Part shown: positions 1 to 64,000 of the stretch, one piece after another
Position numbering within the stretch: the stretch's first letter is position 1
Layout of the letters: every line of letters begins with the position of its first letter
Assembly (NCBI GenBank): GCA_029248665.1
Contig: JAQWIW010000002.1
Span: 1 to 64,000 of the forward strand
Source: Opitutia bacterium
GTDB taxonomy: Bacteria > Verrucomicrobiota > Verrucomicrobiia > Opitutales > Coraliomargaritaceae
DNA: 64,000 bases
Direction: 5' to 3'
Notes under the pieces: generated by a model
Told to the model about the DNA's origin: nothing
Database searches by the model: none
The model's input: only the letters and a program-made list of their open reading frames with translations
Translations under genes and position numbers: made by a program

Positions 1-25
1 GATGCACAATCGGCCACTCTGTCAT
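1..25 (-). CDS. 5' end of an unidentified gene (cut by window edge)
   Basis: Reading leftward from 25, an ATG begins an open frame reading MTEWPIVH before the window ends. It is preceded by a purine-rich GAGGAG stretch a few bases upstream, one of the few Shine-Dalgarno-like leaders in this window. It would be divergent from waaA. Only eight codons are visible, so no function can be assigned and the gene may be spurious. Confidence 0.35.
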
Positions 26-206
26 CTCTCCTCTTAGTTCCATTTCTTAAGCTTTTTAATGGCGTAAGATGACTACTAAAATTGTCTTATGAAAAGAGTT
101 CAAGAAATAAACACCAAGACATGTCGGATTCATTCCATCTAAGTTAATAAAAAAAACACTTGGAATAATTGGTGAATAAAAGATCATTCATCGTGATACT
201 GCTAGC

Positions 207-227
207 CATTCGCCATTCGCCATAAAC
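207..227. repeat. Short heptamer tandem repeat (CATTCGC)
   Basis: Two exact CATTCGC copies (207-213, 214-220) and a decayed third copy (CATAAAC) lie directly upstream of the waaA start. A longer array of a different 7-bp unit lies at 26950-27020, so short heptamer repeats recur between genes in this chromosome. No function is evident. Confidence 0.5.
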
Positions 228-230
228 GTC

Positions 231-1556
231 ATGATCTTTCTTTATAGATTATTTTTTATACCACTGTTTCTCTTATCCGCTCCTTTTTATCTGCGTCGTA
301 AGTTACGTCGTGACAAAAATATTAGCCAATGGCACCAATATTTAGGATTGTTTCCTAAAGTTCTTACACAATCAAAGCATCCACAAACCAAACGGATTTG
401 GATACAAGCGGTGAGTGTGGGTGAAATATTAGCGATAGAGCCTTTGATTAAACAACTGAACAAATCGGCTTCTGTTGAAATTATTCTGACGACGACAACG
501 AGTACGGGCTACAGAGAGGCGAAAAAACGTTATTCAAATATGACCTCAGCGATTGGTCTATTTCCTATTGATTTTTGGCCGTGTTCCGCCATGGCTTGGT
601 CGAGGATTCAGCCTGATGTAATGATCTTGGCAGAAAGTGAATTATGGCCCGAGCATTTACACCAAGCTTCAAAAAAAGCGGTGCCTGTCTTTCTTATCAA
701 CGCTCGTATGTCCGACCGATCATATACGAGGCTGAAGCGATTCCGTCCAATCGCCCAATATTTATTTGAGAAGATTCAAACACTCTATTGTGCAACACAA
801 ATTGATCACGAACGCTTTTCTGACTTGGGCGCTCAACCTGCTAGTAAAACAGGAAACATTAAATTAGATGTCGATTTTGGCCCCGCACTTTCTCCATCGG
901 ATAAAGTCGCTCAATTAAAGACCATGGGGTTTGAGCCAAGCGATATTTCGAAGGACAGTTCATTTATTTTGATCGGTGCATCGACTTGGCTTGGCGAAGA
1001 AAGCCTATTGCTCAATGCACAAAAATACTGTCTTGATGCGGGTGTCTCTTGCGAATTGATCTTGGTGCCTCGGCACGCGGAACGGCGAAGTGAGATTAAA
1101 AAACTTTTAAATGAACAGGCACTTCCATGGTCTTCAGCAAATGGCGATTCTGCTAATATCTCTATCCATGGTGAATCGAATCATGCCATCTTTTTTTCAG
1201 ACACTACGGGCAATTTAGCGGATTTATTGAAGCTTGCTGACCTTGCCTTTATTGGCAAGAGCATGGCTCCTAACAATGGTGGGCAAACACCGATTGAAGC
1301 GGCCGCACAGGGAGTTCCGATTCTCTTGGGTCCGAATATGTCTAATTTTAAAGCTATCAGCAATGAACTGCTTGATAATGGAGCTGCCCGATCTGTCACC
1401 TCGCAAAGTGAATTGAATGAGCAGGTGCTTCAATTAGCCAAAGATAGCCAAGCTAGAACTCAGATGATGGAAGCGGGTATTGAATGGCATACAACCCATC
1501 GGGGAATCATCGCACATATTGGCAGCCATGTTTTGAAAACGCTTGGACTCTCTTAG
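231..1556 (+). CDS. waaA: 3-deoxy-D-manno-octulosonic acid (Kdo) transferase
   Basis: A 441-residue, full-length glycosyltransferase of the WaaA/KdtA family, which transfers Kdo from CMP-Kdo to lipid IVA on the inner face of the cytoplasmic membrane. The N-terminus is a hydrophobic anchor (about residues 1-22) followed by basic residues. The family motif AVSVGE, carrying the catalytic Glu, is at about residues 60-65. The CMP-Kdo half shows LVPRHAERR and a C-terminal segment with DLLKLADLAFIGKS, NNGGQTPIEAA and PILLGPNMSNF, typical of the GT-B nucleotide-binding site. The ATG at 231 puts the membrane anchor at the very N-terminus; no clear ribosome-binding site precedes it. Its stop is two bases from that of the convergent trmL. 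kdsD at 41.8-42.8 kb acts earlier in Kdo supply, so the cell probably makes a Kdo-containing lipid A. Confidence 0.95.
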   Translation: MIFLYRLFFIPLFLLSAPFYLRRKLRRDKNISQWHQYLGLFPKVLTQSKHPQTKRIWIQAVSVGEILAIEPLIKQLNKSASVEIILTTTTSTGYREAKKRYSNMTSAIGLFPIDFWPCSAMAWSRIQPDVMILAESELWPEHLHQASKKAVPVFLINARMSDRSYTRLKRFRPIAQYLFEKIQTLYCATQIDHERFSDLGAQPASKTGNIKLDVDFGPALSPSDKVAQLKTMGFEPSDISKDSSFILIGASTWLGEESLLLNAQKYCLDAGVSCELILVPRHAERRSEIKKLLNEQALPWSSANGDSANISIHGESNHAIFFSDTTGNLADLLKLADLAFIGKSMAPNNGGQTPIEAAAQGVPILLGPNMSNFKAISNELLDNGAARSVTSQSELNEQVLQLAKDSQARTQMMEAGIEWHTTHRGIIAHIGSHVLKTLGLS

Positions 1557-1558
1557 TC

Positions 1559-2017
1559 TTAGCTCAAGCTAATTTGACGCAAGGCTTCAAAAGCTCCAAT
1601 ACCTACTGAAGTCGCTAAATTTAAGGAACGCATTTCTTTATTGGCATGGGGGATGGTCACTCTTCGTTCAGAAAATTGCTCGTGCAACCAATCGGGCACA
1701 CCAAAACCTTCACTACCAAAGACAAGCCCGGCATCCTCTTCAAATTTAGACTCCCAATAAATTTTATCCGATTTTGTGGTAAAGAGCCATAATTGCTCGG
1801 GTGCAACTTCGCTGTTTAAAAAACTCTCCCAATCATCATGGATATGCTTATCCAACGATTCCCAATAATCCATACCACTTCGCTTCAAATACTTATCCGT
1901 AATGGTGAAGCCCAATGGACGAATCAAGTGTAAGCGAAAATTAGAAACCGCACAGAGACGTCCAATATTTCCCGTATTCTGTGGGATTTCTGGATTATAA
2001 AGAACGATGTGAAGCAT
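1559..2017 (-). CDS. trmL: tRNA (cytidine/uridine(34)-2'-O)-methyltransferase
   Basis: A 152-residue SPOUT-class methyltransferase close to TrmL (YibK), which 2'-O-methylates the wobble nucleotide of tRNA-Leu isoacceptors. The N-terminus reads LYNPEIPQNTGNIGRLCA, the typical start of the family with the conserved Asn and Arg. The knotted SAM site is seen as LVFGSEGFGVP followed by VTIPHANKEMRSLNLATSVGI. Length matches the family (about 155). It is the last gene of the leftward gap-pgk-tpiA-trmL run, 26 bp after tpiA, and its stop almost abuts that of waaA. The related TrmH enzymes are longer, so TrmL is the better call. Confidence 0.93.
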   Translation of the reverse strand: MLHIVLYNPEIPQNTGNIGRLCAVSNFRLHLIRPLGFTITDKYLKRSGMDYWESLDKHIHDDWESFLNSEVAPEQLWLFTTKSDKIYWESKFEEDAGLVFGSEGFGVPDWLHEQFSERRVTIPHANKEMRSLNLATSVGIGAFEALRQISLS

Positions 2018-2043
2018 CGAACGAAAGCTAGGGCGAATTAGAA

Positions 2044-2823
2044 TTAAGAGGACAATTTAATCGCACTCTCAACAATTGAAGTGAATGCATGTGCCTTCAA
2101 AGAAGCTCCACCAATCAAGCCACCATCAATGTTTTCTTGTGCCAATAATTCTTCGGCATTTTCTGGCTTCATTGAACCTCCATATAAAATACGAACTTTA
2201 CCTGCTGCTTCCGCACCGAGTAGCTCAACAAGCAATTTGCGAATGAACGCATGCACTGCTTCGGCATCTTGCGGAGTTGCTGTTTTACCCGTACCGATTG
2301 CCCAAATTGGCTCATAAGCAATCACTAATTGATCAGCATGATTTGGACTTACATTTAAGAGCGCCCCTTTGATCTGTGATTCAATAACGCTTTCTAGCTG
2401 ACCTGACTCTCGTTCTTCTAAAGATTCTCCAACACAAACAATTGGCTTTAGGCTAGCTTCCAAAGCAGCCAATGCTTTCTTGTTCACATCACTGTCTGTT
2501 TCTCCAAAGAACCGGCGACGCTCACTATGTCCTAAGATGACGAAACTGACAAATAAATGGCGAAGCATCTCTGCTGAAATTTCTCCAGTATACGCACCTG
2601 AATTTTCGTGGTGCATATTTTGAGCACCCAAAGCAATATTTGAATCTACTACTTTTTGTGAAACCGTTTCTAGGGATGTATAGGTTGGGCATACGCAAAC
2701 CGCTACTTCCATTTGTGTGCCCACTTGATTGACAACACTCTCCGCTAGTTCTGACGCTTCAGATGAATTCAAATTCATCTTCCAATTTCCCGCGATTAAT
2801 AATTTTCGTGCTAATGTACTCAT
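2044..2823 (-). CDS. tpiA: Triosephosphate isomerase
   Basis: A 259-residue TIM-barrel enzyme interconverting dihydroxyacetone phosphate and glyceraldehyde 3-phosphate. The catalytic Lys is in GNWKMN near residue 14, the catalytic His in ILGHSERR near residue 100, and the catalytic Glu in AYEPIWAIGTGK near residue 170. The phosphate-gripping ILYGGSMKPEN and GLIGGASL loops are near the C-terminus. Length is normal. It follows pgk by 29 bp on the same strand, so the two are very likely co-transcribed. The ATG at 2823 has an AT-rich leader without a Shine-Dalgarno. Confidence 0.98.
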   Translation of the reverse strand: MSTLARKLLIAGNWKMNLNSSEASELAESVVNQVGTQMEVAVCVCPTYTSLETVSQKVVDSNIALGAQNMHHENSGAYTGEISAEMLRHLFVSFVILGHSERRRFFGETDSDVNKKALAALEASLKPIVCVGESLEERESGQLESVIESQIKGALLNVSPNHADQLVIAYEPIWAIGTGKTATPQDAEAVHAFIRKLLVELLGAEAAGKVRILYGGSMKPENAEELLAQENIDGGLIGGASLKAHAFTSIVESAIKLSS

Positions 2824-2852
2824 ATGAATAAAATAATATATTTAGTTATTAA

Positions 2853-4049
2853 TTAAGCTTTTTTATCTAAAGCATCGACTCCAGGCAATACTTTACCTTC
2901 TAAAAATTCTAGCGAGGCCCCGCCTCCAGTACTCATGAAAGTGACGGAATCTGAAAATCCTGACATTTTAATCGCTTTAACCGAATCACCGCCTCCAATG
3001 ATGGAAATCGCATCACTTTCCGCAATCGTTTCAGCAACTGCGAAGGTTCCTTTGTTACAGGCATCAATTTCAAATATGCCCATAGGCCCATTCCATAATA
3101 CAGTCTTTGCTGAAGCAACCACCTCTTTGAATAAGGCGATACTCTTAGGCCCGATATCCACACCTTCCCAGCCATCCTCTATATTTCCTTCAAAATATTT
3201 AGGGTCATTGAATGTTCCTGCACCAAAATCTAAATCCTTAACACCTAAGTTGTCTAATGGTAGAATAAAGCGAACCCCTTTAGCTTTCGCTTTCTCTAGG
3301 GCTGATTTCGCTGTTTCAATATAATCGGGCTCACTCAAGGATTCTCCTATGGTTCTTCCTTCAGCTAAAGCGAATGTGTAGGCCATCGCTCCACCAATAA
3401 TTATCGTGTCTGCTTTCTCTAACAAAGCATCAATCACTTGAATCTTATCGGATACTTTCGCACCTCCTAAAATAACCGTGAAAGGTCTTTCTGGATTCGC
3501 TGTCTTTTCACCTAAATATGCCAATTCTTTTTCAATCAAAAATCCACTAACACAAGGAGAAAGGTGTTTTGTCACTCCATGCGTTGAAGCATGGGCTCGG
3601 TGTGCTGTTCCAAAGGCATCATTGACGTAGGCATCTGCTAACTCTGCAAGGGATGCGGCAAACTCCACCCCATTCGCTTCTTCCGCTGAATAAAAACGAA
3701 CATTTTCTAGCAATGCGATTTCACCTTCACCTATTTTGGCAACTTCTTGCTCTACCTCTGGCCCGATACAATCTTCAATAAAAGTTACGGGAAGCTTCAT
3801 TTTACTGGAAAGCGCTTCCGCAACTGGAGCTAAACTCATTTCCGCTACCTGCTGTCCTTTGGGACGACCTAAGTGACTGCACAAAATAACACGCGCCGAC
3901 TGATCCACTAAATACTGAATAGTAGGAATCGCTGCATCAATTCGCGAATCATCCGTGATTACACCATTTTTTAATGGTACATTAAAGTCACATCGCACAA
4001 GCACACGCTTACCCGACAGATCAACATCTTTGATTGTTTGTATAGACAT
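2853..4049 (-). CDS. pgk: Phosphoglycerate kinase
   Basis: A 398-residue, standard-length phosphoglycerate kinase, which makes ATP from 1,3-bisphosphoglycerate in glycolysis. The N-terminal substrate domain carries VRCDFNVPL, DSRIDAAIPTI and SHLGRPKG. The C-terminal nucleotide domain has ILGGAKVSDKI, LWNGPMGIFE and SIIGGGDSVKAI, and ends with TGGGASLEFLEG. It lies between gap and tpiA in the classical glycolytic order. A terminator-like hairpin separates it from gap, so pgk-tpiA may be partly uncoupled from gap transcription. The ATG at 4049 follows a T-rich leader lacking a Shine-Dalgarno. Confidence 0.98.
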   Translation of the reverse strand: MSIQTIKDVDLSGKRVLVRCDFNVPLKNGVITDDSRIDAAIPTIQYLVDQSARVILCSHLGRPKGQQVAEMSLAPVAEALSSKMKLPVTFIEDCIGPEVEQEVAKIGEGEIALLENVRFYSAEEANGVEFAASLAELADAYVNDAFGTAHRAHASTHGVTKHLSPCVSGFLIEKELAYLGEKTANPERPFTVILGGAKVSDKIQVIDALLEKADTIIIGGAMAYTFALAEGRTIGESLSEPDYIETAKSALEKAKAKGVRFILPLDNLGVKDLDFGAGTFNDPKYFEGNIEDGWEGVDIGPKSIALFKEVVASAKTVLWNGPMGIFEIDACNKGTFAVAETIAESDAISIIGGGDSVKAIKMSGFSDSVTFMSTGGGASLEFLEGKVLPGVDALDKKA

Positions 4050-4074
4050 GGAAAAAGAAAATTTAACTAATGAT

Positions 4075-4123
4075 TAAAAAAGAAAACAGTGCATCGCGAT
4101 AATTCAATTACTGCGATGCACTG
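4075..4123 (-). terminator. Hairpin with T-tract between gap and pgk
   Basis: A perfect 11-bp inverted repeat (CAGTGCATCGC at 4087-4097 against GCGATGCACTG at 4113-4123) has a 15-base loop. In the direction of transcription (leftward) it is followed by TTTTCTTTTTT. This is the form of an intrinsic terminator, placed 22 bp after the gap stop and 37 bp before the pgk start. It probably ends or attenuates the gap transcript, giving gap higher expression than pgk-tpiA. Confidence 0.8.
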
Positions 4124-4145
4124 CTAGATTAAAAAAGTCTGAAAA

Positions 4146-5171
4146 TTATAGAGACTTGGAAACTTTCTGAAGCAATTCAACCACTCTGTTTGAATAACCC
4201 CACTCATTATCGTACCAAGAAACTAACTTGAAGAATGTATCGCTCAAGCCAATGCCTGAACCTGCATCAAAAACAGAACTCGATTCGTCATGAATGAAGT
4301 CAGAAGAAACAACTTCGTCTTCAGTATAACCAAGAATACCTTTAAGTGATCCTTCAGAAGCCTCTTTCATTTTTTGGCAAATCTCTTCGTAAGAAGTGCT
4401 CTTTTCTGTTTTTACAGTAAGATCAACCACTGAAACTGTCGGTGTTGGAACACGGAAAGCCATACCAGTAATCTTGCCTTGAACTTCTGGAAGCACAAGA
4501 CCCACAGCTTTAGCCGCACCTGTTGATGATGGAATGATATTCAAAGCTGCAGTTCTGCCACCTTTCATATCCTTCGGTGAAGGTCCGTCTACAGTCTTCT
4601 GTGTCGCAGTATAACTATGCACTGTTGTCATTAGTCCTTCAGCGATACCAAAGTTTTCAAGAATCACCTTAGTGATCGGTGCCAAACAATTTGTTGTGCA
4701 AGATGCATTAGAGATAAGCACGTCTTCTGAAGTCAATGTATCATCATTCACTCCTAATACCACAGTTTTTACACCGTCACCTTTACCTGGTGCTGAAATA
4801 ATTACTTTCTTAGCACCCGCTTCAATGTGCCCTTGAGCAAGAGTATCTTGTACGAACAATCCTGTTGATTCGATAACGATATCTACACCATGTTCTTTCC
4901 AAGGTAACTCAGATGGTGATGCTCTCAACGCTAATGTTTTGATTTCGTGTCCGTTGACCACTAAGATATCGTCTCCCTTAGTTTCAACTGTACCTTTAAA
5001 TTTTCCTTGAGTTGTATCGTACTTTAAAAGATACGCAAGATTCTCAGCAGGAACTAGGTCATTGATTGCGACAACCTCTATTTCTGTGCCAAGAAGTCCC
5101 TTCTCAACTAATGAACGAAACACCAAACGACCGATGCGGCCGAACCCGTTAATACCTATTTTTGTAGCCAT
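4146..5171 (-). CDS. gap: Glyceraldehyde-3-phosphate dehydrogenase
   Basis: A 341-residue phosphorylating GAPDH that oxidises glyceraldehyde 3-phosphate with NAD(P) and phosphate. The Rossmann fold opens with [17 protein letters not shown], the active-site cysteine is in [12 protein letters not shown] near residue 155, and [12 protein letters not shown] closes the catalytic domain. Length is typical. It heads the leftward gap-pgk-tpiA-trmL block. The ATG at 5171 is preceded only by A/T. Cofactor preference was not assigned; the residue after the second beta strand (AINDL) fits an NAD-dependent glycolytic form. Confidence 0.98.
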
Positions 5172-5383
5172 ATAATGTAATTATTTTGTAATTAAAATGA
5201 AAGAAAATGTATTATTACCTTGTTTAGACAATGCAAGAGTTAAAGCAGAAAAATGAAAAAATTGCAGAATAGTTGCATAAATAAGGGAATTTATGATAAT
5301 TCTTATGCATCCTTGCATTTTTCAACATTTATGTTTTACTACGCTCGAATTCGTTAAGCTTGTTCGCCCAACAAATAAAATTT
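5172..5383. promoter_or_regulatory. Divergent intergenic region between gap and the desaturase
   Basis: This 212-bp AT-rich spacer must hold promoters for both the leftward gap and the rightward desaturase. It contains several TTGCA/TGCAA motifs and an inverted repeat TGCATAA (5274-5280) / TTATGCA (5303-5309). No confident -35/-10 pair was picked and the repeat's role is unknown. Confidence 0.35.
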
Positions 5384-6490
5384 ATGAAAATCAGTAACTG
5401 GCCTATATTTATCTTTGTAGCACTGTATCACGTTGCCATCATAGCTCTCATACCGACTGCAATCGCAGTTTTCTCTTGGGGTGCGTTTTGGTTCTTTTTT
5501 GTGACTTATTTCATTGGAGGCATCTCCATCACAGCCGGCTACCACCGCTTATTTTCTCACAAATCTTATAATGCTAATCCATTTTATGAGTGGGTGATTC
5601 TATTCACTTCATTGTTAGCCTTTGAGATGTCCGCCCTCAAATGGTGCTTTGACCATAGACTCCATCACAATCACGTCGATACTGACGAAGATCCTTATTC
5701 TATCGATAAAGGCTTTTGGTACGCACACATTTTGTGGCTATTTGATTACGAAAGAAAATTTGATCCAAGTTTAGTCCCTGATCTTATGCGTAACCCTAGA
5801 GTTATGTTTCAAGATAAATACTACATTCCTCTAGCAATCATCGTTAATGTTATACTCGTAGGAGCTGCCTGTTTCTTCATGGATCCTATGGCTGCTTTCT
5901 TTTATGGCTTCCTACTTCGTATGGCTATGGTTCATCATTGCACATGGTTCATTAATTCACTTTGCCACACCTTTGGTTCTAAAACTTATTCAAAAGAACT
6001 CTCAGCCGTTGATAATGCAGCACTCGCAGTTCTTACATTCGGTGAAGGCTATCACAATTATCACCACGCTTTCGCAGCCGACTATAGAAACGGGATTCGC
6101 TGGTATCACTTTGACCCAACTAAATGGCTAATCTGGATCAGTTCAAAATTTGGCTTCACTAAAAATCTTCGTTCGGTCAATTCGGTTGTACTGCTCAAAT
6201 CATTAGTCCTTAAGGATCGTAAAATCATCCTTGAAAGACTCAGTGAAGAAGTCGATGAAATCGCATCTGAATGGCGACACAAAATCGAAACCCTTTCCTC
6301 TCAATTCGAAGACAACTCTCTCAGTTTAAATAACAAAATCAGAGAGCTGAAAAATGTAAGCGAAGCACAAAAAGCACATTTGGAACTTGAAATCAAACAA
6401 CTGAAAAAACACTTGAACAAAACATGGAACGAGTGGATAGAGTTGACTCAAGTTACCACGAAGAAATTTAAATTAGTGCACGCTCACTAA
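5384..6490 (+). CDS. Membrane fatty-acid desaturase (delta-9 type) with C-terminal coiled coil
   Basis: A 368-residue integral-membrane di-iron desaturase of the stearoyl-CoA/delta-9 type, which introduces a cis double bond into an acyl chain. The three histidine boxes are visible: HRLFSH near residue 57, HRLHHNHVD near 95, and GEGYHNYHHAF near 225. Four hydrophobic membrane segments lie before residue 220. The conserved core ends near residue 260. About 90 further residues are charged and heptad-like (KIILERLSEEVDEIASEWR onward), predicted coiled coil, absent from minimal bacterial homologues. The ATG at 5384 is preferred over an upstream TTG at 5360 because it places MKISNWPIFIFV at the membrane entry. 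The tail may mediate oligomerisation or partner binding; that is inference. Confidence 0.9.
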   Translation: MKISNWPIFIFVALYHVAIIALIPTAIAVFSWGAFWFFFVTYFIGGISITAGYHRLFSHKSYNANPFYEWVILFTSLLAFEMSALKWCFDHRLHHNHVDTDEDPYSIDKGFWYAHILWLFDYERKFDPSLVPDLMRNPRVMFQDKYYIPLAIIVNVILVGAACFFMDPMAAFFYGFLLRMAMVHHCTWFINSLCHTFGSKTYSKELSAVDNAALAVLTFGEGYHNYHHAFAADYRNGIRWYHFDPTKWLIWISSKFGFTKNLRSVNSVVLLKSLVLKDRKIILERLSEEVDEIASEWRHKIETLSSQFEDNSLSLNNKIRELKNVSEAQKAHLELEIKQLKKHLNKTWNEWIELTQVTTKKFKLVHAH

Positions 6491-6524
6491 TTTCTTTCCC
6501 TCTTTGATTACAAATACTCGACAA

Positions 6525-6547
6525 AAAGTGAACGAACGTTTCACTTT
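6525..6547. other. Small hairpin after the desaturase gene
   Basis: AAAGTGAA (6525-6532) and TTCACTTT (6540-6547) form an 8-bp inverted repeat with a 7-base loop, 35 bp after the desaturase stop and before the debranching-enzyme start. The run of T needed for a terminator is present only on the minus strand, so its role is unclear. Confidence 0.35.
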
Positions 6548-6588
6548 ATGAACAATGCAGAAGTATTGTTTTATTGGGGCTAAAAACT

Positions 6589-9063
6589 ATGAGTGAATTG
6601 AATTTGCACATAGACTCAGCTTATTGGATCACCCCTGGGTGTGGTTGTATTCTGCTTTCTGACAATTGGGGCTTTGAGGCATTACCCACTTTCAAATTTA
6701 ACGATCCCGCTTTAGAAATACTGCGCTTGCGAAGAATGCCTCCATCTGATTTAGCCTATTTTACTGCATACGAGCGCATTGATCAGGATATTCAATTTAT
6801 CCTAGATCCTAATCGCCACCCTCATATTGATTTCCACCAAGATCCCATTTCTGTTGTCGGTGCATTTAATAATTGGGGCGATTGCCCAAACAGATTAGAT
6901 TACGAACTGACCTCTGAGGCTCCGCACAGCAACATAGCCTTATTTACAAAGACAATCAGTGTCGAAGAATTAAATCTTCATTCCGAAAGCATTGAATTCA
7001 AATTTGTGACTCGCTCTGGACATTGGATCAACCCACTCAGCTCAGCACCCAATTTAAAGAAAGATGCCCGTGGAAATTTAAATTATCACTTAGACCCTAA
7101 TTGCAATGGCAAGCACGCCTTCTTATTTAACCTCGATGGACATAGAGGCCTAGATCGCCCATTATCAGTCTGTTTAGATCAAGAAAACTACACACCCATC
7201 CTTCCTGGTCTTTCTTTTTATGATTTAAAAACCGACCTTCCGCTTGGTTCCATAATTGAGTCTGATCAATCAACAACATTTAGGCTATTTGCCCCAAGGG
7301 CTTCTAAAGTCAGTGTCGAAATTCAAGCCACACTCGACCAACCCCCAATTCGCCACTCACTCAACCTCATGTACGATCAACTCACATGGGAAGTAAATAT
7401 TCAAAACGATCTCAGTGGATTTCTTTACAACTTTTTTGTCGAAGGTTTTAATGATTCGATAAGTACTTTTTTTGATGAAACTGTGCCTATCCTAGACCCC
7501 TACGCCAAAGCAACTACAGGACCCAATGGCCCGGCAATAATCATCAATCAACAACTAGCTCAGCCCGCAGAAATACCTTTTAACCCTCCGCATTGGCATG
7601 ATTTAAATATCTTAGAATGTCATATAAAAGACCTTACTGCTCAGCTTTCTTCAGACTGCCATGATAAAGCCTCTAATGATAAAGCCCCAAATAAAGGCAC
7701 CTTTGCCGCTATCTCTAAGTATCTCCATACAAAAGATAATTATTTGCTCACCCTTGGTGTAAACGCCATTGAACTACTCCCCATTCAGCAATTCGACAGC
7801 CCCAACCAAGAAAGCTATCATTGGGGTTACATGACTAATAATTATTTTTCCCCATGTGCTTGGTACACCGACACTCAAGACACCTCGAACCCGAACCAAA
7901 GCTTCAAGCAAATGGTCGAAGATTTTCATCAATACGGGAAATCAGTAATTCTTGATGTTGTTTACAATCATGTTGGCGAACCACCTCACCTTGCTCGAAT
8001 AGACAAAGCTTATTATTTCTATCTCACCGAAGCAGGCGAATTCGAAAACTGGAGCGGCTGTGGGAATACTATACGCAGTGAATCTGCCATGTCCAAAAAA
8101 CTGATTATAGATAGCTTAATACACCTCATCCAAACCTATGATGTTGATGGATTTCGCTTTGATCTAGCAGAACTCTTAGGCATTGAGGTTTTAAAAGAAA
8201 TCGAACAAGCACTCAAAGCAGTTAAACCCTCCATCGTCCTCATCGCTGAACCTTGGAGCTTTCGCGGGGAAATCAAAATGGACCTTCGTCACGCTGGCTT
8301 CATGTTCTGGAATGACGAATTTCGTGAATTTGCTCAGGAATATGTACTAGGGAAAAGCCATATCGATTCACTCGCATACTTTATTAAAGGCTCAACCAAC
8401 CATCTCGCTGCTTGGCCCTCTCAAAGTGTCAACTATATCGCATCCCACGACGACCGAACCTGGATTGATAAAATCACGGAAAATCCTAATCACCAAGGGC
8501 AAAATCCCACTCAAAATGACATAAGACGCACCCACATGGCAGCCGCTCTCATGTTCTTTTCTCTTGGCACACCGATGCTCACGCAAGGTCTCGATTTCTT
8601 AAAATCAAAAAATGGTGAAAACGATACTTACTTGAGAGACGACCTCAACGCCCTCAACTTCGACGCAATAAGTACCCATCGCAATACCCATAATTATTTT
8701 CAAAATTGGATTCAATTTAGGCAATCCCCTTGGGGAGACTGCCTTCGACTTGATGATTTCCCTAGCCCCCATTACAGTAAAATCGCCCGTTCAGAACACA
8801 CCGAACATTCTAGTGCCGTCATTATTTTCAACGCAGATCAATCCAAAGGCCCCAAACAAATTCTTCTCATGATAAATCCACATCATGAAAGTTCTAACAT
8901 CCCTCTAGGGCAAACCCTAGCCGATGATTGGAAAGCCATTGCATCAATCGATACATTCAACTTTTCCGGAATTGAAACCCAAGTAAATTTCAGAAATCAA
9001 GATCACGTAAATCTTCCACCGATGAGCCTTCTTCTTTGCGTAAGACCTGCTTGGAATAGTTGA
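6589..9063 (+). CDS. Pullulanase/glycogen debranching-type GH13 enzyme
   Basis: An 824-residue GH13 alpha-glucanase that probably cleaves alpha-1,6 branches of glycogen or related alpha-glucan. An N-terminal region (about 1-240) contains SVVGAFNNWGDC, a CBM48/Ig-like fold, and a second beta-rich domain has TTFRLFAPRASKV. The catalytic barrel shows all four GH13 regions: DVVYNH near 456, GFRFDLAEL with the nucleophile Asp near 525, IAEPWS with the acid/base Glu near 554, and NYIASHDD with His/Asp near 620. YNHVGEP and IAEPW resemble type I pullulanases more than GlgX. The ATG at 6589 is preferred to a TTG at 6574, which supplies a GGGG ribosome-binding-like patch. No signal peptide is seen, so it is probably cytoplasmic and works with the phosphorylase at 20.9-23.4 kb. 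Confidence 0.88.
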   Translation: MSELNLHIDSAYWITPGCGCILLSDNWGFEALPTFKFNDPALEILRLRRMPPSDLAYFTAYERIDQDIQFILDPNRHPHIDFHQDPISVVGAFNNWGDCPNRLDYELTSEAPHSNIALFTKTISVEELNLHSESIEFKFVTRSGHWINPLSSAPNLKKDARGNLNYHLDPNCNGKHAFLFNLDGHRGLDRPLSVCLDQENYTPILPGLSFYDLKTDLPLGSIIESDQSTTFRLFAPRASKVSVEIQATLDQPPIRHSLNLMYDQLTWEVNIQNDLSGFLYNFFVEGFNDSISTFFDETVPILDPYAKATTGPNGPAIIINQQLAQPAEIPFNPPHWHDLNILECHIKDLTAQLSSDCHDKASNDKAPNKGTFAAISKYLHTKDNYLLTLGVNAIELLPIQQFDSPNQESYHWGYMTNNYFSPCAWYTDTQDTSNPNQSFKQMVEDFHQYGKSVILDVVYNHVGEPPHLARIDKAYYFYLTEAGEFENWSGCGNTIRSESAMSKKLIIDSLIHLIQTYDVDGFRFDLAELLGIEVLKEIEQALKAVKPSIVLIAEPWSFRGEIKMDLRHAGFMFWNDEFREFAQEYVLGKSHIDSLAYFIKGSTNHLAAWPSQSVNYIASHDDRTWIDKITENPNHQGQNPTQNDIRRTHMAAALMFFSLGTPMLTQGLDFLKSKNGENDTYLRDDLNALNFDAISTHRNTHNYFQNWIQFRQSPWGDCLRLDDFPSPHYSKIARSEHTEHSSAVIIFNADQSKGPKQILLMINPHHESSNIPLGQTLADDWKAIASIDTFNFSGIETQVNFRNQDHVNLPPMSLLLCVRPAWNS

Positions 9064-9095
9064 CCTAAAGATAAGTTTACTTATTCATTTAATTT

Positions 9096-10202
9096 ATGGC
9101 AAAGATTCTTGTAGCGCTTTCTGGCGGAGTTGATAGCTCCGTTGCCGCCTTGCTCCTAAAAGAAGCCGGGCACTCTGTTTCTACAGCTTACATAAGAACC
9201 TGGTTAAATGAAGAAATGCCTCTTGCGGATTGTCCTGCACAGCAAGATATCGAAGACTCTCGAGCCGTTGCCCAACATTTGAATCTTGATTATGAAATCG
9301 TCAACCTTGTCAATGAATACAGAGAAAAGGTCGTAGATTATTTAGTTGAAGGGTACCGAAGAGGACAGACTCCCAACCCCGATACTATGTGTAACCGAGA
9401 AATGAAATTTGGCATATTTCAAGACTACGCGATGAAGCAAGGGTTCGATGCAATTGCCACTGGTCACTATGTCCAGAAAGTAGCTAATCCAGATGGCACC
9501 TATGATATACTCAAAGGCATTGATTCAAATAAAGACCAATCTTACTTCCTCGCATTACTCGCTCAATCACAAATTCAAAATGCCGAATTTCCCATCGGTT
9601 CATTAACGAAGCCTCAAGTGCGCGAACTCGCTGAAAAACACAAGCTACCCAACGCAGGGAAAAAAGATAGCCAAGGTATTTGTTTTCTCGGAAACATGAA
9701 CATCAATCGATTTCTTGAATACTATATCGAAGATAATCCAGGACCCATTATTAACCACAAACAGCAAACTGTCGGTCAGCACAAAGGACTCCACCGCTAT
9801 ACCATCGGACAACGAAGAGGTATAGGTGTTCCATCAAATACAGATAACCAAGCCTATGTTGTCACCCATTTAGATTTTCAAAACAACGCCTTACACGTTG
9901 CCTTTGATCAAGAAGATTCTCCTCTTTTATACGCATTTGAAGCAGAAATTGATTCATTACAATTTATCAACAAACCCTTAGAAGCAACTTGTTCCATTCT
10001 CGCCAAGCCTCGATACCGAGATAGCTCAAAGGCAATAACTTTTACCCCTCACACCTCCACAACTGCACATATTCATTTTGACGAACCTCAACGAGCACTT
10101 GCCGAAGGGCAAATCCTTGCCCTCTATCAAGGCAATCGTTTACTCGGCGGCGGACTCTATTCAAAAATCATCCCATCCATCCCATCCACCATCAATGACT
10201 AA
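9096..10202 (+). CDS. mnmA: tRNA 2-thiouridylase MnmA
   Basis: A 368-residue enzyme that inserts sulfur at position 2 of the wobble uridine in tRNA for Lys, Glu and Gln, using ATP activation and persulfide chemistry. The PP-loop SGGVDSSV is at residues 9-16. The two catalytic cysteines are C99 in [13 protein letters not shown] and C196 in [17 protein letters not shown] and [10 protein letters not shown] are family motifs and the C-terminal beta-barrel is complete. The stop at 10200-10202 lies inside the start of xth (ATGACTAA overlap), so translation of the two is probably coupled. Confidence 0.96.
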
Positions 10203-10983
10203 AGCTAAATCTATACTCTCTTGGAACGTAAACGGCATACGAGCTGTCATCAAAAAAGGATTTGAAGATTTCCTCGCAGAAACCAATCACGATATTGTAT
10301 GCCTCCAAGAAACAAAAATCTCAGATGACTTAGTCCAAGATATAAAATTCGAAAATTACCCACACCTCATTTGGAACTGTGCCGAAAAAAAAGGCTATTC
10401 AGGTACCGCTATTTTTTCTAAACAGCCCCCACTATCCATCAAGAAAGGCATTGGAATTGAAAAACACGATAAAGAAGGCCGTGTCATCACCGCCGAATTT
10501 GAAGATTATTACTTAGTTACGGTTTACACACCAAATGCACAAAATCATGATGAAAACCGTCGTCCTAAACGCTTAGACTATCGCACCCAAGAGTGGGATG
10601 TGGATTTCCTTAATTTTATTACCGATTTAGAAAAAACCAAACCCGTGATATTTTGTGGTGATCTAAATGTTGCCCATAAAGAAATGGATTTAGCCAATCC
10701 TAAGACCAATCGAAAAAATGCCGGCTTCACCGATGAAGAACGTCAAGGATTTCAATCTATTTTAGACGCAGGTTATATTGATATCTTTCGACAGTTTCAC
10801 CCAGATACCACCGATGCCTATACATGGTGGTCATATCGTGCCAATGCCCGTGCGAATAATGTAGGATGGAGAATTGATTACTTCTGCATTTCTCCAAAAC
10901 TGCAAGACAGCATCGCCTCTGCAGAAAATCTCACCTCCGTCCTTGGATCAGACCACTGCCCCATCACCATAAATTTTAAATAA
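10195..10983 (+). CDS. xth: Exodeoxyribonuclease III / AP endonuclease
   Basis: A 262-residue member of the Xth family, cutting DNA at abasic sites and degrading 3' ends in base-excision repair. It opens with [18 protein letters not shown], then LQETKI (metal-binding Glu), [12 protein letters not shown] (active-site Asp/Asn), GWRIDYF and a terminal GSDHCPI with the catalytic Asp-His. The frame is open further upstream, but the ATG at 10195 gives the normal family start and overlaps the end of mnmA by 8 bases. thiL follows after 2 bp, so mnmA-xth-thiL form one transcription unit. Confidence 0.95.
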
Positions 10984-10985
10984 GA

Positions 10986-11954
10986 ATGTTTCAATCTGAC
11001 GGCCAAAAACTTAAAGATTCTAATGAAATTCAACTCATTGAAAGCATTAAACAATGGCTAGGAAATACCACACCACCCAGTCCGCTTGGCATCGGAGATG
11101 ACTGTGCCGTTTTACCACCCCAACCCAAGGCACACTCTTTAGTCTCTAGCGACGCATTAGTATTTGGCCAACATTTTGATCGCTCGATAAGTGCTGAACA
11201 AGCTGGACAAAAACTTGTACTACGAAACCTCAGTGATATTGCAGCCATGGGAGGCTATCCAAAATACGCAACACTCTCCATATTAAGTGCAGGCAACCTC
11301 GACTTCAATTGGCTTAAACAATTTTATTCTGGCATCAAAACAAGCTCCGATACTTATGATTTAAAAATTGTTGGTGGTGATTTATGCCAACTTCCTAACG
11401 ACCAGTTTCAAGCAGTCATGACTATATTTGGCACTGCGACACAGCCTGTTCTTCGCAATGCCGCATCCATTAAGGATCCTATTTATATAACCGGACAACT
11501 CGGTGGCTCTATTCTTGAAAAACATTACAACTTTCAACCCCGTTTATCTCAAGGGCAATGGCTCGCTGAAAATAATCTTGCAAGTGCAATGGTCGATGTG
11601 ACTGACGGCCTCGCTAAAGAACTCAATTTTCTTCCATCTAAATCCGCATCCATCCTCATCGATCTCAAAACAATTCCCATCGCCCAATCAGCCCATATAC
11701 TCGCTGAAAAAAGTTCGGAAAGCCCACTTAAAAAAGCCCTCTGCGATGGAGAAGATTATGAATTACTCTTCACACTCAAGCATTCAATCGAACCAGCACA
11801 ATTTGAATCCGATTGGAAGCAACTCTTTCCTCACACACCGCTGACAAAAATTGGTAGCATTATCGAAAAAAATCCTTTGTCTAATATCATAGACGCTGAC
11901 ACGCAAAAGCCCATCCCTTGGCTCAAAAGCTTCGATCACTTTAATCGCAAATAA
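10986..11954 (+). CDS. thiL: Thiamine-monophosphate kinase
   Basis: A 322-residue ThiL, phosphorylating thiamine monophosphate to thiamine diphosphate with ATP. Family motifs appear in order: LGIGDDCAVL near residue 36 (metal-binding Asp pair), DIAAMGGYP near 90, VGGDLCQ near 130, VDVTDGLAKEL near 205 and CDGEDYELLF near 260. Length is typical of the family (about 320). It starts 2 bp after xth. No thiamine-biosynthesis genes or TPP riboswitch signature were seen next to it, so the context is housekeeping rather than a thi operon. Confidence 0.95.
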   Translation: MFQSDGQKLKDSNEIQLIESIKQWLGNTTPPSPLGIGDDCAVLPPQPKAHSLVSSDALVFGQHFDRSISAEQAGQKLVLRNLSDIAAMGGYPKYATLSILSAGNLDFNWLKQFYSGIKTSSDTYDLKIVGGDLCQLPNDQFQAVMTIFGTATQPVLRNAASIKDPIYITGQLGGSILEKHYNFQPRLSQGQWLAENNLASAMVDVTDGLAKELNFLPSKSASILIDLKTIPIAQSAHILAEKSSESPLKKALCDGEDYELLFTLKHSIEPAQFESDWKQLFPHTPLTKIGSIIEKNPLSNIIDADTQKPIPWLKSFDHFNRK

Positions 11955-11986
11955 AATCCACCCATCAGCACAGCATTTTTCTTACC

Positions 11987-12439
11987 ATGTCATCACTCTT
12001 AGAAGCATTAAATAAAGGCATTCTCACTTCAAGCACAGAGGAAACCATCGCTATTGGAGAACAACTAGCCAAAGCACTCGCACCTGACACAAGCCTCGCC
12101 CTCTACGGTGATCTAGGAGTCGGCAAGACCACCTTCGTCAAAGGTATTGCAAAAGGGTTGAATATTGAAAAGCCCATCACCAGCCCCACCTTTAATTTAT
12201 TCTCCATCTATAAGGGAGAAAAACAACTTGTTCACCTAGATGCCTATCGTCTCAGTCCTGAGCAATCAGTTGAAAGTCTCATGATTGATGACTTCCTAAA
12301 GTCGCCCTATCTTTGTGTGATCGAATGGCCGGATAACGTTCCAGAATTAATCGATGCAAATACCCTAAAGCTTCAACTCAGCATCCAAACAAACAGCACA
12401 GAACATTTCATCCAAGCCATTCAAAATTCCACTGCCTAA
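11987..12439 (+). CDS. tsaE: tRNA t6A biosynthesis ATPase TsaE
   Basis: A 150-residue P-loop ATPase that works with TsaB and TsaD to make N6-threonylcarbamoyladenosine at position 37 of ANN-decoding tRNAs. It shows the Walker A motif [14 protein letters not shown] near residues 41-54, SPTFNLF (switch I-like) near 66, HLDAYRL near 83 and VIEWPDNVP near 110. Length matches the family. It follows thiL by 32 bp on the same strand and precedes the type II secretion block. Confidence 0.95.
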
Positions 12440-12503
12440 AAGCCTAAATTCAACACCATTGAACGCTTGCAAGTTTTTCCCCTATCACTATTGTAATTCA
12501 ACA

Positions 12504-12950
12504 ATGCAAAAAAATACTTTTAAAACCCTCCAACGTAAGCAATCCAAGGGATTCACTCTAGTTGAAATCTTAATCGTTATTGCTATTATCGCAACCCTCG
12601 CAACTGTAGCCATTGGCAATTTAGGTGGTATCTTTAGCGGACAACAAGAGAAAGTTGCCTCTTTATTCATTAACCAAACGACAAAACTCGTCTTCACTTC
12701 TTACAAACTTGATGTTGGTAGTTATCCAACTACTGAACAAGGCATCAAAGCACTTGTACAAGCTCCCTCAGGGAAAGAAGGCAAATGGAATGGACCCTAC
12801 ATCGATGACCTACCAGAGGATCCATGGGGCAATCCCTACCAATACCGATTCCCTGGGACCAAAAATATCAACAAATCCAGTGGTTATGATATTTGGTCAC
12901 TTGGACAAGACGGGGTAGAAAGTGCCGATGACATTGGTAATTGGAACTAG
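12504..12950 (+). CDS. gspG: Type II secretion major pseudopilin GspG
   Basis: A 148-residue major pseudopilin of the type II secretion system. The class III leader ends KQSKG and is followed by [17 protein letters not shown]: prepilin peptidase cleavage site G|F, Glu at +5, and a hydrophobic N-terminal helix. The C-terminal half has the GspG hallmark [33 protein letters not shown] and [10 protein letters not shown], which form the calcium-binding fold. The ATG at 12504 was preferred over an upstream start at 12459, since it gives a short leader. It is the first gene of a tightly packed gspG-H-I-J-K-L-M-D block. Confidence 0.95.
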
Positions 12951-13467
12951 AAAAAAAGTCCACTTCGCTCAAAAAGCTTTCTCCCTAATTGAGATTGTTC
13001 TCGTTCTTGCCCTCATTGCAATCGTCAGTAGTGCAGTCATTTTAAACGTTGGCTCCTTTATTGGAAAAGATGCCAGTCCATCTGCTCGTGAATCTTTATC
13101 TGAAGCCATACGCTACGCTCGAATCCAGGCAGCCAAAAAACAAACTCTCACTGAGCTGTATTTTGATCAAGAGCAAGGTGCCTTAATCGTTAGCTCAAAA
13201 TTCAGCACCCTGAAAACCTTTCCTCTCACTGATCCAAATTTTCAAGCAAGTGGCACCGGGGCTATCACCTTTGCACTCATCCCCCCCGCAGAAGGACTAA
13301 GGCCCTTCCCTAGAAATAGTGATACCAGCATCACTCTAAAGCAGATTCAATTCAGCTCCGACCGAACTTCCACTCCATTTATCGTAAGTATAGACGATGG
13401 AATAAACCCAGAAGAAACCATTGTTTACGACCCCTTCTCCCACTTTCCAAGGCAGCTTGAAGAATGA
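12928..13467 (+). CDS. gspH: Type II secretion minor pseudopilin, GspH-like
   Basis: A 179-residue pseudopilin. The hydrophobic N-terminal helix reads [20 protein letters not shown], with Glu at +5 and the basic leader before it. Unusually the residue before the cleavage point is Ala (QKA|FSLIE) where prepilin peptidase prefers Gly. A GspH-type C-terminal region follows, with [14 protein letters not shown]-like wording (here [15 protein letters not shown]). The start overlaps gspG by 23 bases; the ATG at 12928 is chosen over a GTG at 12922. GspH versus another minor pseudopilin is assigned from order and the conserved segment after the helix. Confidence 0.82.
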
Positions 13468-13943
13468 CTCAATCACTCATAAAAAAGCCTAAGCAAATTA
13501 AAGGATTCTCACTCATTGAAGTGTTAATCGCACTCGCATTATTTGCCATTTGCTCAAATTTAATCGCCTCCGCATTTATCAATGCACTGCTCGCTAGAGA
13601 AAGAGATCCCTCTTTAACCTACCAAGATATCGCGATAAATACCGTCCGCAGGCAACTACTCCTCGAAAAGAATTTAGAAGATGCCGAAGAAGGAGGCACG
13701 CTTACCCTTTTAGAAAAAGGACAAGCCTCATGGACAACAGAAATTCATCCCACCGACATCATTGATCTATTTGAATGTCGTTTTGATATTGAACTTCTTG
13801 AATCAGACGACCCCTACCAAGACACCTATTCTGAAACACTCTATTTACTCAGACCCACTTGGTCAAAATCAGACGAACGCTCCAGCTTACTCCAAGAAAA
13901 AAAGGATGCGCTCCTTGACCAACGAACTTTTGAATCTTTTTAA
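13464..13943 (+). CDS. gspI: Type II secretion minor pseudopilin, GspI-like
   Basis: A 159-residue pseudopilin with the leader ending KQIKG, then FSLIEVLIALALFAICSNLI, a consensus class III cleavage site and hydrophobic helix. A following LTYQDIAINTVRRQLLLEKN region resembles the GspI helix that precedes the small beta domain. It overlaps gspH by 4 bases at its start and gspJ by one base at its end. In known systems GspI, J and K form the pseudopilus tip. Assignment within the minor pseudopilins rests on gene order and size. Confidence 0.8.
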   Translation: MTQSLIKKPKQIKGFSLIEVLIALALFAICSNLIASAFINALLARERDPSLTYQDIAINTVRRQLLLEKNLEDAEEGGTLTLLEKGQASWTTEIHPTDIIDLFECRFDIELLESDDPYQDTYSETLYLLRPTWSKSDERSSLLQEKKDALLDQRTFESF

Positions 13944-14746
13944 TGATTAAAAATCACCAGAAAAAATCACACGGAATGAGCTTAATAGAAGTCGTTATAG
14001 CCATCGCTATCTCTGGATTCATTCTAGCTGCTGCTGCTTCCTTCGTTGTTTCAATAACTGACATTTGGTCCAAGCGTGAACAACGCTATGCCTTTTACGA
14101 ACACGCCGATGGAGTCACACAGTTTCTAAAAACCAATTTTCTTTCTGCACAAATAATCCCAAATGAAGAAGATCTACTTCAAAATAATACGAACACTCAG
14201 TCTAGTCCCACTAGCCCATCCATCCAAAAAAACTCAAGTGGCATAAACATACAAACCAACAATAATACAGGTAACCAAGCAGGAAACATGTTTCCAGATC
14301 AAGAAAGTGACACCAATATATTTTGGCAAACTCCTGAATTTAACCGTTCAAATGACGATCCATTACTCTCATTTCAGATCAGAGAAAACAGTCCTCTCCT
14401 AACAAATCCTGACGGCATCATACCCCTAGAAAATACACTTTATCTCTATTTCGATCCCGATGAAGGGCTCAGCCTAGTGCACACCTCTTCACTAAATAAA
14501 GTCGAAGAATCTGAAGATGATTATCAACGCACGATGCTCTCACCCTATGTTAAAGAGATAAAATATATTTATTGGGATGCTGAAACCGAAACTTGGGAAT
14601 CACTCGAGGAACCTATGACCATGCCCGAAGATGATTATCGCTATCTTATACCCAACTTCATTCAACTCAACTTTGAATACAATGAAGCTCAAATTGAACG
14701 TATTATCTCCATCCCAAAACACTCAAAACATTTAATTCTCTATTAA
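13943..14746 (+). CDS. gspJ: Type II secretion minor pseudopilin, GspJ-like
   Basis: A 267-residue pseudopilin. The leader ends KSHG and the helix MSLIEVVIAIAISGFILAAA follows, a G|M cleavage site with Glu at +5. Residues of roughly 70-120 are a low-complexity Asn/Ser/Gln-rich stretch, longer than in proteobacterial GspJ and probably a disordered insert. Downstream are beta-type segments ending with YLIPNFIQLNFEYNEAQ. It starts at the end of gspI and is followed by gspK after 29 bp. Position between gspI and gspK supports GspJ. Confidence 0.8.
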   Translation: MIKNHQKKSHGMSLIEVVIAIAISGFILAAAASFVVSITDIWSKREQRYAFYEHADGVTQFLKTNFLSAQIIPNEEDLLQNNTNTQSSPTSPSIQKNSSGINIQTNNNTGNQAGNMFPDQESDTNIFWQTPEFNRSNDDPLLSFQIRENSPLLTNPDGIIPLENTLYLYFDPDEGLSLVHTSSLNKVEESEDDYQRTMLSPYVKEIKYIYWDAETETWESLEEPMTMPEDDYRYLIPNFIQLNFEYNEAQIERIISIPKHSKHLILY

Positions 14747-14775
14747 TAGAATCTAAGAATTCTCCAAAGAAAAGT

Positions 14776-15858
14776 ATGCGAAATAAACAACATAAAGCAG
14801 GTCAAAAAGGAAGTGTCCTCATCGCTGTCCTAGCTATAATTTCGCTACTTGCATTTCTCACCACTAAATTCATTGACGATTCTGTAAAAGATTTAGAATA
14901 CCAAGCACTCTTTAAACAGCCCAACGATTTTCGAGCTCTTGCCTATAACACATTGGAAATCACATTAGCAGTCATCCACGAAATAGCTACCATAGACGAT
15001 GGAAACATCTATCACTATGAGCAAGGCTGGCAATCCCCTCTCCAATATTTTCAAGTAGCCCAAAATAATGATTGGGAAATCGACATAACGATACAAGACC
15101 CCACAGGGAAAATCTCAATCAATACACTCAACGATGAAGAAATGAGTGATCTGCTAGAAGAAGGTTTAGGCTTCGATTTTTCCACAACTCAAGAATTGAA
15201 AGATGCATGGACCGATTGGATTGATGAAGACGAAAGTCGTTCACTTAATGGAGCGGAATCAGAAGATTACGAATCACTCAATCCACCTTACAAATCAGCA
15301 AACCGACCTATTCAATCACTCGAAGAATTGAAACTCATTCAAACCTGGAACCAAGAATTTTTCGATGAGTCTGGCCAACCCAACGACCTTTTCTTTCGTC
15401 TCCAATCTATGGTCACAACCCTTCACGACCAAGCAGTAAACGTCAATGCAGCAAGCCCCATTGTCCTCGATTACTTACTGCTCAATACGAGTTGGGACGC
15501 CAAAGCCTTATTCGAAGTCGAAGACAAACCCTACATTACGCAACTACCCGAAAGCCTCAATAACGGACTCCTAACCACAAGTACCGAAACCCTACTGATT
15601 AAAATTACCCTAAAGCGAGGTGACGTACCATTTACCATCAATGCACTCGTAGAAAAAAACTTTTCCAATGAGACAAGTGCAACAAACCTCCCAGGCAAAG
15701 CGACCAATGAAGAACAATCCATCATGAAGGAAGGGACGCTCGAAGAACAATTAGAACTGAACTTCCCATTTAAGATATTAAAACTCAGTGAAAATCGTGA
15801 AATCGACATAAATAGCACATCTATTTATTCGTATTCAAATCTAGACATTTTACCATAA
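14776..15858 (+). CDS. gspK: Type II secretion pseudopilus tip protein GspK
   Basis: A 360-residue large pseudopilin. The leader ends GQKG and is followed by SVLIAVLAIISLLAFLTTKF, lacking Glu at +5 as in other GspK proteins. The middle has IQDPTGKISINTLNDEE and WTDWIDEDESRSLNGAES, then VNVNAASPIVLDYLL, matching the helix-hairpin-helix-like alpha domain of GspK. GspK caps the pseudopilus tip. Length is in the family range. Its stop overlaps the open frame that runs into gspL. Confidence 0.88.
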   Translation: MRNKQHKAGQKGSVLIAVLAIISLLAFLTTKFIDDSVKDLEYQALFKQPNDFRALAYNTLEITLAVIHEIATIDDGNIYHYEQGWQSPLQYFQVAQNNDWEIDITIQDPTGKISINTLNDEEMSDLLEEGLGFDFSTTQELKDAWTDWIDEDESRSLNGAESEDYESLNPPYKSANRPIQSLEELKLIQTWNQEFFDESGQPNDLFFRLQSMVTTLHDQAVNVNAASPIVLDYLLLNTSWDAKALFEVEDKPYITQLPESLNNGLLTTSTETLLIKITLKRGDVPFTINALVEKNFSNETSATNLPGKATNEEQSIMKEGTLEEQLELNFPFKILKLSENREIDINSTSIYSYSNLDILP

Positions 15859-15917
15859 TAGCCTTCAATACAATTATCGAGAATCAAGAAATAGAACCCC
15901 ATCAGGCCAATACAGAA

Positions 15918-16937
15918 TTGGAGGAATCACCTGCCACATCTGCAGATCCTATTTGCTTGATCCCAAGCCATTATTTTTTTGTCGAATTTATACCCTTTGA
16001 AAATGACGATACGGATAAAATCGCCAAAGAAGAAGCACGTACATTTTTTGAGTTACAACTAGAATCACTTTCCCCCTTACCTCTTGATCAACTTCTATGG
16101 GGTTACTACACACCACCCCATTCAAGCCAAAGTATTCTCTACGCCTGTTTGAAATCACGATTGGCCAATGATAACTATGATTCACTCGAAAGCTACACAT
16201 GGGTTTTACCGCAATTTATTCCTCAGTTAGCACTCGAAACGATTCAGCCAAGCGATTTGCAAAACCAGACTGCGCTTAAAGCACCTGATGAAACAGAAGA
16301 TCATATACTTCATTTAGAAAAAGATCAGCACATAGTCATCACACAAGGAACACAGGAGGCAAACCTCAACGAGCAAGATAATCCAATCACCCTAGAAGTT
16401 AAAGAATTGTGGTCCGCCGATATACGCACGAAAGCATTTAAAGACCAAGAGCAAAAAAATCGCACACGCCTAGCTTTCATCAACAAAACCTTTAAATTCA
16501 GTTTATACTTCATCGCTCTCATTATTCTCTCTGAGGTACTATTATCAGGTGCCAATCTCTGGCTCACTCAATATGCTTCAAAGATAGACACCCAAGCACC
16601 CACTGTTCGACGCATTGAAGACCAGCATACCCTGATCAATAAACTCGAACAAATCTCTCAGAACGAACTCCGACCCATCGCACTTTTAGAAAAGGCCAAT
16701 GAGATTCGCTCAAAGATCAGCTCAAATATCATCTATGATAACGTAGATATCACCATTGAAAACGAAGTCACCATCAAAGGCACCGTAGGAAGCGTCAACG
16801 AGCTCAACCGCTACGTCTCACTGCTCAACCAATCGAAAAACTTTCAAGTGATCGATGATCCAAAATACATTACCCGTGGAGGGAAAACTACATTCACCTT
16901 AAAAATGTATTTTCAATCTGACCAAGCCCCACTTTAA
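15918..16937 (+). CDS. gspL: Type II secretion inner-membrane protein GspL-like
   Basis: About 339 residues from the TTG at 15918. An N-terminal cytoplasmic actin-like part has ICLIPSHYFFVEFIPF and ARTFFELQLESLSPLPLDQL, which resemble the GspL segment that contacts the GspE ATPase. One transmembrane helix (FSLYFIALIILSEVLLSGANL) lies near residue 195, followed by a short coiled coil and a periplasmic ferredoxin-like fold with ENEVTIKGTVGSVNELNRYV. The reading frame is open without an ATG, GTG or TTG from 15816, and its translated upstream part looks protein-like. Translation may therefore begin earlier, for example at ATA 15855 or 15858 overlapping the gspK stop. The exact N-terminus is uncertain. 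Confidence 0.75.
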   Translation: MEESPATSADPICLIPSHYFFVEFIPFENDDTDKIAKEEARTFFELQLESLSPLPLDQLLWGYYTPPHSSQSILYACLKSRLANDNYDSLESYTWVLPQFIPQLALETIQPSDLQNQTALKAPDETEDHILHLEKDQHIVITQGTQEANLNEQDNPITLEVKELWSADIRTKAFKDQEQKNRTRLAFINKTFKFSLYFIALIILSEVLLSGANLWLTQYASKIDTQAPTVRRIEDQHTLINKLEQISQNELRPIALLEKANEIRSKISSNIIYDNVDITIENEVTIKGTVGSVNELNRYVSLLNQSKNFQVIDDPKYITRGGKTTFTLKMYFQSDQAPL

Positions 16938-16940
16938 ACG

Positions 16941-17489
16941 ATGATTCAATCACTCATAAAAATTTACCAGCAAAGAAGTCTCCGAGAGAAATTTCTACTA
17001 CAAGGATTTATCCTCGTACTCTTTGTCATTTGGTCACAAAGCTTTCTTGGTAAAGTCACTTCATGGAATGACCAAAGACAATCCACTTCTATTGAACTAA
17101 TGACTCAACAGCAATGGCTTGATCGTGAAGCACAGTATGCCGAAGCCTTAGCCATCGCTCTCGAAAAAGTTGAGCCCGCAAAAACATTTTCTGCCGCACA
17201 ACTCTCAGGTCAAGTTGATGCACTGATACGAGAAATCAAACTCGAAGGTAAAACCGATATAGACCCAGTACAGACACGAATCAGTGAAATCTTTAACGAC
17301 CATACGATGCGACTTCGCCTAAAAGGAGTCAGCGTCCAAGAATTCATTAAACTCAATGATAGCCTAAAATCCTTCTCTCCATACATCGCCCCTAAATCGA
17401 TTCGGATCACTAAAAATCAAAGAAGACCTCAAGAAATGAATATACGTTTTGAAATAAACTCCTTTGACCTCAAACAACAAAGCATTTAG
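16941..17489 (+). CDS. gspM: Type II secretion inner-membrane protein GspM-like
   Basis: A 182-residue bitopic membrane protein. A short cytoplasmic N-terminus (RSLREKFLLQG) precedes one membrane helix (FILVLFVIWSQSFLG) near residues 20-40, then a coiled-coil stretch and a small periplasmic domain containing DHTMRLRLKGVSVQEFIKLND. This architecture, size and position directly after gspL fit GspM, which pairs with GspL in the assembly platform. Sequence conservation of GspM is low, so the call leans on topology and context. Confidence 0.72.
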   Translation: MIQSLIKIYQQRSLREKFLLQGFILVLFVIWSQSFLGKVTSWNDQRQSTSIELMTQQQWLDREAQYAEALAIALEKVEPAKTFSAAQLSGQVDALIREIKLEGKTDIDPVQTRISEIFNDHTMRLRLKGVSVQEFIKLNDSLKSFSPYIAPKSIRITKNQRRPQEMNIRFEINSFDLKQQSI

Positions 17490-17505
17490 AACATTTTAAA
17501 CAATC

Positions 17506-19587
17506 ATGAAAATCGCCTCGTTTATCGTTTCTACTCTAGCCCTAAGTATACTTTTTTTAGGAGTCGGCACTCATTTATCCGCGCAGAATGACTTAAACCC
17601 TCTTTTGCCCATTGAGCCAACCGTTGAAGATCCTGATCTAGTAATTGATTTACTCGTACTCACTGACGAGACTGCGATTCAAGTTATTGATTTGTTAGAG
17701 CAACTCACTGATAAAATCATTCTCCGCAGACAAGACCTACCTGCTACCAAAATTAATTTTAATTCTCGAGGACCTATCAAAAAAGCCGAGGCCATCCTCG
17801 CCCTAGAAAGTTTACTCTCTCTCAACGGTATCATGTTGACCGATATGGGAGGTCGTTTTCTCAAAGCCGTACCCGCATCTAATCCGAGTACACAAGTTCC
17901 GATGATGATACATGGCTCGACTCAGTACATGTCCTCAAGCCAACAAATCTACGCAAAGCTATTCAAGCTCAATTACCTAGTTGCCGATCAGACCACCACC
18001 AGTCTTATCACCCCGCTCCTTTCCCCAAATCACAACCTCACTGTTTTTCCAAAATCCAACGCCTTTCTCATCACAGACTCTCTAGTTAATTTACAACGGA
18101 CAGAAACCATTCTTAAAGAAAACGACCAACCTCAAGCCATCCGTGAAAGCGTTGAATTCATTAAGCTCGAATTCGTGCAAGCTAAAGACATGGAAGGGCA
18201 ACTCCGCTCCCTCATCGATGGTTCTTTAAAAAGCTATCTACAAGGCAATACCAACATCACCGTTGATGAGCGCACCAATCAACTCATCCTCGTCACCCAC
18301 CCAGCTAATTTAGCTCTGATCCAATCTGTCATTGATAATATTGATATCGATGCCGCTCCCCTTACCGCAAGTGAAGTCTTTCCACTCAAACAAGCCAAAG
18401 CCGAAGACGTGGTAAAAATCATCGATGAAATCATCACCGGCCAAAGAAAAAGCCGTGAAGATGATGCCAAGACTGCTAACTCAAAACAAGCCCCAGCAAA
18501 CCCAAACCCTTTACCACTTTCCAACACTTCCCCAAATGCCAATGCGGCCAACTCAAATGCCTCACTACAATTTTCTGAATTTGTCGGATTGTCTGCAGAC
18601 GATCGCATCAATGCCATTGTCGCCTACGGAACTCAGCAAGACTTAAAGACTTTAGAAACCCTCATTGAAAAAATCGACATCCCACTTCCTCAAGTTCGTA
18701 TCGAAGCGATTATTACCGAAGTAGGACTCAACGAGACGCAAAGCACTGGATTGAAAAACTTTGGATTATTGTTCAACGACCTAACAGGTCCAGCCAGTGG
18801 AATTGCGGGAACTTCCCTTAATTTATCTAATGGCGGGATTCAAACTGTAGATGCAAGTGGAAATAGTGCACCCATCCTTTTAGATAGATTTTCAATCCAA
18901 GGCATCTTGGAACTTGCGGAAAACGATTCTAATGTGAAGGTCTTATCGACTCCTTCCATAGTCGTCAGCCACAACGAAGAAGGCGTTATCAATGTCAGCG
19001 AATCCAGACCCATCGTCACAGGTTCAACGAGTTCTATCAACTCCTCAGGACAATCAACAAGCCTACGAGATACAGTTGAATATCGAGATATTGGAATTGA
19101 ACTCAAAGTTACACCACTGATCGGTGCAGACGGTAGCGTGCAAATGGAAATTCAACAAAGTGCTAACCAACTGTCTTCCTCTTCAGTAGAAGTTAATAGT
19201 AACCCACAACCCATTATTGGAAAACGAGAAGCAAACTCTACGATCACTGTACAAGATGGAAAAATTGCAGTACTTGCAGGTCTTCAACAAAATAAAGCCG
19301 ATAATAGTAAAAGTGTTTTCCCTTTAATCGGTCGACTACCAGGGCTAAAACACCTATTCAGTAATACCAATAAAGAATACAATCGCACCGAACTCATTAT
19401 TTTCATACGACCGACTATTATTCTCAACCAGCAACAATCCACAGACCTTACTCAAGACATCATCGAAAATTACGAAGAAGGCGATACCATTGAAGGCTAT
19501 TTAGAAGACGGAACCATTCGCGAAATTTACATGAAAGGCAGTCGATTGAGCCCCAAGAAAAAGGAACCCAAATCCAATAAGCAATAA
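17506..19587 (+). CDS. gspD: Type II secretion outer-membrane secretin GspD
   Basis: A 693-residue secretin forming the outer-membrane exit pore. A signal peptide (MKIASFIVSTLALSILFLG to about residue 26, ending HLSAQ) is present. The periplasmic N domains include ILRRQDLPATKINFNSRGPI (N0-like) and repeated N1-N3 KH-type modules such as FKLNYLVADQTTTSLI, EFIKLEFVQAKDMEGQLRSL and VFPLKQAKAEDVVKIIDEII. An Asn/Pro/Ser-rich linker sits near residue 330. The secretin core starts at PQVRIEAIITEVGLNETQSTG and ends with FPLIGRLPGLKHLFSNT and NRTELIIFIRPTII. No lipobox is seen. It closes the gsp block with the GspC-like gene 11 bp behind. Confidence 0.95.
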   Translation: MKIASFIVSTLALSILFLGVGTHLSAQNDLNPLLPIEPTVEDPDLVIDLLVLTDETAIQVIDLLEQLTDKIILRRQDLPATKINFNSRGPIKKAEAILALESLLSLNGIMLTDMGGRFLKAVPASNPSTQVPMMIHGSTQYMSSSQQIYAKLFKLNYLVADQTTTSLITPLLSPNHNLTVFPKSNAFLITDSLVNLQRTETILKENDQPQAIRESVEFIKLEFVQAKDMEGQLRSLIDGSLKSYLQGNTNITVDERTNQLILVTHPANLALIQSVIDNIDIDAAPLTASEVFPLKQAKAEDVVKIIDEIITGQRKSREDDAKTANSKQAPANPNPLPLSNTSPNANAANSNASLQFSEFVGLSADDRINAIVAYGTQQDLKTLETLIEKIDIPLPQVRIEAIITEVGLNETQSTGLKNFGLLFNDLTGPASGIAGTSLNLSNGGIQTVDASGNSAPILLDRFSIQGILELAENDSNVKVLSTPSIVVSHNEEGVINVSESRPIVTGSTSSINSSGQSTSLRDTVEYRDIGIELKVTPLIGADGSVQMEIQQSANQLSSSSVEVNSNPQPIIGKREANSTITVQDGKIAVLAGLQQNKADNSKSVFPLIGRLPGLKHLFSNTNKEYNRTELIIFIRPTIILNQQQSTDLTQDIIENYEEGDTIEGYLEDGTIREIYMKGSRLSPKKKEPKSNKQ

Positions 19588-19598
19588 TTGATCAAACG

Positions 19599-20234
19599 AT
19601 GTTTGTTTTCTCATCAGTTTTTTCCCTGCTCACCGCAGCCTTACGCTTAGTCAGTCTTGGTTGTTTTAGCCTATCGCTCCTCGCACAGATCACAACCACG
19701 CCTTCTTCGCCCTTGCCTTCACCTTCAACTCCAGCTTCGTCTTCACCCATAGCTATTCCTCAGGAGAGTACTTCCAATCTCATTACCAATAATCCCTTTG
19801 TTCCGAAGAATAAAAGCACCTTAAATCCAAGCTCAAAAAAACCCACTGGCCCTCAATCCATAGCTAATAAAGCAGGCACTCTTCAAAAATACTTAGAATT
19901 TAAAAGCATCGCTATCATCAATAAGAAAAAATATTTCAGTATTTTCAATAAGCGTACCAATAAATCTTTTTGGATCCCCGAGAGCGAAACAGTTGAAACC
20001 CTGCGTGTTTCAAACTACAATCCGACAAGTAATTCAATCACCATAACTGACGGCATCAACACCGAGACCATCGCCATAAGTGACGCAAATGATAACCCTT
20101 TAAACGTTGTTAGTGCAACTGCTCAGTCCAAGGACCAAGACGCAGTCGTACCACCTGTGCCTAACCCCACAAATCAAAATAACAAAAAAGCAAAGACTCC
20201 GCCAAGGCGTCGGGTAATTCCGGTTAAACGATAA
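19599..20234 (+). CDS. Proline-rich GspC/PilP-like protein, candidate secretin partner
   Basis: A 211-residue protein of uncertain family. An N-terminal hydrophobic segment (about residues 8-28, signal or anchor) is followed by a Ser/Pro-rich linker. NPFVPK near residue 65 precedes a small beta domain, LEFKSIAIINKKKYFSIFNKRTNKSFWIPE, and TITDGINTETIAI. The C-terminus is Pro/Lys/Arg-rich. Linker plus a compact beta domain that begins with NPF and a 'KYLEFKSIAIIN' strand resembles the HR domain of GspC/PilP, which couples the inner membrane to the secretin. It sits 11 bp after gspD. The function is inferred from architecture and position only. Confidence 0.5.
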   Translation: MFVFSSVFSLLTAALRLVSLGCFSLSLLAQITTTPSSPLPSPSTPASSSPIAIPQESTSNLITNNPFVPKNKSTLNPSSKKPTGPQSIANKAGTLQKYLEFKSIAIINKKKYFSIFNKRTNKSFWIPESETVETLRVSNYNPTSNSITITDGINTETIAISDANDNPLNVVSATAQSKDQDAVVPPVPNPTNQNNKKAKTPPRRRVIPVKR

Positions 20235-20288
20235 TATCTAAGCCGTGCGATTGGTACTTTAATCATCAAAGAATGAACGAGCGTGAAA

Positions 20289-20362
<74 letters not shown>

Positions 20363-20524
20363 TTACAAACCTCTATTCTTAGGTGACTGATTCTAAATTT
20401 CAAGTATTAATCGAAAATACTCAAATTGTAGTTATAATTTATTACTCAAGAAACTTTACAAAATGCCGATAAAGACCCAAACTGTAACTTTTAATTAAAG
20501 TGAGATTTTTATTAACAAATTGCT

Positions 20525-20797
20525 ATGACTAATTCTTCTAATTCTTCGTCAACTAAGCTTCCACCCGCCTCTAAATTTATTCCAAACCTTGAACAATTGC
20601 ACAGGGCCATCGCTGATCTACCCGATGCGGAAACTTTTGAGGAAGATACTTTCACTACCACCATTTTATTACAGACCGTGGCCAAACAAATCACCTTCAC
20701 CAAAAAGAAGATTCAACGAGGCAGCCACTTAGTAGGCCGTTGGATCTATGAAGGTAAAATCCTCATTCGTAATCAAGACCAAGACAGAGTTTCCTAG
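20525..20797 (+). CDS. Small protein of unknown function
   Basis: A 90-residue open frame from an ATG at 20525, not recognised. The N-terminus is Ser/Thr/Asn-rich (about 20 residues), followed by an amphipathic helix-like section (LEQLHRAIADLPDAETFEEDTF) and a basic region (ITFTKKKIQRGSHLVGRW). No signal peptide, membrane segment or metal site is visible. It stands alone between tRNA-Cys and glgP and faces the latter. Codon use looks normal for the region, so it is probably a real cytoplasmic gene. Confidence 0.55.
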   Translation: MTNSSNSSSTKLPPASKFIPNLEQLHRAIADLPDAETFEEDTFTTTILLQTVAKQITFTKKKIQRGSHLVGRWIYEGKILIRNQDQDRVS

Positions 20798-20833
20798 GGA
20801 AGCTAAGTCAGCTAATTGAGCTAAGTGAGTTTT

Positions 20834-20855
20834 TGAACTGAATGCCTTCAGTTCA
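20834..20855. terminator. Hairpin between convergent small ORF and glgP
   Basis: A 9-bp perfect inverted repeat (TGAACTGAA 20834-20842, TTCAGTTCA 20847-20855) with a TGCC loop lies between the two convergent genes. Neither side has a proper T-tract in the needed direction, so it may be a weak bidirectional terminator or a 3'-end-stabilising hairpin. Confidence 0.4.
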
Positions 20856-20866
20856 CCCTAGCCCTT

Positions 20867-23398
20867 TTAGTCTGACACTTTTACTGGCTTGAGATTCCAA
20901 ATATTTTTAGAGTATTCGCCAATTGTACGATCTGAAGAAAAGAAGCCCATACGCGCTGTATTAATAATCGCCATACGTGCCCATTTCTCTGAGTCAGCAA
21001 AAGCCACTTCTACTTCTGATTGCGCTCGCACATAATCCGCATAGTCCGCCAATACCATGTACGGATCTCCGTGGTCTAACAAGCTATCACAAATTGGAGC
21101 AAAGGCATCCGGCTCACCTGGTGAAAAATAACCAGATCTTAACCAATCAATCACTTCACGTAGCTCCCAGTTTGAATTATAAAAGTCATAAGGATTATAA
21201 CCATTCTGTTTCAAAGTTTCTACCTCTTGCACCGTGTTCCCAAAAATGAAAATATTTTCGTCACCCACCGCATCTTTTATTTCAACATTTGCCCCATCTA
21301 AAGTACCAATTGTTAAAGCTCCATTCAAAGATAGCTTCATGTTTCCTGTCCCTGATGCCTCTTTACCTGCAGTTGAAATTTGCTCTGATAAGTCTGCCGC
21401 AGGAATCATTTTTTCTGCTAAAGTCACACGATAATTTTCTGGGAAAACAACCTTAATCATTCCCTTAATACGCGGGTCATGATTGATTTGTTCAGCCACC
21501 TTATTAATCGCGCGAATAATACATTTGGCTAAAGTGTAACCTGGAGCGGCCTTCGCACCGAAAATAAATACTCTCGGTACAATCGTCAAATTAGGGTCAC
21601 TCAATAAACGTCGGTATAAAGTTAAAATATACAATAAATTAAGGTGCTGACGCTTATACTCATGCAGACGTTTAATTTGCACATCAAATAAAGCATCTGG
21701 GTCGATATCCACTCCACAACAGGCATCGCCATCTGTAGCCACTAGATTGGCAAACGCTTGTTTATTGGAACGCTTAATCGCCATAAATTCTTTTTGAAAA
21801 TCAACATCCTCGGCATACGCTTCCAAGCCACGCAAAGCGTCTAAATCACGGATCCAATCATTCGAACCCAAAGTACGATTAATCAAGTCACTTAAACGTG
21901 GATTACAGGCCAAGAGCCAACGCCTCGGAGTAATACCATTTGTCACATTGATAAACTTATTTGGGTACAATTCATGAAAATTCGAAAAGAGATGGCTCTT
22001 CAACAATTCTGTATGCAGAGCGGCTACACCGTTGACTTGCTTAGAAGCAACCACGGACAAATAAGCCATTCGTACCGAACGCCCTTCACCCTCTTGGATA
22101 ATCGATAAGTTACGCTTCATCGCATCATCATTTGGCCATTTCACCTCCACCTCATTGCTTAAGAACCAATGGTTGATTTCATAAATAATCTCCAAATGTC
22201 TCGGTAAAATTTTCTCAAACAGTCCCACGCTCCATTGCTCAAGTGCTTCAGGCAACAAAGTATGATTCGTATAATTCAAAACCTTGCGCACCAAAGTCCA
22301 TGCTGCATCCCATGTGAAATCATTTTCATCAATCAACAAACGCATCAATTCAGGCACCGCAATTGCTGGGTGTGTATCATTTAATTGAATCACGGTACTC
22401 GCATCAAACGAATCCCATGAATCATGCATTTGGAAATGACGGCGAATAATATCCTGTAAAGAACAGGTCACAAAAAAGTATTGTTGAATCAGACGTAATT
22501 CCTTACCCGCCTCCGTGCTGTCATTTGGATAAAGCACCTTGGAAATCGTTTCTTGCTCGGCCTTCTCCCGAACCGCTTCCACATAACTCCCCTGATTAAA
22601 CATCTCCAAATCAAACTTATGACCTGCAACCGATTCCCATAAACGGAGAAAGTTCACTGTGCCACCACCATGACCAACAATAGGTAAATCATAAGGGACA
22701 CCTTCCAAGGTCTTATAATCCAGCCATATCGATTTCTTCTTTCCATCAGCTCCCACATGCGGAGATACTCGGCCGTATAGCTTCACCTTTTGTGTGAACA
22801 AAGGTCGCTTGATTTCCCAAGGGCAACCCTTCTCTGTCCACGTATCAGGTTCTTCAATTTGATGTCCATTCAAAAATTCCTGACGGAACAAACCATAACG
22901 ATAATGGATTCCGTATCCAATCGCAGGCAAATCCATTGTTGCCAACGAATCCAAGAAGCAAGCTGCCAAACGGCCCAGCCCCCCATTACCTAGACCCATA
23001 TCGGGTTCCACATCCACAATCGTATCAAAATCTTGACCCAAGTCCGTCAACACATCACGAACCATATCCTGATAGCCTGAATTATACAGATTGTTGGTGA
23101 GCAAACGCCCCATCAAATACTCCATGCTCAAATAATACGCTCGACGCACCTTATTCCTATTGTGCGTCCTCTGTGTCTTCATAAAACGGTCGAGCAAACG
23201 ATCCTTTATTGCATGACAAGTCGCAAGCCACCACTCATCCTGAGTCGCATCATTTTCATGTCGTGCCAAAGTAAAATGTAGATGATCCAAAATCGACTGA
23301 CGTAAAGCCGTTGCATCTTCATCTAAACAAAATCGTCCATTCACACCGTCTAACCCACACGAGTTTTTTCGTGTCTCTTTTACATTTTCAATACCCAT
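20867..23398 (-). CDS. glgP: Glycogen/maltodextrin phosphorylase
   Basis: An 843-residue GT35 phosphorylase releasing glucose 1-phosphate from the non-reducing ends of alpha-1,4-glucan. Seen are [13 protein letters not shown] and [18 protein letters not shown] near residue 130, QLNDTHPAI near 345, the [11 protein letters not shown] segment, [12 protein letters not shown], and the PLP-binding [27 protein letters not shown] near 665 with the Schiff-base Lys. Length is normal. The ATG at 23398 is chosen over a TTG at 23413 because the latter forms a GGGGA patch at ribosome-binding distance. Its substrate would come from the debranching enzyme at 6.6-9.1 kb. It lies 60 bp downstream of an ATP-grasp-like gene on the same strand. 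Confidence 0.96.
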
Positions 23399-23458
23399 AA
23401 AATTTATCCCCAAATTAAAAAATTAATATACACAATATTTATTTAAAAATTACAACCC

Positions 23459-24919
23459 TCAATCACAAGAAACACACGGCATTAGGGAAGCATCTTTCAT
23501 TCCATGTATGATTTTCTTATCGGCAGGGCATAAAGTTGCTAAAATTCCACGCAAATCGACACTCTGCTTCGCCTCATTCACAAAATAATACGGGCACAAA
23601 CGCACACGCCCCTCCATAGAAACCACCTTGCCCTCCGCATTGTATACAGGATGCACCACCCGTTTCGGTTTTTTATACACCTGAAGTATATGTAAAGAAG
23701 TCGAAGCCATGCTTACCGCACGCCAAATCGCCTCCTCCCATTCCTCACGGGACGAATCACTTCCCAAGACCACACTACGAGCACCCCAAGCACTTTCGTG
23801 AAAACCACTGATCTTCAAAATCAAATTTCGCTCTCGCTTCCCTGCATCAATCAACTGTTCCCAGCGAGCAATCGGCTTCCCATTGACAAATGGAGCATCT
23901 AAAACCGCATTCGGCGGCAGCTCCACTGGATCCACCACCCATGTTTGCGGAATCATTTGCTTCAAAATTGCATACGACCTCTTCGATAAATGTTCACGCC
24001 AAAAATCCTCCAAAATTTGATGGTGAAATAAAGCCATACTCAACTTCTCTTCCTGAAACGCTCGCATCGGAGGAACTACAGGCAACAAATTACCCCCCTT
24101 AAGACTACTCGAACCACATTGCTTAAGTAAATACTCAGCAATTGAAACATTCGACAAATCAAATAATTCCCAAAAACGATACACCACATCCACTGCTTGA
24201 GGATCTCCATCAATTCCTACGCAAATTGAATCCCCTAAAGGCATCACTGAATCTGGATGAAATACATGTACCCGCCGCCCACGATTACGCAATTCCTTCG
24301 CAATCCATTCCATCTCTGGTCGATAAGTCTCCGCCTCATCACTCACCAAAATCACAATGTAAGGAACATGTATATTCGGAGCCTTCGCTGCCAATACACG
24401 ATAAAATGAATCCACCATATCCTCTTCCTTTGTACCTTCACAACCCACCAACTTCGAACCATGCACTTGCCCATACAAAGCATTTAAAAAAGCAGTCAAC
24501 CCGATCCCTCCAGGAACCGAATCCAACTCCGTCATCGCAAATCCCGAATCCGTCAACAAAAGATCTGGACGTATCACCGGTGGTAAAGCTCCGCGCACAT
24601 CCCGCCCCAAACCATAAGCCACCAAAGACTCTGGCTTACCTCGATTCAAATATTCTGCCACCCATGGAGCCACCAATTCACGATTCCTCAGAAGATTTTT
24701 TCCTTCAGAAGACCGCACATACAAAAGCTCTAAAGCTCGGTAAAAATCATAACACGCCTGACCTAAAGCCTGGATCTCTTTCACTTGGTCACCACTTAAG
24801 CCAAAAGCCTTAGGCGACAATAACCAAGTCTTATCCTTAAATAGATCCTGTCCTCCAAAGGCTGATTTTAAAACATCAAAAGACAATCCCTCCATCTCAT
24901 TTATTACACCATCATTCAT
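23459..24919 (-). CDS. ATP-grasp-like protein of unknown substrate
   Basis: A 486-residue protein resembling circularly permuted ATP-grasp/glutathionylspermidine-synthase-like ligases. The pieces that suggest this are TELDSVPGGIGLTAFLN near residue 150, VILVSDEAETYRPEMEWIAKEL near 208, VDVVYRFWELFDL near 265, and NLILKISGFHESAWGARSVVLG near 385, which looks like the nucleotide-binding Lys strand and loop. SSREEWEEAI follows, and the last residues are CVSCD. No signal peptide or membrane segment is seen. It lies between prfB (19 bp upstream) and glgP (60 bp downstream), all leftward, so these may be co-transcribed. The substrate is unknown; a link to glycogen is only a guess from position. Confidence 0.55.
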   Translation of the reverse strand: MNDGVINEMEGLSFDVLKSAFGGQDLFKDKTWLLSPKAFGLSGDQVKEIQALGQACYDFYRALELLYVRSSEGKNLLRNRELVAPWVAEYLNRGKPESLVAYGLGRDVRGALPPVIRPDLLLTDSGFAMTELDSVPGGIGLTAFLNALYGQVHGSKLVGCEGTKEEDMVDSFYRVLAAKAPNIHVPYIVILVSDEAETYRPEMEWIAKELRNRGRRVHVFHPDSVMPLGDSICVGIDGDPQAVDVVYRFWELFDLSNVSIAEYLLKQCGSSSLKGGNLLPVVPPMRAFQEEKLSMALFHHQILEDFWREHLSKRSYAILKQMIPQTWVVDPVELPPNAVLDAPFVNGKPIARWEQLIDAGKRERNLILKISGFHESAWGARSVVLGSDSSREEWEEAIWRAVSMASTSLHILQVYKKPKRVVHPVYNAEGKVVSMEGRVRLCPYYFVNEAKQSVDLRGILATLCPADKKIIHGMKDASLMPCVSCD

Positions 24920-24938
24920 CGCTCAATACATCCATAAA

Positions 24939-26073
24939 TTATTGCCTTGAAGTCGGCCCACCCGCTCGCAACCAAGCATGAATAAAGGCATCTAAATCAC
25001 CATCCATCACCGCTTGAACATTGCCCGATTCTACCGAAGTTCGCAAATCCTTGACCATTTGATAGGGTTGAAAGACGTAGGAGCGAATTTGATTCCCCCA
25101 AGCAATCTCTCCCTTAGCCCCATAAAATTTTTCCATCTCACTACGCTTCTCATCCTCTTGCTTCTCATACAAACGAGACTTCAAAGTACGCATCGCAGTT
25201 GCCTTATTCTTAATCTGCGAACGATCATTCTGACAGGTCACCACTATCCCCGAAGGAATATGCGTAATCCGCACCGCACTCTCCGTACGATTCACGTGCT
25301 GTCCACCCTTGCCACTCGCTCGATACACATCCACTCGGCAATCCGCCTCATTCAACTCAATATCCGAATCACCATCATTCAGCTCAGCAATCACATCCAC
25401 CGAACAAAATGAAGTATGCCTCCGTGAATTTGAATCAAAAGGACTGATGCGTACCAAACGATGCACACCCCTTTCCGCCTTGGCATAGCCATAGGCATTC
25501 AAGCCTTCGATTCTTAAAGTCGCTGAACTGATCCCCGCTTCTTCTCCAGGTGTCACTTCCAACAATTCCACCTTAAAGCCCGCACGCTCTCCCCAACGAG
25601 AATACATCCGTAATAACATATCTGCCCAGTCACAACTTTCCGTGCCACCCGCACCTGAATTTACTGACAAAATCGCATTACAACCATCCGTAGCCCCACT
25701 TAAATACGAAGCTAATTCCATCGCATCCAAGCGAACCTTAAGCCCCTCCAAACCCTTGATCAACTCTTCCGAATACTCCGCTTTCTCCGAGCCATCTTCC
25801 GTCTCGTCAATTAACTCAAGCATAGTATTCACATCCTCAAACTCTGACATCAGATCTCGAATCGGAAGCACCTTTGCCTTTAAACGATTTAATTCACTGA
25901 TTACCTTTTGGGCCGATACCTGATCATCCCAAAAATTCACTCCCGCCATTGTTGCCTCAAGGGACTCAATCGCCTTAATCTCACGATCACCGTCAAAGGA
26001 AACTCCAAATATGGCCGCCTCGTTGCATCATTGCTTCGATTTCTGACCGTAATTCTGGAGTAAGTTCCTGCAT
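24939..26073 (-). CDS. prfB: Peptide chain release factor 2, with programmed +1 frameshift
   Basis: RF2 recognises UAA/UGA and triggers peptide release. The gene is in two frames. A 26-codon leader from ATG 26073 ([20 protein letters not shown] then HIWSFL) ends in CTT TGA C at 25998-25992. Reading continues in the +1 frame ([18 protein letters not shown]) into the main body, giving about 377 residues. The body has RF2/RF1 landmarks: [21 protein letters not shown], the peptidyl-tRNA hydrolysis motif [10 protein letters not shown] with GGQ near residue 250, and [13 protein letters not shown]. The SPF tripeptide is the RF2 anticodon-like signature. The TGA at the shift site allows autoregulation by RF2 itself. 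Confidence 0.95.
25992..26006 (-). promoter_or_regulatory. prfB +1 recoding site
   Basis: On the minus strand, GGAG (26006-26003) is separated by four bases (TTTC) from the slippery CTT (25998-25996), then the in-frame TGA (25995-25993) and C (25992). CUU UGA C is the universal bacterial RF2 frameshift core, and the short-spaced SD-like element upstream is the expected stimulator. TGA is codon 27 of the leader frame, close to its position in E. coli. Confidence 0.93.
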
Positions 26074-26453
26074 TTTCAGCAATACAAACACACCCGCCCC
26101 CAAAGTAAAAAGAAAAACATAAAAAATGAAATAATTTCAGCAGACAGTCACTCTAACTAACTTTACTTACTTACAATAAAAACCCTTTAAGCTAAAACTA
26201 GTTAATCAATTAACCAATAAAAACTCAAAGGGCTTCAAACAATTATAAATCCGATATGAAGGGCTTATTAACATAAGAGTAAAAACTCCTTGAATTATTC
26301 CATTATTCCATTACTCAAATTTTAACGCTGAAACAAAACGCATATACAGACTCATATACAAAACGCATATACAGAGTATGCTGATAGTATATTTTCTTAA
26401 CTTCCCTATAATAAATAATTTATAATCTATAATTTAACTACTAAACCAACCGT
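26074..26453. promoter_or_regulatory. 380-bp intergenic region upstream of prfB and tpx
   Basis: This AT-rich divergent spacer has no credible open frame. It includes a tandem ATTATTCC duplication near 26298-26316, an inverted repeat GTTAAT-CA-ATTAAC at 26211-26224, and a longer-range CCCTTT/AAAGGG pairing. Most strikingly, CATATACA is repeated three times near 26341-26374, listed separately. Promoters for both prfB and tpx must lie here but no pair was confidently identified. Confidence 0.45.
26333..26375. repeat. Iterated CATATACA motif upstream of tpx
   Basis: ACAAAACGCATATACAGA occurs exactly twice (26333-26350 and 26358-26375), and a related CATATACA core also lies between them at 26353-26360. 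The three cores begin at 26341, 26353 and 26366, spaced 12 and 13 bp. They lie about 80-120 bp before the tpx start, where an activator or repressor array could sit. Confidence 0.6.
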
Positions 26454-26954
26454 ATGACAAAAATAACATTTAAAGGAACACCGATACAAACTCTTGCAAG
26501 CCTACCAGAAGTTGGCAACTCAGCCATCGATTTTCAATTAATCGCTTCCGACCTTTCGACAAAAACACTGGCCGATTTCAAAGGCGAAAACTTGATCCTC
26601 AATGTATTTCCTAGCATCGACACTCAAGTGTGTTCCATTGCCGTCAAAGAATTCAACGAACTCGTAGCCAAAGCAGACAACATCCGAGTCCTCAGTATTT
26701 CTCGTGATTTACCCTTTGCCCAAAGCCGCTTTGCTGAAGAGGAAAAGACCGAAAACATCACATTCCTTTCCGATTTTAAAACCGGCCAATTTGGCAAAGA
26801 CTACGGACTAGAAATTGCGGACAGCCCACTCGCTGGATTGCATTCACGCTGTATCATCGTTGTTGATAGTAATGGAGCAATAATCTACACCCAACAAGTA
26901 GCTGAAGTCGCAGAAGAACCCAACTACACTGCCGCCTTCGAAAGCCTTAAATAA
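26454..26954 (+). CDS. tpx: Thiol peroxidase (Tpx), atypical cysteine pattern
   Basis: A 166-residue peroxiredoxin of the Tpx subfamily, reducing hydrogen peroxide and organic hydroperoxides. The peroxidatic Cys is C60 in NVFPSIDTQVCS. Family wording continues as LSISRDLPFAQSRF. At the position where E. coli Tpx has the resolving Cys95 (QSRFC), this protein has Ala (QSRFA, residue 94). A different Cys, C133 in LHSRCIIVVD, is present instead. It may therefore act as a 1-Cys enzyme or use C133 or a partner thiol; that is inference. The gene stands alone, with an iterated motif upstream. Confidence 0.93.
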   Translation: MTKITFKGTPIQTLASLPEVGNSAIDFQLIASDLSTKTLADFKGENLILNVFPSIDTQVCSIAVKEFNELVAKADNIRVLSISRDLPFAQSRFAEEEKTENITFLSDFKTGQFGKDYGLEIADSPLAGLHSRCIIVVDSNGAIIYTQQVAEVAEEPNYTAAFESLK

Positions 26955-27020
26955 GCAATAAGCGATCGATAAGTGATCGATAGGCCATAAGTGATAAGCG
27001 ATAAGTCATAAGTCATAAGC
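26950..27020. repeat. Degenerate heptamer array (ATAAGYN)
   Basis: About nine copies of a 7-bp unit ATAAG[C/T]N follow the tpx stop (for example ATAAGCA, ATAAGCG, ATAAGTG, ATAAGTC twice), interrupted by ATCG spacers. This is a short tandem repetitive sequence with no coding capacity. It resembles, in kind, the CATTCGC repeat at 207-227. Confidence 0.75.
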
Positions 27021-27049
27021 CCAAATCATTTTAGCTCGGGCATGTAATC

Positions 27050-27310
27050 GTGTCAGAACCCGTAATCAAAGTTGTCACCCGAGAAATAAAAAAGATCAGC
27101 GGAGGTGTAAAAATTTCTGTAGATGAAGTTATGAAAATTATTCAAGATGAAGTGTTGAAAAGAGACATACTTGATGGGGAAGAATCCGATGAAGCTAAGA
27201 AAAGAATTCGTAAATACGAACGATCTGTTACTCGAAAAAAGGCATCTAACGTAAAAACTGACACTTCACAAAAAACTTCAGAATACCTGGAGAAAAAAAT
27301 CGATATATAA
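27050..27310 (+). CDS. Small charged protein, possibly the 5' part of a frameshifted gene
   Basis: An 86-residue frame starting at GTG 27050 (SEPVIKVVTREIKK...). It is rich in Lys/Glu/Asp and predicted helical, with no recognised domain, signal or membrane segment. Near its end is a run of seven A (27293-27299). A one-base shift there would continue translation in the next frame for about 98 more codons and add a membrane segment, so the visible stop may not be the original end. The gene lies between tpx and a convergent histidine kinase gene. Confidence 0.45.
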   Translation: MSEPVIKVVTREIKKISGGVKISVDEVMKIIQDEVLKRDILDGEESDEAKKRIRKYERSVTRKKASNVKTDTSQKTSEYLEKKIDI

Positions 27311-27591
27311 AGATTATTACTATAATTGAAAATAATCTAAAATATAAGGCTTATTATCTTGAGGTAGATTCCAAGAAAGGAATTTCAGGGCGTGTTGACC
27401 ATGAACAAAAAGGCGTAAATAAATTTCTTAAAAGTTGGCTGCCATTAATCATAATAACTTTAGTCAATCTAGTCCCACATATTTTATCTTGGATAAAATA
27501 TGTTACCCTACTCTTTGCTTTCGAGCATGCGTGTGCGGATGTGTGGCTGGGGAAATTGGAGAGTGATGACGGTGCCGACTTCTATCTGTGA
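27293..27591 (+). pseudogene. Open frame without a start codon continuing the 86-aa gene after an A7 run
   Basis: In the frame one base behind that of the upstream small gene, codons are open from 27262 to a TGA at 27589-27591, with no ATG, GTG or TTG until about 27541. The translation is protein-like, with AYYLEVDSKKGISGRVDHEQ followed by a hydrophobic stretch WLPLIIITLVNLVPHILSW. The last third is antisense to the histidine kinase gene and may be open by chance. It is best read as the 3' part of a gene broken, or recoded, at the A7 run. Confidence 0.4.
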
Positions 27592-28686
27592 CTCGACGGC
27601 AATACTGCCTCCGTGGTGTCGCATGATGCGTTGTACAATCATCATGCCGAGTCCGTGCCCTTCTGTTTTGGTGGAGTAATAGGCATCGAATATTTTAGCG
27701 ATGTCTTCTTTGGAAATACCGGAACCGTTATCGACAAATTGTAAATAGATTTGTTCTTCATCGGATCGGGCGAGGATTTTTAATTGGCCTTTTCCGGCCA
27801 TGGCTTCCATGCCGTTTTTGATGAGGTTGAAAAAGACTTGTTTGATTTGCCCTCGGTCTCCGAGGATGTTGGGGACTTCGCTTTCGACTTCTATTTTAAT
27901 TTCGATGTTTCGGTCGGCGAGTTCTGCTTCTTGCACTCGTAATACTTCTTCGATGAGTTCAATGAGATTGAGTTCGTTGAGCTCGGGTTCAACAGGTCGG
28001 ACGGCTTCTAAAAAATGGTTGATGATGCCGTCTAGGCGTTTGACTTCACCTTGGCAAATTTCTACAGATTCGGCGATGGCTTCTTTGTTCTTTCCTTTGA
28101 GGGCGTCTTGGAGTTTTCGTTCGATGAGTTGTAGGTGAATGGTGAGTGAATTGAGTGGATTACCGAGTTCGTGGGCGACTCCTGCGGCGAGTCGCATGAC
28201 GGAGTCACTGCGTTCGTGCTCGATGGTTTCTTCTAGGTTTATCTGAGCTTGAGTGATATCTGATAAGACTACGACATAGCCTCCTGTGCTATCACTATTG
28301 AGGGGTGCGTCTATGGGCACCATGTACATGCGAACGATGCGTTTTTCAGGGTAGTTGATTTGGATTTCTCGTGAGATGACGGCTTGCTTGGAACTGTCTT
28401 CATACTCTTGGCTTTCACTGGCTGAGCGTGCGAGATCGGGGACCATTTTCCAAAGTTGTATGTTTCCGATGTCTGTCGGTTTTAATCCGATGAGTGGGCA
28501 GGCGGCTTGGTTGGCGTATTGGATGAGTCCGTCTGAATCGATGACGATGATGCCGTCTTGAATGGTGTTGAAGACGCTTTCTTGAAAGTTGCGTTCTCGG
28601 GCTAGGCGTTGCACGAGGATGTTTAAGTTGACGGTGTCTAAGTCTTCCAGTCTTCCTAAAATTTTATCGAGTCCGCCGGCTTTCAT
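27508..28686 (-). CDS. PAS-domain sensor histidine kinase
   Basis: A 392-residue soluble two-component kinase. A PAS domain spans about residues 33-145 ([20 protein letters not shown], then [10 protein letters not shown]). The dimerisation/phosphoacceptor domain has [20 protein letters not shown] with the phosphorylated His near 172. The ATPase domain has the N box [11 protein letters not shown]1 VDNGSGIS, the F box IFDAYYSTK and G2 GHGLGMMIV. No membrane segment or signal peptide is found, so it senses a cytoplasmic cue, like NtrB. No response regulator gene is adjacent, so its partner must be elsewhere. Its start is 55 bp from the coaB stop, on the same strand. Confidence 0.92.
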
Positions 28687-28741
28687 GAGTGAATGGTGCT
28701 GTGTCTTTTACTTCTCTTGTTTTTGATTCTCTCGATTTTAA

Positions 28742-29404
28742 TTAAGAGGGGGTGTTTTCAAATGTATCGCTGATAGCTTGAATGATTGTTTGGGCTAATG
28801 CGAGCTTTGATGTGGGGCCGTGGGTTTCACTGCTACCGTCTTTTTTAAAAATAGTGATGGCATTGTTATCGGAGCCGAAGCCTATGCCTTCTTCTCCGAT
28901 TTGATTGGCGATTACCCAGTCACAATTTTTATTAGTGAGCTTGGCTTTAGCGTTGGCTTCAAGGTCATCTGTTTCTGCAGCGAAGCCGACAACAAACTGT
29001 GCTTGTTTGCGTTCACCCATGGTTTTTAAAATGTCGATGGTTTTGGCGAGGTGTAGGGTTCGGCTGGCGGTGTCTTTTTTCACTTTGTGTTGGGTGAATT
29101 CGATGGGTGTGAAGTCACTGACGGCGGCGGTCATGATGCAGACATCGCAGACGTCAAAGAGTGCATCGACTTGGTGGTACATGGATTCTGCGGAGACGAC
29201 TGGATAGAGGATAGCACCATCGGGCTCTTGGAGGTTGACGGGGCCGGAGACGAGATCGACAGACCATCCTTGATCGAGCGCTATTTGTGCTAATGCGAAG
29301 CCCATTTTTCCTGTAGATGGGTTGCTAATAAATCGCACGGGGTCGATATACTCTTGGGTTGGCCCGGCGGTAATTAAACAGCGTAATGAACTTGTCTTTG
29401 ACAT
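28742..29404 (-). CDS. coaB: Phosphopantothenate-cysteine ligase domain protein (stand-alone CoaB)
   Basis: A 220-residue protein matching only the CoaB half of the usual fused CoaBC: it joins phosphopantothenate and cysteine in coenzyme A synthesis. Motifs seen are [26 protein letters not shown] at the N-terminus, [10 protein letters not shown] near residue 92, KVKK near 106, [10 protein letters not shown] near 137, and CDWVIANQI near 160. No CoaC flavoprotein decarboxylase is fused or adjacent, so CoaC should be encoded elsewhere. It is divergent from the VC0807-type gene, with only 29 bp between the starts, and may share an operon with the histidine kinase downstream. Confidence 0.9.
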
Positions 29405-29433
29405 TTGAAATAAATTTTAAGTTATTATTCTTT

Positions 29434-30204
29434 ATGAACGAATCGGAATCAATTAGCGAACCAAAAAACACGCCTGAAGGATCCTCTAATCCTGCGAAGA
29501 AAGAAAATGTTCTTTTAAATATGGGGTTCAATATTTTAATCCCTATTTTAATTTTAAATAAGGGGGATCGATTTTTAGGGGATTGGCTGAGTCCTTATTT
29601 TGAAAATACGGCGGTTCCTATTTTACTCATCGCCTTGCTTTTCCCAATTGCCTATTTCATTTATGACCTTATCACACGAAAGAAGTATAATTTTATCTCT
29701 GTCTTGGGCTTGGTTTCGGTTTTGCTTACTGGTGGGATTGGCATTTTAGAAATTCCTACGGAGTGGTTTGCTGTGAAGGAAGCGGCGATTCCTGCGATCA
29801 TTGGCTTGGTGGTGATTCTTTCTTTGCGGACTCCTTATCCTTTGGTACGTACTTTTTTATTAAATCCTGAACTGATGAATATCGAAAAGATAGATTCAGC
29901 TCTTGCGGAGAAAAATTGTCGAGGGGCTTTCGATAAGCTTTTGGAACGTTGTACTTATTGGTTGGGCTTTTCTTTTGTTTTCAGTGCGGTTTTAAATTTC
30001 TTACTGGCTCGTTGGATCGTGGTGAGCCCGAGTGGGACGGATGCTTATAATGCCGAGGTGGGTCGGATGATGCTTTGGAGTTGGCCGATTATCGCTATTC
30101 CTTGTTTAGTGATTACGATGTATGCTTTGTGGCTTCTACTTAAGGGAATACAAGATTTGACGGGCTATAAGCTAGAGTCTTTTATCCGCGCGGAAGAAAA
30201 ATAA
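29434..30204 (+). CDS. VC0807-family integral membrane protein
   Basis: A 256-residue multi-pass membrane protein of the VC0807 family, whose function is unknown. After a charged 30-residue N-terminus, about six hydrophobic segments follow, including FNILIPILILNKGDRFLGDWLSP, AVPILLIALLFPIAYFIYDL and FISVLGLVSVLLTGGIGI, wording typical of the family. The ATG at 29434 is preferred to an upstream TTG at 29386, which would overlap the divergent coaB start. It converges on gltA. The neighbours give no clue to its function. Confidence 0.8.
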   Translation: MNESESISEPKNTPEGSSNPAKKENVLLNMGFNILIPILILNKGDRFLGDWLSPYFENTAVPILLIALLFPIAYFIYDLITRKKYNFISVLGLVSVLLTGGIGILEIPTEWFAVKEAAIPAIIGLVVILSLRTPYPLVRTFLLNPELMNIEKIDSALAEKNCRGAFDKLLERCTYWLGFSFVFSAVLNFLLARWIVVSPSGTDAYNAEVGRMMLWSWPIIAIPCLVITMYALWLLLKGIQDLTGYKLESFIRAEEK

Positions 30205-30270
30205 TTCACGGGATGAGGTAGTTGATCCTCTGGAGATCGTATGCTGGATAGATGGTGCGACTGAAGCGAA

Positions 30271-31563
30271 CTATGGACGCTTCTCGAGTTTGACGAATTT
30301 TCGGTCGTTATGACCGGTGTAAATTTGTCGTGGTCGATGGATACGGCTTTTCGGATTTTCCGCAATTTCCTTCCAATTGGCCATCCATCCTGGGATACGT
30401 CCGAGTGCGAACATAACGGTGTAGAAGTCTACGGGGATGCCGATGGCTTTGAGGATGATACCACTGTAAAAATCAACATTTGGGTAGAGTTTACGCTGAA
30501 CGAAATAATCGTCTTCGAGGGCGGCTCTTTCGAGACGGCGTGCGATGTCGAGTAAAGGATCGTTGATCCCAATTTTCTCTAAAACGCTGACGGCACTTTT
30601 ACCTAAGATCTTTGCTCTGGGGTCGTAGTTTTTATAGACACGGTGACCGAAGCCCATGAGTTTGGCTTGTCCGGATTTGGCTGCTTCAATAAAGCCTGTT
30701 CCGTCATCACCGGTTGCGTGAATGGCTTCAAGCATTTCGATCACGGCCATGTTGGCACCGCCGTGTGAGGGGCCCCAAAGTGCAGAAATACCGGCAGAGA
30801 TGGATGCAAATAAATTAGTACCACTGGATGCGACCATGCGGACGGTTGAGGTGGAGCAATTTTGCTCGTGGTCGGCGTGTAATAAAAAGAATAGGTCAAG
30901 GGCTTTGGAAGCTCCGCAGGTATCAACGTAAGGCACTTCTGGTTTGGAGAGAAGCATGCTTAAGAAATCCTCTGAATAGGATTTGGTTGGATCGGATTCC
31001 ATCATGGGCAGACCCATTTTTTTGCGGTAGATCATGGCTGCGATGGTACGTGCCTTGGACATTAAAATAGAAGAAGCCGCGTCAAAATGTTCGAGGTCCA
31101 CTTTGCGATTGTTGGTAGCGTACTCTGAATGGTAGGTGCAAAGTGAATTGATGATGGAAGAAAGCATGGCCATCGGGTGGGAATCTTGATGGAAGCCTTC
31201 AAAAATAGGATACATTTTACCATCGAGATTGGCATTGCTCAAAATATTTCGTTCGAAGGCTTGAAGGGAGATTTCACTGGGTAGCTCACCATAAATGATC
31301 AAGTAAGCGGTCTCTAAAAAAGAGGAATGCTCAGCGAGTTGTTCTATGGGATAGCCGCGATGCTGTAGGATGCCTTTCTCTCCATTTATGAAAGTAATGC
31401 CACTTTCGCAGGATCCAGTATTTCCGTAACCTTCATCAAATGCGATATGACCTGTTTTGCTTCGTAGGGTTCGCAAGTCGATGGCACGCTCAGCTTTTGT
31501 CCCTTCCATGATTGGGAACTCAAAATTTTCGTCACCGAGTCTAACTATGCCGATTGGATCCAT
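30271..31563 (-). CDS. gltA: Citrate synthase
   Basis: A 430-residue type II (hexamer-type, Gram-negative) citrate synthase condensing acetyl-CoA and oxaloacetate at the entry of the TCA cycle. It shows [21 protein letters not shown] near residue 75, the catalytic His region [17 protein letters not shown] near 265, [14 protein letters not shown] near 305 with the second His, and the catalytic Asp in [10 protein letters not shown] near 363. Length is typical of the E. coli form. It is 27 bp downstream of hisH on the same strand, though a metabolic link to histidine synthesis is not obvious. Confidence 0.97.
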
Positions 31564-31590
31564 GTATTATATGTTTTTTACTTAAGTGAA

Positions 31591-32235
31591 TTAAGAAGTA
31601 ATGGTTTTTAAAAAGTTTGAGTAGAGTTGCAATCCTTTAACTTGACTTTTTTCTGGGTGAAACTGAACGGCGACACAATTGCCAGAGCGTATCCCAGAGC
31701 AAAATGGGGCTCCGTATTCTGTTTCAAATAATTGCAAAGCTTGATTTTTTGGCTCTACGTAATAGCTGTGGACAAAATAAAATTGATCCTGCCCGCTTTG
31801 GAGGCCTTGGGTAAGATTTGACTTATCTTCGAAGCGTACGGAATTCCAACCCATGTGTGGCACTTTCAACTGGGTGTTTGAAGCTTGTGGGAAGCGTTTC
31901 ACTGAGCCTTCAAAAATACCTAAGCCTTGGGTGTTACCTTCTTCCGAAAATTCAAAGAGGGCTTGAAACCCTAGGCAGATACCAAAAAACGGTCGATCTT
32001 GTTGAATCCAGTCTTTGATCAATTGATCTAGACCGGTCTGAGCTAATCGCTTCATCGTATCGACTATAGCTCCTTGCCCGGGAAAGATTAAGGCATCGGC
32101 AGATTGAGTTTCTTCAGGCTTTTGTATTAAATAGGCCTCAGCTCCGACGGCTTGCCATGCTTTTACTACAGAACGCAGGTTCCCCATTCCGTAATCAATG
32201 ACGGCAAGTTTAAGACTTTTACTGGGCTGAGACAT
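31591..32235 (-). CDS. hisH: Imidazole glycerol phosphate synthase, glutaminase subunit
   Basis: A 214-residue class I glutamine amidotransferase supplying ammonia to HisF for histidine biosynthesis. It opens with [18 protein letters not shown], has the oxyanion-strand FPGQGAI, the nucleophile Cys in [14 protein letters not shown] near residue 85, and the His-Glu pair in QFHPEKSQ near 198. Length matches HisH. It is the last histidine gene in the leftward block hisD-hisC-hisB-hisH; hisA, hisF and hisG are not in this window. Confidence 0.95.
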
Positions 32236-32252
32236 ATGGCTTTACCCTGGGC

Positions 32253-32849
32253 TTATAACATTCCTTTGGTGGTCGGAATACTATCGCCTAAGCGGGGATC
32301 GATTTGCGTGGCACTATCTAGGGCTCGAGCAAATGATTTGAAAATACTTTCAGCAATGTGGTGAGGCTCTTCACCGTATTCTAAATTTACATGGAGGTTG
32401 CAACAGGCTTCGTTGGCAAAGGCTTGGAAGAATTCTTTGACTAGTCCGATACTGAAATCACGCACCATGGTATCGCTGGCCTGTACTTTGTAGACAAAGG
32501 CTTGTCGATTGGAGAGGTCAATGGCCACACGGGCTAAACATTCATCCATTGGCAACAAAAAGAATCCGTAACGACGGATGCCTTTTTTTTCGGCAAGGGC
32601 TTCTTTTACCAATTGACCGAGAACGATCCCGGTATCTTCTACGGTGTGGTGGTAATCGACATCTATATCGCCATCGGCTTTGACGGTTAAATCGAAGAGC
32701 CCGTGGCGAGCAAATAAAGTCAACATGTGGTCGAAGAATGGGATACCTGTATCGATTGTAGATTCACCAGTTCCATCTATATTCAGCTCTGCTTGAATAC
32801 GAGTTTCTTTAGTGTTACGAGTCAGTTTTGCTGTTCTTGCTTTAGCCAT
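32253..32849 (-). CDS. hisB: Imidazoleglycerol-phosphate dehydratase
   Basis: A 198-residue monofunctional IGPD, removing water from imidazole glycerol phosphate in histidine synthesis. It has the metal-binding [11 protein letters not shown] near residue 45, [11 protein letters not shown] near 70, [11 protein letters not shown] near 96, and [20 protein letters not shown] near 160. There is no fused histidinol-phosphatase domain as in E. coli HisB. The start at 32849 overlaps the end of hisC by 28 bases, pointing to coupled translation. hisH follows 17 bp downstream. Confidence 0.96.
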
Positions 32850-33922
32850 GATTCTATGCCCTCATTAAAGGTTTTCATTTGATTATCTGTTCCTATACTG
32901 ACTCGAAGAAAAGAGCAAGTTAAAGGATGCGACCCAAAATAACGCACGAGTATCTTTTTCGACTTCAGATATTCAAAGAGTGAGGCGGCCACTTCGGGGC
33001 CGCTTTCCCCTTGTGCGTTTTTGGGTTGAGTGAAAAGAAAATTGGCCGAGGAGGGATAGGTAAACCAATCGAGAGATTGGAAATAGGCTTGGCTTTGATT
33101 GCGGGTCTGAATGATTTTTTCGCAGTTTGCTTGAAAGTGTGCTCGATCTTCTAAGGCGACTTGGGCAATGGCTTGAGCTAGGCGGTCGACGTTATAGGCA
33201 TCACGGACGCTATCGAGCACTTGGATAATCTTTGAACTGGCCATGGCATAGCCGACACGGAGCCCGGCCAAGCTATAGGATTTCGAAAAAGTCTGAACGA
33301 CGATGAGATTGTTGTGAGATTGAAGCAAGGCACTGGCTGACTGGCCGCCAAAATCAATATAGGCCTCATCGACTACTAAGATGCCTTTGATCTTTTTGAG
33401 TACGGCTTCGATAGATTCTAAAGAAAAGCAAACGCCTGTGGGGGCATTGGGGTTGGTTAGGAAAAAGACGGAGGCGGGAGTTTTTGCAATGGCCTCCACG
33501 GGCAATTCCATAGCTTCCTCAAAAGGGATATTGAGTAAATCACCACCGGACATTGCTACGACTACGGGATACAAAGAATAACTGGGGACGGTATGTCCGG
33601 CCTGCCCTAGTCCGACAAAACTACGGGTGATCATATCGAGTATGTTATCGGAACCGTTGCCTATGATCACTTGCTCAGCGGATAAGTCGAATTGCTTAGC
33701 AATGGCTTTTCGTAATTCGAGACTTGTGGGCTCTGGATAGAGTCGGAGTGCCTCGACTTGTTCTTGAAGGACCTTGGCGATATTTGGGGAGGCGGGGTAA
33801 GGATTTTCGTTGGTGTTTAACTTGACCCAACCTTGGCTTTGCGGTTGCTCGCCGGGCACATAAGGTGAGAGTTCCTTCACCCAAGAAACGATTAAGTTAT
33901 CTGCATTAAATTCTTCGCTCAT
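32822..33922 (-). CDS. hisC: Histidinol-phosphate aminotransferase
   Basis: A 366-residue PLP aminotransferase of the HisC family, transferring an amino group to imidazole acetol phosphate. It shows the substrate-binding [12 protein letters not shown] near residue 35, the cofactor region [10 protein letters not shown] near 85, TNPNAPTG near 155, [11 protein letters not shown] near 182, and the Schiff-base Lys in [16 protein letters not shown] near 212. It overlaps hisD by 4 bases and hisB by 28, which places it in the middle of a translationally coupled operon. Length is normal. Confidence 0.95.
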
Positions 33923-35232
33923 GAATTTTTGTTTAAACGAATCTCTAGGGAGCGACCGTGGGCATCGAGTTTTTCTAAGCGGGCAAAGGCACGCACAACA
34001 GGTGCAGCTTTTTCAATGCTCTTGGCATTGTAACGAACAGTGCTGGTACGACGCATAAAATCGATCAACTGAAGTCCGCTATAAAAACGTCCAGCTCGAC
34101 CTGTAGGCAAAGTGTGACTGGGGCCAGCGGTAAAATCACCTAAAACAGTTGGAGTGAGGTAACCTTGAAGAATGGCTCCGGCGGTGCGGATCTTTTTTGT
34201 CAAAGAATCGATGGCACTTTCTGCAATTTGTAACTCTAAGTGTTCGGGAGCGACATAGTTAGCGACTTCCGCAGCTTGATCCATATTTGAACAAGCGACA
34301 TAGAGTGTTCTTTCTTTTAAAATCTTGGCACATTTATTGGCGTGACTGATGGACTTGAGTCCTTTCTCGGCAGCGGTCTTTACTCGATTGAGTAAGCTTT
34401 TACTGGTGCTGACACAGTACAATAATTCTTTACCGCTCCCATGCTCGGCTTGAGCGAGCAAGTCGGCAGCGACCCACTCTGCTTTAGCTTTACTGTCGGC
34501 TATGACCATCAATTCACTAGGCCCAGGAAGTAAATCAATCCCTACGGTGCCGAGGACTTGACGTTTTGCTTCCATGACAAAGGCGTTTCCAGGCCCGTAA
34601 ATCTTATCAACCGGTTTTACTGTCTTGGTTCCGTAAGTCATAGCACCCACTGCTTGAACGCCACCGATTTTATAAACCTCATTGATTCCAATGATGGATA
34701 ATGTGGCAAGCATGGCTGGGGCAATTTGCCCATTAGCATCGGGCGGTGTGCAGACCATAATTTCAGGACAGCCCGCTAATTTTGCCAATACGGCAGTCAT
34801 CACTACAGTGGAGACTAAAGGAACATTTCCACCAGGAATATATAAACCGACTCGTTCGATGGGATAGAAACGTTCTCCGACTCGACCTCCTTGCTGGTTA
34901 GTCGATGACCAATTTTTAGGTATGGTTTGCTTGTGAAAATCTTTAACCTGACGAATGGCATCACGAATGGCTTTACGATCTGAAGCAGATAGAGATTGCA
35001 CAGAAGCTTTCAGTGCTTCGGCGGATACTTTTAAATCGGAAGCTTTTAAATTAGCTTTATCAAATTGCTTGGTGTAAGCGAGCACCGCACTGTCCCCTTT
35101 TTTTTGAACGGCATCTAATACTTCACTCACAACACTGGCGACATCTTTAGCCACTGTCCCTTTTCTACAAAAGCTCTCCAATTGTTTATTGAAGTTTATA
35201 TCATTTGAGAAAACTAAGGTATCGGTACTCAT
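33919..35232 (-). CDS. hisD: Histidinol dehydrogenase
   Basis: A 437-residue zinc enzyme that oxidises histidinol to histidine in two NAD-linked steps. Motifs in order: ERVGLYIPGGNVPLVSTVVMTAV near residue 128, GVQAVGAMTYGTKTVKPVDKIYGPGN near 200, QAEHGSGKE near 265 (zinc ligands Gln/His), NYVAPEHLELQ near 332 with the catalytic Glu-His, and GPSHTLPTGRAGRFYSGL near 375. Length matches the family. It heads the hisD-C-B-H run; the gap of 55 bp from guaA could hold a promoter. Confidence 0.97.
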   Translation of the reverse strand: MSTDTLVFSNDINFNKQLESFCRKGTVAKDVASVVSEVLDAVQKKGDSAVLAYTKQFDKANLKASDLKVSAEALKASVQSLSASDRKAIRDAIRQVKDFHKQTIPKNWSSTNQQGGRVGERFYPIERVGLYIPGGNVPLVSTVVMTAVLAKLAGCPEIMVCTPPDANGQIAPAMLATLSIIGINEVYKIGGVQAVGAMTYGTKTVKPVDKIYGPGNAFVMEAKRQVLGTVGIDLLPGPSELMVIADSKAKAEWVAADLLAQAEHGSGKELLYCVSTSKSLLNRVKTAAEKGLKSISHANKCAKILKERTLYVACSNMDQAAEVANYVAPEHLELQIAESAIDSLTKKIRTAGAILQGYLTPTVLGDFTAGPSHTLPTGRAGRFYSGLQLIDFMRRTSTVRYNAKSIEKAAPVVRAFARLEKLDAHGRSLEIRLNKNS

Positions 35233-35287
35233 AAGGCTTTAGTTCAAGTATAAAAGGTAACTTAAAGATGATTTGAAAAAAATTCAA

Positions 35288-36835
35288 TTATTCCCATTCG
35301 ATTGTGCTTGGTGGCTTAGAACTAATATCTAGGACAACACGATTACAGCCATTCACTTCATTGATAATACGATTGGATACCGTACGAAGGACATCGTAAG
35401 GAACACGAGCCCAGTCTGCGGTCATGGCATCGACACTTTCAACGATTCGCAAAGCAATAACATTTTCGTAGGTGCGCTCATCACCCATTACACCGACTGT
35501 TTTGACGGGTAAAAAAACGCAAAAGGATTGCCAGACAGAATAATATAAATCGGCTTCCATCATGGCTTCATGAAGAATGGCATCTGCTTTTCTCAAAACA
35601 TCTAAATCTTTTTTACGGATTGGACCCATGACGCGAACTCCTAAGCCTGGGCCTGGGAAGGGTTGCCTCCAAACGACTTCTTTGGGTAAGCCTAGTTCTG
35701 ATCCTAGCTCACGGACTTCGTCTTTGAAAAGTTCTCTCAAGGGTTCAAGTAACTTTAACTGCATCTTCTTTGGTAACCCTCCGACATTATGATGACTCTT
35801 AATGAGGGCGGCAGGATTACCGTCAATAGCAACAGATTCGATCACATCTGGATACAGTGTACCTTGTGCTAAAAAGGCATAATCCCCTGAACGTTTTAAT
35901 CGTGTCACGGCTTCGTCGAAAACTTCCACGAAGGTGTTCCCTATTATTTTTCGTTTTTTCTCTGGATCGGATACACCTTTTAATCGAGATAAAAAGAGAT
36001 TACTTTTTTGGGCGACGCGTACATCTAAATCAAAGTGATCTTGATAGAGTTTTTTAACATTTTCTCGCTCATTGAGACGCAGTAGACCGTTATCCACAAA
36101 GACGCAGGTTAACTGTTTCCCTATGGCACGATGAATCAAAGCGGCAGCCACTGAAGAATCGACTCCCCCACTTAATCCGAGTATCACACGTTTATCGCCG
36201 ACTTGCTCACGAATACCTTGAATCGATTGCTCAATGTAACTGGACATAGACCACTCTTGTTTACAGCCACAAATTTTTATTACATAATTTCGTAAGACTT
36301 CGATGCCTTGTTCACTGTGAGCAACTTCGGGGTGGAATTGCATTCCGTAAAAATCCTTATCCGCATTTTGAATTGTGGCATATGGAGAATTTTCAGTAGA
36401 AGCGATCGCTTCAAATCCTTTGGGCAAGGATGATAAACGATCACCATGTGAATTCCAAACACGTAAAGATTTTGGCAAACCGGCAAAGAGCTTCCCCTTT
36501 TTCGCAACCTTTAAGGTACCGTGTCCAAATTCTCTATGTGAACTTTTGGAGACTTTACCTCCGAGCATGTGGGCCATAAGTTGTTCACCATAACAAATGC
36601 CTAAAACGGGCACACCTAAATCAAATATTTTCTTATCGGGCTTAGGGGCTCCTTTAGCTAAAACTGAAGAAGGGCCTCCTGAAAGAATGACGCCTTTTAT
36701 ACCTTCTTTTTTAAGCTGACTTGCCTTTGTTGTATAAGGATAAATTCGAGATAAAACTTTCAACTCCCGAATGCGTCGTGCGATGACCTGTGTGTACTGT
36801 GAACCGAAATCTAAAACTGCTATTGTATCCGCCAT
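35288..36835 (-). CDS. guaA: GMP synthase (glutamine-hydrolysing)
   Basis: A 515-residue two-domain enzyme converting XMP to GMP. The N-terminal glutaminase has [19 protein letters not shown], the Cys nucleophile in [18 protein letters not shown] near residue 80, and the His/Glu in [13 protein letters not shown] near 168. The synthetase domain has the PP-loop [16 protein letters not shown] near 220, and the dimerisation domain has the conserved [14 protein letters not shown], with [27 protein letters not shown] at the end. Length is normal. The ATG at 36835 follows an AT-rich leader. It lies between a zinc-ribbon protein gene and hisD, all leftward. Confidence 0.98.
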
Positions 36836-36897
36836 ATGATTATTAAAAAACTAACTATTGAAACAAAGCAAAACCAATCATTGAGTTTTGCAAATAT

Positions 36898-37131
36898 TTA
36901 AAACTGAAGACGCCCATTTTTAAACCCACATTTTGGACAATCACTGACTTCATCATCTTGCTTTATCGAATAGAGGTGATTGCACTTGATACAGTAAAAC
37001 GCTTTTTCAATTTTTTCTGCTTTAAAAGCCACTACTTGTTTTCGGTCATAATAATACCAAAGGATCAAAAGAAGTGATAAACCTAGACTGATTAAACAAA
37101 AAGAAAAAATTTCAAAAGGAATATGAATCAC
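36898..37131 (-). CDS. Membrane-anchored zinc-ribbon small protein
   Basis: A 77-residue protein. The N-terminus is a single membrane helix (about residues 6-28, FSFCLISLGLSLLLILWYYY). The C-terminal half has CIKCNHLY and CPKCGFKN, two CxxC pairs forming a likely zinc ribbon on the cytoplasmic side. No family name was recognised. It sits 31 bp after smc and 62 bp before guaA on the same strand, so it may be co-transcribed with smc; nothing indicates a functional link. Confidence 0.75.
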   Translation of the reverse strand: MIHIPFEIFSFCLISLGLSLLLILWYYYDRKQVVAFKAEKIEKAFYCIKCNHLYSIKQDDEVSDCPKCGFKNGRLQF

Positions 37132-37162
37132 CGAAAAAAATAAAATGTTTGAGCGTTATTTG

Positions 37163-40100
37163 TTACGAAAGCGATATCATTTGCGTCTCATCGTTTTTAT
37201 TAAAACGCATAGAAATAAGTGTAGAGACTCCCTTCTCTGGCATGGTTACGCCAAATACGGTATCTGCATTGGAGATCGTGCGTTTGTTATGAGTAATGAT
37301 CAAGAATTGTGAATTGGAGGTAAAGTCTCTTAAGGTTTCACAGAAACGTCCGATATTCGCATCGTCTAAAGCAGCATCAATTTCATCGAGTACACAGAAT
37401 GGACTAGGCTTAACCAGATAAATAGCGAAAAGTAATGCGACTGCGGTCATGGTTCTTTGTCCGCCTGATAGAAGTGTGACATTTTTTAAACGGGTACCTG
37501 GAGGACGTGCGATGATATCGATGCCTGACTCAAGTGGGTCTTCTGAATCAATCAGACTTAAGTCTGCGGTGCCTCCTCCTGATAATTTATCATAAGTATA
37601 GATAAAATTCTCACGGACTTTATCAAAAGTCTCCTTAAACATGCTGAGTGATGTAGCGTTAATCTCATCGATGGATTTAACGAGAAGATTTTTTGATTCC
37701 CAAAGGTCTTGGCTTTGCTCTTTGAGGAAATCATAACGCTCTTTGAGGTCAGCATATTCTCCGATAGCATCCACATTGACGGGCCCCATACTTAATATGC
37801 GTCCTTTACATTCATTAACTTCCTTTTCAACGGCTTCCCAGTCCAATGATGCCATCGCCTCGATATCTTCTTGGGTAGGCTCGCTGGTCTTATTTCCACC
37901 TTTTTTCGCAGGAAGGTCGAAATCTTCTAATCCTTCAATGGAAAATTCGATGCTTAAATCATTACCTGCTTCCCAGTATTCAGTCTGCCAATCAACCGAT
38001 GTTAAATCTAATTGATAATCGGTTTGGATACGTTCTTTGAGGAAACTTGCTTGAGTTCTTCGCTTAGCTAAACTCACTTCAATTTCGTTTAGGGATTTTT
38101 CAGAAGCTTTAAGGGTACTGCGTTGAGAAGACAGACCTTCATCGGTTGAAAGAATATACAAATCTAATTTTTTCAGTTCTTCCTTATTCGTCTCAAGTTC
38201 TGCCAATACCGAATTTTGAGTGAGCTCGATTTCTTTGGCTTTTGCCTCGGACTGCTCTGCATCTATTTTATATCTATTGATCTGTTCTTGTATGCTATCG
38301 ATCTCTTGGTTTCGTCTACTGATACGAACTTCTAAACTATTTTTTTCGCCTTGGGCACGCTCGATCGCTTCATCGGCAGAAAGCACAAGTTGTCTTTTTT
38401 CAGCCAACTCTAAACGAACATTAGCTAAAGAGTCTCTTTGTGTTTCCAAATGCTCTCGAACAATAGTGATGTCTTTTTCACACTGCTCGTTTTCTGCACG
38501 TAAGCGTTTATAGGCGGTTTCTGCGTTGTCTAAATCGACTTTTGAACGCTCGGCATTTGTTAAAAGGGTGGAATGCTCTTGGTCTAATTGATTACGGCTA
38601 GATTCAGTTTTATCTCTGGCTTCTATAGTACGCTCAATCTTTTCTTTTTGTGCACGTCCGTCCGATTCGTAAGCAGCCATAACTTTATTGAGTTCGGCTA
38701 GCTGTTCTCGTAAAGATTCAACATTGGAAGTAGCTTTATTGCGTTCGTTTTCAACTCGCTCGTATTCTTCTCGGATGTGGTTAAGCTGTTTGCGATCTTT
38801 AGTAATGGCTTTTTCTAGCTCCAGAATTTGGCTAGAACGTTCGAGAACACCCGCTGATTTTTCGCCAGAATCGGCTCCGCCATAAACCAAACCTCTTGCA
38901 TCAATAAGTTCACCATCTCTAGTGGCTACGAGTGCAAACTGGAAGTTTGGATTTTCCGACCAAAAATCAATAAAACTTTCGAGTGTTTCAGCGAAATAAC
39001 AGCCGTCTAAATATCGATTGATCGTGGTTTCTAAATTTTTCTCTGTAATTTGAACGATGGAACTAACTTTAACGATATGACTTGGCAGATCTGCCTGACT
39101 TGAAATCAATGGATTGCCTGCATCAATTTGCAAACAAACACGCCCGAGTTGCTTTTCGTTAAGTTCACGAATTATCGATAAAGATTTTTGAGCATCTCCA
39201 ACATAGAGTGCATCGACAGCCATACCTAATAAAGTTTGCAGTCCTAAGGTATATTCTTGGGGCACACGTATTGCTTTGGAAGTGATAGCGACCGTGGATT
39301 CGCTGGCAATATCTCCAAGGTCTCCACTTAAAATAGATTTAGCACCTTCGGCAAAGCCTTCGAATTTAGCCTGTAAATTTTGTAAGACGTGCAGATGAGC
39401 GGTCTTTTTAGCAATGGCTCTATCTGCTTGTTGATAATCCTCTTGTAATTGTCTAAATTCATTTAATTTATCGGAGGACTTAGTCTGTGCCTGAGATAAA
39501 GCTTCTTCGAGGTCCGTTAGCTTATTTGCGTATTCGTTTTGCTGCTTTATGATTTCCTTAAAGGCTTCTTCAAATACTTCGAGTTCCTGTTTATAGGTCA
39601 CTAGTTTTTCAATCAAATCAGCATGCTTTACTTGATAGGTCTTTATTTCTAACTCCAAGCTTGTTGAGTTGGATCTTGCTCGATTAATGGTATTCTCGAT
39701 CTCGAATGTCCTATTTCGGTTAGAGTTCAATTTTGCCTCTAAAGTATTTAGCTTTTCTTGTGACTGAACAAATTCTGTTTCTTGATTTTGATGATGCAGG
39801 TCCGAATCACCCATTAAGTTTAATTGCTTTTGCTTTGTCTCTGCTTCTTCTTTGGCCCGATTGAGCAATGCAGCTAATTCTAATTCTAAAGTAGCAATTT
39901 CTTTTTTATAATTTTCAATTAAAGATAAAGAATCGGTAGTTCGAACAGAAAGTAATTCAGATTGATTTGAGGCGTTCTCTTTTTCTGAACGAAGATCATA
40001 AACTTTCTGCTGTTGTGCTTGAATTTTTTCACCGACACTTTGACGTGTTTGTTTCTTAACAAGCAACTGGGACTCCTGCTCACTTAATTCATCAGTGAGT

Positions 40101-40870
40101 TTTTTTACGACTTCTGTAAGCTTTGCTGACTCGTCTAAAGAGCCCTGCATATTCACACTGGATTCGCTGTAACGTTTTGCTGAAAAGGCCAAATCAAGGT
40201 GTTTATATCTATGCTCGAGTCTACGATATCGTAAGGCTTTACTTGCTTGTCGTTTCAGAGAATTGATTTGGCGACCGACTTCTTCGATAACATCGGTGAC
40301 TCGATTTAAATTAGTATCGACTAAAGCAAGTTTGTTAAGTGCTTCCTTTCTCTGGCTTTTATACAATGTAATGCCTGCAGCTTCTTCAAAAATGGTTCGT
40401 CTTTCAGAGGCGTTAGTGGATAATATTTGGTCAATCTGACCTTGAAGCATAAAGGAATATGAAACTCGCCCGACTCCCGTATTGGCAAACAGTCGTTGGA
40501 TGTCTTTTAATCGAACAATCTTTCCGTTGATATAATAATCACTACCACCTTCTCGAGTCACTTTTCGAGAAACTTCGACTTCATTAAATGCAGTGCCTAA
40601 TTCCTTTTCACAATCCGTGAAAGTTAAAATCACTTCAGCAGTCGGTAATCCTTTTCTTTTTTCCGTACCTTCAAAGATCACGTCTTGCATGGAAGAACCT
40701 CGCAAAGCTTTAGCACTTTGCTCACCAAGTACCCAGCGAATTGCATCTACAATGTTGCTTTTCCCGCAACCATTGGGGCCTACTACTGCTGTCATTCCAG
40801 GAAATAGTTTCAATACCGTTTTATCGGCAAAACTTTTAAACCCGCGAATTTCAATTTGCTTTAAATACAT
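37163..40870 (-). CDS. smc: Chromosome condensation protein SMC
   Basis: A 1235-residue structural-maintenance-of-chromosomes ATPase, somewhat longer than B. subtilis SMC. The N-terminal head has Walker A GPNGCGKSNIVDAIRWVLGEQ near residue 33. Two long coiled coils (about 170-500 and 690-1010) flank the hinge (about 520-680, FEGFAEGAKSILSG to RDGELIDARGLVYGG). The C-terminal head has the ABC signature LLSGGQRTMTAVALLFAIY and Walker B PFCVLDEIDAALDDAN near 1150. A charged insertion (SEPTQEDIEAMASLDWEAVE) sits just before the second head near 1010-1050. ScpA and ScpB genes are not adjacent. Confidence 0.97.
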   Translation of the reverse strand: MYLKQIEIRGFKSFADKTVLKLFPGMTAVVGPNGCGKSNIVDAIRWVLGEQSAKALRGSSMQDVIFEGTEKRKGLPTAEVILTFTDCEKELGTAFNEVEVSRKVTREGGSDYYINGKIVRLKDIQRLFANTGVGRVSYSFMLQGQIDQILSTNASERRTIFEEAAGITLYKSQRKEALNKLALVDTNLNRVTDVIEEVGRQINSLKRQASKALRYRRLEHRYKHLDLAFSAKRYSESSVNMQGSLDESAKLTEVVKKLTDELSEQESQLLVKKQTRQSVGEKIQAQQQKVYDLRSEKENASNQSELLSVRTTDSLSLIENYKKEIATLELELAALLNRAKEEAETKQKQLNLMGDSDLHHQNQETEFVQSQEKLNTLEAKLNSNRNRTFEIENTINRARSNSTSLELEIKTYQVKHADLIEKLVTYKQELEVFEEAFKEIIKQQNEYANKLTDLEEALSQAQTKSSDKLNEFRQLQEDYQQADRAIAKKTAHLHVLQNLQAKFEGFAEGAKSILSGDLGDIASESTVAITSKAIRVPQEYTLGLQTLLGMAVDALYVGDAQKSLSIIRELNEKQLGRVCLQIDAGNPLISSQADLPSHIVKVSSIVQITEKNLETTINRYLDGCYFAETLESFIDFWSENPNFQFALVATRDGELIDARGLVYGGADSGEKSAGVLERSSQILELEKAITKDRKQLNHIREEYERVENERNKATSNVESLREQLAELNKVMAAYESDGRAQKEKIERTIEARDKTESSRNQLDQEHSTLLTNAERSKVDLDNAETAYKRLRAENEQCEKDITIVREHLETQRDSLANVRLELAEKRQLVLSADEAIERAQGEKNSLEVRISRRNQEIDSIQEQINRYKIDAEQSEAKAKEIELTQNSVLAELETNKEELKKLDLYILSTDEGLSSQRSTLKASEKSLNEIEVSLAKRRTQASFLKERIQTDYQLDLTSVDWQTEYWEAGNDLSIEFSIEGLEDFDLPAKKGGNKTSEPTQEDIEAMASLDWEAVEKEVNECKGRILSMGPVNVDAIGEYADLKERYDFLKEQSQDLWESKNLLVKSIDEINATSLSMFKETFDKVRENFIYTYDKLSGGGTADLSLIDSEDPLESGIDIIARPPGTRLKNVTLLSGGQRTMTAVALLFAIYLVKPSPFCVLDEIDAALDDANIGRFCETLRDFTSNSQFLIITHNKRTISNADTVFGVTMPEKGVSTLISMRFNKNDETQMISLS

Positions 40871-40977
40871 TCCGTCTTGTTTTTCAGTAAATAGTTAAGT
40901 ATTAATGAAACGCATCAGGCGGTACCCGCAATTAAAAAAACTTTTTCAGCGATTATTTTTTCACCCTTTATTTTTTT

Positions 40978-41859
40978 ATGCAAATGAACTCTGAAAACGA
41001 ATCTAAGGATCAAGAGGAATGGCCAATAAAAGCCTATAAAAACCTTGATTTTATGCTTAGCGAAAAAGCCCGCTTTATTCGAATCTTATGCGAATTATTT
41101 GAACCAGAGGATCGCTTTAAAAAAGCAGGCGTAGACAATACCATTGTATTATTTGGCTCGGCTCGCACAAAACATCCTAAAGAGGCTGAAAAAGAGCTAA
41201 AATTAATTCAGACACTCATTGAAGAATCACCAGAAAGCAGCGGAGAAGGCAGTGAAGCCTTACAGAAACGACTTAAAGAAGCGAAAATTGACCTAAAAGC
41301 CTCTAAATATTACAAAGCGGCACGTGAATTATCAAAGAAATTAACTGAATGGTCACTGCAACTTCCTGAAAAAGAACAACTCTATATTTGCTCCGGTGGC
41401 GGTCCAGGAATTATGGAAGCTGCCAACCGAGGGGCCCATGATGCCAATGGAAGGTCGGTCGGTCTAGGGATTAGCTTGCCCTTTGAACAGAGGGTTAATG
41501 CTTATATCTCTAAAGAACTACAATTTGAATTTAAATACTTTTTTATTCGGAAATATTGGTTTGTTTTGCTGGCAAAATCACTTGTCGCATTTCCAGGAGG
41601 GTTTGGCACCTTGGATGAATTATTTGAAACCTTAACTCTGATGCAGACTCAGAAGGTGAAAAACAAAACTCCAATTGTCTTATTTGGAAAAGAATTTTGG
41701 GATGGATTGATCGACTTCGATACCTTGGTACAATGGGGTATGATTTCTGAAGAGGATTTAAACTATATTCACATTACGGATTCGGTGGAAGACGCTTTTA
41801 ATTTTGTCGTCAGTCAGGTCGAAAAATTAAAGTACGTACCGAAAACTAAGAAAAATTAG
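40978..41859 (+). CDS. LOG-family protein (lysine decarboxylase-like fold)
   Basis: A 293-residue member of the LOG family; characterised relatives are nucleoside 5'-monophosphate phosphoribohydrolases that release adenine-type bases. The signature motifs are GGGPGIMEAANRGAHDANG near residue 140 and FPGGFGTLDELFETLTLMQ near 203 (PGGxGTxxE). The N-terminus has a 40-residue charged extension, and a Lys/Glu-rich helical insert at about 75-120 separates the first strand (NTIVLFGSART) from the second. This larger form is common in bacteria. It converges with kdsD, overlapping its end by 14 bases. The physiological substrate is uncertain. Confidence 0.88.
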   Translation: MQMNSENESKDQEEWPIKAYKNLDFMLSEKARFIRILCELFEPEDRFKKAGVDNTIVLFGSARTKHPKEAEKELKLIQTLIEESPESSGEGSEALQKRLKEAKIDLKASKYYKAARELSKKLTEWSLQLPEKEQLYICSGGGPGIMEAANRGAHDANGRSVGLGISLPFEQRVNAYISKELQFEFKYFFIRKYWFVLLAKSLVAFPGGFGTLDELFETLTLMQTQKVKNKTPIVLFGKEFWDGLIDFDTLVQWGMISEEDLNYIHITDSVEDAFNFVVSQVEKLKYVPKTKKN

Positions 41860-42841
41860 TTTGGTGAACATCATGTACACGAATCATTCCCAAGAGCTTA
41901 CGGCTTGTTTTTTCAACAACAGGCATGATTGATATCTCGGAGGGTCGATCTTCCATTAAGCGCAAGGCTTCCCTTAGCAAAACATCAGGGTTTATCGAAC
42001 GTGGACTTTTTGTCATGCACTCAGATAATGGCAGATCTAAAACTACTTCTTTTTTAGACAAGAGCCTTCGGACATCTCCATCCGTCACAATACCGATGAG
42101 CACGTTGTCATCATCAACTATACATGCTGCCCCTACCGAAAATTGGGTCATTCCAAGCACCGCATCTTTAAGGGTATGCTCGGCCTTAAGGCATGAAACC
42201 TTATCTAATTTCTGCATAACATCGCCTACCGTTAGCAGTAAGTTACGCCCTAATTGTCCGCCTGGATGATAACGGGCAAATTCTTGTGAAGTGAAGCCCG
42301 TCGCAGCAACAACTGCTGATGCCAAAGCATCTCCGAGTGCGAGTGCGACAGAAGCACTTGCTGTTGGCAAAAGGTTTAAAATATCGCCTTCTTTTTCGAC
42401 ACTTGCGTCTAATACAATATCTGCGGCATCTCCAATAGGAGAGTTTCGCCTACCGATAATTGCAATTACTTTAGATTCAAACCCTTTAATTGTTGGTAAA
42501 AGTCGAACAATTTCTTCTGAGCTTCCACTTTTGGATAAAACTATGGTGACATCTCCAGGCTTATAAATTCCTAAATCTCCATGAATTGCTTCACTGGCAT
42601 GAAGAAAGATAGAACTGATCCCTGCACTCATGAATGTCGTGGACAACTTTCTTGCGATGTGCCCTGACTTGCCAATACCGCAGATGATTAGCTTTTTCCC
42701 AGAATTGGACATTCCTATGATTAGCTCAGCTGCTTGGGCGAATTCAGCACCGAGCTTTTTTGATGCTTCAGTGATAGCTTTAGCCTCAACTAACATGGTC
42801 GATTTCCCTAAGGAAATATGTGTGTGTTTGGCGTCTCCCAT
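41846..42841 (-). CDS. kdsD: Arabinose-5-phosphate isomerase
   Basis: About 331 residues from the ATG at 42841. The enzyme converts ribulose 5-phosphate to arabinose 5-phosphate, the first step towards Kdo. The SIS domain has LIICGIGKSGHIARKLSTTFMSAG near residue 45, FLHASEAIHGDLGIYKPGDVTIVLSKSGSSEEI near 75, and LLPTASASVALALGDALA near 145. Two CBS domains follow (MQKLDKVSCLKAEHTLKDAV and MTKSPRSINPDVLLREAL). An in-frame TTG/other start up to 42916 would add a non-homologous extension, so ATG 42841 is preferred. waaA at the left end of the window uses the downstream product. Confidence 0.93.
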   Translation of the reverse strand: MGDAKHTHISLGKSTMLVEAKAITEASKKLGAEFAQAAELIIGMSNSGKKLIICGIGKSGHIARKLSTTFMSAGISSIFLHASEAIHGDLGIYKPGDVTIVLSKSGSSEEIVRLLPTIKGFESKVIAIIGRRNSPIGDAADIVLDASVEKEGDILNLLPTASASVALALGDALASAVVAATGFTSQEFARYHPGGQLGRNLLLTVGDVMQKLDKVSCLKAEHTLKDAVLGMTQFSVGAACIVDDDNVLIGIVTDGDVRRLLSKKEVVLDLPLSECMTKSPRSINPDVLLREALRLMEDRPSEISIMPVVEKTSRKLLGMIRVHDVHQTNFS

Positions 42842-43003
42842 AAATGAACAATTCAACGATAATGTGTGAGTAAAAATAAATAGGGACAGCCTTGAATGAC
42901 AATCCTTAAATCTCAAATTATCCTAGCCTAAGATATAAGGCCCTAAATTAATGCACCCTTTAAGAAAATGTAAATTGACTGAGAATTGTTTGTAGGAGGG
43001 TAA

Positions 43004-43026
43004 GGACAATTGATAAACAGTTGTCC
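43004..43026 (-). terminator. Hairpin after the COX24-type miniprotein gene
   Basis: Read leftward, GGACAACTG, a TTTAT loop and CAATTGTCC form a 9-bp stem with one mismatch, 12 bp after the stop of the small basic gene. No long T-tract follows, so it is a weak terminator or an RNA 3'-end structure. Confidence 0.4.
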
Positions 43027-43037
43027 AAAGACCTTGA

Positions 43038-43133
43038 CTACCAAGTTCTCTTCTTATGACGATTAGATTTCAAACGCTTGCGACGCTTGTGTTTGTTCAT
43101 CTTTAATCGACGTTTTTTCTTAAGGTTTCCCAT
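43038..43133 (-). CDS. AURKAIP1/COX24-domain ribosome-associated miniprotein
   Basis: A 31-residue, extremely basic protein starting [18 protein letters not shown] and ending HKKRTW. The [12 protein letters not shown] core matches the AURKAIP1/COX24 domain, whose mitochondrial members (mS38) sit in the small ribosomal subunit. Short stand-alone versions occur in Bacteroidota and Verrucomicrobiota, and by analogy this one is probably a small-subunit ribosomal component. It lies alone between kdsD and the RluA-like gene, leftward, with an AT-rich leader. Confidence 0.85.
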
Positions 43134-43230
43134 ATTGTGTAATATTTTATTTAGGTAAGAGGATGAAAAAGCCAAACATTTGCTTGGCTGTAAAGATTTT
43201 TTTTGCTTTTCTCTGAAAAAGTGTCGAAAT

Positions 43231-44064
43231 TTATTTCAACCCGAGGTAATTGAGAGTCGCTTTAAAAGGCTTTGATGGTTCAGCAACAAGATGCACACTT
43301 TTTGTGGATTCCATGTTGAAATGAACTGTATTTAAAGTGAGTGCCAAATCTGAAAAGATCTTAGTTTTAGCATCGTCTATTTTTTTTCGTTTCCCGATTG
43401 AGGCATACGTTGGGGCATCAATGCCACGATATAAGTCATCATTTAGTAGTCGCAACCCAGACAAAGAGGCATGAATCCTCAATTGATGTGGACGGAAGTA
43501 ATTTGTTTTGGCCTGCCAAAGGCTCCAAGCTTCATTCCCTCTTTTTAAACATTTGAATTCCGTTTTCGCTCGCTTTCCTTTAACTGTTGATGGAATCATT
43601 TTAAATTTGTGCCGATGTTGAATCAGTGGCGTTTCATTGATGATACTATGCTCTAGATCCTCTTCCATCTGTGCAATAAATTGGAAATTAAATTCCATTA
43701 AGCCTGATCCGAATGCATTGCGTAACAAAGCTAAACTTTCTTTATTTTTAGAAAAGAGTGCTACGCCAGCAATCGCTTTTTCGTAAAAATAAACCGACCC
43801 AAATGACTTTGCCTTGAGAGCATGAATTTCTTGCTTACCTTCCTTAAGTTGATGATTAAGTGCAAAATCTAGGTTGGGCTGGTTATCGTCCCAAGGGTGT
43901 TGCCTTATAGGTATGTTAGCGGGTTTATTTAAAGCAATGAAGTCTGGGGTATCTGCAATTATATCCAAACGCAGAGGCTTGTCCAAAAGAAGCCCTTCAG
44001 AAAAGCCAATAGCCTTAGTACGAGATCTTTCCGATTTAGAGGCTTTTGGTGATGAGTCACTCAT
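43231..44064 (-). CDS. RluA-like pseudouridine synthase homologue with altered active site
   Basis: A 277-residue protein of the RluA fold from the ATG at 44064. [13 protein letters not shown] near residue 45 and [27 protein letters not shown] near 205 match the RluA motifs INKPAG and GRTHQLRVH...GDPLYG. Between them, the catalytic motif HRLDxxTSG is replaced by YFYEKAIAG (residues 92-100), so the universally required catalytic Asp is Glu95 and His/Arg are lost. It may be catalytically dead, an RNA-binding protein, or use altered chemistry. A TTG at 44103 would extend the N-terminus but lies within the rpsT terminator. It is 80 bp downstream of rpsT. Confidence 0.82.
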
Positions 44065-44082
44065 TGCGTCAAACGTTTCTAA

Positions 44083-44119
44083 AGAAAAACCCCTAATCCG
44101 CAAGAGCAGAAAAAGGGGT
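44083..44119 (-). terminator. rpsT terminator
   Basis: Leftward, ACCCCT (44119-44114) and AGGGGT (44094-44089) form a stem with a 19-base loop, followed by TTTTTCTTT. It lies 26 bp after the rpsT stop. The long loop makes it a moderate-strength intrinsic terminator. Confidence 0.6.
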
Positions 44120-44144
44120 AAGTTTTATTTGGGGTAAAATTTTA

Positions 44145-44399
44145 TTAAGCTAAAAGCTTAGCACAAGATGCTTTATGACGAGCAATTTTATTCTTGTGGA
44201 CGAGTCCAGCCTTTGCCGCTTTGTCCAATGCTGAAATATAAAGACGTGTGTTTTCCGACAGTGCATCCTTATCCTTAGATTCAGAAGCGGTCTTTACTTG
44301 CTTAGCAAGTGTCTTCAAGCGAGATTTCACTTGGCGATTAGCTAGTGTACGAGTTTCCGTTTTACGGATGTATTTAAGTGCTGATTTAGTATTAGCCAT
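44145..44399 (-). CDS. rpsT: 30S ribosomal protein S20
   Basis: An 84-residue basic ribosomal protein that binds 16S rRNA near the bottom of the small subunit. It opens MANTKSALKYIRKTETRTLAN and continues RQVKSRLKTLAKQVK, with AAKAGLVHKNKIARHKA and KLLA at the end, the normal S20 pattern and length. The ATG at 44399 gives this start; a TTG-like upstream frame to 44450 is not homologous. The leader (CTCCTTTTCTTTAAATCT) carries no Shine-Dalgarno. A terminator follows at 44083-44119, and rnpB lies just upstream on the same strand. Confidence 0.96.
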   Translation of the reverse strand: MANTKSALKYIRKTETRTLANRQVKSRLKTLAKQVKTASESKDKDALSENTRLYISALDKAAKAGLVHKNKIARHKASCAKLLA

Positions 44400-44465
44400 A
44401 GATTTAAAGAAAAGGAGTAAAAGTGGAATAAAATCCACTATGTTTGTCAAATATTAATTTAAAGT

Positions 44466-44825
44466 GTCGATTTTGATCTGCTGTAAGCCAGATTCTGTCC
44501 ATCGGTTGATACCAATTGTGCGTTCATTTATCTATGCGACATACCCGAAATCATAGAGCGAGCCACTCGATTCCCTATTTTGTCTTGCACCAAGCTGGGT
44601 TTTTCAAGCCATCATTGTTACCTTTGATGCGGTGAGCTCTTACCTCACCTTTTCACCCTTACCTAATTTAATTCTAAGAATTAAGAAAGGCGGTTTATTT
44701 TCTGTGACACTCTCCGTCATATTTTGTCACCAAAATATGCCCCTACTTTCATAGGGAACTCTGCTCTGTGGTGTCCGGACTTTCCTCTTGCGTAAGCAAG
44801 CGAACGCCCGCAGATCAAAATCGAC
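44466..44825 (-). ncRNA. rnpB: RNase P RNA (rnpB)
   Basis: A 360-nt bacterial RNase P RNA on the minus strand, the catalytic RNA that trims tRNA 5' ends. The conserved 5' P4-proximal sequence GAGGAAAGTCCGGAC is at about 44788-44774. The 3' end has ACAGAATCTGGCTTACAG, the complementary P4 half and terminal region. The two ends form a long P1 helix: GTCGATTTTGATCTG (44825-44811) pairs perfectly with CAGATCAAAATCGAC (44480-44466). The universally conserved GAGCAGAGTTCCC-like region and P-loop segments such as AGGTGAGGTAAGAGCTCACCGCAT are also visible. It is probably transcribed towards rpsT. Confidence 0.95.
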
Positions 44826-45108
44826 AACTTATAAAGATATAAAGAACAATTTATTCAAAAGATACCTATAATAAAAAAGACCTTGAAAAACTTACGTTGA
44901 AATCTCAGTCGAGTCTTATTGGGAATAAACTAATGAATAAGAACCTCTTAATGTATTTATTAAATATGCACTGTAAAGTATAAATGCCTTCAAGCGGATA
45001 ACCCGCTAAGTAGTGAAAGAATTCTCCACTGTAGGGCCGATATGAGATTGCTTATTTTCAAATTAAGCTCCATATGTAGAAAAACGTAAATTTTAACCGG
45101 AAGTAGAA
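44826..45108. promoter_or_regulatory. Leader region before the lysine-tail/CBM48 gene
   Basis: This 283-bp spacer is divergent: rnpB runs left and the lysine-rich gene right. Within it, AGCGG (44993-44997) / CCGCT (45003-45007) forms a short hairpin, followed by AGTG/CACT (45012-45015, 45027-45030) around GAATTC. These may structure a 5' leader for the downstream gene. No open frame or confident promoter is evident. Confidence 0.35.
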
Positions 45109-45522
45109 ATGACAAAGAAACCAACAAAGAAACCAACAAAAAAAATTGTTAAAAACGCGACGAAAAAAACGGCAAAGAAAGCGGTTAAAAAAGTTGCAAA
45201 GAAAGCAGTAAAAGCGACAAAAACTGCAACTAAGAAAGCACCCACAAAAAAGAAAGTGCTCAAATCGACCATAGCGGCTCGAGTAGATGTAGGATTTGGA
45301 AACAATCTTTATATACGAGGTGAAGGAGCCGGACTCAGCTGGGATGTCGGAATACTCATGAAGAATTTATCCCCATATGAATGGGCATGGGAAACAAAAA
45401 GTACCTCTAAACCGATTGAATACAAATTCTTGATCAATGATGAACTTTGGGCCAATGGGGAAAACCAATTCGCAAAATCAGGCGACACCTCTATCAGTGC
45501 ACCAACCTTTACTTGGGGATAA
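45109..45522 (+). CDS. Histone-H1-like lysine tail fused to a CBM48/AMPK-type domain
   Basis: A 137-residue two-part protein. Residues 1-52 are Lys/Ala/Thr repeats (TKKPTKKPTKK, KKTAKKAVKKVAKKA), like bacterial histone-H1-type DNA-binding tails. Residues 57-137 look like a carbohydrate-binding module 48/AMPK glycogen-binding fold: ARVDVGFGNNLYIRGEGAG, LSWDVG, YEWAWET, then IEYKFLINDELWANGENQ, which resembles the YKFxVDGxWxxD pattern of CBM48. No signal peptide. It could tether nucleic acid (or another acidic polymer) to glycogen; that is inference. The gene is monocistronic, with a long structured leader, and converges on the DUF374 gene. The domain could alternatively be a general Ig-like fold without sugar binding. 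Confidence 0.7.
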   Translation: MTKKPTKKPTKKIVKNATKKTAKKAVKKVAKKAVKATKTATKKAPTKKKVLKSTIAARVDVGFGNNLYIRGEGAGLSWDVGILMKNLSPYEWAWETKSTSKPIEYKFLINDELWANGENQFAKSGDTSISAPTFTWG

Positions 45523-45526
45523 ATTA

Positions 45527-46213
45527 TTAGCTAGAAATAGTACTCATTCGGTCTTGTAGGAGTGATACGGATTCACCTAGGCTTTCTTTAGAATCGGCCT
45601 GGCTAGTTGTGTCACAAAATTCATTTGGGTTCATTCGAAACCAATTTATCTGCACCTTGGAAAATGGGAGTGGGAGCATTAGCTGATCCCATGTTTTAAA
45701 GCGAATGCATCGAGATGGATTCAAATGGACTAAATCAATAGGTACTTGATATTTGTGCGAGAGAAAGACGGCCCCTGGTTTGAATTGATATATAGGGCCA
45801 GTTGGCCCGTCTGCTGCATAAGCAATTATATTGCCCTGCTTTATCGCTTTGTGGATACCTTTTAGCGCTTGTAGAGATTTATTATTAGCCGAACCGCGTA
45901 CGGTTGCATAACCAAATTTTTCCAGAAGTGCGGCAAAGAAATCTCCATCCTTATTGGCACTGACCATCACTGAAAAAGGTGGGAATTTTTTTTTGTATAT
46001 AATCAAAATGAGAAAAACCAAGAGCAATTGGTTGTGCCAAAATAGGAAAAATGTGGACTTTGAACCATCTTTTTCGTGTTCTTCGGCTCTCAAGAACGAT
46101 TCAGTAGCATCGTTGTATTGAATCCTTAATGTCTTGGCGAGTAGATACATAAAGAGCGATACTAATAGAAGTAGGAATCGTTTAGGCAAACTTAAGCCCG
46201 ATGATGCGCTCAT
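45527..46213 (-). CDS. DUF374-family lysophospholipid acyltransferase-like protein
   Basis: A 228-residue membrane-associated protein. After an N-terminal hydrophobic helix (FLLLLVSLFMYLLAKTL) come FLFWHNQLLLVFLI near residue 60, VSANKDGDFFAALLEKFGYATVRGSAN near 85, and YAADGPTGPIYQFKPGAVFLSHKYQVPI near 132. These are the DUF374 motifs related to the PlsC/LpxL acyltransferase fold, with WHN and DGPTGP in place of HxxxxD. Relatives lie next to lipid A genes in many Gram-negatives; a role in lipid A or other acylation is inferred. It converges with the lysine-tail gene, 4 bp between stops. Confidence 0.85.
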   Translation of the reverse strand: MSASSGLSLPKRFLLLLVSLFMYLLAKTLRIQYNDATESFLRAEEHEKDGSKSTFFLFWHNQLLLVFLILIIYKKKFPPFSVMVSANKDGDFFAALLEKFGYATVRGSANNKSLQALKGIHKAIKQGNIIAYAADGPTGPIYQFKPGAVFLSHKYQVPIDLVHLNPSRCIRFKTWDQLMLPLPFSKVQINWFRMNPNEFCDTTSQADSKESLGESVSLLQDRMSTISS

Positions 46214-46351
46214 AAGATTATAAAATTTAGTTTAGGATACATAAGAGTGAGTCAATTGATCAAATTACTTATTTGAGAAAGAAAGTAAATTAATTATTAA
46301 TATTAAATCCTAAACTTGACGCTAAAATTTGACATACCATTGTTCAATTGA

Positions 46352-47893
46352 ATGAAACAATCCAACACGAGTAATCTTACCTTAATGGAGTCTATAATTG
46401 GGCTCTGCAAACGTAGGGGATTTATTTTTGCCTCTTCTGAAATTTATGGAGGCTATAATGGCTTTTTTGATTATGGCCCTCTCGGCGTTGAATTAAGAAA
46501 CAATATTAAAAATATCTGGTGGAGAGATATGGTCCAAAGAAGAGATGATATTGTCGGACTTGATTCTTCGATCATCATGCATCCAAATATTTGGGAAGCC
46601 TCCGGTCATGTTGATGGGTTTTCTGATCCGATGGTGGATTGTAAAGAATCCAAGCTTCGCTATCGAGCTGACCAGCTTTTTGTTTACCCAGTTATTTTAG
46701 ATAATGAGCAAGCAGGACATATTGCCGTTGTTGAAGGAACCGATTTGAGCACTCGCATTAAACAAGCAAAGAAGCTAAGAGATCATTTAGGGAACAAACA
46801 AGCGAAGCTAGATGAAGCACGACTCGATAGTGATCCAGTTGAAATCACAGAATTAGAAGACGCACATAGAGCCACCACACTCGGCCCCGATGCTAAAGAA
46901 ATAGGAACATTAACTGAACCTAGAGAATTTAAACTGATGTTTGAAACTAAAGTAGGCCCGCTTGCTGACCAATCTGCAGTTGCCTATTTAAGACCTGAGA
47001 CTGCCCAAGGGATATTTGCGAACTACAAAAATATTGTTGATACAGGGCGAGTCAAAATTCCTTTCGGGATAGCCCAAATAGGGAAAGCCTTTCGTAATGA
47101 AATCACTCCAAGAAACTTCATTTTCCGCTCTCGTGAATTTGAACAAATGGAAATCGAATACTTCATCTCACCAGATGCAGATTGGAAGACCTTACATAGA
47201 GAATGGTTAGACACTTGTATTAATTGGCTCGAATCCATTGGCATCCCTAAAGATCAAGTCTCTGAAGATGTTCATGTCGCAGACAAACTTGCCTTTTACT
47301 CACAAGCAACCACTGACTTGATGTTTGAATTTCCGCACGGGAAACAAGAGCTTTGGGGAATTGCTTGCAGAAGCGATTATGACCTTGGGCAACATCAAAA
47401 ACATTCGGGTAAATCTATGGAGATCTTCGATGAGTCTCAAAAGAAAAAATATATTCCTCATGTTATCGAACCGTCACTGGGCGTTGATCGTACCCTACTC
47501 GCTGTATTAACTACGGCTTATGATGAAGACGAAATCCCCAATGATAAAGGAGCGGTAGAAAAACGTACCGTTCTTAGATTTAGCCCGAAGATTGCCCCTT
47601 ACAAAGCCGCTATTTTCCCGTTAGTTAAGAATAAACCGGAGTTAGTAGAAATCGCAGAAAAGCTTTATAAAAAACTGCAAAAACGCTGGAATGTATTTTA
47701 CGATGCTTCTGGAGCGATCGGTCGTCGTTACCGTAGACAAGACGAAATAGGAACCCCTTTCGGAATCACCGTAGATTTTGATACCCTTGAAAAGGACGGA
47801 ACTGTAACGCTCCGAGATAGAGATACGACTGAACAAAAACGGATGTCACCTGAAGCTCTGTTCGAATTTCTTGAAGAGCAAATAAATGGCTAA
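46352..47893 (+). CDS. glyS: Glycyl-tRNA synthetase (class II, homodimer type)
   Basis: A 513-residue single-chain glycyl-tRNA synthetase charging tRNA-Gly. Motifs: [33 protein letters not shown] near residue 20 (glycine pocket and motif 1), [16 protein letters not shown] near 220, [35 protein letters not shown] near 243 (motif 2), and [17 protein letters not shown] near 370 (motif 3). A C-terminal anticodon-binding domain starts near 410. This is the alpha2 form (also called glyQS), not the alpha2beta2 GlyQ/GlyS pair. It starts at ATG 46352 and converges on the PP2C gene with 9 bp between stops. Confidence 0.96.
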
Positions 47894-47902
47894 TCTGTCG
47901 GC

Positions 47903-48754
47903 CTAGCCTAAATCCAGCACTTCAAAACACAGGGCTGTGGTATTGTCTTTACCATCTTCATGGACTGATTCGTCCACCATTCTTTGAGCGATCACATTGG
48001 ACTCATCTTTATATATAGGTGTATCAAATTTAAGCATACGCTTCAATGCGCTGTCCATAAGCCCTTCATTTAAACCATCTGAACAAATCAGCAGACGATC
48101 TTTTGCGTCAAAAATCAATTCTCCAAATTGAGGGCTCAAGTGCTGTGTCTTGCCACCGATAACTTGTTGAAGGATATTTCTCCTAGGGTCATTACGTGCT
48201 TCATAGTCTGAAATTTTTCCTTTTTCTTTAAGCCAACCAATATGCGTATGGTCTATAGTTAACTGTTTAAAAGAATCGTCCTGATCTAAATGATAAATAC
48301 GGCTATCTCCCACATGGGCAAAGTAAAGTCGATCTGAGCGTACCCAACATAAACTCAAAGTCGCCCCCATGCCTTCTAATTCCAAATAAGATTCTCCCAT
48401 TTTGGATATATCTCTGTGTACATTGGACAGCAACTCACTTAAAACATCTTGGAAATAAAGCGTCATCCCTTGAGCCTGAGCATGAAATATCTTGGGGAAT
48501 AATTGTGTTATTTGCTCAGCGACCACATGGCTGGCATATTCTCCAGCATTTGCCCCACCCATTCCATCACTAACGGCAAAGACAAAGTCATTGTCCCCCA
48601 TCTCTGCTTGACCCCATTTGCCCAAACGAAAAACACCTTCCCCATTCACCTGCAAAGCAAGGAAACTATCTTCATTATTCGAACGAAAACGACCTACATC
48701 GGTATGACCCGACCATTTTAAATATTTTCCTTTTTCGCCCATAGATTCAGTCAA
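47903..48754 (-). CDS. PP2C-type serine/threonine phosphatase
   Basis: A 283-residue PPM/PP2C metal-dependent phosphatase, dephosphorylating Ser/Thr. Conserved pieces include SGHTDVGRFRSNNEDSFL near residue 16, FAVSDGMGGANAGEYAS near 58 (metal-binding Asp), YFAHVGDSRIYHL near 145, LLICSDGLNEGL near 222 and EDGKDNTTALCFEV near 270 (the last metal Asp and Asn). It is cytoplasmic, with no membrane segment. It is transcribed 30 bp behind the minimal kinase-like gene, probably from one promoter, and converges on glyS. Such a pair suggests a reversible phosphorylation switch. Confidence 0.94.
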   Translation of the reverse strand: MTESMGEKGKYLKWSGHTDVGRFRSNNEDSFLALQVNGEGVFRLGKWGQAEMGDNDFVFAVSDGMGGANAGEYASHVVAEQITQLFPKIFHAQAQGMTLYFQDVLSELLSNVHRDISKMGESYLELEGMGATLSLCWVRSDRLYFAHVGDSRIYHLDQDDSFKQLTIDHTHIGWLKEKGKISDYEARNDPRRNILQQVIGGKTQHLSPQFGELIFDAKDRLLICSDGLNEGLMDSALKRMLKFDTPIYKDESNVIAQRMVDESVHEDGKDNTTALCFEVLDLG

Positions 48755-48784
48755 TTCAGTATCAGAAATAAAACCATCCTAAAT

Positions 48785-49228
48785 TTAGCCTTTGAGATTT
48801 TTGAAATCTTCTCGATTGAAACGAGTCATCGGTTTTGGTCCTGGATCGTAACCTTCCTCTAATATCGTAGCAAATTCGAAATCAATGAGACAAAAACGCC
48901 CCAATTTAGCATTGTAGGTAATATTGCGAACAGCTTGATCTCCATGGCGTACACCATAAGCCTCTAACTCGTCAAAAAGTGCTTTGCATTTATCCTCATT
49001 TAATCGCTCCACCATTTGACCACAATTTGTCGTCTCAATTTTAAACTCGGAGTCGTTTTTGGCCAATAAACGAGGGACAAATGTACACTTCTTTTTTTCA
49101 AGATATTGCAAAACTTGTACTTCATTTGAATAACGCTCCTGTGCATTAGGTCCCAAAAACCATTTGTTCACACGACCATCAAATGCGATATGCACCCTAG
49201 CATAAGCCGTATTCTTCTTTTCTCCCAT
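48785..49228 (-). CDS. Minimal protein-kinase-like protein
   Basis: A 147-residue protein that looks like a compacted kinase fold. VNKWFLG (Lys22, a candidate beta3 Lys), ERYSNEVQVLQYL (Glu36 in a C-helix-like stretch), VRHGDQAVRNITYN (His95-Gly-Asp97 and Asn102, like the catalytic HxDxxxxN loop), and FCLIDFEFA (Asp116, a DFG-like metal Asp) appear in the correct order. The activation segment and most of the C-lobe are missing, so it is far shorter than Hanks-type kinases. It resembles RIO/APH-like small kinases and may be an active mini-kinase or an ATP-binding pseudokinase. It lies upstream of the PP2C phosphatase gene. Confidence 0.65.
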   Translation of the reverse strand: MGEKKNTAYARVHIAFDGRVNKWFLGPNAQERYSNEVQVLQYLEKKKCTFVPRLLAKNDSEFKIETTNCGQMVERLNEDKCKALFDELEAYGVRHGDQAVRNITYNAKLGRFCLIDFEFATILEEGYDPGPKPMTRFNREDFKNLKG

Positions 49229-49316
49229 GTCTTATCCAACCAAATAAGCACCTTCTAGGCAAGATTCTTGATACAATTAATGAGGGAAAACTTAAAAACA
49301 CTTGCACTAATCGCAA

Positions 49317-49332
49317 TGGCACGCATCTTGCT
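49317..49332 (+). promoter_or_regulatory. Sigma-54 promoter for glnII
   Basis: TGGCACGCATCTTGCT matches the -24/-12 consensus TGGCAC-N5-TTGC[A/T] exactly. GG is at 49318-49319 and GC at 49330-49331, separated by 10 bases. Transcription would start near 49343, giving a 70-nt leader before the glnII ATG. Sigma-54 (RpoN) promoters need an NtrC-type activator; none is encoded in this window. Confidence 0.88.
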
Positions 49333-49412
49333 CTTATTACCTTTATGAAAGTGTGCATTTCGCTCACTCATAACACTAAATAAAAACATACTATTCAAAA
49401 AATCCATATATT

Positions 49413-50435
49413 ATGGCCAAATTAAAATTAGAATATATCTGGCTCGATGGTTACGAGCCTGTTGCTAACTTACGAAGCAAAACCAAGATAGTCGATGGTG
49501 ATCCAGAGACATTCACCCTTGCAGACTGTCCAATGTGGGGCTTCGACGGAAGTTCTACTCAACAAGCTGATGGTAGCGATTCCGATTGCATGCTTAAGCC
49601 AGTTGCTATTTATCCAGACGGTGCACGTCACAATGGTTTCTTAATCATGAGTGAAGTTATGCTACCTAATGGCGATCCTCATCCATCTAATGCTAGAGCT
49701 ACCATTTCTGACGACGACACTTTCTGGGTCGGTCTAGAACAAGAGTATTTCTTATATCAAGACGGCAGACCTCTTGGTTGGCCAACAGAAGGATTCCCGA
49801 ACCCACAAGGTGAGTACTACACTGGTGTCGGGTTTGGTAACGTTGGTGATATCGCTCGTCAAATTGTTGAAGAGCACCTTGATTTATGTATCGAAGCTGG
49901 AATCAATCACGAAGGCATCAATGCTGAAGTGGCTAAAGGACAATGGGAATTCCAAGTCTTTGGCGAAGGTTCTAAAAATGCTGCTGACCAAGTTCACGTT
50001 GCTCGCTACATCTTACTAAGAGTCTGCGAACAATATGGAGTTGATGTGAACTTCCACTGTAAACCATTCACTGGTGACTGGAACGGATCAGGTATGCACT
50101 GTAACTTCTCTTCTGACTTCATGCGTAAAACTGGTGGTAAAGATTACTTCGATAAGCTTATGGCTAAATTCGAAGAATACAAAGATGAGCACATCGCTGC
50201 TTACGGACCAGAAAATCATTTACGCCTAACCGGTCTCCACGAAACTCAGTCTATCGACAAGTTCTCATGGGGTATTGCTGACCGTGGTGCATCTATCCGT
50301 GTTCCACACAGCTTTGCAGATGCAGGCTATAAAGGCTATCTCGAAGATCGTCGTCCAAATTCACAAGGCGACCCTTATAAGATCGTTTCTCGTGTCTTGA
50401 AGACTGTTCAAGAAGTCGAAAAAGATTTCAAATAA
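49413..50435 (+). CDS. glnII: Glutamine synthetase, type II (eukaryote-like)
   Basis: A 340-residue GSII, making glutamine from glutamate and ammonia with ATP. It begins LEYIWLDGYEPVANLRSKTK, with the GSII-type MWGFDGSSTQQADGSDSDC near residue 43, GLEQEYFLY near 110 (metal Glu), GINHEGINAEVAKGQWEFQVFG near 170, and NFHCKPFTGDWNGSGMHCNFSS near 215 (ATP-binding loop and catalytic His). Length is far below the 470 residues of GSI, and there is no adenylylation Tyr region of GSI. Control is probably transcriptional, through the sigma-54 promoter about 80 bp upstream. A strong terminator follows, so it is monocistronic. Confidence 0.96.
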   Translation: MAKLKLEYIWLDGYEPVANLRSKTKIVDGDPETFTLADCPMWGFDGSSTQQADGSDSDCMLKPVAIYPDGARHNGFLIMSEVMLPNGDPHPSNARATISDDDTFWVGLEQEYFLYQDGRPLGWPTEGFPNPQGEYYTGVGFGNVGDIARQIVEEHLDLCIEAGINHEGINAEVAKGQWEFQVFGEGSKNAADQVHVARYILLRVCEQYGVDVNFHCKPFTGDWNGSGMHCNFSSDFMRKTGGKDYFDKLMAKFEEYKDEHIAAYGPENHLRLTGLHETQSIDKFSWGIADRGASIRVPHSFADAGYKGYLEDRRPNSQGDPYKIVSRVLKTVQEVEKDFK

Positions 50436-50461
50436 GCCACGCTTAGAGAAATAACATTTTC

Positions 50462-50500
50462 AAAAGCCACTCTGTAATTTTCGGAGTGGCTTTTTTATTT
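50462..50500 (+). terminator. glnII intrinsic terminator
   Basis: An 11-bp perfect stem (AAAAGCCACTC 50462-50472, GAGTGGCTTTT 50484-50494) with an 11-base loop is followed by a T-rich tract, 26 bp after the glnII stop. This is a classical Rho-independent terminator. Confidence 0.95.
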
Positions 50501-50533
50501 GAAAACATATTTTAGTAATTAATTATAATTATC

Positions 50534-50995
50534 ATGCGCTATTTGAAACATCTCTTGGTAGTGGTACCCCTTTGTCTATTGATGACTCTTGGTGCGGAAG
50601 AATTTGATTTACTATCCAATGAACAAAAAGCAAAAGCCTATTTAATTATATTGGAGTTAGAAAATAATGCATATGATTCAAAAGTCTTACTAAGCTTTGT
50701 GGATGGCCACTCTGAGTCACATGATATTCAATCACTCAAATCTAAGTTATTCTCTAGTTTGGAACCTAGTTCTTTAGGGAATGATGATATGCATGATATA
50801 CTAATTTCATCATTCTCAGATGCGAAAATTCAAAAGATCAATGACCCTAAAATTAATTTTTTTTCTAAGATAAATGGAAAACGCATTGCCTCGTTTGAAT
50901 GCCGGTCGCTTAAAATAGGTAAAATGCGACTTGGACCATTCGAAATACCTTCCAATAAAATTCTTATTGAATTACCAAGAATTAGATTTTATTAA
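50534..50995 (+). CDS. Secreted protein of unknown function (153 aa)
   Basis: Not recognised. An N-terminal signal peptide-like segment (RYLKHLLVVVPLCLLMTLGAEE) suggests export to the periplasm; no lipobox Cys. The mature part is charged and helical at first (SNEQKAKAYLIILELENN), then mostly beta-like, ending with RSLKIGKMRLGPFEIPSNK and LIELPRIRFY. It has the AT-rich composition of the next gene, 29 bp downstream, so the two may be co-transcribed and share a role. The gene lies after the glnII terminator. Confidence 0.6.
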   Translation: MRYLKHLLVVVPLCLLMTLGAEEFDLLSNEQKAKAYLIILELENNAYDSKVLLSFVDGHSESHDIQSLKSKLFSSLEPSSLGNDDMHDILISSFSDAKIQKINDPKINFFSKINGKRIASFECRSLKIGKMRLGPFEIPSNKILIELPRIRFY

Positions 50996-51024
50996 ATTAA
51001 TATAATATAATTAAATTCATTATT

Positions 51025-53913
51025 ATGCATAACTTAATTCTGTATCTTGCAATCCTTACATTTAGCCTTGGTTCACTACAGGCCACATCGACTTCGAACA
51101 TCCAGAGCTTACTCAAATCTGGCGACTTTACTGGAGCAAAGTCTCTTATAGAAGAAAGACTAACAAATAATCCGGCCGATAGCGAAGCCTCTATTTACAA
51201 ATGTTTGGCTGATTTAGGTTATTTTCTTGAAAGTACACTCCCTTCACACTTAGTCGCTAATTTAAATGCTAAATCAGATGCGACTAATACTGCTTTTGAT
51301 TATGATCCATCTACCGGTGATATAGAAGCGAATCTCATTTCTCTCAAAGATTCTTCAGACTACACTATTGGATATTGGACAGACTTTGAAAACTCTGCCT
51401 TCCCCGTGTTTTCAAGTAATGGCGATATTAAATCCCAAAATCGCTTTTATAATATTTTTGAATGGACTTTAGGATCCACTACTGGAAATCAATTTAGGAT
51501 CGAAAATAACTATTTTCAGGCCAATAAAAATAACTCATTTATTTCATTCACATATACCGGTGATGAATCTAAACAGTGTGATTTCTCTATTAATGCAACC
51601 GCTTCAAGTGGCTATTTAAACTTTTATTTAAATGGGGTCTACATGGGCTATATTTCAGACTCTTCTTTTAATTACGAAATTGGCGATCAGTATATTTCTG
51701 GGAGTGGTCAAATGCCTCTCTTTTTAAGAAATGGGGATACAGTAACTTTTGAAGCAAAAACTTATAGTTACGAAAATTCGGATTCGTTTATAGGCCCAGG
51801 CATAATGCCAAATGATTTACTTCATGGATCTATTGCTTCAGAGAATGGAACAGGATACCTCTTAACTTATCCAAATTTAGGGACTTCAATTACATTAAAA
51901 GATATCATTTCTATTCTTACCGAATCTGGCTTGCCGGTAAGAAACCTACTTGAATCACTGATAACTAATTTCGGAAATGTCAGTATTGAAGATCCGGTAA
52001 CTATACCTGCTTCATTTACTGATTATCACAGTGATATCTTAATTCAAAATGAAGATGCTGTAGTAATCCAATCCTTATTGAAAATCATTAATGCCTTTCT
52101 TGGAATGGCTGACCAATATGACTTTTCTCTCGACTACAACTATGACACTTTATCGAATTTAGAAATCTATAAAACAGCAAAAGCATTCTTCTCCAGCTTT
52201 CCTAATATATTTGAAAGTATGCCAGAACGCAGTAGCGATCAGGCAGATACCCAAGCAGAAATTTTATCTGCATTAACTCAGATTGAAACTATTCTCCCGC
52301 TAATATGGTATCGATCACCCCTATCAGATCCATTTATCAGCTATTTGCTTTCTATTTCTGACGATTTAGATAATGGAAATTATGCTGAATTGAATGCTCA
52401 GATTGATTCGTTAAAGGCCTCACTCAGTGGATTCGACCGCTACACCAATTTAACCCGAAGCCAGAATGGAGGTTTTAAATATAGCCTAGCGCCTTTTGTT
52501 TCGGACACGCCATTCTCATTTAAAGGCCTAATTGAAGATATGGAAAATGATCCTGAAGCTCATGCAATACTTTATGGCAACGATTGGGGAGGTGCCGATG
52601 AAAGCAATATCGCTTATAAATTTCTAACTCAATATGGTTTAGTTAATGACATTTTTCCAATGAGCATGGGTGGTAAAGTTTTAGTATTTAAGAATGCTAA
52701 TGGAATTATCAGTAATACCATTTTAGTTAATGAAAATTCTTGGAATTATTTAGATTATTCTCCTTTTTCAGGGGAACTTAAAACTAATCAGGGGGAAATC
52801 TTTGATAATGCAGATTACTATAATCCTATTCAGCTTTCTTATTTGAGTGAAGGAGAAGGAATATGGGAATTAAATGATTCTAGTGGTATGGGCTATACAC
52901 CTGAAGAAGGAACATTTTTCTACTATAATGGAGCATTAGATTTAAATCATAACGGTATCCCAGACGGAACAGAGATAGCTGATTCTTCATCCCAATCCGA
53001 GGGGGCCGAAGGGGTATTCATTAAAGGAAATAATTTAGACTACTTAAATGGCTTAAATTCAACACTCATCCAAAATGCTGAATTTATAAGAGTACAAGCT
53101 GCTCCAATCATACTCAGTGGATTAATTGCGATTGAAGGGAATCAAAGCAATGGCGATGACATGTATGGAAATAGCTCTGAAGAATTTTATCCCTATCAAG
53201 TCTCTTACTATATTTCAAATAAGGATATTATTCAATTAGAATATGAATATCCCGTGGACAGAGATTGGGACAATTATTCTTACGAGAACGGAATAATTAC
53301 TGACTCTGAGGATTTTGATAAAACATATTTAAATTTTGATAGCACATATACTGCTACTTATTTTGAAAATGATGGTGAGACTGACAAAATAGTTTTTTAT
53401 CCAAGTTACCTAGATTTAGATAACGATGGATTAAGTGATGGCACTGAAATTATCGCAGGAGCAATTCCCGAATTCATAGATTATCCCTCATACAATGATA
53501 TTCAAAATGCTATTACTGCCTATAATGAAAATAATGAAGATGGGGCTTCAAATCCGATAAACGAAAACTCCCCAATCAACGAAGACAATCCCAATGCATT
53601 AACGGATAGTGATAATGATAATATGCCTGATGCATTAGAACTTAAATTTGGAGGAAACCCTTCGAATGCTAACGATGCACAAACTTCTTTGGATGCTATT
53701 GTATTGGTTGATCGCTATACCATAAATGAAATCTCAGATCTCAGATTAGGCTCTACACTTTATGAAGTTAGTGAAGGATTAGCTTCATTTAATATTATCC
53801 TAGAAGAAACAAGTGATTTAACCACATGGACTCCTTATGGGGAATATTCGATGGAACTATCTACCGATGGAAATGAGCAAACCAAATTTTATCGCTTCAA
53901 AATGAGCGAATAA
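51025..53913 (+). CDS. Large secreted protein with calcium-type (TSP3-like) repeats
   Basis: A 962-residue protein of unknown function. A signal peptide (HNLILYLAILTFSLGSLQATS) is followed by a TPR-like start (LKSGDFTGAKSLIEERLTNNPADSEASIYKCLADL). Long Asn/Ser/Tyr-rich beta regions make up the centre. Three Asp/Asn-rich loops resemble thrombospondin type 3/calcium-binding modules: DLNHNGIPDGTEIAD near residue 639, DLDNDGLSDGTEII near 797, and DSDNDNMPDALELKFGGNP near 861. The C-terminal strand-rich end (LEETSDLTTWTPYGEYSMEL to KFYRFKMSE) is a motif seen in exported Verrucomicrobia proteins. No anchoring LPXTG, PEP-CTERM or lipobox is visible. It is AT-rich and could be a substrate of the T2SS at 12.5-20 kb (inference). 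Confidence 0.75.
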   Translation: MHNLILYLAILTFSLGSLQATSTSNIQSLLKSGDFTGAKSLIEERLTNNPADSEASIYKCLADLGYFLESTLPSHLVANLNAKSDATNTAFDYDPSTGDIEANLISLKDSSDYTIGYWTDFENSAFPVFSSNGDIKSQNRFYNIFEWTLGSTTGNQFRIENNYFQANKNNSFISFTYTGDESKQCDFSINATASSGYLNFYLNGVYMGYISDSSFNYEIGDQYISGSGQMPLFLRNGDTVTFEAKTYSYENSDSFIGPGIMPNDLLHGSIASENGTGYLLTYPNLGTSITLKDIISILTESGLPVRNLLESLITNFGNVSIEDPVTIPASFTDYHSDILIQNEDAVVIQSLLKIINAFLGMADQYDFSLDYNYDTLSNLEIYKTAKAFFSSFPNIFESMPERSSDQADTQAEILSALTQIETILPLIWYRSPLSDPFISYLLSISDDLDNGNYAELNAQIDSLKASLSGFDRYTNLTRSQNGGFKYSLAPFVSDTPFSFKGLIEDMENDPEAHAILYGNDWGGADESNIAYKFLTQYGLVNDIFPMSMGGKVLVFKNANGIISNTILVNENSWNYLDYSPFSGELKTNQGEIFDNADYYNPIQLSYLSEGEGIWELNDSSGMGYTPEEGTFFYYNGALDLNHNGIPDGTEIADSSSQSEGAEGVFIKGNNLDYLNGLNSTLIQNAEFIRVQAAPIILSGLIAIEGNQSNGDDMYGNSSEEFYPYQVSYYISNKDIIQLEYEYPVDRDWDNYSYENGIITDSEDFDKTYLNFDSTYTATYFENDGETDKIVFYPSYLDLDNDGLSDGTEIIAGAIPEFIDYPSYNDIQNAITAYNENNEDGASNPINENSPINEDNPNALTDSDNDNMPDALELKFGGNPSNANDAQTSLDAIVLVDRYTINEISDLRLGSTLYEVSEGLASFNIILEETSDLTTWTPYGEYSMELSTDGNEQTKFYRFKMSE

Positions 53914-53915
53914 AG

Positions 53916-54491
53916 CTACAGGCGTTTTTGAACAAAACCTATCAGTTGCTTGGCGATAGGAATTTTCTTGTAAATGAGAGTAGTCGGATCCCAGTAGTCT
54001 TGATGGAAGATAACTTGCCCTTCTGAATCGAAACGAAAGCGACTCATCCCGATAGAAGATTCAAAATCTTCCTTGCCCTTAAATCGAATTGACATGGTCC
54101 ATTCGATAAAAAATTCGTCCTTAGAACGCATGGTATGATTGAAAACAAACTGCACACCTGCGACAGCATTCACACCTTGAAGCATGTAAGGCAAAAGTTG
54201 GCTAGAGGCATTAAATTGTTTAAAGGCGTCTCTGAAGTAAATTTTTTCAGCGTATACTTTTGGCAATTTAACTTGAAGATTATCGTAGGTATAGTCCGTG
54301 AATAAATCTTCAACTTGCTCAAGCATAGCACACTCCGCATCACTCCCCGATTCGGGAATTTTGAAATGCGATGGATCTGTCCACCCGAGAGCGTTTTGGT
54401 AAGTAATGTCTAAATTTGATTGAGAATGCATAGGATGATGTGAGCGCATAAGATGCTGTGAATAGAAAGTATCGCTCTTAAGCAGATTCAA
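53916..54491 (-). CDS. NTF2-like (SnoaL-type) protein
   Basis: A 191-residue protein with a nuclear-transport-factor-2-like fold. After a weakly conserved N-terminus, the segments LEQVEDLFTDYTYDNL, AEKIYFRDAFKQFNASSQLLPYMLQGV, and GQVIFHQDYWDPTTLIYKKIP near the C-terminus resemble the NTF2/SnoaL family, which includes enzymes and small-ligand-binding proteins. It is the leftward partner of the divergent lipid-modification cluster, and similar proteins accompany such clusters in other bacteria. Start choices include ATG at 54491, 54449 or 54431. Function is not proven by the sequence. Confidence 0.65.
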   Translation of the reverse strand: MNLLKSDTFYSQHLMRSHHPMHSQSNLDITYQNALGWTDPSHFKIPESGSDAECAMLEQVEDLFTDYTYDNLQVKLPKVYAEKIYFRDAFKQFNASSQLLPYMLQGVNAVAGVQFVFNHTMRSKDEFFIEWTMSIRFKGKEDFESSIGMSRFRFDSEGQVIFHQDYWDPTTLIYKKIPIAKQLIGFVQKRL

Positions 54492-54516
54492 CTCTCCAAT
54501 GAAGTAGGAAAACTTT

Positions 54517-54532
54517 TAATCAACGTTGATTA
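54517..54532. promoter_or_regulatory. 16-bp perfect palindrome, operator candidate
   Basis: TAATCAACGTTGATTA is a perfect inverted repeat placed between the divergent NTF2-like and methyltransferase genes, 26 bp upstream of one start and 45 bp upstream of the other. Such a position fits binding of a dimeric regulator controlling both directions. The regulator is not encoded beside it. Confidence 0.6.
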
Positions 54533-54576
54533 ATCAGTCCTCATAGCTATAACTTACAATAAACCGTCACCATTTC

Positions 54577-55590
54577 ATGCATTTACCATCCATACTTGCC
54601 GAACGCAGATTGCTTCCTGACTTTTTGATTCGTTGGGGTATAAGAAACCAACTAAAGCAACATTCCCTGCTTCTATCCCAAAATCCTAAGCCGGATGAAT
54701 CATGGATAGAACAATTAAGCAAAGGTCCGATCGCTGAATGCACGGAAACTTCTAAAGAACAGCACTATGAAATACCCACCGACTATTTTAAAACGGTCTT
54801 AGGGAAACATTTAAAATATAGTTCATGTTATTGGGATGAATCGACGACCACTTTGAAAATGGCAGAAGTCAATATGCTTAGCCTATCATGTGAACATGCA
54901 CACTTAGAAAATGGACAAAACATCCTTGAGCTAGGTTGTGGCTGGGGGTCTTTCAGTCTTTGGATGGCTGAGCATTATCCAGAAAGTACCATAACGGCAA
55001 TGAGCCATTCGAAGACACAGAAGGCTTATATTGATTCGGAAATCGAACGTCGTGGATTAAGTAATTTAAAGGTGATCACTTCGGATATAAATAATTTTGA
55101 TACAAGTGAGCGTTTTGATCGTATTGTATCGATAGAAATGTTTGAACACCTTCGCAATCACAGCCTGCTCTTTGAAGGGTTAAACACTTGGCTGAAGGAT
55201 GACGGGCTAATTTTCATTCACATCTTTGCACATCACAAAGAAAGCTATTTGTTTGAAGTTGAGCACGATCGAGATTGGATGGCCGAATATTTTTTTACTG
55301 GAGGCATGATGCCCTCGATTAACCTATTACCAAAAACAGCCAAGGGATTTAAAGAACTGAATCGCTGGGAAATTAATGGCACGCATTATAGCAAAACCTT
55401 AGAGGCTTGGCTATCTAAGCAAGATGAAAATGAAAGTATCATCATGAACTATTTTATGGATACTTATGGGAAGGATGCCAAATTGTGGATTCAACGTTGG
55501 AGAATTTTTTATTTAGCCTGTTCCGAACTCTTTGCTTACAACAAAGGTAAAGAGTGGCCAGTCATGCACTATTTATTTGCTAAAAAATGA
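54577..55590 (+). CDS. Cyclopropane-fatty-acid-synthase-like methyltransferase
   Basis: A 337-residue SAM-dependent methyltransferase of the CFA synthase family, adding a methyl group to the double bond of a phospholipid acyl chain. It contains YSSCYWDESTTTLKMAEVNM near residue 88, the SAM-binding LELGCGWGSFSLWMAEHYPES near 118, TAMSHSKTQKAYI near 142, and IVSIEMFEHLRNH near 187. Many homologues of this short form lack cyclopropane formation and make methylated chains. The ATGA junction overlaps the next gene by 4 bases. The cluster (methyltransferase, FAD oxidoreductase, DUF1365) resembles those linked to furan or branched fatty acids. Confidence 0.85.
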   Translation: MHLPSILAERRLLPDFLIRWGIRNQLKQHSLLLSQNPKPDESWIEQLSKGPIAECTETSKEQHYEIPTDYFKTVLGKHLKYSSCYWDESTTTLKMAEVNMLSLSCEHAHLENGQNILELGCGWGSFSLWMAEHYPESTITAMSHSKTQKAYIDSEIERRGLSNLKVITSDINNFDTSERFDRIVSIEMFEHLRNHSLLFEGLNTWLKDDGLIFIHIFAHHKESYLFEVEHDRDWMAEYFFTGGMMPSINLLPKTAKGFKELNRWEINGTHYSKTLEAWLSKQDENESIIMNYFMDTYGKDAKLWIQRWRIFYLACSELFAYNKGKEWPVMHYLFAKK

Positions 55591-56870
55591 ATAAAAAACG
55601 CTTAAAAATTGCCGTAGTTGGGAGTGGTGTCGCTGGTTTAACCGCAGCCTATCTTTTAAATAAAGTACATGATGTCACTTTGATCGAAAAAGAAGATCGC
55701 ATAGGTGGTCATACACGAACCTTAGCCATTCCTGAAGGTGCCGATGCTGGACTCGCAGTTGATACAGGATTCATTGTCATGAATCTCAGAAACTATCCAA
55801 ATTTCAGTCGTTTGTTAAAAGAACTTGGAGTTGAAATCCAAAAATCATGTATGACTTTTAGTTATCATGAAGCAGAAACAAACTATGGATATGCGGGTAC
55901 GAGTCTTAGAGGCATTTTGCCCGACCTGACTTATTTATTTAAACTGAGGCATTTCGCACTAGTCGGTGATTTAATACGTTTCGCTTTCATTGGTTATAAG
56001 GATTTAACTAGCGGCTATCTTAAAGGAAAGACATTGGGCGATTATTTAGATGAACGAAAATTCTGCCCTGAATTTCAAAACAGTTATCTCTTTCCTATGG
56101 GGGCGGCGATTTGGTCTTCGCCCATGCTTAAAATGAGAGATTTTCCCGCAGAGCCTTATCTTCACTTTTTAGAAAATCATGGTCTCTTAAGGCTGATCAA
56201 TCCACCGCAATGGTATACGGTGAAAGGTGGAAGCCATAGCTATATTAAAGCAATTGTAAAAACTTTAAAGCGAGAGCCTAAAACAGGTGCCGATATTCAG
56301 GAAATTGTACGGCCGGAAAATGCTCCAGCCGAAATCTACTATACCTCTGGAGAAAGTGAACAATATGATCATATCGTTATCGCGACCCATGCTGATACGG
56401 CTCTCAAACTCCTTGGAGACGCTGACAGTTCTGAAGCATCACGCTTATCACCGTGGGTATATCAGGATAATCAGGTGATCTTGCATACTGATATCAATTT
56501 CATGCCACCTAAGCAGTCTCTCTGGGCCTCTTGGAACTTTCTTCGTAAACCTAGTGAAACTAGCGAAAAGAAAGCCTCTCCTGTATGTGTCAGTTACTAT
56601 ATGAATCGCTTACAAGGATTAAAAACAAAAACACCCTATATTGTTACCTTAAACCCCCAGAAAGCAATTGATCCGAATAAGACCATTAATTCGACTATCC
56701 TAAGCCACCCTCTTTACTCCTTTGACGCATTAAATACTCAGAAAACACTGAGAGAAAAAAATGGATTGAGAAACACATGGTTTTGCGGTAGTTACTTTGG
56801 TTATGGATTTCATGAAGATGCCGTTCTGTCTTCTGTTCAATTAGCCAATGCCTTTGATGTTCAATTATGA
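55587..56870 (+). CDS. FAD-dependent amine-oxidase-like oxidoreductase
   Basis: A 427-residue flavoprotein. The N-terminus is a Rossmann FAD site, AVVGSGVAGLTAAYLLNKV, with IEKEDRIGGHTRTL and DTGFIVMNLRNYPNFSRLL, the pattern of NAD/FAD-binding oxidoreductases of the amine-oxidase type. A C-terminal NTWFCGSYFGYGFHEDAVLSS completes the FAD site. It overlaps the methyltransferase and DUF1365 genes by 4 bases on each side, so all three are translationally coupled. In comparable clusters this type of protein desaturates a methylated acyl chain (as in furan-fatty-acid synthesis); the reaction here is inferred. Confidence 0.82.
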   Translation: MNKKRLKIAVVGSGVAGLTAAYLLNKVHDVTLIEKEDRIGGHTRTLAIPEGADAGLAVDTGFIVMNLRNYPNFSRLLKELGVEIQKSCMTFSYHEAETNYGYAGTSLRGILPDLTYLFKLRHFALVGDLIRFAFIGYKDLTSGYLKGKTLGDYLDERKFCPEFQNSYLFPMGAAIWSSPMLKMRDFPAEPYLHFLENHGLLRLINPPQWYTVKGGSHSYIKAIVKTLKREPKTGADIQEIVRPENAPAEIYYTSGESEQYDHIVIATHADTALKLLGDADSSEASRLSPWVYQDNQVILHTDINFMPPKQSLWASWNFLRKPSETSEKKASPVCVSYYMNRLQGLKTKTPYIVTLNPQKAIDPNKTINSTILSHPLYSFDALNTQKTLREKNGLRNTWFCGSYFGYGFHEDAVLSSVQLANAFDVQL

Positions 56871-57667
56871 TAGATTCACATAAACTTTACCGAGGGACTG
56901 TTTCACATGAGCGACTCTTCCCGGTTCATAATAAGTTTAGCTACCCATTGACATTCTTCCATTTCAACCCGAATGAACTCAAATCTCTTTCTCAAAAACA
57001 CACTTTTTTTGGATACAATAAAAATTGCTTATTAGAAATTCGAGACCTGGATTATTTACGTGGTCAGTGCACCCCAATTCAAGACCAGTTACTTGAATTC
57101 TTAAAACCAGAAAAAGCAAACGAACGAACTTTAATATTCACATCACCTCGATATTTAGGGATGGCTTTCAATCCAGTGAATTTTTATTTTCGCATCAATG
57201 ACACTAATGAACTTTTACAAGCATTAGTCGAAGTGAATAATACTTTTGGTGATCGTCATTTATACCCTTTAAATAATTTAGAAAAAGATGCCAGCGGTAG
57301 CTACAAGGCATCGTCAAAGAAAGCTTTTCACGTATCTCCCTTTAATCCAATTGAAGGAGAATATCATTTCACTTTTAAGATCAATGAAGCGTCCATATTT
57401 ATGGGCATAGATCTCTATGAGAATGATCAATGCAAGATGAAAACCTATATGCAAGGTCAGGCACATGAATTAAACTCAAATAAATTAATACGTTATTGCC
57501 TGATGCACCCTTTGGATACCGCATTCAATGCAATGCCAAGAATCTTGTATCAGGCCACTGTTTTATATTTAAAGAAAAGACTGAATATCTTTGCACGGCC
57601 CAAGCCCATTTCAAAAGATACCTTGATTGATGATACGGCTCATAAGGACCCAAATTCAAAAATTTAA
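56867..57667 (+). CDS. DUF1365 protein
   Basis: A 266-residue DUF1365 member. It opens KLYRGTVSHERLFPVHNKFSYPLTFFHF, with TSPRYLGMAFNPVNFYFRIN near residue 88, VEVNNTFGDRHLY near 118, and FHVSPFNPIEGEYHFTF near 150, all family hallmarks. No transmembrane segment or signal peptide is evident. It is the last gene of the coupled methyltransferase-FAD oxidoreductase-DUF1365 operon. DUF1365 proteins accompany the fatty-acid methyltransferase in many bacteria and are suspected to act in the same oxidation of the acyl chain; the exact role here is unknown. Confidence 0.85.
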   Translation: MIDSHKLYRGTVSHERLFPVHNKFSYPLTFFHFNPNELKSLSQKHTFFGYNKNCLLEIRDLDYLRGQCTPIQDQLLEFLKPEKANERTLIFTSPRYLGMAFNPVNFYFRINDTNELLQALVEVNNTFGDRHLYPLNNLEKDASGSYKASSKKAFHVSPFNPIEGEYHFTFKINEASIFMGIDLYENDQCKMKTYMQGQAHELNSNKLIRYCLMHPLDTAFNAMPRILYQATVLYLKKRLNIFARPKPISKDTLIDDTAHKDPNSKI

Positions 57668-57700
57668 CCCACGGTTAAAACAGGGTTATACATGCCGCGC

Positions 57701-57717
57701 TAAGCCTTATAGGCTTA
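57701..57717. terminator. Hairpin between convergent DUF1365 and dehydratase genes
   Basis: TAAGCC (57701-57706) and GGCTTA (57712-57717) form a 6-bp stem with a 5-base loop in the 47-bp gap between the two stops. A short T run follows on the plus strand. It may act as a weak bidirectional terminator. Confidence 0.4.
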
Positions 57718-59580
57718 TTTAGATGGCGTGTATTCTTCGACCAAGCTTTTAATCATCTCTTTTATCTGTGAGGCTTTATGACTCCTGGCTGATTCAAGTA
57801 ATTGTGCCTCTATTGATTCTAAAGTAATCGGGCATTTGTTATTTGCGACAAATTTAAAAATCCGAGGATGCGTAGTCAGTGCGTGCACTTCATTAAAATG
57901 CTGCACTTCTTCGTATAATTTTTCGCCTGCTTTGAGCCCAGTAAATTCAATATCGATATCTATATTTTCTTTAAATCCACTTAATGCAATCATTTGGCGA
58001 GCAAGCTCGGCAATCTTAATAGGCTCACCCATATCTAAAACAAAAATCTCCCCACCGACCCCTTGAGTTGCAGATTCAAGAACTAAACCGATTGCCTCTG
58101 TGACTGTCATAAAATATCGGGTCACTTCTGGATCAGTAACGGTTAGTGGACCACCTTTTGCAATTTGTGCCCTAAAGATATTAATAACACTTCCTGATGA
58201 TCCCAAGACATTACCAAAGCGCACGGCCATAAACTTTGTTCGATTGGCCTCTCTAGCTTGAATCTTTTGCATGGCAATTTCTGTTAGACGCTTACTCACA
58301 CCCATAACGCTAGTCGGGTTGATTGCCTTATCCGTGGATATAAAAATAAATCGCTCTACCGATAATTCACTCGCCAATTCCATCAACTTTATCGAAGCAA
58401 AAAAATTGTTTCTCAAAGCTTCTTCTGGTTGATCTTCCATTAAGTTAACATGCTTATGGGCGGCAGCATGGAAAATAATTGTCGGCTTAAATTCACTCAC
58501 ATGATGCCGTAAATAGTTGCTTTGAGTGATGTCGAGGATACGAGTTTGAACTCGGCTCTTAAGTGAATGATTCTCTAATAGTGAGAAATTCAAATCAAAG
58601 ATAGCCAGTTCAGATTTATCAATACACAAGAGAGATTCTGGATCGTGCTCCAATATTTGCGCGACTAATTCTTTTCCGATACTACCACCTGCTCCGGTGA
58701 CTAACACTCTATGACCGACAAGCATTTTTCGAATATTCTCAAAATTCAAATCAACTGGGTCACGACCTAATAAATCTTCTAACTCTATGGGTCTTATTTG
58801 TGTGGCAGTTGCACGACCGCTCACCAAATCCGTCAAAGCGGGGACAATATCAACGTCTAAGCCTAGGCTTCGAGCCGTTTCTGCAACTCTTTGGATGCGT
58901 TTAGATGGGGCCGAAGGAAATGCAATGATCACTTTCTTAATTTGATAACGCAGTACAACTTTTTCTAAAGCATCTACAGTATCCACAACCGGAATTCCAT
59001 TAAGTAGTCGACCCACTTTCGCATCTGAATCATCGAGATAAACAATAGGCTTTATCCCTAACGTTCTCTGCTTGGATAATAAATCTGCACCAATAACGGC
59101 ACCCACTTCTCCCGCACCAATAATTGCAACATAGTCATATTCTTTTATCCCAGATAACCAGTTGATGAAATTCTCCCCACTATAAATTCGCAAAAATATT
59201 CGCATCCCTGAGATCATTACGAAGTATAGTAACAAATTAGTTATGACAACTGATCGAGGAGGTACACCATCACCATTATAAATATACCAGAGGAAAAGCA
59301 CGTATAATGAACTCAAGAGCAAACTAAAAAATAAGCGGAATAAATCCGGTAAGCGAAACTGGGAAAAAACTGCATCAAATTGACCAAAGGCAAAGAGAAA
59401 AGCGATCTGCGTTCCTATAAACCAAATGTAGGCAGAATTTCTTCCTTCAATAAAGTTATCGGGGATTTGGAAATCAAATCGCAAAAGATAGGCGATGGAT
59501 AAACTGAGAAAGGCTAAGACAACGTAAGCAACAAATATCGCAACAAATTTAAAATTCAGATAGGGTTTAAGGAGCTTCAT
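57715..59580 (-). CDS. Membrane-bound nucleotide-sugar 4,6-dehydratase (PglF/CapD type)
   Basis: A 621-residue protein. Four to five membrane segments occupy about residues 12-135. A CoA-binding-like Rossmann domain with YVAIIGAGEVGAVIG near 148 follows, then an SDR dehydratase domain with VLVTGAGGSIGKELVAQILEHDP near 290, FHAAAHKHVNLMEDQPEEA near 368, FISTDKAINPTSVMGVSKRLTEI near 406 and VRFGNVLGSSGSVI near 450. In the catalytic triad the Tyr of YxxxK is Met (VMGVSK), as in the WbpM/PglF/FlaA1 group. These make UDP-4-keto-6-deoxy-GlcNAc for surface glycans. It follows the DegT-type aminotransferase by 6 bp, making a two-enzyme sugar module. Confidence 0.92.
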   Translation of the reverse strand: MKLLKPYLNFKFVAIFVAYVVLAFLSLSIAYLLRFDFQIPDNFIEGRNSAYIWFIGTQIAFLFAFGQFDAVFSQFRLPDLFRLFFSLLLSSLYVLFLWYIYNGDGVPPRSVVITNLLLYFVMISGMRIFLRIYSGENFINWLSGIKEYDYVAIIGAGEVGAVIGADLLSKQRTLGIKPIVYLDDSDAKVGRLLNGIPVVDTVDALEKVVLRYQIKKVIIAFPSAPSKRIQRVAETARSLGLDVDIVPALTDLVSGRATATQIRPIELEDLLGRDPVDLNFENIRKMLVGHRVLVTGAGGSIGKELVAQILEHDPESLLCIDKSELAIFDLNFSLLENHSLKSRVQTRILDITQSNYLRHHVSEFKPTIIFHAAAHKHVNLMEDQPEEALRNNFFASIKLMELASELSVERFIFISTDKAINPTSVMGVSKRLTEIAMQKIQAREANRTKFMAVRFGNVLGSSGSVINIFRAQIAKGGPLTVTDPEVTRYFMTVTEAIGLVLESATQGVGGEIFVLDMGEPIKIAELARQMIALSGFKENIDIDIEFTGLKAGEKLYEEVQHFNEVHALTTHPRIFKFVANNKCPITLESIEAQLLESARSHKASQIKEMIKSLVEEYTPSK

Positions 59581-59586
59581 TGAAAT

Positions 59587-60711
59587 TTAAGACAGTGCGG
59601 AGGTTAGAATTGAAATTACTTTATCTCGCTCTTGATGGGTCAAGCTTGAACCACTGGGCAAACATAAACCATGATTAAAAAGATCTTCAGAAATTGCTCC
59701 ACCAAATTTTTGCTTAGCTTGAAATACCGTTTGTAAATGAAGCGGTTTCCAGGTAGGCCGAACTTCAATCGATGCTTGGTCACAGATATCGATCAAGTTA
59801 TCTCGAGTTACTTTTGTTTGTGAATCATCTACGATTAAACAGCTTAGCCAATAATTTGGCGATCCGTCATCAGAAATTGGCATAAATGAAATCCCAGGCA
59901 ATTTTCCAAGTGATTCAGCATAGGTCTGGAAATGTTCTTTTCGAACAGCAATTCTTCGATCGAGATCAGTGATTTGACTTCGTCCCAAGGCAGCCAAAAG
60001 ATTACTCAAACGATAATTATATCCAATGGCCTTATGTTCATAATGTAATACAGGCTCTCTCGCTTGCTGAGAAAAATAACGAGCTTTTTCAATCAAGGCT
60101 TGATCATTTCCCAAGAGCATTCCCCCACCAGAAGTGGTGATGATTTTATTTCCATTAAAAGAAAGAAAGGAAAGGTCTCCAAAGGATCCTGCGGGCTTGC
60201 CCTTATAAGATGCACCTAAAGATTCAGCGGCATCTTCAATCAAGGGAATTTGATGCGCCTTACACAGGGCGATAATCTCATCCATTTTTGCACATTGACC
60301 ATAGATTTGCACGACGATCACCGCTTTGGGTTTACTCCCTTCATCGGCTAATGTTTCAAGTGCTTTCTGAAGTAATCCGGGATCCATATTCCAGGTTTCG
60401 GTCTCACTATCCACAAAGACCGGCTCGGCCCCACAATAACTGATAGGAAAAGCGCAACCCGCAAAGGTTAAGCTTGGGCATATCACTTTGTCACCAGGCT
60501 TAATATCGAGGGCTAACAAAGCCAAATGTAATGCGGAAGTGCCTGAATTAACAGCACAGGCATAACTCCGATTGACCCGCTTTGCTACCTCAGCTTCAAA
60601 AGCATCGAGATCAGGTCCCACAGGGGCAACCCAGCCAGAATCAAATGCTGAATCTATAGCAGATCGATCTTGCTTACTAATATCCGGAGGCGATAAATAA
60701 ATACGGCTCAT
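59587..60711 (-). CDS. DegT/DnrJ/EryC1-family sugar aminotransferase
   Basis: A 374-residue PLP aminotransferase converting a keto sugar nucleotide to an amino sugar. Family motifs include YACAVNSGTSALHLALLAL near residue 52, VICPSLTFAGCAFPISYCGAEPVFVD near 80, LIEDAAESLGASYKGKPAGSFGDLSFLSFNGNKIITTSGGGML near 155-197 with the PLP Lys in NGNKI. It precedes the membrane dehydratase, so the pair could turn UDP-GlcNAc into a 4-amino-4,6-dideoxy sugar, as in bacillosamine synthesis (PglF-PglE); no acetyltransferase or glycosyltransferase is visible here. The sequence leads into the rplQ terminator on its upstream side. Confidence 0.92.
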   Translation of the reverse strand: MSRIYLSPPDISKQDRSAIDSAFDSGWVAPVGPDLDAFEAEVAKRVNRSYACAVNSGTSALHLALLALDIKPGDKVICPSLTFAGCAFPISYCGAEPVFVDSETETWNMDPGLLQKALETLADEGSKPKAVIVVQIYGQCAKMDEIIALCKAHQIPLIEDAAESLGASYKGKPAGSFGDLSFLSFNGNKIITTSGGGMLLGNDQALIEKARYFSQQAREPVLHYEHKAIGYNYRLSNLLAALGRSQITDLDRRIAVRKEHFQTYAESLGKLPGISFMPISDDGSPNYWLSCLIVDDSQTKVTRDNLIDICDQASIEVRPTWKPLHLQTVFQAKQKFGGAISEDLFNHGLCLPSGSSLTHQERDKVISILTSALS

Positions 60712-60756
60712 AAAATTATATCTCCATAGATTGATTTAAATTTTGGAAGAATCCAC

Positions 60757-60787
60757 AAAAAAAGCGCATTGTTTAAAACAATGCACT
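60757..60787 (-). terminator. Strong intrinsic terminator of the alpha ribosomal operon
   Basis: Leftward, GCATTGTT (60784-60777) and AACAATGC (60772-60765) make a perfect 8-bp stem, extended by A-T, G-C and G-T pairs, with a short loop, followed by seven T. It lies 32 bp after the rplQ stop and ends the rpsM-K-D-rpoA-rplQ transcript. Confidence 0.93.
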
Positions 60788-60818
60788 TTTGTCTAAAATT
60801 GTATAACTAAATCTGAGA

Positions 60819-61364
60819 TTAGTCTTTCTTTGCTTCAACCTCTGATTCAGATGTTTCGGAAGACTCTTCAACAACTTCAGCTTCTGGAGTTTCTTCAACG
60901 ACCTCTTCAGCTTCAGCTTTTGCTTTAGCCTTTGTTGTTGATTTAGCGGCTTTTTTCTTAGGACGTTTTGGATAACCTTCATCATTAGCATCGATTAATT
61001 CAATCAATCCCATTTCTGCGGCATCACCGACACGCTGACCTAACTTGTAAATACGAGTGTAACCGCCTGCACGTTCTGAAAATTCAGATACCTTATTATC
61101 AAATAAGTCTGCAACTGCTTTTTTATCTCTGACTCGAGCGATTGCCAAACGACGGAAGTGCAATTTTCTTGCAGCATCATTCGCTTGATCCGCTTTTTTA
61201 GCGAGCGTGATAACCTTTTCAATAAAAGGGCGTAATGCTTTAGCTTTGGCTAAAGTTGTCTTAATTCGTCCGTGTGTAATCAGTGCAACGGAAAGGTTGC
61301 CTAGCATTGCAGAACGATGAGAACTAGAAACGCCTAAAATATGTCTTCTTTTGCTGTGACGCAT
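60819..61364 (-). CDS. rplQ: 50S ribosomal protein L17 with long acidic tail
   Basis: A 181-residue L17. The conserved body (about residues 1-128) reads MRHSKRRHILGVSSSHRSAMLGNLSVALITHGRIKTT with the usual basic character. A C-terminal extension of about 50 residues, first Lys/Ala (KRPKKKAAKSTTKAKA) and then Glu/Ser-rich (EEVVEETPEAEVVEESSET), is not in typical 120-130 residue L17. It is the last gene of the alpha operon, 24 bp after rpoA, and is followed by a strong terminator. Ribosomal-protein tails of this kind occur in Verrucomicrobia and relatives. Confidence 0.93.
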   Translation of the reverse strand: MRHSKRRHILGVSSSHRSAMLGNLSVALITHGRIKTTLAKAKALRPFIEKVITLAKKADQANDAARKLHFRRLAIARVRDKKAVADLFDNKVSEFSERAGGYTRIYKLGQRVGDAAEMGLIELIDANDEGYPKRPKKKAAKSTTKAKAKAEAEEVVEETPEAEVVEESSETSESEVEAKKD

Positions 61365-61387
61365 GATCGTTTAAATAATTATTAGGG

Positions 61388-62389
61388 TTATAGTTCTGTA
61401 GGATTATCGAGCAATCGCTCATCTATCTTCATTCCTAAAGACAAACCAAGTTGTTCTAATTTATCCTTAATTTCATTAAGAGATTTTTTACCAAAATTAC
61501 GATATTTAAGCATTTCTTGCTCAGATTTCATCGCTAATTCACCAACGGTTGTGATATTTGCGTTGTTCAAGCAGTTAGCTGCACGAACAGAAAGCTCAAT
61601 TTCATTAACACTCATATTAAGAAGCTTACGAAGACGATTTTGTTCTTCACTAATTTCCTTAGTTTCGTTTTCAAACTCTATCGCTTCATCAGATAATTGT
61701 TCAAATACTTCTAAGTGGTGTTTTAAAATTGCTGAACTTTGCTTGATCGCTTCATCTGGAGTAATTCTTCCATCTGTAGTCACTTCAAGGATGAGTTTGT
61801 CGTAGTCAAGCGACTGTCCTACACGTGTATTTTCTACTGAGTACTTCACTACTCTAACTGGACTGAATAGAGAATCGATTGGAATCACGCCGATTGGCTG
61901 ATCCTCTTTCTTATTCTCTTCACCAGGGCAATAACCACGGCCTACGCGAACTTCAAGCTCCGCAAAAAAGCGTTGTTTTTTGTTTAAGTTACAAATGACA
62001 TGCTCTGGATTGACAACTGAGATACCATTAACCAGCTGGATATCACCCGCTGTCACTGGACCATCTTTTTCTACGTCAATGATCAAATTGACTGTGTCTC
62101 TTCCTTCTGCGACGAAAAGAATCTTTTTAAGATTGAGGACGACATCAGTAACATCTTCCACAATACCTTCGATACTTTGGAATTCATGCTGAACGCCTTC
62201 GATTTTTACAGATGAGACAGCAGCACCTTCAATTGAACTGAGCAATACGCGGCGTAAGGCATTCCCTATGGTATGACCGTAACCAGATTCAAATGGCTCA
62301 GCTTGAAAGACAGAAAAAGTATCTGTAGATGTATCGTCTCCTTTGGATAGACGATTTGGTAATTCAAATTTCCCTAAACGTTTCGGCAT
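61388..62389 (-). CDS. rpoA: RNA polymerase alpha subunit
   Basis: A 333-residue alpha subunit. The N-terminal dimerisation domain shows FEPFESGYGHTIGNALRRVLLSSIEGAAVSSVKIEGV near residue 30, VVLNLKK, and INIDSLFSPVRVVKYSVENTRVGQ-type wording. The C-terminal domain, starting near 250 after a flexible linker, has ELSVRAANCLNNANITTVGELAMKSEQEMLKYRNFGKKSLNEIKDKL, the DNA- and activator-contacting region. Length is standard. The ATG at 62389 has a leader ending TTATT without a Shine-Dalgarno. Order is rpsD-rpoA-rplQ. Confidence 0.98.
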   Translation of the reverse strand: MPKRLGKFELPNRLSKGDDTSTDTFSVFQAEPFESGYGHTIGNALRRVLLSSIEGAAVSSVKIEGVQHEFQSIEGIVEDVTDVVLNLKKILFVAEGRDTVNLIIDVEKDGPVTAGDIQLVNGISVVNPEHVICNLNKKQRFFAELEVRVGRGYCPGEENKKEDQPIGVIPIDSLFSPVRVVKYSVENTRVGQSLDYDKLILEVTTDGRITPDEAIKQSSAILKHHLEVFEQLSDEAIEFENETKEISEEQNRLRKLLNMSVNEIELSVRAANCLNNANITTVGELAMKSEQEMLKYRNFGKKSLNEIKDKLEQLGLSLGMKIDERLLDNPTEL

Positions 62390-62446
62390 AATAATAAATT
62401 GTTAAAATAAATATGAGTTTAAAAATAAAAAAAAATAAAGATTCAA

Positions 62447-63055
62447 TTATCGACTGTAGTATTCAACGATTAATTGAACATTGATACTCTGTTCGGTTTC
62501 ATCAACAGAAGGTATGCGATTCACTGTAGCTTTTAAAGTATCAGAATTTAGATTCAACCACTCAGGTACTGTTCTCGCTTGGCTTCCTTCCATGCTTTTA
62601 GTCGCTAGTTGGCGAGATGAGGTACGCTCACGTACTTCGATTTCATCACCTTCTTTTACGCTAAAACTAGATATATCTGTTTTCTTTCCGTTGACCACAA
62701 TATGTCCGTGTCCAACAAATTGGCGAGCCGCTGCTCTTGATTTAGCCAACCCTAAACGATACACAGCATTATCGAGTCTGCATTCTAACATTTGTAAAAA
62801 GATTTCTCCAGTTACACCACGTTTGCTTTTAGCACGCTCGAAAGTCAAACGGAATTGTTTTTCCGTCATTCCATACATATAACGAAGTTTTTGTTTTTCA
62901 TTAAGACCAATCGCATAATCACTGAGTTTGCGACGTAATCTTGGTCCATGCTGTCCTGGCAAATGAGGCTTACGCTCAAAGGCTTTTGTAGGAGCAAAAA
63001 TCGCTTGGCTGAAGCGACGATTGATTCGAGTAGTTGGTCCAGTATATCGAGACAT
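62447..63055 (-). CDS. rpsD: 30S ribosomal protein S4
   Basis: A 202-residue primary 16S rRNA-binding protein. It opens [26 protein letters not shown] and continues [37 protein letters not shown], with the S4 RNA-binding domain ([39 protein letters not shown]) near residue 88-125, and ends [10 protein letters not shown]. There is no N-terminal zinc-binding Cys cluster, so it is the Cys-minus form. It lies between rpsK and rpoA in the alpha operon. Confidence 0.98.
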   Translation of the reverse strand: [202 protein letters not shown]

Positions 63056-63115
63056 AATATCTATTTTTTATTTAACTGCTAAAGAAGTATAAATGTATAA
63101 GTGGCAGAAATCACC

Positions 63116-63637
63116 TTATACACGACGACGTTTAGGTGGTCTACACCCATTGTGTGGAACTGGTGTAACGTCTTTAATTTCAGTTACGATAATTCCTAAA
63201 GATTGCAAAGCGCGAACCGCTGAATCACGACCCATTCCTGGACCGTTCAACTTAACAACGACTTCTTTCATTCCATGAGAAACGGCGACACGACCTGCGT
63301 CCTGTGTCACAACTTGAGCCGCATAGGCTGTTGATTTTCTTGAACCGCGGAAATTACACTTTCCGGCACTTGACCAAGAAATCACATTTCCTTTGGGGTC
63401 AGTGAATGTTACCTTAGTGTTATTAAATGTGGCTAGGACGTTTACGATACCAGAAGTAATGTTTTTACTACCCTTGGCCTTACGAATTTTAAGTCCTTCT
63501 AAATCACTTTTGAGTAGATCCTCTGCAGTCTCTGCCTTTTTAGGCTCTTCGCTAGCTTCCGCAGTCTTTGCTGTGTTCGCCTCAGCTTCTACTTTTGCAG
63601 TTTCTTCTACTTTCTTTTCAATTTCCTCTTCGCTCAT
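63116..63637 (-). CDS. rpsK: 30S ribosomal protein S11 with N-terminal extension
   Basis: A 173-residue S11. The conserved part begins near residue 57 at [53 protein letters not shown] and ends [26 protein letters not shown]. Typical S11 is about 130 residues; here the first 45 or so are an acidic Glu/Ala/Lys-rich helix ([18 protein letters not shown]...). The start is ATG 63637, followed directly by the extension. Similar acidic extensions occur on L17 (60.8-61.4 kb). It lies between rpsM and rpsD. Confidence 0.95.
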
Positions 63638-63659
63638 AATACTTTAAATTTTTGATAGA

Positions 63660-64000
<341 letters not shown>

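Follow-up and report, generated by a model that had tools for sequence, protein, structure and literature searches.

A lysine-rich tail fused to a predicted alpha-glucan-binding domain: a possible link between glycogen and the nucleoid in Opitutales

Introduction

Tails rich in lysine, alanine and proline have been described to tie bacterial storage granules to the nucleoid, as in PhaF and AlgP (PMC3574117, PMC9239181, PMC13052382). AlgP, a lysine-rich, histone H1-like protein, associates with polyphosphate granules and is involved in their spacing (PMC9239181). For Stbd1, a conserved tryptophan of its CBM20 domain is essential for glycogen binding (PMC5358331). That the location of glycogen has consequences is evident from csrA mutants of E. 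coli, which accumulate glycogen at the old pole, become chromosome-free and cease to divide (PMC4836754). Glycogen is nowhere mentioned in a 2025 review of organelle positioning, and the consulted part of an extensive review from 2024 on prokaryotic alpha-glucan enzymes mentions neither the nucleoid nor CBM20. A literature search for fusions of CBM48 or CBM20 with a histone-like tail, or for a glycogen-nucleoid tether, returned nothing relevant in a coverage made up mostly of journals other than subscription titles.

Here we describe a gene from the window, by which we mean the whole analysed stretch of 64,000 nucleotides of Opitutales DNA. The gene joins a cationic tail to a domain with a predicted starch-binding fold.

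Results

The gene and its features

The open reading frame at 45109-45522 on the forward strand extends from ATG to TAA, codes for 137 residues and is a real gene. In comparisons with five related species of the genus, pS (0.6-0.8) is far above the pN of the domain (0.08-0.13), and the gene is thus under purifying selection. Since the same fusion recurs in dozens of genomes, an artefact caused by assembly, misassembly or frameshift can be ruled out. A GGAAG-like stretch occurs a short way 5' of the start codon, and the RNase P RNA is encoded upstream on the opposite strand (44468-44819). The annotated features are as follows.

45109-45522, forward strand: whole gene, tail and CBM20-like domain (open reading frame; homologues with the same architecture; pN well below pS)
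45109-45264, forward strand: N-terminal Lys/Ala/Thr tail, residues 1-52 (23 Lys, no acidic residues; low-confidence helix 11-42)
45265-45519, forward strand: predicted CBM20/CBM48-like alpha-glucan-binding domain, 85 aa (pLDDT 94.7; Foldseek; Pfam CBM_20 and AMPK1_CBM matches of relatives)
45340-45342, forward strand: Trp codon, domain W26, equivalent to glucoamylase W543 (alignment; 78/78 and 16/16 short forms)
45424-45426, forward strand: Lys codon, domain K54, equivalent to glucoamylase K578 (alignment; 78/78 and 16/16 short forms)
45448-45450, forward strand: Trp codon, domain W62, equivalent to glucoamylase W590 (alignment; 77/78 and 16/16 short forms; 0/23 in the long paralogue)
45463-45465, forward strand: Asn codon, domain N67, equivalent to glucoamylase N595 (alignment; Asn in 39 and Asp in 39 of 78 short forms)
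45527-46213, reverse strand: convergent neighbour, DUF374, acyltransferase-like (Pfam PF04028, 1.9e-19; adjacent at most of the order's loci)

When the 137-residue window protein was searched against Pfam and NCBIfam, no model matched. An initial annotation, made from the sequence, had read it as a 52-residue Lys/Ala/Thr tail joined to a CBM-type domain, and this architecture is borne out by the composition of the tail (23 Lys, no Asp or Glu) and by the predicted fold of the remainder (pLDDT 94.7). Elsewhere in the window, a probably exported protein of 962 residues (51025-53913, forward strand) is also devoid of Pfam and NCBIfam matches.

Fold of the C-terminal domain

A model of the domain, built from a family alignment of 25 sequences, is all-beta and confident (AlphaFold pLDDT 94.7). 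The closest structures retrieved by Foldseek are the CBM20 domains of fungal glucoamylases (E 3e-4) and STBD1, followed by SEX4 phosphatase, AMPK beta CBMs and other starch-binding modules; CBM20 and AMPK CBM48 domains dominate the matches. Because PDB searches by sequence and by profile gave no CBM match for the domain, the link to CBMs is drawn from structure and from the Pfam matches of family members: CBM_20 is matched by 3 of the 25 relatives (best 2.9e-5) and AMPK1_CBM (PF16561), weakly, by 4 of the 25 (best E 0.014). The model argues strongly for a CBM or starch-binding fold. The predicted fold is the starch-binding beta-sandwich of CBM20 (Pfam PF00686), the sequence profile of which is not matched by the window protein, and we class the domain as CBM20-like without assigning it to CBM20 proper.

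Related assignments were examined as well. The window protein matches neither PF16561 nor PF02922, the models searched for the AMPK beta CBM and CBM48; neither Pfam nor NCBIfam assigns it a phasin domain, its folded part being CBM-like and not of the PhaF type; and the N-terminal membrane segment of STBD1-type proteins is absent. Of the CBM48/AMPK signatures proposed initially, the starch- or glycogen-binding fold holds, but the nearest solved relatives belong to CBM20 (glucoamylase, STBD1), with the CBM48 of AMPK behind. Structure prediction, which had been suggested as a check on the C-terminal part, returned the CBM fold confidently and with the ligand residues retained.

The putative glucan site

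The domain was aligned with those of glucoamylase and AMPK beta-1, the letters of which were checked against the PDB. Six columns are invariant in the alignment (G12, G19, W26, K54, F55, W62). W26, K54 and W62 coincide with AMPK beta-1 and with W543, K578 and W590 of glucoamylase, the residues known to hold alpha-glucan at site 1. As N67 aligns with N595, each of the four residues used to recognize CBM20 site 1 (W543, K578, W590, N595) has its counterpart in the window protein (W26, K54, W62, N67). From alignment and model we strongly infer that the glucan site of this protein is intact.

The homologues occur as short forms, like the window protein, and as a long paralogue, the two being assigned by the length of the open frame. 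Conservation was analysed for 78 short homologues that come almost entirely from the order, and for 16 from the Competibacteraceae family (94 in all). In the first set, W26 and K54 are found in 78 of 78 and W62 in 77 of 78 sequences, the exception having Tyr, while position 67 is evenly divided between Asn (39) and Asp (39). In the Competibacteraceae family each of W26, K54 and W62 is kept in 16 of 16. In the long paralogue, W26 persists in 14, K54 in 7 and W62 in none of 23 sequences, although the core residues N13, R18, G19, W40, N58 and D59 are retained. That the long paralogue keeps the core yet has lost W62 and in most copies K54, while the short forms keep both, points to selection specific to the putative binding site, and no other observation speaks as strongly for alpha-glucan binding by the short form. 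Judged by residues and predicted fold, the short form very likely binds alpha-glucan.

The long paralogue has about 350-690 residues and is shared by the majority of the order's genomes. Its layout consists of two N-terminal hydrophobic segments, a coiled-coil-like part, an acidic linker and the CBM20-like domain (examples are L100:2833-4149, L105:6282-7664 and L111:6234-7913, among others); at least two N-terminal hydrophobic segments were found in 19 of 21 and the acidic linker in 20 of 21 sequences. The copies of L100 and L105 are unrecognised by Pfam. Throughout the genus of the window genome, this genome included, the short form occurs alone and the long paralogue is absent. In a tree of the 82-residue domain, long and short forms are split across one branch with a support of 100/100, and little is resolved beyond this split.

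The cationic tail

Residues 1-52 comprise 23 Lys, 9 Thr and 8 Ala and neither Asp nor Glu (pI 11.3, net charge +23), and they are followed by an acidic domain (residues 53-137, pI 4.7, net charge -3). Among the 214 open frames of at least 60 residues in the window, this tail is the most Lys-rich and the most cationic stretch of 52 residues. The full-length single-sequence model is poor and shows for the tail only a helix at residues 11-42, with low confidence. The window tail has the features of a KPAA tail (long, K/A/P-rich and acid-poor, with disorder being putative), which are found in part in the Competibacteraceae homologues.

The fusion and its basic tail are conserved in the order. A net positive tail is found in 59 of 60 short homologues, mostly from Opitutales (median length 71, median 23% Lys, n=60), but the sequences of the tails cannot be aligned, so the tail conservation that had been named as a check is found at the level of composition only. 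Tail length ranges from 17 to 154 residues across the short homologues and charge varies too; two congeners have shrunken tails of 17 (+7) and 27 (+2) residues. In Competibacteraceae, Lys is mixed with Glu, Pro and Ala, the charge is about +0.1 per residue and one tail is negative. The tail of the window protein is among the most densely charged of the homologue set. By these sequence comparisons, the basic tail is a family trait within the order and not an absolute rule.

Neither the window protein nor any of 16 Competibacteraceae forms has a hydrophobic segment, and the one segment encountered among 19 short forms of the order belongs to a protein probably assigned a too-early start. Because hydrophobic segments are nearly absent, the short form is probably cytoplasmic.

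Distribution

Of the 74 genomes sampled from the order, 64 encode the short form and 71 encode some form of the protein. Homologues were found in 6 of 310 genomes from the rest of the class, and a search at the phylum level gave nothing convincing beyond the class. The protein is also common around the Competibacteraceae MAG G619, occurring in 29 of 39 genomes of that MAG's taxonomic family. Competibacteraceae are known for the accumulation of glycogen. A survey of Verrucomicrobia and Chlamydiae, as proposed in the initial annotation, therefore leads to one verrucomicrobial order but not to the phylum at large, and to a single MAG labelled Parachlamydiales, with Competibacteraceae as an addition. 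This MAG (L041) provides the sole homologue with a chlamydial label, the tail of which is only slightly basic (+4) and in which W62 is replaced by Tyr; the label could be a binning error. Chlamydial DNA-binding proteins were considered as relatives and rejected, as the paper on Waddlia deals with a SWIB protein and contains no reference to glycogen.

Glycogen, phosphate and polyphosphate genes

The debranching enzyme and the glycogen phosphorylase noted earlier in the same window are confirmed, but they are remote from the gene and share no operon with it. The debranching enzyme is of the pullulanase/GlgX type (6574-9063, forward strand, about 36 kb away) and the phosphorylase is encoded at 20867-23413 (reverse strand, about 22 kb away). 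A 486-residue ORF adjoins the phosphorylase gene (23459-24919, reverse strand) and has no Pfam or NCBIfam match. At none of the loci examined did the gene form an operon with genes of glycogen metabolism.

The window genome codes for GlgA, GlgB and GlgP (glycogen synthase, branching enzyme and phosphorylase). GlgA was found in nearly all genomes of the order and GlgP together with GlgB in 19 of 19 tested, and this near-universal presence makes co-occurrence with glycogen genes uninformative as evidence. Because glycogen genes also occur in members of the order without the short protein (e.g. G054, G292, G039), the protein looks like an accessory to glycogen that is not required for glycogen metabolism. 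Four genomes of the order (G019 and, from family f21, G056, G180 and G207) have the short protein, GlgB and GlgP and no strong GlgA profile match; they perhaps use another route to alpha-glucan.

The conserved neighbour of the short gene is the convergent DUF374 gene, which reflects a kept gene order and not an operon partner. In the window's taxonomic family, pstB-phoU is found directly upstream on the same strand at 19 of 26 checkable loci, though in only one member of the window's own genus. PhoU was confirmed by Pfam, and the gaps to the short gene are about 110-190 nt at four loci. The phosphate-transport cluster pst-phoU is seen at L080:128-7499, with equivalents in L004, L007-L013, L015-L018, L020-L022 and L024-L027. 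This placement suggests a phosphate-responsive expression of the short gene.

Searches for the polyphosphate kinases PPK1 and PPK2 found neither one in the window genome (97.8% complete) or in G229 (98%), which also encodes the short protein, while one or the other turned up in the majority of the remaining genomes tested. The window genome is small (1.42 Mb); its congeners G002 and G006 have both enzymes. Polyphosphate, which had been named as an alternative partner of the tail, is unlikely for the window protein, given that both kinases escaped detection in its genome.

Discussion

We tentatively propose, at somewhat less than an even chance, that the protein is a two-ended adaptor between glycogen and the nucleoid, i.e. 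the glycogen counterpart of PhaF/PhaM and AlgP. In the cytoplasm, its C-terminal domain would clamp alpha-1,4-glucan chains of glycogen with the two Trp, the Lys and the Asn of a site 1 of the CBM20 type, and its putatively disordered, cationic N-terminal tail would bind a polyanion non-specifically, most likely nucleoid DNA. Glycogen particles would then be held on the nucleoid or spread along it and be shared between daughter cells rather than gathered at a pole. As the failure to detect PPK1 and PPK2 argues against polyphosphate, nucleic acid would be the best partner left for the tail; that this is DNA, and that the protein has a role in positioning, is proposed by analogy. We counted in favour of the adaptor that the family is common in the taxonomic family of Competibacteraceae MAG G619. 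Against it we counted the variation of the tail in length and charge, the lack of a glycogen operon, the glycogen genes in genomes devoid of the protein, and the four genomes that have the protein without a strong GlgA match. That the whole order and Competibacteraceae couple glycogen to the chromosome by a dedicated tether, possibly one that responds to glucan, is a wider reading which we regard as rather doubtful.

The tail might bind acidic proteins, ribosomes or the membrane instead of DNA, and the protein would then be a glycogen-binding scaffold, e.g. one that recruits glycogen enzymes or docks on the acidic linker of the long paralogue. The latter complements the short form in charge, and the K/E/P/A tails of Competibacteraceae resemble a disordered linker more than a DNA binder. 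However, the window genome and its genus lack the long form, yet the window tail is among the most densely charged, and we consider the scaffold unlikely, though it deserves attention. A link between glycogen and polyphosphate, in which the tail binds polyphosphate as AlgP does and is under phosphate control, would agree with pstB-phoU upstream at 19 of 26 loci of the family and with PPK1 or PPK2 in most other genomes tested; it is improbable in view of the window genome and G229, which have the short protein and neither enzyme detected.

Two further readings concern the domain itself. It might have kept the CBM fold, lost glucan binding and become a protein-interaction module, and the long paralogue demonstrates that the fold can outlast the loss of the site; with W26, K54 and W62 near-invariant in the short forms of two phyla, this is very improbable. 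Least probable of all is a nucleoid protein that senses glycogen, where occupancy of the CBM by glucan alters the hold on DNA and couples compaction or transcription to energy stores. The opposite charges of tail (pI about 11) and domain (pI about 4-5) could make glucan and DNA binding compete, but Competibacteraceae tails carry little charge.

A small, order-wide protein with an intact predicted glucan site and a chromatin-like tail would make the positioning of bacterial glycogen directly testable.

Comparison with known systems

With the CBM20 domains of glucoamylase and STBD1, the window domain has the fold and the site-1 residues in common, and some of its relatives match Pfam CBM_20. It differs in length (85 aa compared to about 100 aa), in having no Pfam match and no catalytic partner, and in being joined to a cationic tail. 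The CBM48 of AMPK beta is alike in fold and in the positions of W, K and W, but the kinase-binding C-terminal part of AMPK beta is missing here, and by fold search the window domain is nearer to CBM20. Mammalian STBD1 holds glycogen by a non-catalytic CBM20 domain, to which the domain described here is similar (PMC5358331), but it anchors glycogen to membranes, whereas the short form is devoid of a membrane segment. In the long bacterial paralogue the parts are arranged as in STBD1, but its glucan site has degenerated.

The tail has its counterparts among granule-associated proteins. AlgP has a similar K/A-rich, cationic tail of the disordered type (PMC9239181), while the rest of AlgP is predicted to form a helical domain instead of a CBM, and the window genome yielded no match to PPK1 or PPK2. 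In PhaF and PhaM, which have a published function in locating granules at the nucleoid, a domain for the binding of a storage polymer is, as here, combined with a K/A/P-rich, H1-like tail. There, however, the polymer is PHA, the domain is a phasin and the tail is C-terminal; here the polymer is putatively glycogen, a phasin domain is absent and the tail is N-terminal. The parts are thus of known kinds, while their combination and the polymer appear to be new.
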